From Thioalkalivibrio sp. (GTDB taxonomy: Bacteria > Pseudomonadota > Gammaproteobacteria > Ectothiorhodospirales > Ectothiorhodospiraceae): 43,117 nucleotides of DNA. Numbering within the stretch: the first letter of the stretch is position 1; every line of letters starts with the position of its first letter. Below the pieces are notes generated by a model that worked only from the letters and a program-made list of their open reading frames with translations, ran no database searches and was not told the origin of the DNA. The position numbers and the translations under genes were made by a program. Location: NCBI RefSeq assembly GCF_007692535.1, contig NZ_REBW01000135.1, positions 1-43,117 on the forward strand, in the 5' to 3' direction. Below, piece by piece: positions 1-43,117 of the stretch.

Positions 1-56
1 CTATACCTTGTGGCGAAAGTGGTTTAGGCTTCTTGGATTAAGCCACTGATATCGCC

Positions 57-2132
57 ATGAACGCCATCGACTTCACCAACCCCGAGCTGTATCTCAACCG
101 CGAGCTGTCGCTGCTCGAGTTCAACCGGCGGGTGCTGGAACTCGCGCTGGACGAGAGCTACCCGCTGCTGGAGAGGCTGCGACTCCTGTGCATCTCCTCG
201 ACCAATCTCGACGAGTTCTTCGAGGTGAGGGTGGGTTCCCTGCGCCAGCAGGTGGCGCTCAACGTCCAGGCCCCGGGTCCCGACGGGCTGTCGGCTCAGG
301 AACAGCTGGCGAAGATCAGCGTGATCGCGCACCAGCTCGTCGCCGAGCAGTACCGCACCCTGAACCAGGTGCTGATTCCCGAGCTGGCCGAGAAGGAGAT
401 CCGCTTCATCCGGCGCACCCATTGGAACGAGGCGCAGCAGAACTGGCTGAAATCCTTCTTTCAGGAGCAGCTGCAGCCGGTATTGAGCCCGATCGGACTC
501 GATCCTGCGCATCCCTTCCCCCGCGTCCTGAACAAGAGTCTCAACTTCATCGTCACCCTGAAGGGCAAGGATGCCTTCGGACGCGAATCGCGCCGCGCCG
601 TGGTGCAGGCGCCGCGCTCCCTGCCCCGCGTGGTGCGCCTGCCGCGCGAGGTCGCCCAGGGGGACAACGACTTCGTGTTCCTGTCGTCGATCCTGCACGC
701 CCATGTGGGCGAGCTGTTCCAGGGCATGAAGCTCACCGGCTGCTACCAGTTCCGGCTGACGCGCAACTCCGATCTGTTCGTGCGCGAGGAGGAGATCGAC
801 GATCTGCTGAACGCCCTCGAAGGCGAGTTGCCGCAGCGCAACTACGGGGAGGCCGTCCGGCTGGAAATCGCGGACAACTGCCCGGAAGACGACGCCCGCT
901 TCCTGCTGGCGCACTTCAACCTGACCGAGAGCGAGTTGTACCAGGTGCACGGGCTGGTGAACCTGAACCGCCTGATCGCCGTGCACGACCTGGTCGACCG
1001 TACCGATCTGAAGTTTCCGCCCTTCATCCCCAGCCTGCCCAAGTACCACGGCGCCGGCATCAGCATCTTCGATGCGATCCGCAAACAGGAACTGCTGCTG
1101 CACCACCCCTACGAGTCCTTCATGCCGGTGATCGAGTTGGTGCGCCAGGCCGCGCGCGATCCGGCGGTGCTCGCGATCAAGCAGACGCTGTATCGCACCG
1201 GGACCCGATCGCAGCTGGTGGAACTGCTGATCGAGGCGGCGCAGTCGGGCAAGGAAGTCACGGTGGTGATCGAGCTGCGCGCGCGCTTCGACGAAGAGGC
1301 CAATATCGAACTCGCCAACCGCATGCAGGACGCGGGGGTGCACATCACCTATGGCGTCGTCGGCTACAAGACCCATGCGAAGATGGCCTTGGTGGTACGC
1401 CGCGACAACGACCAGATCACCCGCTATGCCCACCTCGGCACCGGCAACTACCATGCCGGCACGGCCAAGGCTTACACGGATTACGGGCTGCTCACCGCCG
1501 ACCCGGTCATCACCGAGGATGTACACCGGGTTTTCCAGCAACTGACGGGGCTGGGCAAGGTCTCGAAGCTGAAGGATCTACTGCAGGCTCCATTCACTCT
1601 GCATGCCGCGATCATCGAGCGGATCGAGCGCGAAACGGCACTCGCCGCTGCCGGCAAGGCCGCCGTGATCTCCGCGCGCATGAACTCGCTGATCGAACCA
1701 CAGGTCATCCACGCGCTGTACCAGGCCTCCAGTGCCGGGGTACAGGTCAAGCTGCTGGTGCGTGGAATCTGCTGCCTGCGTCCCGGGGTACCGGGGGTCT
1801 CGGAGAACATCGAGGTGCGATCGGTGCTTGGGCGCTTCCTCGAACACTCGCGCGTCTTCTACTTCGGCAACGATGGTCAGCCCGAATTATTCATGTCGAG
1901 TGCCGACTGGATGCCGCGTAACTTCTTCCGCCGGGTGGAGGTGGCGTTCCCGATCAAGGATCCGAAACTGCGCGAGCGCGCGGCGGAGGAGTCGCTGTTC
2001 TCGTACATGCGCGACAACACATCGGCCTGGGTGCTGCAGAAGGACGGCAGCTACCAGCGCCAGTCACCCGCCAACGGCGCGACGCCCTACTCCGTGCAGC
2101 ACGACCTCCTGGCGAGACTCGCAAACCGGTAA
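57..2132 (+). CDS. ppk1: Polyphosphate kinase 1
   Basis: Reversibly transfers the gamma phosphate of ATP to inorganic polyphosphate; in the family this is a cytoplasmic, often membrane-associated enzyme. The 691 residues match the usual PPK1 length. The N-terminal domain (about residues 12-115, LYLNRELSLLEFNRRV), the head domain and the two C-terminal phospholipase-D-like domains are all present. His459 in YAHLGTGNY matches the histidine that is autophosphorylated in PPK1, and a second conserved His sits near 597 in LEHSRVFYF; SADWMPRN follows. The ATG gives the standard MNAIDFTNPELYLNRE start. Only 56 bases precede it in the window and no convincing Pho box is seen there. It converges on ppx, so the polyphosphate synthase and hydrolase lie tail to tail. 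Identification is secure. Confidence 0.97.
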   Translation: MNAIDFTNPELYLNRELSLLEFNRRVLELALDESYPLLERLRLLCISSTNLDEFFEVRVGSLRQQVALNVQAPGPDGLSAQEQLAKISVIAHQLVAEQYRTLNQVLIPELAEKEIRFIRRTHWNEAQQNWLKSFFQEQLQPVLSPIGLDPAHPFPRVLNKSLNFIVTLKGKDAFGRESRRAVVQAPRSLPRVVRLPREVAQGDNDFVFLSSILHAHVGELFQGMKLTGCYQFRLTRNSDLFVREEEIDDLLNALEGELPQRNYGEAVRLEIADNCPEDDARFLLAHFNLTESELYQVHGLVNLNRLIAVHDLVDRTDLKFPPFIPSLPKYHGAGISIFDAIRKQELLLHHPYESFMPVIELVRQAARDPAVLAIKQTLYRTGTRSQLVELLIEAAQSGKEVTVVIELRARFDEEANIELANRMQDAGVHITYGVVGYKTHAKMALVVRRDNDQITRYAHLGTGNYHAGTAKAYTDYGLLTADPVITEDVHRVFQQLTGLGKVSKLKDLLQAPFTLHAAIIERIERETALAAAGKAAVISARMNSLIEPQVIHALYQASSAGVQVKLLVRGICCLRPGVPGVSENIEVRSVLGRFLEHSRVFYFGNDGQPELFMSSADWMPRNFFRRVEVAFPIKDPKLRERAAEESLFSYMRDNTSAWVLQKDGSYQRQSPANGATPYSVQHDLLARLANR

Positions 2133-2149
2133 CCGGGACCGCTCCCGGT
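2132..2149. terminator. Hairpin between convergent ppk1 and ppx
   Basis: A 7-bp perfect stem (ACCGGGA / TCCCGGT) with a 4-nt loop starts at the last base of the ppk1 stop codon and lies in the 32-bp gap between the two convergent genes. There is no T-tract, so a bidirectional terminator role is inferred from position only. Confidence 0.3.
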
Positions 2150-2164
2150 CCGATTGCCAGCGCT

Positions 2165-3691
2165 TCAACGCGCCTTCAGTGTGAAGCCCAGTCCCGCGAT
2201 CTGCTCCGCCTCGTTCTCCAGGTCCGCCGCGGTCAGCGGATGGTCCGCGAGCCAATCCGATGCAAATTCGAGGGCGATGCCGTTACGGGTCGCGGTGACC
2301 GCCTGGATCGGCACGGCTTCGTCGGTACGCGAACGGTGCAGCAGCACGGCCAGGCGCAGCAGGATGGCGAGCCGGATCAGGCGCTTGCGCCGCGCCTTGG
2401 GCTGTTCCTCGAACAGGTTTTCCTGCAGCCGTCGCCGGTGGGCACGCACCAGCAGGGCCATGTCCGACTGCTCCAGGCGCGAGAAACCCGGCAGGTCGGC
2501 ATGGGTCAGGATGTACTCACCATGCTTGTGATACCGGCTGTGCGCCAGCGCCAACCCGATCTCGTGCAACTCCGCGGCCCAGTTCAGCAGATCGCGCTCA
2601 CTGTCGCCGAGATTCCAGGTCTCCGCCACGGGCGCGAAGAGACGCTGCGCCTCCGCCATCACGCGGTCGGCATGGGCCGCATCCACGGCGAAGCGCTTGC
2701 GCAGGTGGTGACTCGTGCGTCCGCGCACGTCCTCGTGATGGAAACGCCCGAACAGGTCGTGCACCACACCCTCGCGCAGGGCGCCGTCGGAGGTGGTCAG
2801 ACGCTCGATCCCCAAGCCGCGGAAGGCACCGATGATCACGGCCAGCCCGCCGGCGATCACCGGGCGCCGATCGTCGCTCAGGCCGGACAGGTCCAGGCGG
2901 TCGATCTCTCCGACCTCGATCAACTGTGTACGCAGGGATTCAAGCCCGGACAGGCTCATCCCCGGCGTCTTCTCGATGCCGGTCTCGTGCAGGATCCGGT
3001 CCAGTGCTAGCAGCGTTCCCGACGAACCCAGGGCCTGTTCCCAGCCCAGGCTCCGGTATGCAGTCACGATCGGCTGCAGCTCCAGCTGCGCGTGCAGTTC
3101 GGCCTGGCGGAACCTCCGCGCGGTGATGCGGCCATCGGGGAAATGCAGCGCAGTGAAGGTCACGCAGCCCATCTGCAGGCTTTCCGCGAGCTGCGGCTCG
3201 AAGCGCTCCCCAATGATGAATTCCGTGCTGCCGCCGCCGATGTCGATCACCAGCCTGCGGCCGCCATCGTCGGCCAGGCTGTGGGCCACGCCCAGAAAGA
3301 TCAGCCGAGCCTCCTCGCGCCCGCCGATGATCTCGACCGGGTGCCCCAGCGCCTCCTCGGCGAGTTGCAGGAAGCGGCGCGCCGACCGCGCCTTGCGCAG
3401 GGTGTTCGTACCCAGGGCCCGCACACTGCCGAGCGGCAGGGTGCTCAGACGCTGGCCGAACCGACCCAGACACTCCAGCGCCCGTTGCTGGGCCTCCGCG
3501 GAGAGCCGGTTCCTGGCATCCAGCCCGCTTGCGAGCCGGACCGTCTCCTTCAGTCGGTCGACCACGATCACCTCGCCCTCGTGCCAGCGCGCGACGATCA
3601 TGTGAAAGCTGTTCGAACCCAGGTCCACCGCTGCGACGGTGTCGAATCCGCCCTGCCGTCTTCCCGCCCGGTCCGGTTTTTCTGCTGCCAT
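2165..3691 (-). CDS. ppx: Exopolyphosphatase (Ppx/GppA family)
   Basis: Releases orthophosphate from polyphosphate chain ends; GppA paralogues hydrolyse pppGpp. The 508-aa product has the ASKHA-fold phosphate-1 motif near the N-terminus (AAVDLGSNSFHMIVAR), the phosphate-2 motif IDIGGGSTEFIIG, and a C-terminal HD-like helical region (ELHEIGLALAHSRYHKHG), as in E. coli Ppx. I chose the ATG giving MAAEKPDRAGRRQGGF; the reading frame is open further upstream but that stretch overlaps sixA and has no family similarity. Its start lies 8 bases after the sixA stop, so the two are almost certainly co-transcribed. Context with ppk1 favours polyphosphate over pppGpp as main substrate, but the two activities cannot be separated by eye. 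Confidence 0.93.
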   Translation of the reverse strand: MAAEKPDRAGRRQGGFDTVAAVDLGSNSFHMIVARWHEGEVIVVDRLKETVRLASGLDARNRLSAEAQQRALECLGRFGQRLSTLPLGSVRALGTNTLRKARSARRFLQLAEEALGHPVEIIGGREEARLIFLGVAHSLADDGGRRLVIDIGGGSTEFIIGERFEPQLAESLQMGCVTFTALHFPDGRITARRFRQAELHAQLELQPIVTAYRSLGWEQALGSSGTLLALDRILHETGIEKTPGMSLSGLESLRTQLIEVGEIDRLDLSGLSDDRRPVIAGGLAVIIGAFRGLGIERLTTSDGALREGVVHDLFGRFHHEDVRGRTSHHLRKRFAVDAAHADRVMAEAQRLFAPVAETWNLGDSERDLLNWAAELHEIGLALAHSRYHKHGEYILTHADLPGFSRLEQSDMALLVRAHRRRLQENLFEEQPKARRKRLIRLAILLRLAVLLHRSRTDEAVPIQAVTATRNGIALEFASDWLADHPLTAADLENEAEQIAGLGFTLKAR

Positions 3692-3699
3692 CGTGTCCC

Positions 3700-4227
3700 C
3701 TAGAGCTTTCTCAGACCATACTGCGGAAGTTTCCAGATCAATTCCACAGCGCCCCGGCCCGGCCCATCGGGGATGCGCAGCGCGCAGGCGGCTCCCTTCT
3801 CCATCGGCACCGGGGCACCGCGCCCGCAGAGCCACTCTCCCAGCAGCAGGGACAGATCCGGCTCGTGCCCGACCAGTACGCCGGTTTGTCCGCGCCCCAA
3901 CCGCGGCTGCAGCCACTCTCCCAACGTGCCGGGATCCCAGGGTGGCAGCAGGAAGTCCGGGGCCTCTACCGGCCGGTCGAAAACTTCGGCGATCCCCTCC
4001 GCCGTCTGTCGCGCCCGCGTGTACGGGCTGCTCCAAAGGTGGTCCAGCGTACCCAGGAGCCGATGCAGGCCCGCGGCGGCGGCCCGATTGTGTTGCCGAC
4101 CCTCGGCGGTCAGTGGCCGCTCCCGATCCGGACGCCCCGTCTCCCGGCGGAACCGGTCGGGGTCACCCGCCTGGGCATGCCGGACCAGCACCAGGAGACG
4201 TTCGTGTACTTCGGGCATCGTCTTCAT
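3700..4227 (-). CDS. sixA: Phosphohistidine phosphatase SixA-like (histidine phosphatase superfamily)
   Basis: 175-aa, single-domain member of the histidine phosphatase (RHG) superfamily. The catalytic motif is VRHAQAG (His17), followed by the characteristic LTAEGRQ, then SPYTRARQTAE, and the second catalytic His in VLVGHEPDLS. The short length and domain order fit SixA, which in E. coli dephosphorylates phosphohistidine proteins, rather than cofactor-dependent phosphoglycerate mutase. A strong Shine-Dalgarno (GGGAGGGGAG) lies a few bases before the ATG; Met4 is an alternative start. It is the first gene of a two-gene unit with ppx, opposite ppk1, so a role in phosphate or polyphosphate metabolism is plausible. 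The true substrate cannot be told from sequence. Confidence 0.85.
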   Translation of the reverse strand: MKTMPEVHERLLVLVRHAQAGDPDRFRRETGRPDRERPLTAEGRQHNRAAAAGLHRLLGTLDHLWSSPYTRARQTAEGIAEVFDRPVEAPDFLLPPWDPGTLGEWLQPRLGRGQTGVLVGHEPDLSLLLGEWLCGRGAPVPMEKGAACALRIPDGPGRGAVELIWKLPQYGLRKL

Positions 4228-4388
4228 CGGCTCCCCTCCCGGTCACTGCGTGAAACATTCCGAGGTGTGGACATCGATCGGTCCTCCTGACGGGACGGCA
4301 CCCGTGCATCAACACGGCAGGAAAGCTACCATGAATGCCCAAAGCCTGCCGCGCTTCCAGGCCCAGAACCATCAGCCGAGATCCGTCC

Positions 4389-5171
4389 ATGTGCCGCCAC
4401 GTCGCTTATATCGGCCCGGAATTGTCGCTGCAGGAGATCCTTTTCCTGCCACCGCACAGCCTGGTGCGCCAGGCCAGCGAACCGGAGGAACTGCGTTATG
4501 CGCGCCTGAACGCGGACGGCTTCGGCTTCGGCTGGTACGGCGAGGACGACAACGCCGTGGTGTACCGCCGGGCCGACCCCATCTGGCAGGACCCGAACCT
4601 CGCCGAACTCGCGCGCAACCTCTATGCCGACCTCTGGCTCGCGGCCGTCCGCAGTGCCTCGCCGGGTTTTGGCGGCGATGTCGTGAATGCCCAACCGTTC
4701 GCACTCGGGGACCTGCTGTACAGCCATAACGGCCTGATCGAGGGCTTCCGTCCGGGGATCCGGCGGCAGATCCAGAACATCATCGAGCCGGAGGTCGAGG
4801 CGGACATCCTGGGCACGACCGACTCCGAGCATCTCTTCGCACTGATGCGCCAGTATCTGCTCGATGACGCGGATCTGAGCCTCGAGGGCGCGATGATCGA
4901 GGCCTTCTCGACGATCGAGTCCTGGCTCGGTTCGGATCGTGCCTTGCTGAACGTGATCCTGACCGATGGCGAACGGCTGGTCGCCAGTCGCCACGCGGTG
5001 AACGACGTCAGCCCCAGTCTCTATTACACCAGCGACGACGACAGCTTTCCCGAGGGCGCCGTCGTCATCGCCTCCGAGCCGCTGACCGAGCGCGAGCGCT
5101 GGCGCAGCATCCCGGAGGGTCATATCCTCGTGGTGGTGCCGGACGAACCGCCGGAACTGCTCGCACTGTGA
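4389..5171 (+). CDS. Class II glutamine amidotransferase, EgtC-like
   Basis: 260-aa N-terminal-nucleophile amidohydrolase. Translation from this ATG puts the catalytic Cys at position 2 (MCRHVAYIGP), which must become the free N-terminus after Met removal; this decides the start over an in-frame upstream Met. Family hallmarks are NADGFGFGWYG, NAQPFALGDLLYSHNG and TDSEHLFAL. The closest described relative I recognise is EgtC, which removes glutamate from gamma-glutamyl-hercynylcysteine sulfoxide in ergothioneine biosynthesis. No egtB or egtD homologue is in the window, so the substrate is unproven and other gamma-glutamyl amides remain possible. It stands alone between divergent sixA and the SIMPL gene. 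Confidence 0.82.
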   Translation: MCRHVAYIGPELSLQEILFLPPHSLVRQASEPEELRYARLNADGFGFGWYGEDDNAVVYRRADPIWQDPNLAELARNLYADLWLAAVRSASPGFGGDVVNAQPFALGDLLYSHNGLIEGFRPGIRRQIQNIIEPEVEADILGTTDSEHLFALMRQYLLDDADLSLEGAMIEAFSTIESWLGSDRALLNVILTDGERLVASRHAVNDVSPSLYYTSDDDSFPEGAVVIASEPLTERERWRSIPEGHILVVVPDEPPELLAL

Positions 5172-5239
5172 CGTCCGCCCCGTACCGGCGCACCCGCACA
5201 GTGCAGACTTTCACGCCGGCGGTCACTCCAGCGTACGTC

Positions 5240-5263
5240 TTCCGGGTGTGATCCGACCCGGAA
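5240..5263. terminator. Hairpin after the EgtC-like gene
   Basis: Perfect 8-bp inverted repeat (TTCCGGGT / ACCCGGAA) with an 8-nt loop in the gap before the SIMPL gene. No T-tract follows, so it could be a weak terminator or an mRNA-end hairpin. Confidence 0.35.
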
Positions 5264-5294
5264 ACGCTCATGCCCCCAGACGAGGCTCCCGACC

Positions 5295-6023
5295 ATGTTT
5301 CGACTGCCGTTTGCCCTGATCCTCATCGCGATTTTCTGCGCCGGCGCGCCCGTTGCATCGGCCGACGACGGGTCCACCCTGCTCAAGATCACTGCCCATG
5401 CCGAAAGCGAGATCGGGAACGACCTGATGACCATGCACCTCAAGGCGGAGCGGCGGGAAACCGAGGTGGCGCAGGCGACGGCCGCGGTCAACCAGCTGAT
5501 GCGCGATGGTCTCGAGCGCGCGATGCGGGTCCCTTCCATCGAAGCGCGCAGCCTGGGCTACAGCACATCCCCTGTGTACGACCGCGACCGCAGCCGTACC
5601 GAGCCGGTTGCCTGGCGGGTCGAGCAGAGTATCGAACTGAAGAGCAGGGATTTCGACAGGCTCACGGAGATGGCGGCCGAACTGCAGGGCCTGGGACTCG
5701 CGATCACGCAGATCCACTTTTCCATCAGCCCGGAGACACGCGCGGCGTACCAGCAGGACCTGCTGCTCGAGGCCATCCGGAAGTGGCAGCGCATCGCCCA
5801 GGAGATGGGGGCTGCCATCGGCGCCTCGCACATCTTCCCGCGGAAACTCAGGATGGCGGATGACGGATTCCCGATGCCCCGACCGATGCTGGCGATGCGA
5901 GCGATGGAAGAGGCCGACGCGGCTCCCGCGCTGGAGGCCGGACGGTCGACGCTGCGGGTCACGGTCTCTGGCGAGGCCCGTGCCTACGGGGCCGCCACAC
6001 TGCGGACCCTGGACCGCCGCTGA
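5295..6023 (+). CDS. SIMPL-domain (DUF541) periplasmic protein
   Basis: 242 aa with a clear N-terminal signal peptide (hydrophobic residues 4-18, cleavage likely around APVASA-DDG), followed by one SIMPL domain. Family features visible are the leading LKITAHAESEI strand, the paired-strand and helix region with AVNQLMRDGLERAM, the SLGYSTSPVYD segment, AWRVEQSIELKSRDFDRL, and the C-terminal LRVTVSGEARAYG. SIMPL proteins are widespread periplasmic proteins (E. coli YggE is one, linked to oxidative stress); the molecular activity of this one is unknown. It ends 61 bases before a convergent gene. It has no operon partner on its strand, so the neighbours give no further clue. Confidence 0.85.
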   Translation: MFRLPFALILIAIFCAGAPVASADDGSTLLKITAHAESEIGNDLMTMHLKAERRETEVAQATAAVNQLMRDGLERAMRVPSIEARSLGYSTSPVYDRDRSRTEPVAWRVEQSIELKSRDFDRLTEMAAELQGLGLAITQIHFSISPETRAAYQQDLLLEAIRKWQRIAQEMGAAIGASHIFPRKLRMADDGFPMPRPMLAMRAMEEADAAPALEAGRSTLRVTVSGEARAYGAATLRTLDRR

Positions 6024-6084
6024 GAGCCCACTCGGATCGTCCCCCGGGGCATGCAACCTCCGGGGATTCCCTGCTCTGCGTCGG

Positions 6085-6759
6085 TCAGGGCGCCAGCAGC
6101 AACTCCAGCTCGCCCTCGCGGACCTCCAGCGCTTCGATGCCCGCGCCGAACCCGCCGAGGCCGCTGGTCGCGAGCAGATCGTTTCCTTTCCAGCCTCCCA
6201 GCCAGGCATCCGGCAGGGGGACCCCACCGACACTGATCCCGAGCAACCGCGCCTCGAGCCGCTCATCCCGTGTCAGCAGCTGCAGTCCGGTCCGAACACG
6301 CAGGCTGCGTCCCCCGAGCAGGGGCAGGTCCTCGGGCACGTCGATCAGGAAACTCGCGCTGACCTGACCCGGCGACAGCCGTATTGCAGCCCGTCCGGCC
6401 AGCGCGGGATCGCGGGCGATCGCGGCGTTGAGTTCACGCTCGGTAAAGCGAATCCTGCGCTCGTCCGGATCCTCGGCATAGATCTCGGGCACCAGGGCGC
6501 GATCGGCATCGTCTTCCGGGGCCGGCGACGGCATCGCTTCCGGACGCGGCTCAGCGACCGCGGCATCGCGCAACGCCGCCAGCTTGAGATCCAGTGCCCG
6601 CTGCTCCTGCGGCGTCAGGGTCACCGGGACATCGCGCTGGGCCTGCAGCAGATAGGCGATCCAGGCACCCGCCAGGATCAGCAGCAGGACCAACAGGACG
6701 ACCAGCACCCAGGCCAGGCGTGGCGATCGGTCTGTTTTCACGGGCGGGGTTCTGTCCAC
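6085..6759 (-). CDS. Membrane-anchored hypothetical protein
   Basis: 224 aa of unknown function. Residues about 14-38 form one strong transmembrane segment after a basic N-terminus, giving N-in/C-out topology. A Pro/Ala/Glu-rich linker (about 60-85) leads to a beta-rich periplasmic domain with FTERELNAAIA, IRLSPGQVSASFLIDVPED and LPDAWLGG. The arrangement, an initial helix motif then strands ending in a short buried tail, resembles small lipid-binding-like anchored proteins such as the YpmS/DUF2140 type, but I cannot assign a family with confidence. It converges on the SIMPL gene and is divergent from the Sel1-repeat gene with 78 bases between starts. Confidence 0.7.
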   Translation of the reverse strand: MDRTPPVKTDRSPRLAWVLVVLLVLLLILAGAWIAYLLQAQRDVPVTLTPQEQRALDLKLAALRDAAVAEPRPEAMPSPAPEDDADRALVPEIYAEDPDERRIRFTERELNAAIARDPALAGRAAIRLSPGQVSASFLIDVPEDLPLLGGRSLRVRTGLQLLTRDERLEARLLGISVGGVPLPDAWLGGWKGNDLLATSGLGGFGAGIEALEVREGELELLLAP

Positions 6760-6837
6760 GAGTCCTGCACCTATTTTCTGCAGCCTGCGACGGTAAACGG
6801 TAGCATAGGACCGTCACATCGGCATTGGAGCGGATTC

Positions 6838-7695
6838 ATGCGCGCGGCCCTCCTCATCGTGTTGGCCTTTCTTTTGGCGACCCCCGGCTACGCCGGCCCA
6901 CAGGCCTTCAGCCCGGAGGTCGCGGCCGACCTGAGCGCCGAAGAACAGCGGCTCGAAGCCGAACGCCACCTGGCGCTGGAACCACCGGACCTGGTGGAGG
7001 CCCGGCGCTGGCTGGAGAGTGCTGCGGAAGGCGGCTCGGTCGAGGCCATGGCGGCGGCCGGCTGGCTCTACGAACAGGGTCTGGGCGTGGAGCCGGATGC
7101 CACCCGCGCGCTCGAGTACTACACGCAGGCCTATGAAGCGGGTGAGAACGAATACGGGTTGCGCATCGGCTGGTTGCATATCCAGGGTCTCGGGATGGAG
7201 CCGGACCGGGCTGAGGGAGAGGCCTGGTTCCGCCGGGTGATCGAGGAGCGCGACGACAGCGCTGCACGCCTCGCGCTGGGAACGATGCTGATCGCCGACG
7301 CCGCCGCCAGCCTGCGTCCCGACCGAGCCATCGAAGCGCGCGATCTGCTCGATCGTGCCCTACAGGACGGCATCACCGAGGCGGCGTACTATCTGGCTCA
7401 GATCCACGTCGAAGGGATCGGCAACCTGCCCGCCGACCCGCGGCGCGCCGCCTACTACATGCGGATCGGCGCCGAGGCTGGCAATCCCGAAATGCAGGGC
7501 TGGCTGGCCCTGCTGCACGCCCGCGGCGATGGCGTTCCGATGGACCTGGTCGAGGCACACAAGTGGGCCAGTCTCGCGGCGTCGGGAGGAGATACGACCG
7601 GTGAACGGCTTCGGCGGGAACTGGCAACCCACCTCGACCAGGCGGAACTGCTCGAGTCCCGGCGCAGGGCACTGCAATGGCTGAACGAGCAATGA
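6838..7695 (+). CDS. Sel1-repeat (TPR-like) secreted protein
   Basis: 285 aa with an N-terminal signal peptide (RAALLIVLAFLLATPGYA). The rest consists of tandem Sel1-like repeats, recognisable by their A-x-x-x-L-G-x-x-Y/H-x-x-G-x-G pattern: MAAAGWLYEQGLGVEPD, LRIGWLHIQGLGMEPD, AYYLAQIHVEGIGNLPAD, GWLALLHARGDGVPMD. Repeats are spaced about 36 residues apart, with one degenerate unit in the middle (AARLALGTMLIADAAA). Such solenoids mediate protein-protein contacts in the periplasm or envelope. The ATG was chosen for its Shine-Dalgarno-like GGAG 8 bases upstream and because it starts the signal peptide; the frame is open far upstream but overlaps other genes. Partner unknown. Confidence 0.85.
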   Translation: MRAALLIVLAFLLATPGYAGPQAFSPEVAADLSAEEQRLEAERHLALEPPDLVEARRWLESAAEGGSVEAMAAAGWLYEQGLGVEPDATRALEYYTQAYEAGENEYGLRIGWLHIQGLGMEPDRAEGEAWFRRVIEERDDSAARLALGTMLIADAAASLRPDRAIEARDLLDRALQDGITEAAYYLAQIHVEGIGNLPADPRRAAYYMRIGAEAGNPEMQGWLALLHARGDGVPMDLVEAHKWASLAASGGDTTGERLRRELATHLDQAELLESRRRALQWLNEQ

Positions 7696-7729
7696 TTTCT
7701 TTTAATCAATTCAGGAAGGAGCCTAATCC

Positions 7730-7912
7730 ATGATTGAAATTTCTGGTCTCCTCGGTCTGGTACTGCTGGTCCTGGTCATCTGGGCCATCGTCAGCACAGT
7801 ACAGAGCGGCGCCTCCACCGGCACGAAGGTGATCTGGATCGTAGTCCTGGTGCTACTGCCCCTGCTGGGCTTCATCCTCTGGCTGATCTTCGGACCGCGC
7901 GCGGGCCGCTAA
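7730..7912 (+). CDS. Small membrane protein, PLDc_N-like
   Basis: 60 aa made of two hydrophobic helices (about residues 5-22 and 33-53) separated by a short polar turn, ending LWLIFGPRAGR. The pattern I-W-I-V-V-L-V-L-L-P-L-L-G-x-x-L-W-x-I-F-G matches the N-terminal membrane domain found in cardiolipin synthases (PLDc_N), here as a stand-alone protein. A strong AGGAAGGAG Shine-Dalgarno precedes the ATG. It follows the Sel1 gene by 34 bases on the same strand and may share its transcript. Stand-alone PLDc_N proteins have no firmly known function. Confidence 0.8.
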   Translation: MIEISGLLGLVLLVLVIWAIVSTVQSGASTGTKVIWIVVLVLLPLLGFILWLIFGPRAGR

Positions 7913-7957
7913 CTTTCATGGTCCTGCGCCACCCCTGACGATGAAAAGCCGCAAACT

Positions 7958-8010
7958 GTAGGTGGGGTTAGCCCAAAGGGCGTAACCCGACGGGTCTCGC
8001 ACCCACCTAC
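7958..8010. repeat. Palindromic intergenic repeat (REP-like)
   Basis: Outer arms GTAGGTGGG and CCCACCTAC are perfect 9-bp inverted repeats. Nested inside is a second hairpin, GGGTTAGCCC-AAA-GGGCGTAACCC, paired except for one bulged base. The two-tier structure lies between the convergent PLDc_N-like and malQ genes. It resembles the GGTGGGTTA...TAACCCACC family of intergenic palindromes scattered in many gammaproteobacterial genomes. It may also stop transcription from either side. Confidence 0.7.
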
Positions 8011-8071
8011 GGCCGCAAAACAGCGTCGTCCCCGGCACAGCGATCGGCTAACGCGTTTTCCGCAGCGCCGA

Positions 8072-9568
8072 TCAGGTTCCGCGCTTCGGGCGCAGGGCCG
8101 TGGTCCGCCCGGTCTCCGTGTTCAGTTCGAGCAGTTCCCCGGCACGATCCGGAGGAACTTCCGCCCAGTCGAAACGCCAGCGCCAGTTGCCCTTGGTGGT
8201 TCCCGGAGTGTTCATGCGGTGCGCGCTGCCCAGTTCCAGCGCATCCTGCATCGGGATCACCGCAAGCCGGGCCGGCGATATCATTGCCGCGCGGATCAGC
8301 GCCCAAGGCATGGAGGCGCCCTCCGGCTGACCGAGCTTGTCGAGGACCCGGGTCCGGGCCTCCGGCGGTAGCGAATCGAACCAGCCCCGCGTCGTGTCGT
8401 TGTCATGCGTGCCCGTATACACCACCCCGCGCTCGACGTGGTGCTCGGGGAGATAGGGATTGTCGGGGCCGCCGTCAAAGGCGAACTGCAGGATCTTCAT
8501 CCCGGGCAGCCCGTAGCGGTCACGCAGCGCCGTGACCTCGTTGGTGATCACGCCCAGGTCCTCCGCCAGCAGAGGCAGTTCCCCGAAGCGCTGCAGCAGC
8601 ATCTCGAAGAACGCGGCACCCGGCCCGGGTTTCCATTCTCCACCGATGGCCGTTGGCTCACTCGCGGGAATCGACCAGTAGGCCTCGAAGCCGCGGAAGT
8701 GATCGATGCGCAACGCGTCGAGGCCCTCGAGCGCCCAACCGATCCGCCGCAGCCACCAATCGTAGCCATGCTCGGCCATGTAGTCCCAGCGGTAATGCGG
8801 ATTGCCCCAGCGCTGACCGGTTTCGGAGAAATAATCCGGGGGGACCCCGGCCACCGTGTGCGGCTGGCCGTCCGCGTCCAGGTCGAAGTTCTCCGGATTC
8901 GCCCAGACATCGGCGGAGTCGTGGGCGACAAAGATCGGCATGTCGCCGAGCAGAAGAATGTCACGGGCATTGGCCTGGGCGCGCAGCGCCGACCATTGCC
9001 GGAAGAAAACGAACTGGGCAAAACGGACCGCTTCCAGCGCCTCTTTTGCCTCCGCACGCAACTGCTCCAGCCGCCCCGGCGAACGATGCAGCAGCGGCTC
9101 CGGCCAGGTCCACCAGGGACGGTTGCCTTGCAGCCGCTTGATCACCGCGAACAGGGCGAAGTCTTCCAGCCAGTCGGCCCGGGCCCGGCAGAACTCCAGG
9201 TAGTCCGCCCATCCCGCCCCACCCGCCGCCTCCACGGTTGCGCGCGCTTCCGAGAGCGCCTGCCCGATCGGCGCTCGCGCAGAGGCCGCACGGATCCAGC
9301 CGTCCTTGACCAGCGCTTCCAGATCGATCAGCCGGGTGTCTCCGGCGAAGGCGGAGACGCAGGCGTACGGGGAACCGTCGGCCTGCGGCGGGTTGATGGG
9401 CAGGATCTGCCAGACACTGAAACCGGCTTCCTCCAGCCAGCCGAGGAAACGCCTGGCCTCGGCGCCGATCCGGCCAACCGGTCCCGGACCCGGCAGGGAG
9501 GTGGGATGGAGGATCAACCCCGCGCGGCGTTTCTCCATCAGGCAGTTCTGGAGTTCGGTTTGGCTCAC
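8072..9568 (-). CDS. malQ: 4-alpha-glucanotransferase (amylomaltase, GH77)
   Basis: Transfers alpha-1,4-glucan segments between oligosaccharides and releases glucose. Family motifs are clear: GLILHPTSLPGPGPVGRIG, ILPINPPQADGSPYACVSAFAGD, DMPIFVAHDSADVWANP, LRIDHFRGFEAYW (catalytic Asp), LAEDLGVIT (acid/base Glu) and TGTHDNDTTRGWF. I chose the GTG start (498 aa) because it forms a GTGA overlap with the stop of the GH57 gene, implying translational coupling. The first ATG, 30 bases downstream (MEKRRAGL, 488 aa), lacks a visible Shine-Dalgarno but is a legitimate alternative. It is the last gene of the glgC-GH57-malQ unit, consistent with remodelling glucans released from glycogen. Confidence 0.95.
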   Translation of the reverse strand: MSQTELQNCLMEKRRAGLILHPTSLPGPGPVGRIGAEARRFLGWLEEAGFSVWQILPINPPQADGSPYACVSAFAGDTRLIDLEALVKDGWIRAASARAPIGQALSEARATVEAAGGAGWADYLEFCRARADWLEDFALFAVIKRLQGNRPWWTWPEPLLHRSPGRLEQLRAEAKEALEAVRFAQFVFFRQWSALRAQANARDILLLGDMPIFVAHDSADVWANPENFDLDADGQPHTVAGVPPDYFSETGQRWGNPHYRWDYMAEHGYDWWLRRIGWALEGLDALRIDHFRGFEAYWSIPASEPTAIGGEWKPGPGAAFFEMLLQRFGELPLLAEDLGVITNEVTALRDRYGLPGMKILQFAFDGGPDNPYLPEHHVERGVVYTGTHDNDTTRGWFDSLPPEARTRVLDKLGQPEGASMPWALIRAAMISPARLAVIPMQDALELGSAHRMNTPGTTKGNWRWRFDWAEVPPDRAGELLELNTETGRTTALRPKRGT

Positions 9569-11292
9569 GGGTGTGCCTGCCCCCGTCGCATCGTGCCCCC
9601 GGTCGCCGGATCGCCACCGCCGGTCGAAAGCACCACCGACAGCGACTCCGGAACCGCGAGACCCGCGCGCTGATACAGCGCTGCCAGGTGCCGTCGATAC
9701 AAGGCCTCGAAGTCCCCGACCGAGCCCGCCGGATTGTAGGCGCCGAACCACCAGCACCAGTCGGATCCCTCGCAGATCGCCAGCTGCTCCAGCAGCGCAT
9801 CCGTGTGCAGCTCGGAATGCTGCCGCACCGCGGCATCCACCGCCTGTTTCGCCTCGATCAGGCGATCCCAGCCAAGATTCTTTTCCGGATCGCCGATCCA
9901 GGTGGAGAAGGTTCCGTAGACCCAGCTCCCGGCCACGATGGCCGGGAGTTCGGGGGCGCTCCCGGAACGGAGATCGCAGATGTCAGCAAAGGTGCGCAGG
10001 TTGATGCGCGGATGGTCGGACAGACGCTCGTAGAGACCCTGCAGGAAATGGAAGCCGTTGTCCGGGTAATACTCCCAAGCGTTCTCGCCGTCGAGGATCA
10101 CCGACACCACCCCACCCACGGGGGGCGCATCGACGATGTTTTCCAGGTGATGAATGAAGTCGCCCACGGCGTCGCGCGCATGCCAGTCGGCGTACCGGAA
10201 GCCGATCGCGTCGGACAGTCCATCGTCCCGGAAGAAGGTGAGCATGCGCGTGCCCGCCAGCCCATAAGGCTGGTGCAGCCAGCCGTCGCGCGGGCCTTTC
10301 TCGGCGTCGGGCAGAGCCGCCAGGCTGTTCGCGAGCACGGTCTGGCCGCTCGCCGCCCACGCCAGGCCATATTCATCGAGCAGCTTCAGTGTGGCGGTGC
10401 TGATACCGCCTTCAGAAGGCCAGCAGCCTTTCGGAGCGAAGCCGAAGTGCTTCTGAAAGACCGCGAGGCCGCGCTCGATGTGCCAGCGCACCCGTCCCTC
10501 GCCGTCCGGGTAGACGCGGTGCGTCGGCAGGATCACGTCCGGCATCGCCTCCTCCGCCGACTCGACATCCAGCAGCAGGGGCATGATCGGGTGAGCGTAG
10601 GGGGTGAAGGAGAGTTCGACCCGTCCGGACTCCGCGAGGGCCCGGTAGCGCGGAATGATGTCCCCGAGCACGTATCCGATGAGTTCCAGGAGCTGCCGGC
10701 GCGTGCCGGCGTCGTGTCCTTGTTCCTCGGCCAGCCAGCGCTGGACCTCGGGGTTGTCACGACGCACGGTGGCACCGAGCCAGGCCAGGTGATAGCAGGT
10801 CGCCAGGTCCAGGAAGAAGGCCGCGTCCAGGTGCCGTAGCAGCACCGGGTCCTCCTGCGCTCGTGCCGCGACCGGCGCCAGGCTGCGAAACAGCGGTATC
10901 GTCTCGATCATGCGCGGCGCGTGGGCACGCAGACAGACGCGGATGATCTCTGCCCGGGCAGCGGCATCGGAGGGCACGGACTCCGTCGTCAGCAGCGCCA
11001 GGACCGGGTCCGGAATCGGCTCACCGTGATTCAGAAAATCCTGGATGCGCCGGGCGTAATCCGCGATCTGCTCCAGCAGGATCGGCGCGAAGTTCACCAC
11101 GGCGCGCGCCTCCGGGGCCGCCTCCAGGTGCGCTGCCATATCGGAGTAGTCCTTCATCGCATGGAGGTAGGTCCATGGGAGCGCGTAGGCCTCACGCCCC
11201 TGCTCGAAATACTGCGGCTGGTGCATGTGCCAGCACAGCACGACGTCCAGGCGCGGCTTCGGCGCCTCGGTGGCCGTACGCTTAGCGGACAT
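9565..11292 (-). CDS. GH57 glycoside hydrolase (alpha-amylase/branching-type)
   Basis: 575-aa GH57 protein acting on alpha-glucan. The N-terminal family motif is present ([13 protein letters not shown]); the predicted nucleophile is Glu294 in WPSEGG and the acid/base is Asp401 in [12 protein letters not shown], and a C-terminal helical region carries [14 protein letters not shown]57 includes amylases, 4-alpha-glucanotransferases and branching enzymes that share these motifs, so exact specificity is open. Its ATG overlaps the last 11 bases of glgC and its stop overlaps malQ, which ties it to glycogen metabolism. A GH13 branching enzyme (glgB) is already next door, making an amylase or transferase role somewhat likelier; this is inference. 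Confidence 0.93.
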
Positions 11293-12547
11293 AGCGTGAG
11301 AGTTGTCCGAGCATCTCGGGCGTTATCACGCGCACGCCCTTCGGGGAAATGAAGAAGTGCCGGGAATCCTCCTTCTCGTCGACGCCGATCTTCATGCCGT
11401 CCGGGATCTGGCAGCCCTTGTCGATCACGCAGCGACGCACCTCGCAGTTCTGTCCGATATGTACGCTGGGCAGAATCACCGAGTCCTGGACCACCGAACC
11501 GGCATCGACCTGCACGTCCGAGAACAACAGCGAATGGCGCACGGTGCTGCCGGAGATAATGCAGCCGCCGGAGACCATCGAGTCGATGGCCATGCCGCGC
11601 CGGTCGTCGTCATCGAAGACGAACTTCGCCGGGGGCCACTGCTCCTGGTAGGTCCAGATCGGCCACTCGCTGTCGTAGAGATTCAACTCAGGCGTCACGC
11701 CGATCAGTTCCAGATTGGCTTCCCAGTAGGAATCCACGGTCCCGACGTCGCGCCAATAGGCCTGCAAGTCGTTCTCATCGTCGCGGAAGGGGTACGCCAT
11801 CACCTTGTACCGGTCGATGATCCCGGGAATGATGTCCTTGCCGAAATCGTGATTGGAACGGCTGTCGTCCGCATCACGGATCAGGCGCTCGAAGAGGAAG
11901 GCGGTATTGAAGACGTAGATGCCCATCGACGCCAGAACGACACCCGGCTTTCCGGGCATCGATGGCGGCTCGTCGGGCTTCTCCAGAAAGTCGGTCACGC
12001 GCCCCTTTTCGTCGACCGCCATGACCCCGAACGCGCGCGCCTGCTCCGGATCCACCTCGAGGCAGCCGACCGTCATGTCGGCCCCGCTCTCGACGTGGTA
12101 GGCGATCATCTGCCCGTAGTCCATTTTGTAGATGTGATCGCCGGCCAGGATCAGCACGTATTCCGGAGCATGCTGCCGAATGATGTCGATGTTCTGATAC
12201 ACGGCATCCGCGGTGCCGGCGTACCAGGAAGTCTCGATCCGCTGCTGCGCCGGCAGCAACTCGATGAACTCGCCGAACTCACCGCGGAGGAAACTCCAGC
12301 CGCGCTGCACGTGCTGGATCAGCGAATGCGCCTTGTACTGGGTCAGCACGCCGATCCGTCGGATTCCCGAGTTGATGCAGTTCGAGAGTGGAAAATCGAT
12401 GATCCGGAACTTGCCTCCGAACGGGACCGCAGGCTTGGCCCGCCACAGGGTCAGGTGCTTGAGCCGCGAGCCGCGACCACCAGCCAGTATCAGCGCGAGT
12501 GTCTCCCGGGTCAGGCGGCTGACGAAGCGTTGCGGTTGGGGATTCAT
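11282..12547 (-). CDS. glgC: Glucose-1-phosphate adenylyltransferase
   Basis: Makes ADP-glucose from glucose-1-phosphate and ATP, the committed and allosterically controlled step of bacterial glycogen synthesis. The 421 aa match the usual length. Seen: the nucleotide-binding [17 protein letters not shown] with [17 protein letters not shown], the substrate region [13 protein letters not shown], the metal site [21 protein letters not shown], and a C-terminal left-handed beta-helix domain ([31 protein letters not shown] written in hexapeptide-like turns). It heads the minus-strand unit and faces glgB across 109 bases. No glycogen synthase gene (glgA) is in the window. Confidence 0.97.
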
Positions 12548-12656
12548 GCGATAATCCTTCGGTCCTTTGATTGAATATCAGTCCACACACTCACTGGACC
12601 GGCCACTCACTCTACCGGTATGGTCGGTGCAAACGTCCAGGTGATTCGACATCAGT
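12548..12656. promoter_or_regulatory. Divergent glgC/glgB control region
   Basis: The 109 bases between the two divergent starts must hold both promoters. It is more AT-rich near glgC (TTTGATTGAATATCAG) than elsewhere in the neighbourhood. A 5-bp inverted pair ACCGG...CCGGT is visible at the glgB side. I could not pick confident -35/-10 pairs for either gene. Confidence 0.4.
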
Positions 12657-14873
12657 ATGACAACAGCCTTGCACAAATGCATCCGCCCACAAGAGGGGGA
12701 ACTGGCCCGATTGCGCGAGGCTCGCTGGCACGACCCGCACCGGCTGCTGGGTCGTCACGCGCTGGATCACGAGACCTGCTGTTTCCGGACCTTCCTGCCG
12801 CATGCCACCGAGGCCTGGCTCATGGTCAGCACCGGCGAGTCGGCGGCGCTGCATCGGGAACCGATGGCTGCGCAGCCGGATTTTCCGGGCCTGTTCACCT
12901 GGACCGGTCCGCTGGCGAGCTGCCCGCTGTACCCGACCGTGCTCTGGGCGGAGGTTAACGGCCGGACGTTACAATTCGTCGATCCCTACAGCTTCCCCCC
13001 GCACATCTCCGATTTCGACCTGCACCTGTTCGGCGAGGGGCGCCATTGGCACGTCCACCGCATGCTCGGGGCGCACATCGAGACGCGGGATGGCGTCACC
13101 GGCGTCCGCTTCGCGGTCTGGGCACCGGCCGCGGAGCGGGTCAGCGTGGTCGGAGACTTCAATCACTGGGATGGCCGCGTCCATCCAATGACGGTGCACG
13201 GCAGCAGCGGGGTCTGGGAACTGTTCATCCCCGGGCTTCCCGACGGAACCCTGTACAAGTACGAGATCCGTAACCGGGATACGGGTCATATTCTATTGAA
13301 AAGCGACCCTTACGGCGCTTCTTTCGAGTTACGCCCGAATACGGCGAGCCGGGTCTTCGGCGGCTCCGGTTATGCCTGGAACGACGAGGCGTGGATGCAT
13401 CGCCGCGATCCCTATGCCTGGAAGCAACGTCCCCTGAGCGTGTACGAGGTGCATCTGGGGTCCTGGCAGCGGGGCGAGGACGGCCGCTTCCTCAGCTACC
13501 GGGAGTTGGCCGACCGGCTGATCCCCTACGTGCGTGACCACGGCTTCACCCATATCGAACTGCTCCCCGTCACCGAGCATCCCTTCGACGGATCCTGGGG
13601 CTATCAGAGCACCGGTTTCTTCGCCCCGACCTCGCGCCACGGCACACCGGACGATTTTCGCTTCCTGGTCGACCAGGCCCACCAGGCGAACATCGGCGTG
13701 CTGCTGGACTGGGTTCCGGGGCACTTCCCCAAGGACAGCTTCGCACTGGCGCGATTCGACGGCACCGCGCTGTACGAACACGAGGATCCGCGCAAGGGCG
13801 AACACCGCGACTGGGGTACCCTGATCTTCAATTACGGACGCTCGGAGGTCCGCAATTTCCTGCTCTCCAGCGCCCTGTGCTGGATCGAGGACTTCCATAT
13901 CGACGGCCTGCGGGTCGACGCCGTCGCATCGATGCTCTACCTCGACTACTCGCGCGAACCAAACGACTGGATCCCGAACGAATACGGCGGCAACGAGAAC
14001 CTCGAGGCCATCACCTTCCTGCGGGAACTGAACCGGACGATACAGACGAATCATCCCGGCATCCTGATGATCGCCGAGGAATCCACCGCCTGGCCCGGCG
14101 TGAGCCGTCCCCCGGAGACCGGGGGGCTCGGTTTCACGATGAAGTGGAACATGGGCTGGATGCACGACACCCTGGAGTACTTCAAGCAGGATCCCGTCTA
14201 TCGTTCGCACCGCCACAATCAGCTGACCTTCGGCATGCTGTATGCGTACACCGAGAACTTCGTTCTGCCCTTCTCCCACGACGAGGTGGTACACGGCAAG
14301 GGCAGTCTGCGCACCCGCATGCCGGGCAACGAATGGCAGCAGCACGCCCAGCTCCGCATGCTGTATGCGTATCAGTGGACTTACCCGGGCAAGAAGCTGC
14401 TGTTCATGGGCCAGGAATTCGGCCAGGGCACCGAGTGGGGCGAAGCCGGGCAACTCGACTGGTATGTGCTCGACTATCCCCTGCACAAGGGCCTGCTGAG
14501 CCTGGTGCGGGACCTGAACCACCTGTACCGGGACGACCCGGCGCTGCACGAGCGCGACTTCGAGCCGGAGGGTTTCGCGTGGCTGGACTGCGACGACGCC
14601 AGCCGCTCGGTACTCAGCTATCTGCGCCGGGGCAGCCACTCCAATCTCATCGTGGTGCTGAATTTCACGCCGGTCGAGCGCTTCAACTACGAGATTCCCG
14701 CGCCCCACGCAGGCTATTGGCGGGTGTTGATGAATACCGACTCCGAGTTCTACGGGGGAGCCTCGCGCGGCTCCGGCGGCGCCATGGCCGAGGCACAGCC
14801 CTACCGCGGATTCCCCGCGACCCTGCGCCTGGACCTGCCCCCGCTCGCGGTCCTCATCCTGGCCCCGGAATAG
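12657..14873 (+). CDS. glgB: 1,4-alpha-glucan branching enzyme (GH13)
   Basis: Introduces alpha-1,6 branches into glycogen. The 738 aa are typical for proteobacterial GlgB. Order: N-terminal module (about 10-105), CBM48 beta-sandwich ([25 protein letters not shown]), GH13 barrel, and C-terminal all-beta domain. Catalytic residues are visible: nucleophile Asp421 in [13 protein letters not shown], acid/base Glu474 in [15 protein letters not shown], and the transition-state pair in [24 protein letters not shown] and [12 protein letters not shown] are GlgB signatures. The start is the ATG after a weak CAGG Shine-Dalgarno. It is divergent from glgC, so synthesis and branching genes may share control. 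A tRNA gene follows 74 bases downstream. Confidence 0.97.
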
Positions 14874-14932
14874 GTGCCGGCCACCCGCACGCCACCGGCC
14901 ATCACCTGCTTCCCCGAAGGCCCCACCACTGC

Positions 14933-14938
14933 TATCAT
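14933..14938 (+). promoter_or_regulatory. Candidate -10 box of the tRNA-Ala gene
   Basis: TATCAT matches the sigma-70 -10 consensus at 5 of 6 bases and sits 9 bases before the mature tRNA 5' end. The -35 region is poorly conserved (CTTCCC about 18 bases upstream), so the call rests mainly on position. Confidence 0.4.
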
Positions 14939-14947
14939 TCCCCTTTT

Positions 14948-15023
<76 letters not shown>

Positions 15024-15039
15024 ATGCATCAATAGAATC

Positions 15040-15065
15040 AGGCACCTACGGGTGCCTTTTCTTTT
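15040..15065 (+). terminator. Rho-independent terminator of tRNA-Ala
   Basis: Stem GGCACC-TACG-GGTGCC (7 bp including an outer A-T pair) followed by a T-rich run TTTTCTTTTC. It starts 17 bases after the tRNA CCA end. A classical intrinsic terminator. Confidence 0.88.
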
Positions 15066-15076
15066 CACCCCCACCA

Positions 15077-15367
15077 CCGGGGTCGGACCAAGCCAACCCA
15101 CTGGTTTTTCTGAACAAATGGCAAAAAAACACCCCCCCATAAGGCCTTAACGGGCCATTTTTGGCATCAAAAACGGCGCCTCAAGGTCGGAACCCCTGCC
15201 ACGCCCATTCCGGGTGACGATTCGCTACTGACATCGACCGGAAAACTCGATCCCTCCGCCTATGCGACCGTTTTGGGGGTCAAAAAGGACCGTATAAGGC
15301 GCCCATTCACCCGTTTTTACACCTATTATTCCATTTGTAACAACGACTTGGCTTGGTCCGACCCCGG
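15077..15367. repeat. Foldback (MITE-like) element with 20-bp perfect inverted ends
   Basis: The ends, starting CCGGGGTCGGACCAAG at 15077 and ending CTTGGTCCGACCCCGG at 15367, are perfect 20-bp inverted repeats. Similarity continues inward: ACAAATGG (15114-15121) pairs with CCATTTGT (15331-15338), and a stretch with ACGGGCCATTTTTGG...CAAAAACGG on the left resembles the complement of CCGTTTTGGGGGTCAAAAAGG on the right. The whole 291 bp is thus an imperfect long inverted repeat with no convincing gene. It fills the space between the tRNA terminator and the CPBP protease gene; its right end abuts that gene's upstream region. A diverged arm copy lies near 18.65-18.74 kb. No target-site duplication is obvious. 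Confidence 0.72.
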
Positions 15368-15383
15368 GGTTCGCAACGATCGA

Positions 15384-16115
15384 ATGAGAGAGCGAGGTGC
15401 TAAGACGAGAGCGCTGGCAGAGGCGCTGACGATTGTCCTCGTCGCGGCGGCTGTGGCGGTCGTGCTGCCGCTGGCGGTCATCACTGCAGTGGCGGCGGCG
15501 GGCATCGTGCTCCAGCCGGCGCTCGTGATCGTGCTTTCCATCGTGCTCACCCAGGGCGTGAGCTTCGGGGGTGTGGCGCTGCTTTACCTGGCGCTCCGAA
15601 GCGGCAGGATACACGTTCCGCTGAGGTGGCCGACGTCCAACGATCTGCGATGGATAGCCGGAGGCTCGGCGCTTGCGCTCGCTGCACTGAGCGTCGGTTT
15701 ACTCGTGGTGTCGCTTCTCGGTCTTGGCGTCGGCGAACACCGGATTCATGAGATCGGCGTAGAGCACCCCGAAGTTTTTCTTCTGCTCATACCGCTTTCG
15801 TTCCTGCTCATCGGGCCGGGTGAGGAACTCCTGTTTCGCGGCTTGGTACAAGGCCGCCTCCGCCAGGCTTTCGGTGCCGGCGCCTCGATCGCCCTCGCCT
15901 CGGTAACGTTTGCGGCTCTGCACGTCGTGGCGCTCAGCGGCCCGCTTGCTGCCCGCCTCACCACGGTGGCCGTACTCGTGTTGCCAAGTCTGGTTTTTGG
16001 CCTCGCATACGAACGCAGCGGCAACATCGCGGTGCCGGCGGTGATCCACGGCATTTACAATGCCATACTCTTTGCCGTGAGCTTCGCCGCGATACCGGCC
16101 GAGACCGGTGGTTGA
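15384..16115 (+). CDS. CPBP-family intramembrane metalloprotease (Abi/CAAX-like)
   Basis: 243-aa polytopic membrane protein with about six hydrophobic helices. The CPBP (Pfam Abi) motifs are intact: motif 1 GPGEELLFRGLVQGRLR (Glu147, Glu148, Arg152), motif 2 with His180 in FAALHVVALSG, and motif 3 with His222 and Asn226 in VPAVIHGIYNAI. These are the metal-binding and catalytic residues of Rce1-type glutamic/metalloproteases. I start at the ATG giving MRERGAKTRALAEAL; the frame is open upstream but enters the foldback repeat. Members process or degrade membrane proteins, and some are linked to bacteriocin immunity; the substrate here is unknown. It converges on the SLT lipoprotein gene. Confidence 0.85.
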   Translation: MRERGAKTRALAEALTIVLVAAAVAVVLPLAVITAVAAAGIVLQPALVIVLSIVLTQGVSFGGVALLYLALRSGRIHVPLRWPTSNDLRWIAGGSALALAALSVGLLVVSLLGLGVGEHRIHEIGVEHPEVFLLLIPLSFLLIGPGEELLFRGLVQGRLRQAFGAGASIALASVTFAALHVVALSGPLAARLTTVAVLVLPSLVFGLAYERSGNIAVPAVIHGIYNAILFAVSFAAIPAETGG

Positions 16116-16160
16116 CCGCGGTTAAGGCTCCCTCAGAACCAGGACGGGTTCGCGTGTGTT

Positions 16161-16811
16161 CTAGCGGCAGAACGGAGCGAACTGGTAGAACCGACGGCAG
16201 CGGAACTCGGATTCGCAGGCGGCCAGCTGGCTCTGGTAGCGGTCGGCGCGCTCGGCGACCTGGCCTGCCGCCCGCTGCACGCCGGGCTTGCTGCGCCAGG
16301 TTCCGCGATTGTAGCCGCCCTGGCCCTCGTGATAGGCGAGGTAGAGGTGCTCGGCATTCTGCAGCGAGACCCCTGTCATCCGGTTCGTCCGGACGTTGTA
16401 CCAGCCGATAAAGTCGGTGGCATGCTTCATGTGTGTGCGTCGCGCGGTCCGGCTGCCGGCATCCGCGCGATACTCGCCCCAGACCGGGTCCTGTGCCTGG
16501 GCATACCCATAGGCGGACGAGGGTCGACGCCAGGGCACGATACCCAGCAGGCGCTTGCGATCCGGCCGCACGTGGCTGCGGAACGACGATTCCTGCTGGA
16601 TGAAGGCCATCTGGGTGGCGATCGGCGTGCCCCACTTCTGCTCGGAGTCCCGGGCGTAGTCATACCAGCGCGGATGTTCGCGAAAGATTTCGCAAAGGTT
16701 GTCCTGTTTCGGCGGCGGAGCGGGCCGAAGTGTCGCACAACCGGCAATTAGCCCGATCAGCACCAGTACCAGCAGTGTACGGACCACGGTGGCCCCACAG
16801 GGAAATCGCAT
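16161..16811 (-). CDS. SLT lytic-transglycosylase-like lipoprotein
   Basis: 216 aa. A signal peptide ends in a lipobox, LIAGC (Cys25), so the mature protein is probably a lipid-anchored envelope protein. The following domain is lysozyme-like: predicted catalytic Glu74 in AFIQQESSFRSH, then SAYGYAQAQDPVWGEY, HATDFIGWYN, and LAYHEGQGGYNRGTW, matching the order E-S-S-F / G-x-x-Q / N / Y-H-x-G of SLT transglycosylases. It would cleave peptidoglycan between MurNAc and GlcNAc. The C-terminal tail holds two Cys (CESEFRC) that may form a disulfide. It lies 139 bases downstream of the patatin gene on the same strand. Confidence 0.82.
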   Translation of the reverse strand: MRFPCGATVVRTLLVLVLIGLIAGCATLRPAPPPKQDNLCEIFREHPRWYDYARDSEQKWGTPIATQMAFIQQESSFRSHVRPDRKRLLGIVPWRRPSSAYGYAQAQDPVWGEYRADAGSRTARRTHMKHATDFIGWYNVRTNRMTGVSLQNAEHLYLAYHEGQGGYNRGTWRSKPGVQRAAGQVAERADRYQSQLAACESEFRCRRFYQFAPFCR

Positions 16812-16950
16812 CTGCTCCGAATCTCCCGATTCAAGGTTCACTCGGGCCGCCAGTATAGCGAACGTTGCCGGGCGCCCCGTCCCGAACCCGCGGGTCCATC
16901 GTCTTCGGGAAAGATGGGTATCTTGTTTTTGTGGTGATGCGGGGCTCTGG

Positions 16951-18216
16951 CTAGCGGGCCTCAGGCAGCACGCCGTCCACCTGCAGCGCGCTGCCCGGAA
17001 TCTCCGGTGCGAGAACCTCGGTCCGCCAGGATGATGGATCCCGGCCCAACCGTCTTCCTTCTGCGGCAAGCACCTGCATCACCTGTGGGTCGAAAAGCCG
17101 CTCTGTCTGGAGTGGCAGCTCGAGATCGTGCGGCACTGCGAGATAAAAGAAATCGGCCTGTGTATCGAGATCGCGCGCGAGCAGTTCGACCCCGAACTGC
17201 ATGTGCCGGAGTGTCACGCGCATTCCATAGCTCGTCAGCACCTCGGTACTGCGCCTCGCCACCGGCACCCAGGACAACCTGATCAGTTCCGGATCCACGT
17301 CGAGAAAACCATTCACGATGATCCAGAACCGCAGCTTCGGCATCGCGGCACCCGGGTTCCGTGCAGTGAACTCGCGAAACACCTGAACGATCTCCTCCCG
17401 ATCGAGACCCACGAACGCTGCCTGGGCCACGGCTCCGTCCGTGTAGAGAACGCCGTCGATATCCACCGGAGGGAACGCCGCGGGAATGGATGCCGAGGAG
17501 AGAAGGATGCTGTGTATCTCGGAAAGGTCCTCCGTCTCCAGCGCATGCACCGCTCTTGGACCCACGTCCCAAATGCGGAAGCGGCCGAGATCCAGGTCCG
17601 TGGATCCCAGCAGCAGCTTGCGATGCTCGGCGTGCGCATCGGCAATCTCGCGCACGGTGGCCAGATCCAACTCGGTCGCGATGCGGTCGGCCAATGCCCG
17701 ATTGTCGAAGAACGACGGCTGCTTCGGCAGGAAGAACAGGAGGCCACGCAGTGTCGCGAGCCGGTCGCTCGCCTCGCGATACAACTGATCGATGCGTTCA
17801 ATGGAATCATCCGTGCCCAGGAGACTGAACGGCGCGATCAATGCCCCAGTGCTCACCCCTGTTACGAGGTCGAACTCCGGGCGCTGCAACGATGAATCCT
17901 GGACCTTGGACCATCCCTGCAGCACACCAACCCCAAAAGCGCCGAACTGTCCTCCGCTGGAGAGCATCAGGACCTCATAGGTGAACGGCTCATCCGTCCC
18001 GCCCATCCCCAATTGCTCGGCATGCCGGTATTCCAGCCGCCGGAGCAGCCGTGCCGCAATTTCGTCCCTCTGCGCAAGCGAACGCGCTTCGTGCGCCGTC
18101 ACGCGCTCTGCGAACGCCTGTTCCGACATCGCACGCGGCGCGGTGCCACAACCGACCACCACTGACGCTGCCAGGAGCAGCGCCAGGGAGCACGCGATCT
18201 TCTTGACCAAAGGCAT
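16951..18216 (-). CDS. Patatin-like phospholipase lipoprotein
   Basis: 421 aa. The signal peptide ends in a lipobox-like VVVGC (Cys23), predicting a membrane-anchored lipoprotein. The patatin core follows: oxyanion-loop region LSSGGQFGAFGVGVLQGW, nucleophile Ser122 in GVSTG, and the dyad Asp260 in YTDGAVAQ. Patatins are Ser-Asp acyl hydrolases acting on phospholipids. The glycine loop is SGGQFGAFG rather than the usual GGGxRG, which may alter the oxyanion hole or substrate. No C-terminal outer-membrane barrel of the PlpD type is present. A roughly 960-base gene-free region lies upstream; the SLT lipoprotein follows downstream, suggesting a two-gene envelope unit. Confidence 0.87.
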   Translation of the reverse strand: MPLVKKIACSLALLLAASVVVGCGTAPRAMSEQAFAERVTAHEARSLAQRDEIAARLLRRLEYRHAEQLGMGGTDEPFTYEVLMLSSGGQFGAFGVGVLQGWSKVQDSSLQRPEFDLVTGVSTGALIAPFSLLGTDDSIERIDQLYREASDRLATLRGLLFFLPKQPSFFDNRALADRIATELDLATVREIADAHAEHRKLLLGSTDLDLGRFRIWDVGPRAVHALETEDLSEIHSILLSSASIPAAFPPVDIDGVLYTDGAVAQAAFVGLDREEIVQVFREFTARNPGAAMPKLRFWIIVNGFLDVDPELIRLSWVPVARRSTEVLTSYGMRVTLRHMQFGVELLARDLDTQADFFYLAVPHDLELPLQTERLFDPQVMQVLAAEGRRLGRDPSSWRTEVLAPEIPGSALQVDGVLPEAR

Positions 18217-18462
18217 CTTTCAACCACCTTGTTACGGCCCTGTCGGACCAACGGGGCACCGGTCTAACTGTGGCCCAGCCGCTGCAGGACGTCCGCCTGC
18301 GTCGTCGCGAACCGGGGTGAACCCGCGCGCAGGTCGTCCCATGCACCGGTTTCTACATATTCGGAAAGGTAAGCGTACCAAGAAAGGATAAGCGAGCTTC
18401 TGATGATCATAATCCTCCGCAGGCAAGGGAAGTCACATTGACCGCAGCGAAACGGCCAAAAT

Positions 18463-18527
18463 CTTCGCCTGCAAGGCAGGCTCCTACAAGGGCAAAGGAC
18501 CCGTGGGAGCGTGCCTTGCGCGCGAAG
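18463..18527. repeat. Inverted REP pair (REPIN/BIME-like)
   Basis: Two REP-like units point in opposite directions 15 bases apart. Left, reverse strand: GTAGGAGCCTGCCTTGCAGG followed by CGAAG. Right, forward: GTGGGAGCGTGCCTTGCGCG followed by CGAAG. Both match the well-known GTAGGAGC...CTTGC...GCGAA pattern of gammaproteobacterial REPs that are mobilised by RAYT (TnpA-REP) enzymes. No RAYT gene is in the window. Confidence 0.75.
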
Positions 18528-18649
18528 GGATCCTCTGCGGAGCTTCCGTGATCTTCAGGAGCGAACTTGTCGTCAGATCCCACTGGGTCCTTCCCCGCGC
18601 TCCGGCCATTCGCCGGCGGACTCGACCCTTTTGCGCCAGCAGCCATTCT

Positions 18650-18741
18650 GTGGGTCGAAAGCGGGCGTCCAATGCCTCAAATATCCCGGATTTACGGCTA
18701 TTTTTTCTCCAACAACCACTAGGCTTGGTCCGAACCCGGGG
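18650..18741 (+). repeat. Diverged single arm of the foldback repeat
   Basis: Reads in the same orientation as the right arm of the 15.08-15.37 kb element. Shared landmarks in order: GGGTCGAAA versus GGGTCAAAA; CCGGATTTACGGCTATT versus CCCGTTTTTACACCTATT; CAACAACCACTAGGCTTGG versus TAACAACGACTTGGCTTGG; then TCCGAACCCGGGG versus TCCGACCCCGGGG. I do not see a matching inverted arm nearby, so it looks like a half or decayed copy. Left boundary approximate. Confidence 0.6.
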
Positions 18742-18765
18742 TCCGGGGTTCCCGGGGTCACCCTT

Positions 18766-18782
18766 TGCACCAATACCCACGA
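18766..18782. promoter_or_regulatory. Candidate NtrC half-site
   Basis: TGCACCAATACCCACGA: the first ten bases equal the left part of the enteric NtrC site TGCACCAATATGGTGCA, while the right half is degenerate. It lies 105 bases upstream of the better dyad at 18871. Confidence 0.3.
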
Positions 18783-18870
18783 CGGGAAAGCGCGCCAGCC
18801 CGGCCCGGATCATTTACGTCCCCCATGTTGTGTCTGAGGGTCAGCTTTGCATCGCGGACCTTGCGGGCGG

Positions 18871-18887
18871 CGCACTGCAATGGTGCA
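18871..18887. promoter_or_regulatory. Candidate NtrC enhancer site upstream of type III GS
   Basis: CGCACTGCAATGGTGCA aligns with the NtrC dyad TGCACTATATTGGTGCA of the enteric glnA enhancer at 13 of 17 positions, including both half-sites GCACT and TGGTGCA. It lies about 210 bases before the sigma-54-like element and about 290 before the GS start codon. Binding by NtrC is inferred from known enteric sites. Confidence 0.45.
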
Positions 18888-19097
18888 CGCGCTGCCGGGA
18901 GAATCGTGGTTGGGCTTGCGGTCTGGCGATACTGCTGTGCTGGAAGTGCATCTGGCGCCGAGGCCGGCTGCCGCCGGAGCCCCTGGCAATAAACCCAAAG
19001 GGAACTCTGCAACCAAACACTTACGCCAGAACACGCCCGTTTCATCGGCAGATATGCACACGCACTACAAAAAATAAAATGGGTGCCGCACAGCTAT

Positions 19098-19113
19098 TGG
19101 ACCGAATTGTGCT
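19098..19113 (+). promoter_or_regulatory. Candidate sigma-54 (-24/-12) promoter of type III GS
   Basis: TGGACCGAATTGTGCT keeps the invariant GG and GC with exactly 10 bases between them, and matches 9 of 12 specified positions of TGGCACGnnnnTTGCW. Transcription would start near 19124, giving a leader of about 55 bases to the GS ATG. Confidence 0.45.
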
Positions 19114-19178
19114 TAATCGCTGTCCACCACCATTTTTCCGGACCCGGGGACGGGATTCCGCCAACAGGAAGGTAACCC

Positions 19179-21353
19179 ATGACCGCAAATGCCACCCGGG
19201 CCGCAGCTATCACTGCCATCACCAGCCGCAAACCAATGTCGGTAGATTTGCCGCTCCCCCTCAGCAAAATCTGGGCGAGCGACGTGTTCAACCTGGCTAC
19301 GATGGAGGATTCGCTGTCGAAGAGCGCCTTCAAGGCCATGAAGAATACGGTTCAGACCGGTAGCCCCCTGGACCCAGCGACGGCCGATGTCGTTGCCGCG
19401 GCGATGAAGGAATGGGCGATGGCGAAGGGTGCCAAATTCTTTTCCCACATCTTCTACCCGATGACCAATATCACCGCCGAGAAGCATGACGGATTCATCC
19501 TGACCAATGCCGATGGTGGGGCCATGACCGAGTTCACCGGAAGCCTGCTGATCAAGGGCGAACCGGACGGCTCTTCGTTCCCGAATGGCAGCTTGCGGAT
19601 GACCAGTGCCGCCCGCGGCTACACCGCCTGGGATCCCACCAGCCCGGCCTACATCATGCATACGGCCAATGGCGCCACCTTGATGATTCCCAGCGTGTTC
19701 ATGTCGTGGACCGGCGAGACCCTGGATAAGAAGATTCCCCTGCTGCGGTCCAACGCAGCCATGGACAAGGCCGCTCGGCGCGTGCTGGCCCTGATGGGCG
19801 AGACCGATATCGCCCCTCTCAATTCCAGCTGTGGCGCAGAACAGGAATATTTCCTGGTCGATGCCGGGCTTGCCAACAGCCGCCCGGACCTGCTGCTGGC
19901 CGGGCGCACGCTGTTTGGTGCGCCGCCCGCCAAGGGCCAGGAATTCGACGACCATTATTTTGGCGCCATTCCAGAACGCGTGCAGGTCTTCATGCAGGAC
20001 TTTGAAGACAAGTTGTACCGCTTGGGGATTCCGGCCAAGACCCACCACAACGAGGTGGCCCCGGGCCAGTTCGAGATTGCGCCGTATTTTGAAGCAGCCA
20101 ACGTCGCTGCGGACCACCAGCAGCTGATGATGACCCTGCTCAAGAGCACCGCCAATGCCCACGGGTTTCTCTGCCTGCTGCACGAGAAACCGTTCGCCGG
20201 TGTGAATGGATCCGGTAAACACGTCAATTGGTCGGTCGGCAACGCGACACAGGGCAACCTGCTGGATCCGGGCAGTACCCCGAATGACAATCTGAAGTTT
20301 CTGCTCTTTTGTGGCGCAGTCATCCGCGGCGTGCACCGGTTTGGACCGCTGCTCAGGGCCGTCATTGCCTCGGCCGCCAATGACCACCGGCTTGGCGCCA
20401 ACGAGGCGCCCCCGGCCATTCTCTCGGTGTACCTGGGTGACCAGCTGGAGAAGCTCTTCCTGGATATCAAGGCCGGGAAACTGGAGGCTGCTGCCGAGGG
20501 CGGGATGATGGATCTGGGGCTTTCGCAGATTCTCCGCTTTGAGCGCGATCCCGGCGACCGCAACCGGACCTCGCCATTCGCCTTTACCGGCAACCGCTTC
20601 GAATTCCGCGCGGTGGGTTCCTCGGCCTCCGTCTCGGGGCCGCTGGTCGCGATGAACACCATGCTTGCGGATTCCCTCAACTGGATCGCCGACAAGCTGG
20701 AGAAGGCCCTGCCTGCTTCCGTGAACCAGACGGCGGCCGTCATCAGTGTGCTGAAGGAGTTGATCGAAAATCACGGCAATGTGGTGTTCGGCGGCGATGG
20801 CTACTCGGCCGAATGGCATCGGCAGGCGGTGGAGGAGAACGGCCTGAAGAATATTCCCACCACCGCCGATGCCCTGCCGGCGCTGTGCGATCCCGAGGTG
20901 ATCGCGCTGTTCGCCGATACCGGCGTCCTCACCCCGGTGGAACTGCAAAGCCGTTTCGAGGTGTACTCGGAGCAATACATCCTCTCCATCGAGGTGGAAG
21001 CGAAGCTCGTGGTGGAGATGGTCAAGACGCTGTTCTACCCGGCGGCCATGCAGTACTTGTCCTCGCTGACGGCCACCAACCTCGGTCTTTCCCAACTCGG
21101 CATCGCCCTCGACGACGATACGGTACGGTCGGTCAGCGCAGGGGTGAACCAAATGATGAAGGCAGTCACCAAGCTGTCGAAGGCCATGGCCCGGCACGAG
21201 TTCAGCTCGGTCAACGAGCACATGCAGTATTGCGCCTACGAGATCCGTCCGCTGATGGATGCCGTGCGGGTGGAGGTCGACCAGCTGGAAAGCGAAGTCG
21301 CCGATGAGCTCTGGCCAGTACCCAAATACCGGGAGTTACTGTTCATCAAGTAG
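19179..21353 (+). CDS. glnN: Glutamine synthetase type III (GlnN)
   Basis: ATP-dependent ligation of ammonia to glutamate. At 724 aa this is the long type III enzyme (GSI is about 470). Type III landmarks visible: SVDLPLPLSKIWASDVFN near the N-terminus, the GSIII-specific KGAKFFSHIFYPMT, SCGAEQEYFLVD (metal-binding Glu), THHNEVAPGQFEIAP, NGSGKHVNWSVG (catalytic His region), and AANDHRLGANEAPP. A long C-terminal helical part (about 560-724) completes the family length. AGGAAGG precedes the ATG at a good distance. It is monocistronic-looking, with a large upstream control region and a 120-base gap downstream. GSIII is uncommon in gammaproteobacteria. GC content appears somewhat lower than that of the neighbouring glg genes, hinting at transfer. 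Confidence 0.96.
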   Translation: MTANATRAAAITAITSRKPMSVDLPLPLSKIWASDVFNLATMEDSLSKSAFKAMKNTVQTGSPLDPATADVVAAAMKEWAMAKGAKFFSHIFYPMTNITAEKHDGFILTNADGGAMTEFTGSLLIKGEPDGSSFPNGSLRMTSAARGYTAWDPTSPAYIMHTANGATLMIPSVFMSWTGETLDKKIPLLRSNAAMDKAARRVLALMGETDIAPLNSSCGAEQEYFLVDAGLANSRPDLLLAGRTLFGAPPAKGQEFDDHYFGAIPERVQVFMQDFEDKLYRLGIPAKTHHNEVAPGQFEIAPYFEAANVAADHQQLMMTLLKSTANAHGFLCLLHEKPFAGVNGSGKHVNWSVGNATQGNLLDPGSTPNDNLKFLLFCGAVIRGVHRFGPLLRAVIASAANDHRLGANEAPPAILSVYLGDQLEKLFLDIKAGKLEAAAEGGMMDLGLSQILRFERDPGDRNRTSPFAFTGNRFEFRAVGSSASVSGPLVAMNTMLADSLNWIADKLEKALPASVNQTAAVISVLKELIENHGNVVFGGDGYSAEWHRQAVEENGLKNIPTTADALPALCDPEVIALFADTGVLTPVELQSRFEVYSEQYILSIEVEAKLVVEMVKTLFYPAAMQYLSSLTATNLGLSQLGIALDDDTVRSVSAGVNQMMKAVTKLSKAMARHEFSSVNEHMQYCAYEIRPLMDAVRVEVDQLESEVADELWPVPKYRELLFIK

Positions 21354-21473
21354 CCACGGCGCGCTGGCAGGGTCGGGTCAAGGGGTCCGGCTGGCCGGCC
21401 TTGCCCGCACAATTCCCGGCAATCGGCTAGAGTCTGTGGAGGACACGCCACAACACAGCCGGAGGGAATGCTC

Positions 21474-21677
21474 ATGAGGCTCGAGTACGAACTGATCGAG
21501 GATGGATTCGACGACACGACGCACATCCGCACCATGACGGAGCAGGCGGTGATGCCGGGGAAGGGCTGGCTGATCCGCACGACGCTCTATACTCCGCACC
21601 ATATCACCGCCAGCGTGGTGTTCGTGCCCGCCACCGGTGGGGCTGGAGACGGCCTGTTCGAGCCGATCAGTCCCTGA
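21474..21677 (+). CDS. Small hypothetical protein
   Basis: 67 aa, not recognised. The frame has two ATGs six bases apart; the second is chosen because the Shine-Dalgarno GGAGGG then has a 7-base spacer, whereas the first would have one base. The sequence (MRLEYELIEDGFDDTTHIRT at the start) is soluble, with no signal or membrane segment, and reads like alternating strands. It lies between GSIII and yehS on the same strand with gaps of about 120 bases on each side. The good ribosome site and normal codon use support it as real. Confidence 0.6.
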   Translation: MRLEYELIEDGFDDTTHIRTMTEQAVMPGKGWLIRTTLYTPHHITASVVFVPATGGAGDGLFEPISP

Positions 21678-21801
21678 GGGACCCCGTGTGGGATCGGCCT
21701 TCGCGGATCGCCAATAAACGCTCCCGGCTGCGGGAAGACCGACGCAAGCCGCGGTGGACCCGAGGCCGATCCCCCCATGCATTTGTCGATAGAGATCGTT
21801 G

Positions 21802-22293
21802 ATGTTGAATAATGATGTCCTGCGCAGCGTGCGCTTCAGCCTCGATGCGAGTGACGCCAGGGTCGCCGAGATCATTCGGCTCTCCGGTGGCGAGGTGGAC
21901 AAGGACGAAGTCACCGCCTTGCTCAAGAAGGAAAACGAAGAGGGCTATCGCGAGTGCAGTGACGAGCTCCTGGCCCATTTTCTCAACGGCCTGGTGCTCT
22001 ACCTGCGTGGACCGGACGAAAACCGGCCGCTGCGGCCGATCGAGCTTCCGATCACCAACAACCTGGTGCTGAAGAAGCTGCGTGTGGCCTTTGAACTCCA
22101 GGAAGACGACATGCATGCCATCCTGAAGGCAGCGGGGTTTGCGGTGAGCAAGCCCGAATTGAGTGCGGTGTTCCGCAAGCCCGGGAGCAAGAACTACCGT
22201 GCCTGCGGCGACCAGCTGTTGCGGAACTTCCTCAAAGGTCTGTCCGAGACCCGCAGAGGGTCCAAGCCCGCGCGCCCGAACCGCGCGGACTGA
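21802..22293 (+). CDS. yehS: DUF1456 family protein (YehS-like)
   Basis: 163 aa, two tandem DUF1456 repeats. Each repeat has the N-N-x-V-L-(R/K)-(S/K)-(V/L)-R start (residues 3-11, and NNLVLKKLRVAFEL in the second), then a D/E-rich helix and the K-x-x-x-(E/N)-Y-R-x-C-x-D-x-L-L-x-x-F-L-x-G-L end (EGYRECSDELLAHFLNGL; KNYRACGDQLLRNFLKGL). This is the layout of E. coli YehS, a conserved cytoplasmic protein without an established role. The ATG giving MLNNDVLRSVRF matches the family N-terminus. Possible transcription with the upstream small gene; no functional link to GSIII is evident. Confidence 0.9.
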   Translation: MLNNDVLRSVRFSLDASDARVAEIIRLSGGEVDKDEVTALLKKENEEGYRECSDELLAHFLNGLVLYLRGPDENRPLRPIELPITNNLVLKKLRVAFELQEDDMHAILKAAGFAVSKPELSAVFRKPGSKNYRACGDQLLRNFLKGLSETRRGSKPARPNRAD

Positions 22294-22427
22294 AGCGGCG
22301 GATTCCCTCCAGGCGGCACAACCTCGTGTGAGTGCCGAAGGGGTCGGCCACCCATCCGACAACGAGTCAACCGGGACGGCATTTGGATTGTCCCATAGCA
22401 TCCACGCCTACCGCGAAGTCGACCCTC

Positions 22428-24062
22428 ATGCTGCGTCTCACCGAAGTCAAGCTCCCGCTCGGTCACCCCGAAGAGGCCCTGCGCGCGACCGTGCTCCGGA
22501 GGCTGGCGCTGCCAGCGGAACAGCTCCTCCGCGTGGTGATCCATCGGCGGGGCTACGATGCCCGCAAGCGCAGCGCCATCGCGCTGATCTATACCCTCGA
22601 TGTGGAAGTGCAGGACGACGCGGCAGTACTGGCGCGGCTGCAGGGCGATCAACGTGTCCGACCCAGCCCGGACATGACCTACCGCTTCGTCGCGCGCGCG
22701 CCAGAGGGACTCACTGACCGGCCGGTGGTGATCGGCACCGGCCCCTGCGGTCTGCTGGCGGGCCTGCTGCTGGCGCAGATGGGGTTTCGGCCGATCCTCC
22801 TGGAACGCGGAAAGGCAGTGCGCGAACGGACCAGGGACACCTGGGGTCTGTGGCGCAAGGGCGAACTGCATCCCGAATCCAACGTGCAGTTCGGCGAGGG
22901 CGGTGCCGGGACCTTTTCCGACGGCAAGCTCTACAGTCAGATCAAGGACCCGCACCACCACGGCCGCAAGGTGCTGGAGGAGTTCGTCCGCGCCGGTGCG
23001 CCGCCGGAGATCCTCTATGTCAGCAAGCCGCACATCGGCACCTTCAAGCTGGTGACGATGGTCGAGCACATGCGCGCGAGCATCGAGGCGCTGGGCGGGG
23101 AGATCCGCTTCAACAGTCGGGTGGCGGATCTCGAGATCGATGCGGGTCAGGTTCGCGGTGTCGTGCTGGCCGACGGCACGCACATCGCCAGCCGACACGT
23201 GGTGCTGGCGGTGGGCCACAGCGCACGCGATACCTTCGGCATGTTGCACGCCCGCGGCGTGTACATCGAGCCAAAAGCCTTCTCGATCGGCCTGCGCATC
23301 GAGCATCCACAGTCGCTGATCGACCGCTGCCGTTTCGGCGACCATGCCGGCGACCCCATCCTGGGCGCGGCCGACTACAAGCTGGTGCATCACTGCGCCA
23401 ACGGTCGCTCGGTCTACAGCTTCTGCATGTGCCCGGGCGGCACCGTGGTGGCCGCCACCTCGGAACCCGGACGGGTGGTCACCAACGGGATGAGCCAGTA
23501 TTCGCGCAATGAACGCAATGCCAATGCCGCGATCGTCGTCGGGATCACGCCGGCGGATTTTCCCGGCGATGTCACGGCGAATCCGCTCGCCGGCATCGAG
23601 TTGCAGGATCACTGGGAGGCGGCGGCCTTTCAATCCGGCGGTGGGCAGTATGCAGCGCCGGCGCAGCGGGTCGGGGATTTCCTGGCCGGGCGTGCCTCAA
23701 CGGGTCCGGGTTCGGTGCTGCCGTCCTATACGCCGGGGGTGCATTGGACCGATCTCGCCGCCTGTTTGCCGGACTACGCCATCGCCGCCATCCGCGAGGC
23801 CCTGCCCGCCTTCGACCGGAAGATCCGCGGCTTCGCGATGGACGACGCGGTCCTGACCGGAGTCGAGACGCGCACCTCGGCACCGATTCGCATCACTCGG
23901 GGCCCGGACCGCCAGAGCCTGAATACCCGCGGCCTGTACCCGGCAGGCGAAGGCGCAGGCTACGCTGGTGGCATCCTGTCGGCGGCGGTCGACGGCATCG
24001 AAGCGGCGGAGGCCGTGGCGCTGAGCCTGCTCGCACATGCGGATCAGGGGCTGGGACGCTGA
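22428..24062 (+). CDS. FAD-dependent oxidoreductase (COG2509 type)
   Basis: 544 aa. An N-terminal domain of about 95 residues (MLRLTEVKLPLGHPEEALRA at the start, with the basic RRGYDARKRS stretch) precedes a dinucleotide fold: VVIGTGPCGLLAGLLLAQMG with the terminal acidic residue in LLERGK. FAD-family features follow: QFGEGGAGTFSDGKL, HVVLAVGHSARDTF, and the C-terminal GLYPAGEGAGYAGGILSAAVDGIEAAEA. SFCMCPGG is characteristic of this uncharacterised dehydrogenase family. The substrate is unknown. The start was chosen at the family N-terminus; the frame is open slightly upstream. It converges on the CBS-domain gene with 36 bases between stops. Confidence 0.88.
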   Translation: MLRLTEVKLPLGHPEEALRATVLRRLALPAEQLLRVVIHRRGYDARKRSAIALIYTLDVEVQDDAAVLARLQGDQRVRPSPDMTYRFVARAPEGLTDRPVVIGTGPCGLLAGLLLAQMGFRPILLERGKAVRERTRDTWGLWRKGELHPESNVQFGEGGAGTFSDGKLYSQIKDPHHHGRKVLEEFVRAGAPPEILYVSKPHIGTFKLVTMVEHMRASIEALGGEIRFNSRVADLEIDAGQVRGVVLADGTHIASRHVVLAVGHSARDTFGMLHARGVYIEPKAFSIGLRIEHPQSLIDRCRFGDHAGDPILGAADYKLVHHCANGRSVYSFCMCPGGTVVAATSEPGRVVTNGMSQYSRNERNANAAIVVGITPADFPGDVTANPLAGIELQDHWEAAAFQSGGGQYAAPAQRVGDFLAGRASTGPGSVLPSYTPGVHWTDLAACLPDYAIAAIREALPAFDRKIRGFAMDDAVLTGVETRTSAPIRITRGPDRQSLNTRGLYPAGEGAGYAGGILSAAVDGIEAAEAVALSLLAHADQGLGR

Positions 24063-24098
24063 GCCACCGAGCGGATCTGGTGGATCCCGGGGGTTATC

Positions 24099-24545
24099 TC
24101 AGTCGGTCACGTCGTCGCCGCGCACCCGGTGAACGTACTCGGGCTCCGGCCCGGTCGATTCGCTCGGGACCAGACCGGACAGCAACTCGATCAACGCATC
24201 CAACGCCACGACACCCGAGAGACGCTTGTCGCCGTCGGTCACCAGGAGCCACGGCTGGCCCCGTGTCCTCATCAGCGCCAGCGCCGACGAAAGCGCCGTT
24301 TCCGCCGGGCAAACTGCAGGATTGCGGTCACAGATAGCCCACACGGTCACGTCGCCGGGCTGCAACCCGGCACCGCAACCTTTCACGGCCAGATCGCGTT
24401 CGCTGACCGATCCCACGAGTTGCCCGCCCTCGACAATCGCGACCACCGGTGCCCCCGCTGTCCGCAGTGCAACACCCGCATCGATCAGCGTCGCCTCGGG
24501 CGCAATTGTCGGGACATTGTGCGTCGTGAACTCGCCGATGATCAT
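24099..24545 (-). CDS. CBS-domain pair protein
   Basis: 148 aa that are almost entirely a Bateman module: CBS1 about residues 5-60 (THNVPTIAPEATLIDAGVAL ... AIVEGGQLVGSVSERDLA) and CBS2 about 70-125 (ICDRNPAVCPAETALSSALA ... LLVTDGDKRLSGVVALDALI). CBS pairs bind adenine nucleotides and act as energy or ligand sensors. No catalytic domain is attached. It follows gltD by 45 bases on the same strand, so it may be the third gene of the gltBD unit and sense energy state for that pathway; this is inference from position only. Confidence 0.85.
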   Translation of the reverse strand: MIIGEFTTHNVPTIAPEATLIDAGVALRTAGAPVVAIVEGGQLVGSVSERDLAVKGCGAGLQPGDVTVWAICDRNPAVCPAETALSSALALMRTRGQPWLLVTDGDKRLSGVVALDALIELLSGLVPSESTGPEPEYVHRVRGDDVTD

Positions 24546-24590
24546 GCTGCACCTCCAATTCTGGATCCGGATTATCCCGACATGCGGGCC

Positions 24591-26078
24591 TCAGAGACCG
24601 CGCGGCGGGCTGGGCGGATTGGGGGTTTCCAGACTGGGAGGCAGCCGGGATTTCCCCATCAGCCATATATCGATATGCCTTGCGACATCGCGCCCCTCGC
24701 CGATGGCCCAGACGACGATCGACTGACCGCGGCTGGCGTCGCCCGCGACGAAGACACCGGGTATGGCCGACATCTTCCGATCGTCGGTCTCCAGCGCCTT
24801 GCGTTCGGTCAACGTCAGGCGCCCATCCTGCAACGGTGCTACCTCCGGGCCTTCGAAGCCAATCGCGATCAAGACCAGATCGGCCGGAATCTCGATCCCG
24901 CTCTCGAGCACGATTTTCTCGATCCGTCGCCCCTGCCGGTCGCGTTTCCAGTCGACCCGCTCAGCGTCGATGTGGTTCACCTGCCCATCCCCGTCCGAGT
25001 CGATAAAGCCGGCGACATTGAGGCTGAAGGCCTCTTCCCCTCCCTCCTCCTGGGCGTAGGTCCTGCGGTAGGTCTGCGGCTGCTGCGGCCAAGGGTTGTC
25101 CACCGGACGCTGTTCCGGCGGGCAGGGATTGATGCTCACCTGCACCACCTCCCGGGCACCCTGACGGTGCGCGGTCGCGACACAGTCGGCACCGGTATCC
25201 CCGCCGCCGAGCACGACCACGCGCTTGCCGCGGACATCGGTCACTCCGTCCACCGGCCGCCCGGCCTGGCGGCGGTTTTCGGCGGTGAGATAGTCCATTC
25301 CAAACAGCACGCCTGACAGATCGCGCCCCGGCACTTGCACATCGCGCTGCCGCAGGGCACCGATGGCGAGGCACACTGCATCGAACTGCGCCTGCAGCTC
25401 GGCGATCGAGATATCGACACCGACGTTGACTCCCGTGCGGAACTCGATGCCCTCCTCACGCAGCTGCTGCACGCGACGGGAAACCATGCGCTTCTCGAAC
25501 TTGAAATCGGGGATGCCGTAGACCATCAGTCCGCCAATCGCATCGTCGCGCTCGAACACCGTGACTGCATGACCCGCGCGATTGAGCTGCTGGGCGGCCG
25601 CCAGCCCCGCCGGGCCGCTGCCGACGATCGCCACCCGCTTCCCGGTACGCTCGGCCGGCGGACGGGGGACGATCCAGCCTTTTTCCCAGCCCATGTCGAC
25701 GATGGCCCGCTCGATGTCCTTGATCGTAACCGCAGCGTCGTTGTACGCGAGCGTGCAGGCCGGTTCGCAGGGGGCGGGACAGGTGTAGCCGGTGAACTCG
25801 GGAAAGTTGTTGGTCGCATGCAGCCTTGCCAGCGCCTCCTCCCAGAGATCGCGGTAGACGAGGTCGTTCCACTCCGGAATGAGGTTCCCGATCGGGCAGC
25901 CGCCCATACAGGTGGGCACGCCGCAGTCCATGCAGCGCTGCCCCTGGGTGCGCAGCGCTTCCGTATCCCACTCAAACCGGTAGATCTGGCGGTAGTCCTG
26001 CGTGCGCGAACGCGCATCGCGGTAGCCGATTGTCCGGCGCGGGTGCTGCAGGAATCCATCGGGGTGATTTTCGGACAT
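24591..26078 (-). CDS. gltD: Glutamate synthase small subunit (beta)
   Basis: 495-aa NADPH-dependent subunit that passes electrons to GltB. The N-terminal Fe-S region has Cys49, 52, 57 and 61 (RCMDCGVPTCMGGCPIGN) and CPAPCEPAC further on. The FAD-binding fold is VAIVGSGPAGLAAAQQL with GGLMVYGIPDFK; the NADPH fold is VVVLGGGDTGADCVATAHRQ. The C-terminus has GVFVAGDASRGQSIVVWAIG. Length and motif order are standard for GltD. It starts 9 bases after the gltB stop, a typical coupled arrangement. Confidence 0.97.
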   Translation of the reverse strand: MSENHPDGFLQHPRRTIGYRDARSRTQDYRQIYRFEWDTEALRTQGQRCMDCGVPTCMGGCPIGNLIPEWNDLVYRDLWEEALARLHATNNFPEFTGYTCPAPCEPACTLAYNDAAVTIKDIERAIVDMGWEKGWIVPRPPAERTGKRVAIVGSGPAGLAAAQQLNRAGHAVTVFERDDAIGGLMVYGIPDFKFEKRMVSRRVQQLREEGIEFRTGVNVGVDISIAELQAQFDAVCLAIGALRQRDVQVPGRDLSGVLFGMDYLTAENRRQAGRPVDGVTDVRGKRVVVLGGGDTGADCVATAHRQGAREVVQVSINPCPPEQRPVDNPWPQQPQTYRRTYAQEEGGEEAFSLNVAGFIDSDGDGQVNHIDAERVDWKRDRQGRRIEKIVLESGIEIPADLVLIAIGFEGPEVAPLQDGRLTLTERKALETDDRKMSAIPGVFVAGDASRGQSIVVWAIGEGRDVARHIDIWLMGKSRLPPSLETPNPPSPPRGL

Positions 26079-26087
26079 GACGGGACC

Positions 26088-29000
26088 TCATGCAGCCCGG
26101 GGTGGGGGACGTACGCGGATATCCTTCCCGGTGGCAAGGTGCTGGGCCACGGCGTCCGCGTAGGCGTCGGGAACCACCTTGACGAAAGCCGCCAGCGACT
26201 TCTCCCACTCCGCCAGGATCCGTGCCGCCAGGCTGCTGCCGGTGTAGCTGACGTGGTTCTCCAGCAGGCGTCGAAGCAGCTCGCGGTCGCGGGCGTCCTC
26301 CACCGGCTCGATATGCCTGCCGTCCGGGTTCAGGTGCCGCTGCGCCAGCCCCTCCTCGTCGAAGACATAGGCCTCGCCACCGCTCATGCCGGCCCCGAAG
26401 TTCCGCCCGATCGGCCCCAGGATCACGGTAACCCCGCCGGTCATGTATTCACACCCATGGTCGCCCACCCCCTCGACGACACTGAGCGCACCGGAGTTGC
26501 GCACGCAGAAGCGCTCGGCTCCGCGACCGTTGAAATAGGCCTCGCCCCCAGTGGCACCAAAAAGCGCGACGTTGCCCAAGATCGTGTTCTCGGAAGCCGT
26601 GTAACCAGCGTCCGGCGGCGTGCGGACGCTGATGAGGCCACCGGAGAGCCCCTTGCCGGCGTAGTCGTTGGCATCGCCTTCCAGATGCAGCGCGATCCCA
26701 CGGCAAAGGAAGGCCCCGAAACTTTGTCCGGCGGTCCCCTTGCAGCGCAGGTTGATGGTCCCGGGTGGCAACCCCTCAGCGCCGTGGCGGTGCGTGACCT
26801 CATAGCTCAGGAGCGTACCGAAAGTACGGTCGCGGTTGCACAATGCGATCGCAATCTCGACCGGCCGGCGCTCGTCGAGCGCGGCCTCCGCCTGCTCGAT
26901 GACCCGGTGATCGATCTTGCGATCGAGTCCGTGATTCTGTGCGCGCGTCCTGCGCGGGGCGTCGTCGGACCTCACGCGCCGCAGCAGTTCCGATACATCG
27001 GGATGGATGCCCTTGGGATGCGTGATCTGTTTCGCCCGCAGCCTGTCCATCCGCCCGACCATGTCGTCCACGTGGTGGAACCCGAGCGCCGCCATGTGTT
27101 CGCGCACCTCGCCGGCGACGAAACGCAGGTAGTTGACGACATGCTCCGCACGACCCTGGAACCGCTCACGCAGACGCGGGTCCTGGGTGGCGATCCCGAC
27201 CGAGCAGGTATTGCAGTGACACTTGCGCAGCATGATGCAGCCGAGGGCCACCAGCGGCGCCGTGCCGAAACCGTACTCCTCGGCGCCCAGCAAGGCCGCG
27301 ATCACCACGTCGCGCCCCGTCAGGAACCCCCCGTCGGCGCGTACCGTGATGCGCGACCGCAGGCGGTTGGCCAGCAGCACGCGCTGGGTCTCGGCCAGCC
27401 CGAACTCCCAGGGCGCACCCGCGTGCTTGATCGAGGTCTTCAGAGAGGCTCCGGTGCCACCGGAATCACCGCTGATCAGCACCGCGTCGGCGCGCGCCTT
27501 GGCAACGCCGGCGGCGATGGTGCCGACATTGGCCTTGGCGACCAGTTTCACGTGGATCTCCGCCGTCGGATTGGCGCACTTCAGGTCGTGGATGAGCTGC
27601 TGCAGATCCTCGATCGAATAGATGTCGTGATGCGGCGGCGGCGAGATGAGACCGACGCCGGGGACCGTGAAGCGGACCTGGGCAATGCCCGCGTCCACCT
27701 TGCCGCCGGGGAGCTCGCCACCCTCCCCGGGTTTGGACCCCTGCGCCATCTTGATCTCGATCTGCCGGGCCCGGGCCAGGTAATGGGCGGTCACCCCGAA
27801 ACGGCCGCTCGCCACCTGTTTCATCGAGCACTCGCGCTCGGTGCCGAAGCGCTCGACCTGCTCGCCGCCCTCCCCCGTACCGGACTTGCCGCCGATGCGG
27901 TTCATCGCGATCGCGAGCGCCTCGTGGACCTCCTGGCTCAAAGCACCAAACGACATCGAGCCGGTGGAGAAACGCCGCATGATGGACTCGACCGGTTCCA
28001 CCGTTTCGAGGGGAATCGCCGAATCGGCACTGGTGGCGAACTCCAACAGGCCGCGCAGGTTGAACAGTGCACCGTCCTGCTGGCCGACATGGCGCGCGAA
28101 ATCGCGATAGGCCTCGGCGTCACTGCTGCGCGCCGCCTGCTGCAGCTTGCCGATCGTGTACGGGTTCCAGTGATGCCGCTCTCCATCGCGGCGCCAGTAG
28201 AGATGGCCGCCCGGGTCGAGCGGCAGGTTAGCAATCACCGGCACGCCGAACGCGATCTCGTGGGCCTCGAGGGTTTCCTGCTCCACTTCGTCCAGACCCA
28301 CTCCCGGAACATGGGCCGTCGTGCCGGTGAAATATTCGTCGATGAACTCGTGGTCCAACCCCATCGACTCGAAGATCTGCGCGCCCTTGTAGCCCTGCAG
28401 GGTCGAGATCCCCATCTTCGACATCACCTTCAGGATGCCGCCCTCGAGCGCCCTGCGATACTGCGCCAGTGCCTGTCCGACCTCGCCCTCGATATGGCCC
28501 GTTGCCACCATGTCGGCAACGCCCCGGTAGGCCAGCCACGGGTGCACGGCATCGGCCCCGTACCCGATCAGGGTGCAGACGTCGTGCACGGTATGGGGCT
28601 CACCCGCATCGAGCACGATCGCGGCACGGGTCCGCAGCCCCTTGCGGATGAGATGATGGTGCAGCGCCGACACCGCGAGCAGACTCGGGATTGCGACGCG
28701 CTCGGGTCCGACGGAGCGGTCGCTCAGCAACACGATCCCGCTGCCCGCGCCGATCGCCTGGACGGCGGCATGGCGCATCGCCCGGATCGCCGCGGCCATG
28801 GTGTGACCCTTCGGATAGGTGGTGTCGATCCGGCAACCGCGCAGACCATTGCGGTCGATCTGCTCGATCGCCCGTATCTGCGGGCCGCTCAGTATCGGCG
28901 AGTCGATGTACAACTGCCGGCAGTGCGCGGCCGTTTCCGCCAGCACATTCTCCCGGGGACCGATCGCGTCTCCGAGCGCAGTCACCAGTGCCTCGCGGAT

Positions 29001-30623
29001 GTAGTCCAGCGGCGGATTCGAAACCTGCGCGAACTGTTGCAGGAAGTAGTGGCTCAGGGGGCGTGGCCGTGACGACAGCACCGCCGGCGGCGTGTCGTTG
29101 CCCATCGCCCCGATCGGATCGCTTCCGCTGGTCGCCATGGGCTGTACCAGTACGCGCAGTGCCTCCATGGTGTGGCCGTATGCCCGCTGGTATTCGCCGA
29201 TGGGGCGCTCTAGCGGCTGCAGGCGGGTGTCCGTCTCGGACGGGTCGACCAGGTCGGCCAGCGACAGGCGCTGGCTCTTGAGCCAGGCCGCGTAGGGGCG
29301 TTCGGCGAGTTCGGCGAACACCTGGTCCTCGGGAACGATGCCGCCGCGGCCGGGGTCCAGGACCAATAGCGCTCCCGGTTGCAGCCGGCCCTTCTGCAGC
29401 ACCTCGCGCGCGGGAACATCCAGCACGCCGGTCTCGCTCGCCATGATCAGGCGCCGATCGCGGGTGATGCTGTACCGGCACGGCCGAAGACCGTTGCGAT
29501 CCAGTGCGGCCGCGACCTGTTCGCCGTCGGTGGCCACCACCAGCGCCGGCCCGTCCCAGGGCTCCATCAACGCGCTGTGATACGCATAGAAGGCGCGGCG
29601 CACCGGGTCCATGTGACGATCCTGTTCCCATGCCTCCGGTATGAGCATGCGCAGCGCATGCGGCAGGCTGCGACCGGCGGCGACCAGCAGTTCGAGCACG
29701 TTGTCGAGTTGGGCGCTGTCGCTGAGCCCTTCCCCGGTGAGCGGTTTGATCTTTTCGATATCGGTGCCGAAGTGCGGAGATGCGAGCGTTGCCTCGCGCG
29801 CCCGCATCCAGTTCTGGTTACCGCGCAGGGTATTGATTTCCCCGTTATGCACGAGGTAGCGGTACGGATGCGCGAGGTCCCAGGCTCCGAGCGTGTTGGT
29901 GGAGAAACGCGCATGCACGAGAACCAGGGCGGAGACGACCCGCCGATCCGAAAGGTCCGGATAATAGGACGCGAGCTGCGCACAGGTCAGCAGGCCCTTG
30001 TACACGACCGTCGTGCGCGACAGCGAGCAGATGTAGAAAACTTCTCTGCCGAATCCGACCAGCCCACGGTAGACCGCCTCGTTCTCGATCTCGCGCCGCA
30101 GCACATACAGCCTGACGTCCAGCACCGAGGGTTCGAGCGGCTTCGTTGGCCGGACGAAGAACTGCTGGGTCACCGGCTCGCTTTCGAGTGCTGTCTGTCC
30201 CAGTCCGCGGTTGTCTGTGGGCACGTCGCGCCAGGCGATCAGGTCGAACCCCCTGCTCCGGCAGCGGCCCGCGACGAGCGCCCGGATCGCGGCCCGGTGG
30301 TCCGCATCACGGGGCATGAAGACCTGGCCCACACCGTACTGGTCGGATGCACCGAGCCCGGGCACCACCTCCTGGAAGAACCCGTGCGGCTTCTGCAGCA
30401 GCATGCCGGCACCATCTCCGGTGTCCTCCTCGGCGCCCCGCGCACCCCGATGATCGAGGTTCTCCAGGCACTGCAGGCCGTCCAGCACCAGCCGATGGCT
30501 TCGGTTGCCGTCCAGATGCGCCAGTACACCCACGCCACAGCTCGAATGACTGGCCGCGAGGAATTGCGCTGTTTCCGGCGCCCCGGCCGATGCCGGAGTA
30601 CGCGAACTCAGGAACGCTGTCAT
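26088..30623 (-). CDS. gltB: Glutamate synthase large subunit (alpha)
   Basis: 1511-aa GltB, which makes two glutamates from glutamine and 2-oxoglutarate. N-terminal glutamine amidotransferase: the nucleophile is Cys29 in SSCGVGVLAHLDG, so a 28-residue propeptide must be removed. A central domain follows, then the FMN domain (KSGTGEGGEQVERFG, MAQGSKPGEGGELPG, SPPPHHDIYSIEDL, LISGDSGGTGASLKTSIKHAG), the 3Fe-4S cysteines in RKCHCNTCSVGIATQDP, and a C-terminal GXGXG beta-helix (GLISVRTPPDAGYTASENTI). First gene of gltB-gltD-CBS, with about 420 bases of gene-free DNA upstream. Together with the GS gene this gives a complete GS-GOGAT route. Full length, no frameshift seen. Confidence 0.98.
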   Translation of the reverse strand: MTAFLSSRTPASAGAPETAQFLAASHSSCGVGVLAHLDGNRSHRLVLDGLQCLENLDHRGARGAEEDTGDGAGMLLQKPHGFFQEVVPGLGASDQYGVGQVFMPRDADHRAAIRALVAGRCRSRGFDLIAWRDVPTDNRGLGQTALESEPVTQQFFVRPTKPLEPSVLDVRLYVLRREIENEAVYRGLVGFGREVFYICSLSRTTVVYKGLLTCAQLASYYPDLSDRRVVSALVLVHARFSTNTLGAWDLAHPYRYLVHNGEINTLRGNQNWMRAREATLASPHFGTDIEKIKPLTGEGLSDSAQLDNVLELLVAAGRSLPHALRMLIPEAWEQDRHMDPVRRAFYAYHSALMEPWDGPALVVATDGEQVAAALDRNGLRPCRYSITRDRRLIMASETGVLDVPAREVLQKGRLQPGALLVLDPGRGGIVPEDQVFAELAERPYAAWLKSQRLSLADLVDPSETDTRLQPLERPIGEYQRAYGHTMEALRVLVQPMATSGSDPIGAMGNDTPPAVLSSRPRPLSHYFLQQFAQVSNPPLDYIREALVTALGDAIGPRENVLAETAAHCRQLYIDSPILSGPQIRAIEQIDRNGLRGCRIDTTYPKGHTMAAAIRAMRHAAVQAIGAGSGIVLLSDRSVGPERVAIPSLLAVSALHHHLIRKGLRTRAAIVLDAGEPHTVHDVCTLIGYGADAVHPWLAYRGVADMVATGHIEGEVGQALAQYRRALEGGILKVMSKMGISTLQGYKGAQIFESMGLDHEFIDEYFTGTTAHVPGVGLDEVEQETLEAHEIAFGVPVIANLPLDPGGHLYWRRDGERHHWNPYTIGKLQQAARSSDAEAYRDFARHVGQQDGALFNLRGLLEFATSADSAIPLETVEPVESIMRRFSTGSMSFGALSQEVHEALAIAMNRIGGKSGTGEGGEQVERFGTERECSMKQVASGRFGVTAHYLARARQIEIKMAQGSKPGEGGELPGGKVDAGIAQVRFTVPGVGLISPPPHHDIYSIEDLQQLIHDLKCANPTAEIHVKLVAKANVGTIAAGVAKARADAVLISGDSGGTGASLKTSIKHAGAPWEFGLAETQRVLLANRLRSRITVRADGGFLTGRDVVIAALLGAEEYGFGTAPLVALGCIMLRKCHCNTCSVGIATQDPRLRERFQGRAEHVVNYLRFVAGEVREHMAALGFHHVDDMVGRMDRLRAKQITHPKGIHPDVSELLRRVRSDDAPRRTRAQNHGLDRKIDHRVIEQAEAALDERRPVEIAIALCNRDRTFGTLLSYEVTHRHGAEGLPPGTINLRCKGTAGQSFGAFLCRGIALHLEGDANDYAGKGLSGGLISVRTPPDAGYTASENTILGNVALFGATGGEAYFNGRGAERFCVRNSGALSVVEGVGDHGCEYMTGGVTVILGPIGRNFGAGMSGGEAYVFDEEGLAQRHLNPDGRHIEPVEDARDRELLRRLLENHVSYTGSSLAARILAEWEKSLAAFVKVVPDAYADAVAQHLATGKDIRVRPPPRAA

Positions 30624-31044
30624 TTTCAGGCTCCAACCAGACCTGCCGGGGAAGCGTACAAACCCCTGTGCTTACTGTGCGCCCCGACCGAAGCCGAATC
30701 AATTCTCCGCAGGGATTCTTGCCCCTTTTCCGGACCGTTGGGGAAGGGACGCCGGCGACGGGCCGCCCCCGGGGCTAGACGCATAGCGGCTTCAGGTACT
30801 CACCACGACGACCTCGCTCAGTCGCCCCGGGTCGCAGACCGGCTCGGCTTTTCGCTTGATCGTCTCGGATTTCCCCCGCGTGCGGCAATGGGCATTGCTC
30901 GTTGGCCCCTCCACGGAGGATCGCAGCGTGATGCACCCCGGGTGCCCGCGTGTTTTCCGCAGAACCGTGCGGGTACATGGTTGGGCTGGTTTCGACACAA
31001 TGGGGATTCCGGCGACGACCGGTCGCTTCGTTCAACGGGAGTCC
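30624..31044. other. Gene-free divergent region gltB / methyltransferase
   Basis: About 420 bases between the divergent starts. Open frames here are extensions of the methyltransferase frame or antisense shadows, and I accept none. It should contain the gltB promoter. I scanned the gltB-proximal part for a sigma-54 element on the minus strand and found only a poor match (GGGCGCACAGTAAGCA). No riboswitch fold was recognised. Confidence 0.5.
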
Positions 31045-31710
31045 ATGATGCGAGGTTTCATTTATGACCGGCTGATCCTGGGACTCACCTCGCAGTGGTA
31101 TGCCGAGGTGCTGGAGCGCATCCCGGACGGCACGGTGCTGCTCGATGTCGGCATCGGGACGGCGGGTGCGCTGATGGCGAACGCAGGGCGAATCGAGCGC
31201 AAAGCGCTGCGCGTGGTGGGCATCGACATTGACCTGGAGTACGTCGAGCGCGCCCGGAAACGGCTTCGGGGGTCGCGGTTGGAGGATCGGGTCGAGGTGC
31301 GGCTCGAGTCGGTGTACGAGCATCGGGGCGGACCGTATGACGCGGTCTATTTCTCGGCCAGCTTCATGCTCCTGCCCGATCCCGAACAGGCATTGCGGCA
31401 TTGCTGCGAGCTGTTGCGCCCCGGCGGGCGGATCTTCTTTACCCAAACGATCCAGGAGCGGCGCTCGCGCTGGATGGAAACGCTCAAGCCGTTGCTCAGG
31501 CGGGTGACGACCATCGACTTCGGGCGCGTGACCTACCGCGAAGATTTCGAGGCGCAGATCCGCAGCGCCAGGCTGGAATTGGAGGAATTCTCGGTTCTGG
31601 CCCGGCATGGGAATCGGGCTTCGTGCCTGGCCGTGGCAAGACCCGTGGCCGTGGCAAGCCCCGTGAGCCAGGAAAACGGCGAGGACAAGTCGAGACCGGT
31701 AGAAGATTGA
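31045..31710 (+). CDS. Class I SAM-dependent methyltransferase
   Basis: 221 aa. Motif I is VLLDVGIGTAGAL (residues 31-43), then the acidic end of beta-2 in VVGIDIDLEYVERARKRL, and LLRPGGRIFFTQTIQERRS as motif IV-like. DAVYFSASFMLLPDPEQALR corresponds to the post-motif II region. These identify a Rossmann-fold methyltransferase of the UbiE/Methyltransf_11 type; the substrate is unknown. Two ATGs are adjacent at the start; GGGAG just upstream suits the second slightly better. The frame remains open 190 bases upstream but without family similarity. The C-terminal 25 residues are low complexity (VARPVAVASPVSQENGEDK). Alone on its strand between gltB and PilZ genes. Confidence 0.85.
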   Translation: MMRGFIYDRLILGLTSQWYAEVLERIPDGTVLLDVGIGTAGALMANAGRIERKALRVVGIDIDLEYVERARKRLRGSRLEDRVEVRLESVYEHRGGPYDAVYFSASFMLLPDPEQALRHCCELLRPGGRIFFTQTIQERRSRWMETLKPLLRRVTTIDFGRVTYREDFEAQIRSARLELEEFSVLARHGNRASCLAVARPVAVASPVSQENGEDKSRPVED

Positions 31711-31736
31711 CTCCAGTCTAATATCAAGACTATCGT
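31707..31736 (+). promoter_or_regulatory. Candidate promoter of the PilZ gene
   Basis: TTGACT and TATCGT are separated by 18 bases; the -35 matches 5 of 6. It overlaps the stop codon of the methyltransferase gene. A transcript would carry an AT-rich leader of about 75 bases, unusual in this GC-rich window. Confidence 0.35.
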
Positions 31737-31748
31737 CCGAAGGCCACC

Positions 31749-31787
31749 ATGGCGAAAAGCAAAGACCATAAGGGAGTTTTAATGTAA
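31749..31787 (+). CDS. Possible 12-residue leader peptide upstream of PilZ
   Basis: ATG with an AAGG ribosome site 5 bases upstream encodes MAKSKDHKGVLM and then TAA. Its last sense codon plus the stop form ATG-TAA, which itself is preceded by GGGAG and so could act as a start-stop element. The second ribosome site and PilZ start follow 30 bases later. Too short to be sure; could be chance. Confidence 0.25.
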   Translation: MAKSKDHKGVLM

Positions 31788-31817
31788 CGATATTAAAAAA
31801 AATTGGAGGAGAACGCG

Positions 31818-32213
31818 ATGGAGAAAAGAAAAAATATGCGCTTGCCGCTCCGACTTCTGGGACACTTGAGTCTGGACGGCATGCAATATCATCCGACGGA
31901 AACCCGGGACATCAGCCTGAATGGCGGTCTGTTCCGGCACGCGCTTAACGGGTGTACCAATCGGCAATGCACACTGAATCTGTTCACCGCCGGAACGGAT
32001 CCATTCTCAATCACCATCGAGGGCTGGACCGTTTATGAGAACGACGCGGGGTGCGGGATCAAGTTCCTCTCGATGGATGCCACCGACTTCCTCGGCCTCA
32101 AGGAATTCCTGGCCAAGCAGGTGCTGAATCCTCACGCGATTCATCGCGAATTCCTTGAGGGTCCGCGTCCGCAATTGACCGACCGGATCAGCTTTCTATC
32201 GGCATCTTCATAG
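31818..32213 (+). CDS. PilZ-domain protein (predicted c-di-GMP binder)
   Basis: 131 aa, a single PilZ domain. Both c-di-GMP contact motifs are intact: RxxxR as RKNMR (Arg4, Arg8) and (D/N)xSxxG as DISLNG (Asp31, Ser33, Gly36). The C-terminal strand GCGIKFLSMD is also typical. A strong GGAGGA site 7 bases before the ATG decides the start. A short tail (about residues 95-131) is unrecognised. Small stand-alone PilZ proteins act as c-di-GMP receptors for motility, exopolysaccharide or attachment; a MotA/MotB-like pair lies 3 kb downstream, but there is no direct evidence of a link. A clear terminator follows. Confidence 0.9.
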   Translation: MEKRKNMRLPLRLLGHLSLDGMQYHPTETRDISLNGGLFRHALNGCTNRQCTLNLFTAGTDPFSITIEGWTVYENDAGCGIKFLSMDATDFLGLKEFLAKQVLNPHAIHREFLEGPRPQLTDRISFLSASS

Positions 32214-32241
32214 GAATTCCTGCCCGCCTGAACGGCAGCGA

Positions 32242-32269
32242 GCCCCGGCACTGTCCGGGGCGTTTTCTT
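32242..32269 (+). terminator. Rho-independent terminator of the PilZ gene
   Basis: Perfect 7-bp stem GCCCCGG-CACTGT-CCGGGGC followed by GTTTTCTT, 29 bases after the PilZ stop codon. Confidence 0.85.
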
Positions 32270-32322
32270 GCCTGCCCCCCCCCTGCGAAACGGGGTTTCG
32301 ATTAAATGACGGCCGTGCCGAA

Positions 32323-32940
32323 CTAGAAACGGAAGGTCAGGCCCGCCATTGCGTCGATCTGGGTGAGCACATCCCCGTCGTAGCGCACCCGGCAAACGCC
32401 ACCCTGGGGCCCGGATGCACAGAAAAACTCGCTGTCACCATCGGTGAGGGTCAGATACGCTCTGGTCTCCAGACGGACCTCGACACGCTCCCACAGGGGG
32501 ATCAGAGCACCTACGCCGATCGAAAAGGACGGACGAGTATCGCTGCCTGAAGCGCCGCCGCTGGCCCGGAGCCAGGTGGCACCCACCCCGGCCGCGAGAT
32601 AGCTCGAAAACCCGTTCTGGGGCCAGGCTGCCATGCCGCCGAAGTGCAGGTACTGCACAGTCAGGTCCAGATCAGCGCCCTGGAGCCTGGTCTCCTGCCG
32701 GCTGTAGATCAGTTCGTACCAGCGATCGGTGGACTCCTCCAGATTCAGCACCAGCGAACCGGCGGCGCCTCCGTTGATATCCAGGCTGCGGCCGCTGTCC
32801 GCCTCGTCGAATCCGCCGCCACCCCGGTAACCCGCCATCGGCGTGATCGAAAAACCCGATGGCCCGGCACCCGCTGGGAGCGGCGCCGCAACGACGAGGA
32901 TTGTGGCAACGACAGCCAGAACGGCGGTGCGCGGTGACAT
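32323..32940 (-). CDS. Outer-membrane beta-barrel-like protein
   Basis: 205 aa with a signal peptide (residues 1-25, ending LPAGAG) and then alternating amphipathic strands separated by glycine-rich turns: [79 protein letters not shown], and a C-terminal strand ending in Phe ([12 protein letters not shown]), the usual signal for BAM-mediated insertion. Two Cys ([11 protein letters not shown]) probably form a disulfide in one loop. An 8-stranded OmpA/OmpW-like small barrel is likely; function is unknown. It is divergent from trpB2 and tail-to-tail with the PilZ gene. Confidence 0.75.
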
Positions 32941-32998
32941 GGGGGTACCGGTTCGAGGAAGCTGCGACGAGTATCCGGCACCGGGCAGCCGGGCGCAA

Positions 32999-33027
32999 TT
33001 GTCGCCGCCGACCGGTTATCCTAAGAT
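32999..33027 (+). promoter_or_regulatory. Candidate trpB2 promoter
   Basis: TTGTCG and TAAGAT with a 17-base spacer (4 of 6 matches each), 138 bases before the trpB2 ATG. Spacing is ideal but both boxes are weak. Confidence 0.28.
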
Positions 33028-33164
33028 CTCCGCACGCCGAAACGGCGCCCGTAGCCGCGCGTCCATGCCGTTCCCCGGATGCAATCCGAAATGGCCCGGA
33101 GTCAGGGACCAAAGCGCCTGCCAGACCCCGAAAGAAAAGAGTTTCCCAGGAGATACCTGAAGCC

Positions 33165-34526
33165 ATGACCGACTCCGTGAAGTACGTCCTCGACGAACGA
33201 GACATCCCGCGGCACTGGTACAACATCGTGGCGGACCTGCCCGTCCCGCCACCGCCGGTACTGCATCCCGGCACCCACCAGCCCGTCACTCCCGACGACC
33301 TCGCGCCGATCTTCCCGATGGCCGTGATCGAGCAGGAAGTCAGCCGGGAACGCGAGATCGAGATCCCAGGTCCGGTCCGCGACATCTACCGCCAGTGGCG
33401 TCCCTCGCCCCTCTATCGCGCCCGGCGGCTGGAGAAGATGCTCGATACCCCGGCGCGCATCTACTACAAGTACGAGGGCGTCAGCCCGGCCGGCTCGCAC
33501 AAGCCGAACACCGCCATCGCGCAGGCCTTCTACAACAAGCAGGAAGGCATCAAGCGCATCACCACAGAGACGGGGGCCGGCCAGTGGGGGTCCGCCCTGT
33601 CGATCGCCGGCGCGTTCTTCGGCCTGGAGATCGAGGTCTTCATGGTCAAGGTGAGCTTTCAGCAGAAGCCCTACCGGCGCTCGTTCATGGAAACCTTCGG
33701 CGCCACCTGCATCGCCAGCCCGTCCGATCTCACCGCGGCCGGGCGCGCCGTTCTGGCGGAACACCCGGACAGCACCGGCAGCCTCGGCATCGCGATCAGC
33801 GAAGCGGTGGAGCGCGCGGTACAGCGCGATGACACCAAGTATGCGCTGGGCAGTGTCCTGAACCACGTGATGCTGCACCAGACCGTGATCGGCCTGGAGG
33901 CCATGAAGCAGTTCGATCTCGCAGGCGACTATCCCGATGTCGTCATCGCACCCACGGGAGGCGGCAGCAACTTCGCCGGGATCACCTTCCCGTTCCTGGG
34001 CGAGCAACTGCGCGGCGGCAGGAAGATCGAACTGATCGCCGTCGAACCCTCCGCGTGCCCTTCCCTGACCCGCGGCAGATATGCCTACGACTTCGGTGAT
34101 ACCGCCCACCTGACGCCGCTGGTCAAGATGCATACGCTGGGCTCGACCTATATGCCGCCGGGCTTCCACGCGGGCGGCCTGCGCTACCACGGCATGGCGC
34201 CGCTGGTTTCGCAGGTGACCGACCTCGGGCTGGTGAACCCGCGTGCCTACCAGCAGGTGCAGTGCTTCGAGGCGGGGCTGCAGTTCGCCAAGGCCGAGGG
34301 CATCATCCCGGCGCCCGAGGCCAACCACGGGGTGCGCGCCGCCATCGACGAGGCCCTGCGCTGCAAGGAAGAAGGCGTGAGCCGCGCGATCCTGTTCAAT
34401 CTCTGCGGCCACGGTAATTTCGACATGCAGGCCTACCGCGATTACCTCGACGGAAAATTGATGGATCTGGAGTACGACGACGGCGAGATCGCGATGGCGC
34501 TGGCGGGGCTGCCGTCCGTCGCCTGA
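33165..34526 (+). CDS. TrpB-like pyridoxal-phosphate enzyme (TrpB2)
   Basis: 453 aa, longer than the roughly 400-aa TrpB1 that pairs with TrpA. The PLP lysine is Lys113 in [20 protein letters not shown] and [10 protein letters not shown] (phosphate loop) are also present. TrpB2 features are the N-terminal extension ([20 protein letters not shown]), [12 protein letters not shown] and [14 protein letters not shown]. TrpB2 enzymes condense indole with serine, and are thought to work without TrpA, for instance as indole salvage. No trpA or other trp gene is nearby. AGGAGA precedes the chosen ATG. The frame extends upstream without similarity. A strong terminator follows, so it is a single-gene unit. 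Confidence 0.93.
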
Positions 34527-34545
34527 AGCCCCCGGGTCCACGCAG

Positions 34546-34574
34546 CCGGGCGGCAGGATCTTGCCGCCCGGTCT
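34546..34574 (+). terminator. Rho-independent terminator of trpB2
   Basis: Perfect 10-bp stem CCGGGCGGCA / TGCCGCCCGG with a 6-nt loop, then TCTT. The U-tract is short but the stem is very stable; it starts 20 bases after the trpB2 stop. Confidence 0.75.
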
Positions 34575-34695
34575 TGCCACCGGCGGCAACGATTGAGTCG
34601 CATCGGGCCGAAATCCTTCGATTCCACGGCCCAACCCGTACCTGGCACAGCCCCTGCATGGTCTCGGACTGGAGACGATACATGCGGGAGCCGCC

Positions 34696-35502
34696 ATGCG
34701 CAGGAAACTCTACTTCGGCCTTTCAATATTGGGCGCGCTTGCGATCGCCGTCCTGCTGTCGCTCAAGATCGGGCTCGCCGGAATCAACCTGCCCGGATTG
34801 ATCCTGGTGCTTGGCGGCACCTTCCTCGCCTCGATCATCGGCCATTCACCGCGGCCGGTGATCGATCTGCTCCGCCGCGTACCCAGACTGTTCAAGGAAC
34901 AGGAGGAGCCGGGTACCGATGACTACAAGCCGTTCATGAACGTCGCCGACCGCTACCGCCGGGGCGATATACGCGGCGCCGAGCAAGCAGCGCAGGCCAT
35001 CAAGGACCCGTTCCTGCGCGGCGGCACCCGGTTGGCATTGGACCCGCACAACGGCGAGGAGCTGGGGCGCATGCTGCAGTGGCGCATGCGGCAGCAGAAG
35101 GAACGGGACAACCGCGACATCCGCATCCTCCGCACCATGGCAACCTTTGCCCCCGCCTTCGGGATGCTGGGCACATTGCTGGGCCTGGTCTCGCTGCTGG
35201 GCGATCTCGGTCAATCGGGCATGGAATACATCGGCGTGGCCATGGGCTTCGCGCTGATGAGCACCCTCTATGGCCTGCTGGCGGCCAATCTGCTGTTCCG
35301 CCCGCTGGCCCTGAAGGTCGAGGATCGATCGCGCAGGCAACTGCTGCACATGAACTTCCTGGTCGATACCATCATGATGCTGTACGAGCGCCAGCACCCG
35401 GTCCTGATCGGTGAATTCATGAACTCCGTGCAGCCGGGCCCCGATCCGAAACTGCCGGGCGCGAAACTCCACTCGCTCCCGCTGCAGGGCATGCGCGCAT
35501 GA
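34696..35502 (+). CDS. MotA/PomA-like proton- or sodium-channel stator subunit
   Basis: 268 aa with MotA topology: two N-terminal helices (about 8-27 and 33-50), a long cytoplasmic region (about 55-145) rich in charged residues, and two C-terminal helices (about 150-180 and 185-212) with a cytoplasmic tail. The family core motif TMATFAPAFGMLGTLLGLV carries the conserved Pro that couples ion flow to rotation, and GVAMGFALMSTLYGLLAAN is the matching TM4. It overlaps the next gene by 4 bases (ATGA), so the two subunits are co-translated. No flagellar or chemotaxis genes are visible. It could be a flagellar stator set encoded away from the main cluster, or a MotAB-like pair with another job. Confidence 0.88.
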   Translation: MRRKLYFGLSILGALAIAVLLSLKIGLAGINLPGLILVLGGTFLASIIGHSPRPVIDLLRRVPRLFKEQEEPGTDDYKPFMNVADRYRRGDIRGAEQAAQAIKDPFLRGGTRLALDPHNGEELGRMLQWRMRQQKERDNRDIRILRTMATFAPAFGMLGTLLGLVSLLGDLGQSGMEYIGVAMGFALMSTLYGLLAANLLFRPLALKVEDRSRRQLLHMNFLVDTIMMLYERQHPVLIGEFMNSVQPGPDPKLPGAKLHSLPLQGMRA

Positions 35503-36515
35503 CCAGCCAGGCACTCGCGCGCCAGGGTGGATGGAGAGCGCCGAAGGCGCGCATCCAGAACCCTGCGCCGGCATGGGCACAGAAGGATCGCGTCGAATTC
35601 GAGGAGCACGAAGCGGCGGGGAGTGATGGCGGCTGGACCGTGGGTTACCTGGATGTCCTGCTGATCCTGGTGACCCTGTTTGCCGTGCTGCTCGGGGCGA
35701 CGCTCCTGCAGATGGATGATCTCCGCTCGCTCCGCGCGAGCGAACCCCAGACGGTTGCCGCAAACCATCCGGCAGCCGAACCGGCGCGGCCATCGGACCC
35801 GGTTGCCGACCCGGCACCGGCGAACGGGGCAGCGTCGGATCCAGCGGCTGCGGCGGAAGCGTTGGAGCCGGCACCCGTTGCGCCAGTGGCGGAGACTCCT
35901 GTGCCCGTCCAGACGGCGGCGATTGATCCGGAACCCGCTCCGGAAGCGGCCGTGGTCCCAGTCGAAAACAAGGTGACCGAGAGCCTGGTGGCCGCTGAGC
36001 CGGTCACGCCGGCGATGGATGCGGAGCCCATCTCCACCGCACTGGCACCGGCGATCCCGGCCGAATTCGCGGTCTTCATGGACCTGGTCGCCGCGTACGG
36101 AGAGCCACAGAATCTGGAGTTGCTGCTGGACCAGCACCAGCTGCGCCTCGAAGTGGGCAACGACATCCTCTTTCCCTCCGGCACCGCCGACCTGGCCGGC
36201 GCCGGTCGGTCCCTGCTCGCGGAGCTGTCCGATGCCCTGAGCGACGACCGGCTGAAGATCTCCGTCGAAGGCCACACCGACGACGTACCGATCAATACCG
36301 CCCGTTTCCCTTCCAACTGGGAGTTGTCGTCGATCCGGGCCACTACGGTAGCGCGGGAACTGATCGCGCTCGGAGTCCCGCAGCAGCGGCTCCGGGTGAC
36401 AGGCTACGCCGATACACGCCCCCGGGCGGCCAACGACTCTCCGACCAACCGGGCCCTGAATCGGCGCGTGAGCCTCGTCTTGGAAGTCGCGGAGGATCCT
36501 CTGCCATCGCAATGA
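35499..36515 (+). CDS. MotB-like OmpA-domain stator subunit
   Basis: 338 aa. After a cytoplasmic N-terminus of 45 residues comes one transmembrane helix, VGYLDVLLILVTLFAVLLG, with the ion-binding Asp at position 52 in the MotB position. Residues about 80-185 are a Pro/Ala/Glu/Val-rich linker, longer than is usual for MotB. The C-terminal OmpA-like peptidoglycan-binding domain (about 205-335) is complete: LFPSGTADLAGAGRSLL, VEGHTDDVPIN, NWELSSIRATTVAREL and RVTGYADTRP...NRALNRRVSLVLEV. Start fixed by the ATGA overlap with the MotA-like gene. The linker would let the domain span to the cell wall. Partner of the upstream gene. Confidence 0.9.
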   Translation: MTSQALARQGGWRAPKARIQNPAPAWAQKDRVEFEEHEAAGSDGGWTVGYLDVLLILVTLFAVLLGATLLQMDDLRSLRASEPQTVAANHPAAEPARPSDPVADPAPANGAASDPAAAAEALEPAPVAPVAETPVPVQTAAIDPEPAPEAAVVPVENKVTESLVAAEPVTPAMDAEPISTALAPAIPAEFAVFMDLVAAYGEPQNLELLLDQHQLRLEVGNDILFPSGTADLAGAGRSLLAELSDALSDDRLKISVEGHTDDVPINTARFPSNWELSSIRATTVARELIALGVPQQRLRVTGYADTRPRAANDSPTNRALNRRVSLVLEVAEDPLPSQ

Positions 36516-36603
36516 ACCCTGTGCGCAAGGCATCAGCCTCTCCGCGCAATCTCCCGATTCAGCGGATGGTGTCGTATCATTGGACCCGGTTCCGAAACGA
36601 GCG

Positions 36604-37386
36604 ATGAGTCCCATGAAGATTTTCTCCCGATTTGGCAGCACCGTCCTCTGCCTGGCCGTTGCGGCCTCCCTGCCCGCAGTTGCCCAGGGCAGCTGGGCAG
36701 ACCGCCTCAAGGGCGGCATCCCTGAGATTCCCACCACACCCAGAGCCGTGGAGCGGGATGCCGAGCCAACGCTTGGGGCCGAGCACGACCAACTGGTCGC
36801 GGGGCTGAAAGAGGCCCTGGAGACCGGCAGTCGCCGCGCGATCGAGGTCGCCGGAAAGGAGGGTGGCTTCAAGGACAACCCCAACATCCGGATTCCGATG
36901 CCCGGCCTGCTCGACGACGCCAGCGGGATACTGCGCGGCGTCGGCCTCGGACGCCAGGTGGACGAATTCGAGAGCAGCATGAACCGGGCGGCCGAGAAGG
37001 CGGCACCCGAGGCCCAGGAAATCATCATCGAGGCCATCCGCGACATGAGCATCGACGATGCGCGCGCGATACTGGTCGGACCCGAGGACGGCGCGACCCG
37101 CTTCCTGCGCCGCCGGGCAGGCGATCGCATCGCCGAGAGCTTCCGCCCCATCGTCGCCGAGTCGATGGAAGAGACGGGGGTTACCAAGGCCTTCACCGGG
37201 GTGACCGACCAGGTGGGCACCCGGGTACCCGGGATCAGCGCCCTCGACGATCTGGATCTGAACGAGTACGTGACGGGCAAGACCCTCGACGGCGTCTTCA
37301 CGCTGCTGGCTCAGGAAGAGAAGAAGATCCGCCAGGATCCCGTGGCCCGGACCACGGATCTGCTGCGCGAAGTCTTCGGCAACTGA
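36604..37386 (+). CDS. DUF4197 periplasmic protein
   Basis: 260 aa. A signal peptide (about residues 8-28, VLCLAVAASLPAVAQG) is followed by a mostly helical domain of the DUF4197 family: LVAGLKEALETGSRRAIEVAG, the FKDNPNIRIPMPGLLDDA segment, MNRAAEKAAPEAQEI, and the repeat-like MSIDDARAILVGPEDGATRFLRRRAGD. The C-terminal half ends with TGKTLDGVFTLLAQEEKKIR, a family signature. Function is unknown. Start chosen at the ATG 24 bases into the open frame; MKIFSRFGS three codons later is equally possible. It may be co-transcribed with the stator pair (88-base gap). It converges on yhaN. Confidence 0.85.
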   Translation: MSPMKIFSRFGSTVLCLAVAASLPAVAQGSWADRLKGGIPEIPTTPRAVERDAEPTLGAEHDQLVAGLKEALETGSRRAIEVAGKEGGFKDNPNIRIPMPGLLDDASGILRGVGLGRQVDEFESSMNRAAEKAAPEAQEIIIEAIRDMSIDDARAILVGPEDGATRFLRRRAGDRIAESFRPIVAESMEETGVTKAFTGVTDQVGTRVPGISALDDLDLNEYVTGKTLDGVFTLLAQEEKKIRQDPVARTTDLLREVFGN

Positions 37387-37417
37387 GCCTGATCTCTCGC
37401 GGACCGTTGCGGCCCTG

Positions 37418-37439
37418 GAGTCCGGCGCCTGCCGGACTC
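37418..37439. terminator. Hairpin between convergent DUF4197 and yhaN
   Basis: Perfect 9-bp stem GAGTCCGGC / GCCGGACTC with a 4-nt loop (GCCT), in the 58-base gap between two convergent stops. There is no T-tract, so a shared terminator is inferred from stability and position. Confidence 0.5.
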
Positions 37440-37444
37440 CCACC

Positions 37445-40400
37445 TCAGCGGCGATGCCCCCCCGAAGCGACCGTGCCCGCGTCGTCGGCGAGATACTCCA
37501 CGTGGACGGCGCTGCCCAGACGGGCCTGTGCGATCTCGACCAGGTGGCGATGGTGGGTGAAGAACAGCACCTGGGTCTTCGTCGCCAGCTGGCCGAGTAC
37601 GTCGAAGCCGGCGGAAGAACGCGCGTCGTCGAAGTTGATGAAGAGATCGTCGGCAACGAACGGCATCCCCGGCGCACGCTCGAGGTAGTCCTCGATCGAG
37701 GCCAGGCGCAGCGCCAGGAACAACTGATCCGCGGTCCCGGTACTCAGCCCCGGCACCGGCACCTGCTCTGCGTTCGCACGCAGCCCGGTCAGATGGGGCT
37801 GATCCCGGTCGTCGTATTCCACGCGCAGCGCGGAAAACGCCCCGTGCGTCAACGTGGCGAAGAGTGCCCCGGCGCGCTCGAGCAGCGGCGCCTGTTTCTC
37901 CCGCCGGTAGCGGTCGATGGCCCATTTGAGCAATACCGCCGCGCTGCGTACCCGCACGTAGCGCTCCGCCACCGCGCGCAACTCTGCCAGCGCCTCCTGG
38001 CGGCCGGCAGCGGCCCGCGCTGCGGCATCGCCGCCCCCCATCGCCTCGAAGGCGGTGCGCGCGTGGGACCGGACCTCCACCGCCATGTCCCGACGCTGGC
38101 GCAACTCGTCCATCTGCGCGACCAGCGTCTCCTGGCGCGCGGCGATCCGGTCGACATCGGCGGCTGCGCATTCCTGCTCGAGTTCAGCCATGGTCAGGCC
38201 GTCTCCCTCCTGTTCCAGCCGGCGCTCGGTGGCATCCCTTTCTGCACATATCTGGCGCAGGGTATCGCTGCGTTCGATGGCTTCACGAAGCGCCTCGACC
38301 GTCTCCACACCGGCGGCGCCACGGAGACGATCGATGCTCTGGCGTGACGCGTCCAGGACCGTGTCGAGTTCGGCCAGTTCCTTCTCCAGCTTGTCGATCG
38401 TGGCCTGCCGGTCCTGCTGGCGCTGACGGACCTCCTGCGCCTCGGCCAGGCGCCGCTCGATCTCCAGAACCGCCTCGTCGGCGGGACTGCCGCTCAAGTC
38501 CTCCGCGACCTCGTTCAGGAAGCCGGCCACGTCGCGCTCGAAGTCGGCGGCGTCGCCCAGAATCTTGCCGATGCGATCGTGACGCAGGCTGTCGATCCGT
38601 TGCGCCAGATCACGCAGCTGCTCGATGATGTCGACCTGGTGCGCCACTTCCTGCGGGTCCGCCTCGGCAGAAAGCCCGGCTTCCGCCACGGCGCGCCGCC
38701 AACGGTCCTGCCAGCCGGACCATACCGACTCGGCCCGAATCCGTTCGTCCCGGCGCCGCTCCCGTTCCTCTTCCGCCTCGCGCAGGCCCTGCTCCGCCGT
38801 CTGCCGCTGCCGGGAGGCTTGTTCGTAGCCTTGCAGCAGATCATTCGCCCGCTCCAGCAGGACGGGCAGCGAGCTCGATTCCAGTGCGGACCTGGGCGCA
38901 CTGTGACCGGCCAGTTCCTCCAGTAACCAGCCCGCCGCCTGACTCTGCTCCGCGTCGTGGCCCGCGAGCCGGACGGCCGCGGCATCGCGAGCCTCCAGCG
39001 CCTGCAGCAGTTCATCACGCGTCTCCAGCCACGACAGCATCGCATCGGGACCCAGTGGCTCGATGACGGCGCCTTCCCACGAGGCCTGCCATTCCGCCTG
39101 CAGGGCCCGCCCCTCCTCCGCCAGCTGCCCCTGCCGACCCTGCAGGTGCGCCAGGGCCGCCTGATGTTCGTCGATGCCGCGGGCAAGCTCGGCGAGCCGG
39201 CCCAGGGACTCGGCGTGCTCGAAACGCCTGTCGGCAATGCGATCTGCGGCGCGCAGGGCTGGCTCGAAGCTGCCAGCGAGGTCCTCCAGTTCCTCGGCGA
39301 ACTGCCGCTGGGACGCCGCCGGAATCGATGTGCCCCGGATGTGCCGGCGCTGCACCAGGTCCCAGAGAGCGTCCCGATAGCGGCGCGCCTCCGCCAACTG
39401 CTCGCCGGTGATCCCGCCCTCGTCCTGGGCGGAGCGCTCGAAGACACCGCGCGCCCGGAGCAACTCCTCCTCGGCCGCCTCGACCTGGCGCCGGTTCTCC
39501 CGCTCGCGCTGCTCCCAGTCCTGGCGCCGGTCCCGGTAGCGCTGCACCTCCGCGCGCACCGGCACCCGCATCCGGGCCAGCTCCTCCAGCGACGCCACAC
39601 CGGGATACAGGTCCTCCTGCAGGCGTGCACAGCGTCGCTGCGCCTCGCGCAACTCGGCTTCCGTCGCACCCGCGCGGCCCGTGACATCACCCATGCTGCG
39701 CACCGAACGAATCACTGCCGCAAGTCCCACGGTGTCGCTCACTTCGCCCATGGCCTCCAGGCGTTCGCGCAGGCGCGAACACTGAGACTCCGCGTCACGC
39801 AACGCCGCGCCGCTGCTGGTCAGCGCCGATGCGCACTCACCGCGCTCCGCCAGCAGTGCGCGCACCAGCGCGAGCTTGGGACGGGGAGCAATGGCGGCGA
39901 TCAGGGCATCGACGTCCTCCCCCTGCCAGCCAAGCTCAAGGGCCAGCGTCCGCAGCTGCATCTCCGCCGCGTCGAGCTCTGCCCTGCGCTTGGGCAGGTC
40001 CGCCTTCGCCCGGCGGATCTCGATGCGCCGCTCGTGCAGGAGCTGCACGTCCTCGCGCCGCAGCAGGAGGGCCGTATCGCTGGACATGACGGCCAGTTCT
40101 TCCCTGGCCTGCCGCAGTTGCCCCGTCAGGGTATCGATGCGGGTCGATGCCTCGAAGACCCTGCGCTCCGCATCGGCGAGCTGCTGGACCGCCGTTTCGG
40201 GCAGCGGAACCACAGCCCCGAGCGCGGCGATCCCGGCTTCCAGTTCGGCCCTGCGGCGCACGTCCCGATAGACACGACGGATGCGCGCCAGCCGCCGGTC
40301 TTCGGTGACCATATGTTCGTACTCCGCCTCCAGCTCGGCGTGCGCGGCCTCGGCCGCCGCCAGCGCCGACCTTCGTTCCTGCCACTGCGCCGCCGTCAGG

Positions 40401-41005
40401 GTCTGCTCGCGCAGCTGGCGTTCCGCCTGCTCCAGGCGCTCCGCCGCCTGCGTGTATCGTCGCTTCGCGGATTTCCGCGCTCCCCAGAGGCCGTCCGCCT
40501 CCTCTTCCAGCGCCAGCAATCGGTTGCGCAGGCCACCGATCCCCGCCCCGGCGGAGAAGAGCATCTGGCCGATCTCGTCGCGGGCATCCAGTATCTCGCG
40601 GCCACCCTGCTCCAGGCGTACGTGGTCGAGGCTGAACATGCGCTCGAAGAAGGAGCGGTCGGCGCCCGCGAGGAAAGGCTGCAGCACGCCATCGCCTCCC
40701 GGGAGCGGAAGATCGTCCGGCCCCAGAAGCGTGTCCTTGTTGCCCTTGCGGCGCAGGAATTCCAGCGAGGAATCACCGTCCTCCAGCACGGCGCCGATGC
40801 GCATGTCCTTGTAGTCATGAAGAAAATTGAAGGACGACTGCGCCGGTATCCCGAACAGCAGGTCCTCGATCGAGGCCAGCGCGGTGGACTTCCCGGCCTC
40901 GTTGGGTCCGAAGATGATGTGGAGGTCACAACCGCTTGCGGGCAGGTCGATCGAACGCCCGGTGAAACGCCCGTAGCGGAGCAGATCCAGACGGCGCAGG
41001 CGCAC
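37445..41005 (-). CDS. yhaN: SbcC-like AAA ATPase, YhaN family
   Basis: 1186-aa SMC/Rad50-type ATPase. The N-terminal half-domain has Walker A GPNEAGKST (residues 33-41) and a KGNKDTLLGPDDLPLPGGD insertion; AGADRSFFERMFSLDHVRLE is typical of YhaN. A very long Glu/Gln/Arg-rich coiled-coil region (about 170-1030) is broken near its middle. The C-terminal half-domain has the ABC signature LSTGTADQLFLALRLASIE and Walker B MPFVADDLFINFDD. By analogy with SbcC/Rad50, it would pair with the upstream nuclease to process DNA ends. It starts one base after the yhaO stop. Direct function of YhaN in gammaproteobacteria is not known to me. Confidence 0.9.
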   Translation of the reverse strand: MRLRRLDLLRYGRFTGRSIDLPASGCDLHIIFGPNEAGKSTALASIEDLLFGIPAQSSFNFLHDYKDMRIGAVLEDGDSSLEFLRRKGNKDTLLGPDDLPLPGGDGVLQPFLAGADRSFFERMFSLDHVRLEQGGREILDARDEIGQMLFSAGAGIGGLRNRLLALEEEADGLWGARKSAKRRYTQAAERLEQAERQLREQTLTAAQWQERRSALAAAEAAHAELEAEYEHMVTEDRRLARIRRVYRDVRRRAELEAGIAALGAVVPLPETAVQQLADAERRVFEASTRIDTLTGQLRQAREELAVMSSDTALLLRREDVQLLHERRIEIRRAKADLPKRRAELDAAEMQLRTLALELGWQGEDVDALIAAIAPRPKLALVRALLAERGECASALTSSGAALRDAESQCSRLRERLEAMGEVSDTVGLAAVIRSVRSMGDVTGRAGATEAELREAQRRCARLQEDLYPGVASLEELARMRVPVRAEVQRYRDRRQDWEQRERENRRQVEAAEEELLRARGVFERSAQDEGGITGEQLAEARRYRDALWDLVQRRHIRGTSIPAASQRQFAEELEDLAGSFEPALRAADRIADRRFEHAESLGRLAELARGIDEHQAALAHLQGRQGQLAEEGRALQAEWQASWEGAVIEPLGPDAMLSWLETRDELLQALEARDAAAVRLAGHDAEQSQAAGWLLEELAGHSAPRSALESSSLPVLLERANDLLQGYEQASRQRQTAEQGLREAEEERERRRDERIRAESVWSGWQDRWRRAVAEAGLSAEADPQEVAHQVDIIEQLRDLAQRIDSLRHDRIGKILGDAADFERDVAGFLNEVAEDLSGSPADEAVLEIERRLAEAQEVRQRQQDRQATIDKLEKELAELDTVLDASRQSIDRLRGAAGVETVEALREAIERSDTLRQICAERDATERRLEQEGDGLTMAELEQECAAADVDRIAARQETLVAQMDELRQRRDMAVEVRSHARTAFEAMGGGDAAARAAAGRQEALAELRAVAERYVRVRSAAVLLKWAIDRYRREKQAPLLERAGALFATLTHGAFSALRVEYDDRDQPHLTGLRANAEQVPVPGLSTGTADQLFLALRLASIEDYLERAPGMPFVADDLFINFDDARSSAGFDVLGQLATKTQVLFFTHHRHLVEIAQARLGSAVHVEYLADDAGTVASGGHRR

Positions 41006-41006
41006 G

Positions 41007-42284
41007 TCAGTCCTCCTCGGCGGTGAGCCGAGCGGAGAGGAAGGGCAGCACGCCCTCGATCAGCGCCGCGTGATCGCCATCGAGCGCAGCCCGGAGGATC
41101 GAGTCCGCCTCGGCATCGGCGCGCACGTCATGCGGCAGGCGCTGCAGCATCTGGCCCGGATCCTCGCCGAGTTGCGCCAGGACTTCGGGGTCCCTGGCGG
41201 CCTCCTCCAGCATCCGCTGCAACTCGCCGAGGGCATCACTGCGCGCAGCCAGTACGCGGGCATCGACCACGGGCTGCGTCGCGACCCTGACCTGCTCGAC
41301 CCAGGCCACGTCCGCGCCCAGGCCCAGCGCGATGGCCCGCGCCTCGGCCAGGAGCTGTTCCTCGCCGGCCACGAGTTCGTCGTGCAGCGCCACCCGTCCG
41401 AGCAGCTGCACCCGGCAGGCCAGCAGCCGGCCGTCTCCCTGGCTGCTCACACTCTGCTCGAGCGCGGTGCGGATGCATTCCACCACGGCGGCGAAGCTGT
41501 CCGCGGCATCGACCTCCACCGGCAGCAGGCTCCAGCGCACGACGTCGCAGGGGACGATGTCCACGTCGATAATCTGCCTTTCCTCCACCGCCACCAATGC
41601 GGCCCCCTTGGCACCGGTCTCGCGGATGTGCCGGCCCTGCAGGTTTCCGGGAAAGACCACGTGCGGCTGCTCGTGGAGGACCTGGAACTGGTGCACGTGC
41701 CCCAGCGCCCAGTAGGCATAGCCCTTGGCCACGAGGTCCCCGAGCGCACAGGGCGCGTAATTTTCGTGGCCGCCCATGCCTCCGAGCCCCGTGTGCAGTA
41801 CGCCGATGTTGAAGGCCCCGGACACGGGTTCGGGATACCCGGGCACCAGGTTGTCCCGGACCTCGCGCTGGCGGAAGCTCTGCCCGTGCAGGGCAACCCC
41901 CAGCTCCTCCAGGAGAAAGGTCTGGGGTGCGCGCGTGCCGAAGACACGGACGTTGTCCGGCAGGACCAGCCGGCGCGTGATCTGGCTCTCGGCGTCGTGG
42001 TTGCCATGCAGCAGAAAGACGGGAATGCCAGCCTGGTTCAGACGGCCCATCTGGGCCGCGAAGAAGAGCCCGGTCCGGTAATCCCGCCAGTCGCCGTCGT
42101 ACAGATCCCCGGCAATCACCAGGAAGGCAACCCGCTCCGCGATGGCCCGGCCGACCAGCAGATCAAAGGCCTCCCGGGTCGCGGTACGGATCCGCTCGGC
42201 GGCGCTGCCCTCCTGCCCGGACAATCCCCGCAGCGGGCTGTCGAGGTGGATGTCGGCGGCGTGTAAGAATCGAAACGAACTCAA
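41007..42284 (-). CDS. yhaO: SbcD-like DNA repair exonuclease, YhaO family
   Basis: 425-aa calcineurin-like phosphoesterase. All metal motifs are visible: FLHAADIHLDSPLRG (D, H), VIAGDLYDGDW (GD), LLHGNHDAE (GNHD), VLHTGLGG, and WALGHVHQFQ (GHVH). The C-terminal part (about 260-425) is a helical region likely to cap the nuclease and bind the ATPase coils, as in SbcD/Mre11. The start gives MSSFRFLHAADIHLD, matching the family. It is the first gene of the yhaO-yhaN pair, separated by one base, implying a stoichiometric complex. Known relatives are DNA-end nucleases; the specific substrate is inference. Confidence 0.9.
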   Translation of the reverse strand: MSSFRFLHAADIHLDSPLRGLSGQEGSAAERIRTATREAFDLLVGRAIAERVAFLVIAGDLYDGDWRDYRTGLFFAAQMGRLNQAGIPVFLLHGNHDAESQITRRLVLPDNVRVFGTRAPQTFLLEELGVALHGQSFRQREVRDNLVPGYPEPVSGAFNIGVLHTGLGGMGGHENYAPCALGDLVAKGYAYWALGHVHQFQVLHEQPHVVFPGNLQGRHIRETGAKGAALVAVEERQIIDVDIVPCDVVRWSLLPVEVDAADSFAAVVECIRTALEQSVSSQGDGRLLACRVQLLGRVALHDELVAGEEQLLAEARAIALGLGADVAWVEQVRVATQPVVDARVLAARSDALGELQRMLEEAARDPEVLAQLGEDPGQMLQRLPHDVRADAEADSILRAALDGDHAALIEGVLPFLSARLTAEED

Positions 42285-42433
42285 GCCCTACCCCCTGAAC
42301 ACGCGGTGCGGACGAAGCGGACCTGAAGCCACCGCCCTTCGGCCCAAGGGTACCACCGCCGCGCGCGGTTGCATCCCGGCGCGGCCGGCGGTCACCGAGG
42401 GGGCACTCGCGTCCTGCCCGCGCGCGCTCCCGT

Positions 42434-43117
42434 TCAGGCCGGGCGCCCTCCTTTGCGCAGCAGGATCGAGGCGAACGCGGGCAGCAGGACCAGCGCCGCG
42501 AGCATGTTCACCAGGAACATGAAGGCCATCAACAGGCCCATGTCGGCCTGGAACTTCAGCGCCGAGAGCATCCAGGTTCCGACACCCACGCTCATGGTCG
42601 CTGCGGTGAACATCACCGCAGTGCCCCGCTGGCGCAGGGCCTGGAAGAAGGCCTCGGGCAGGTCGTCGCCGTGGCCGAAGCGGTAGGACATCCGCTCGTA
42701 GAGATAGATGCCGTAATCGACGCCGATACCGACCGCGATCGCGAGCACCGGCAGCGTCGACACCTTCAGGCCGATATCGAGCAGCGCCATCAGCGCGCTG
42801 CACATCACCGCGACGATGGACAGTGGCAGCACGATGCACAGGGTGGCGCGCCAGGAACGGAATTCCGCGAAGAACAGCAGGCTGATCGCGCCGAAGACCA
42901 GCAGCAGCATCGTCACCGCCGCGGCATCCACCGCCTCGTTGGTCGCGGCCATCACGCCCACGTTGCCCGAGGCGAGCAGGAAGTCGAGCCGGTCGGACGG
43001 GTTCTGGTCCCGGAAACGCTTCACTTCGTCGACCACGTGGGCGATGGTCGCGCCGTCGTGATCGCGGGTGAAGATCAGGATCTGCATCGCGCTGCAGTCC
43101 GTGTTCAGCAGGCCGGT
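42434..43117 (-). CDS. RND/MMPL-family exporter, C-terminal part (partial)
   Basis: The reading frame stays open to the right edge of the window, so the 5' end is missing; the visible 227 codons are the C-terminal part. At least five transmembrane helices are visible: AAAVTMLLLVFGAISLLFFAE, LCIVLPLSIVAVMCSALMAL, VLAIAVGIGVDYGIYLYERM, the VMFTAATMSVGVGTWMLS stretch, and MAFMFLVNMLAALVLLPAFA. The IGVDYGIYLYERM segment with its Asp is the RND/MMPL helix-4-like motif of proton-driven transporters, and the final cytoplasmic LLRKGGRPA tail is typical. Hydrophobe or lipid export is likely; the substrate is unknown. It is 149 bases downstream of nothing on its strand here and 150 bases from the yhaO start. 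Confidence 0.85.
   Translation of the reverse strand, partial: TGLLNTDCSAMQILIFTRDHDGATIAHVVDEVKRFRDQNPSDRLDFLLASGNVGVMAATNEAVDAAAVTMLLLVFGAISLLFFAEFRSWRATLCIVLPLSIVAVMCSALMALLDIGLKVSTLPVLAIAVGIGVDYGIYLYERMSYRFGHGDDLPEAFFQALRQRGTAVMFTAATMSVGVGTWMLSALKFQADMGLLMAFMFLVNMLAALVLLPAFASILLRKGGRPA

Follow-up and report, generated by a model that had tools for sequence, protein, structure and literature searches.

The window, by which we mean the whole stretch of 43,117 nucleotides analysed here, holds a foldback element between a tRNA-Ala(cgc) gene and a gene for a CPBP/Rce1-like membrane protease. The preliminary description had reported perfect 20-bp inverted ends, and these are found at exactly 15077–15096 and 15348–15367; the element proper spans 15079–15365 and is accompanied on each side by 4 nt that we call its foot. 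It is free of genes, as had been claimed, in that no open reading frame of at least 60 amino acids lies wholly inside it, and the core GGGTCGGACC occurs in the window at the two ends of the foldback only (expected number, 0.19). Between the tRNA gene and the element stands an apparent terminator, GGCACC-TAC-GGGTGCC-TTTT, and the likely start of the CPBP gene follows the right foot by ~15 bp. The features are as follows, together with a related element elsewhere in the genome.

14948–15023, plus strand: tRNA-Ala (cgc), neighbour
15075–15078, plus strand: left external tetranucleotide (foot), CACC, from base counts in the genome's own flanks and the within-element foot match in distant loci
15077–15096, plus strand: left 20-bp perfect inverted repeat
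15079–15105, plus strand: left terminal motif, family consensus about GGGGTCGGACCAAGnCAAnnCATTGA, from tip pairing and arm alignment
15139–15191, plus strand: left inner palindrome (48.3 bits)
15192–15252, no strand: variable middle, with no match to the transposase unit
15253–15305, minus strand: right inner palindrome (43.2 bits)
15339–15365, minus strand: right terminal motif, inverted copy, from tip pairing and arm alignment
15348–15367, minus strand: right 20-bp perfect inverted repeat
15366–15369, minus strand: right external tetranucleotide, CCCC on the minus strand, from the genome's own flanks
15384–16115, plus strand: CPBP/Rce1-like membrane protease gene, neighbour (PF02517, 66 bits), likely start at the ATG at 15384
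18685–18739, plus strand: right-half relic of another copy of the family, with a one-mismatch tip at 18724–18737
Contig C182, 12644–13578: transposase-bearing element, 935 bp

Near the half relic, at 18464–18526, the window also contains a canonical-looking REP doublet of the GTGG type (TTCGCCTGCAAGGCAGGCTCCTAC ... GTGGGAGCGTGCCTTGCGCGCGAA). Three tips of the family lie near tRNA genes, namely that at 15079 in the window (55 nt from tRNA-Ala), one at position 2079 of stretch L074 (16 nt from a tRNA-Arg) and one at position 372 of stretch L068 (~137 nt from a tRNA-Ser).

The genome that holds the window (G000, 3.13 Mb in 277 contigs, from a soda-lake relative of Thioalkalivibrio) contains the tip GGGGTCGGACCAAG at 62 places with at most one mismatch, against 0 for the reversed-pattern control, and the 291-bp sequence used as a query retrieves from it full-length relatives 70–73% identical to the window copy, plus many half-matches. 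The end sequence of the foldback is the tip of its family and not unique, and the possibility that the arms occur nowhere else in the genome falls away, the family being dispersed. Pairing of tips on the contigs and stretches around the matches gave 26 candidate pairs and 19 single tips; five pairs were dropped for a second end that had 3–4 mismatches or lay in unrelated sequence, and the 21 kept comprise 20 gene-less copies of 172–340 bp (median 275) and one 935-bp copy with a gene. Tips, inner palindromes and spacing are common to the gene-less copies and the transposase-bearing one, which bears out the MITE-like behaviour suggested earlier: the copies are short, multi-copy and non-coding (as judged from the open reading frames of the window copy), and they share their inverted ends with a transposase-bearing copy, the putative autonomous element, in their own genome. 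These ends are dispersed there as both paired and single repeats, as are some terminal repeats of TIRtrons. We considered whether the gene-less middle could be what remains of a deleted transposase gene, and rejected this, as no part of the middle matched that unit. Stretch L075 on C182 shows, at 8996–9185, another repeat family, whose inverted arms are TGTGGGAGG...CCTCCCACA and which has many matches in the relative G014.

Read from the outside in, an end consists of the external tetranucleotide, a G-rich tip (GGGGTCGGACC), ~50 nt and an inner palindrome. When both arms of the 21 copies are aligned, a terminal motif of ~27 nt comes first, then ~35 nt of spacer with little conservation, and last an imperfect palindrome that measures ~40–45 nt and has the consensus GGCCTTAnAGGCCCnTTTTTnGCCCCAAAAAnGGnCnnCTAAG. 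Tips are nearly identical (0.957), and spacers have drifted (0.342). The 172-bp copy on C215 has one central palindrome between its two tips, its coordinates being the same for the left and the right arm. A model of the inner palindrome built from 41 arms gave, across the genome at E ≤ 0.01, 90 rows that by manual count represent 56 distinct places; ~16 of these were absent from the set used to build the model, and 15 adjoin an independently found tip, the exception being C37:7771. As a conserved RNA or single-stranded DNA hairpin the inner palindrome fares weakly: paired cells amount to 70.1% against 69.0% in shuffles, one column pair only clearly co-varies (11–44: A-U 25, G-C 9), and RNAalifold returned no consensus structure for it.

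In the window copy, the homology previously proposed between inner segments of the two arms holds at the inner palindrome and does not extend along the whole arm; past the terminal ~27 nt, the arms are alike mainly there. Across 20 elements (the 172-bp copy was excluded because its arms overlap), a left arm is 0.551 identical to its own right arm and 0.555 identical to the right arms of other elements (permutation p 0.66). The arms of one copy are no more alike than those of different copies and do not co-vary, and we therefore regard the "very long hairpin" of the preliminary description as more likely a by-product of the inverted ends than a functional unit. Folding as such is strong, as had been anticipated: the RNA of the strand reaches –111 kcal/mol against –82.2 ± 5.1 for shuffles (z –5.7), and the foldback folded as DNA gives z –6.5.

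The sister genome G027 has the element at this locus too; there the left arm matches at 92/113 positions (81%), the right arm at 98/112 (88%), the middle at 58/64 (91%) and the CPBP gene at 628/715 (88%). A sequence fixed here in all relatives, with arms that do not co-vary, had been named as evidence against a mobile element; of this, the shared locus in G027 and the lack of co-variation were found. These data bear on a reading in which the transcribed foldback is a structured RNA, or a regulator at the transcript level, that controls the CPBP gene or protects or terminates an mRNA. Its folding energy, the short distance to the likely CPBP start and its persistence in G027 would suit such a role. 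However, Rfam returned the tRNA as its sole match and none for the element, arms within elements lack co-variation, elements of this kind are found, with paired tips, at 20 further places, and conservation of the arms in G027 does not exceed that of the CPBP gene, although the middle is well kept. We consider this explanation highly improbable.

The preliminary description had called for a transposase with the same ends, and the 935-bp unit on C182 supplies one, a RAYT-type HUH/Y1 gene. Its open frame of 275 amino acids is intact (257 from what is probably the likelier ATG, at 12760) and contains a Y1_Tnp domain, scoring over the cut-off, at C182:12790–13122; the HUH pair H60 and H62 and the tyrosine Y120 are invariant in 17/17 aligned sequences. 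PF01797 is the only Pfam match at E ≤ 1, with no match to a C-terminal domain of the DnaA_C, HTH_23 or HTH_28 kind. The NCBIfam model for REP-associated tyrosine transposases (NF047646) gives 66 bits, below its cut-off of 80, and the IS200 model (NF033573) 18.5 bits, for a cut-off of 55. A phmmer search of PDB with the single protein found no relative; the profile of 17 rows ranked E. coli TnpAREP (4ER8) first, weakly (E 0.1), and PHROGs had no family for the protein. This gene is the only close copy in its genome. A second, different Y1_Tnp gene (G000:C92:212–574, stretch L085) is possibly the enzyme of the GTGG-type REPs. The ATG of the transposase is preceded by AAGGAGG, which falls within the distal leg of the left inner palindrome or just beside it, so that read-through transcripts could hide the ribosome site. 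Behind the unit, at 13579–13735 of L075, lies a second right arm, and the flank similarity with G017 runs on through it.

The transposase-bearing copy adjoins the same genes in G003, G015, G017, G023 and G027, which suggests a vertically kept gene, as expected of a domesticated gene and not of an active insertion sequence. Several other gene-less copies are also common to G000 and G027. The empty site that had been sought was not met in pristine form among the loci fetched: the copy on C18 is absent in G019 between the same two genes, with a diverged spacer; that on C134 has collapsed in G027, where a few left-tip bases and the right tip remain and ~245 bp are gone; and a gene-less copy of G017 is absent in G003, apparently with an end-like remnant left behind. 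Since the "empty" alleles of G027 and G003 keep tip remnants, they may be deletions and not pre-insertion sites. In G017 the tRNA and CPBP genes are separated by ~12 kb that include a segment homologous to positions 24589–30545 of the window, and in G003, G015 and G023 they are on different contigs; the window copy thus lies at a synteny break, and this locus offers no empty site. In the tip-dense stretches L070 (C140) and L075 (C182), gene order differs between G000 and G027, G017 or G019, which suggests recombination between copies.

Such observations raise the question of whether the element is extinct and its copies are relics, which are mobilised no more and change place only by homologous recombination between repeats. 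This would account for full-length copies that are only ~70–73% identical to the window copy, for a single-copy, syntenic transposase and for the position of the window copy at a synteny break. Against it stand the intact transposase frame, the near-identity of the tips while the spacers drift, and close subfamilies (three copies on C182, two on C134) that suggest later amplification, and we hold it to be rather doubtful.

Among 30 genomes of the genus, own included, at least four exact AAG tips together with 0–2 W-CG tips occur in G000, G003, G014, G015, G017, G019, G023, G027 and G028, and 1–15 W-CG tips with at most two AAG tips in G001, G002, G005, G009, G011, G013, G020, G021, G022, G024, G025, G026 and G029; G004 has one W-CG tip, and seven further genomes have at most one AAG tip and zero W-CG tips. 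The reversed control per genome gives 0 for AAG and 0–2 for W-CG, so single W-CG matches mean little. Transposases 74–94% identical to that of G000 are found in G003, G015, G017, G023 and G027 (two of them fragments), and full-length ones 61–65% identical in G001, G005, G009, G011, G013, G021, G022 and G024, as well as in G036 from another genus. The ends of the transposase units themselves follow the same AAG/W-CG split. Judged from these sequences, tip variant appears to track transposase clade within the genus, a pattern that species history could also give. G014, G019 and G028 (58–77% complete) have many tips and no transposase match.

A scan of contigs for related transposases extends the comparison to other phyla. 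Its best 80 loci, many of them on MAG contigs, include records of Thioalkalivibrio, other Gammaproteobacteria, Burkholderiales, the Desulfobacterota type, Nitrospirota and Scalindua. An exact inverted repeat of at least 10 nt surrounds the gene at 57 of the 74 of these loci with enough flank, and when our own copy is added to the best 80, the tip core is present on both sides at 55/81 loci, in 52 of which the unit measures 900–1000 bp. The inner-palindrome model matches 85 distinct places in the best 80 loci at E ≤ 0.01; 65 of them lie at the borders of the transposase gene, which make up 9.4% of this DNA, and the remaining 20 are all (20/20) within 110 nt of a tip core. A border palindrome accompanies the gene at 46/80 loci and at 34/68 outside Thioalkalivibrio, the other 34 of these 68 having none at E ≤ 0.01. 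These counts show that the modular end layout recurs around related transposases of several phyla. At the locus L136 (G016:C4, 1301–3090), a more distant RAYT gene is flanked left and right by clusters of tandem GGGGTCAGACCCC palindromes.

The two ends of each element can be compared with each other base by base. In 61 flanks from G000, C stands at –1, –2 and –4 in 42, 41 and 37 cases (p 5e-9, 2e-8 and 4e-6 against base composition), giving CNCC feet, whereas the feet of the W-CG lineage are TAAC-like: outside W-CG tips of this other lineage of the genus we find A-T-A-A-C, with C at –1 in 25/26, T at –4 in 17/26 and A at –3 in 18/26. The left and right tetranucleotides of one element match at 0.476, against 0.285 between different elements (52 loci), and in 37 loci outside Thioalkalivibrio at 0.432 against 0.266 (0/5000 permutations); for this latter test, two near-duplicates were removed and 73 of the best 80 loci used, both tips being present in 51. 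Positions –1 and –3 bear most of the signal, –2 (p 0.16) and –4 (p 0.06) less, and positions –6 to –5 have no left-right match (0.270 vs 0.255, p 0.44). Within the tip, positions 12–14 match between left and right ends (0.649 vs 0.435, 0/5000 permutations), and positions 22–30 do not match within elements. The external tetranucleotide, in our reading, probably belongs to the end that is recognised, and its position is comparable to that of a REP foot or of the cleavage/target tetranucleotide of IS200/IS605. Guide pairing between foot and tip of the kind seen in IS608 was tried at 26 offsets, for complementarity and direct match, and is unconvincing, as the lowest p was 0.026 over 52 tests. Target duplications, also sought, are not apparent: of 21 elements 0 have an exact one at k = 2–9, with no excess identity, as expected of a HUH enzyme and unlike a MITE of a DDE-type insertion sequence. 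Elements of the IS200/IS605 family have a HUH/Y1 transposase and neither terminal inverted repeats nor target duplication.

The feet also bear on whether the copies are REPINs or BIMEs, that is, two inverted REP sequences mobilised by a RAYT, as in the REPIN/RAYT systems reportedly treated by Bertels and Rainey in 2011. The RAYT-type enzyme (by its NF047646 score, though below cut-off), the REP-like placement of the tetranucleotide on the 5' side of a palindromic core, and the occurrence of tips both singly and in inverted pairs are what one would expect of them. Yet neither the CNCC feet of G000 nor the TAAC-like ones of the W-CG lineage are GT[AG]G, which excludes strict membership of the REPs or REPINs; the copies measure 172–340 bp and have a second, inner palindrome, and the RAYT copies have terminal inverted repeats. 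Overall, this assignment seems to us unlikely.

Taking these alternatives into account, we favour, at a probability of about 0.78, the interpretation that the window copy is old and non-autonomous and belongs to a family of transposable elements in which the 935-bp unit on C182, with its RAYT-type HUH/Y1 transposase, is the autonomous form. The gene-less copies appear to be moved by this single gene elsewhere in the genome, movement being deduced from sequence comparison, and on our reading the copy in the window is a passenger, MITE-like and dependent on a RAYT that bears TIRs ("TIRYT"). We hypothesize that the transposase reads two parts of each end, the tip and the inner palindrome, probably on single-stranded DNA, as do TnpA of IS200/IS605 and TnpAREP, and that it nicks beside the external tetranucleotide. 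Any segment bounded by two such ends could then be copied or moved; the gene-less copies would be passengers and the long foldback a side effect of inverted ends, one that may make copies prone to internal deletion.

The closest known systems are TIRtrons or TIRYTs (Di Nocera 2013, PMC3733652), in which, as in our unit, a RAYT-like HUH/Y1 gene lies between terminal inverted repeats that have no relation to GTAG REPs; according to the parts of that paper drawn on here, some of these repeats are also present at other places of the genome, single, as dimers or in groups. The motif GGGGWSAS is described there for some TIRs, not all; our tip core GGGGTCGG does not fit it, and GGGTCAG variants occur in a few of the best 80 distant loci. 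In the same parts of PMC3733652 we noticed no external tetranucleotide matched between ends, and no gene-less units of 250–340 bp whose arms each have an inner palindrome. TnpAREP subclass 2.1, which probably corresponds to TIRYTs in the view of the authors of PMC6006769, shares, as far as that text as consulted goes, the catalytic core of the C182 transposase and may differ in having C-terminal DnaA_C or HTH-like domains, of which Pfam found none in our protein. REPIN/RAYT systems, in the passages used of PMC2817692 (Nunvar 2010) and PMC8266576, resemble our family as non-autonomous inverted doublets tied to one RAYT and in the tetranucleotide 5' of a palindrome, and differ in foot sequence, length and terminal-inverted-repeat architecture; the REP listed for Thioalkalivibrio HL-EbGR7, GTAGGTCGGCCTTCAGGCCGAC, is unlike our tip. 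With IS200/IS605, as portrayed in the relevant part of PMC6006769, the family has in common a HUH/Y1 transposase, no target duplication and a tetranucleotide next to the end, and it differs by its terminal inverted repeats and by an NF033573 score below cut-off.

Judged by title, and among the papers retrieved that contain GGGGTCGGACC, GGGGTCAGACC, GGTCGGACCAAG or GGGGWSAS, PMC3733652 alone concerns bacterial repeats. Passengers of a TIR-bearing RAYT are a kind of element already known; the portions consulted of PMC6006769, PMC2817692, PMC3733652 and PMC8266576 mention no large gene-less units, no end in two parts and no external tetranucleotide that matches between left and right. Elements with two ends comparable within species and between them provide a sequence-based handle on the bases that a RAYT-type enzyme reads (foot, tip positions 12–14, inner palindrome), which bears on how such enzymes spread REPs and why some have inverted ends, and is testable in vitro with oligonucleotides. 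Tentatively, and at somewhat less than even odds, TIR-bearing RAYTs may constitute a widespread class of symmetric HUH transposons with a bipartite end code, comprising a lineage-specific external tetranucleotide, a near-invariant mini-palindrome GGTCGGACC, a three-base specificity spot (tip 12–14) that co-varies between ends and an inner palindrome ~60 nt in, with one enzyme maintaining its own gene-less population. If so, each genome would bear a readable pairing of transposase and end, bridging insertion sequences and REPINs.
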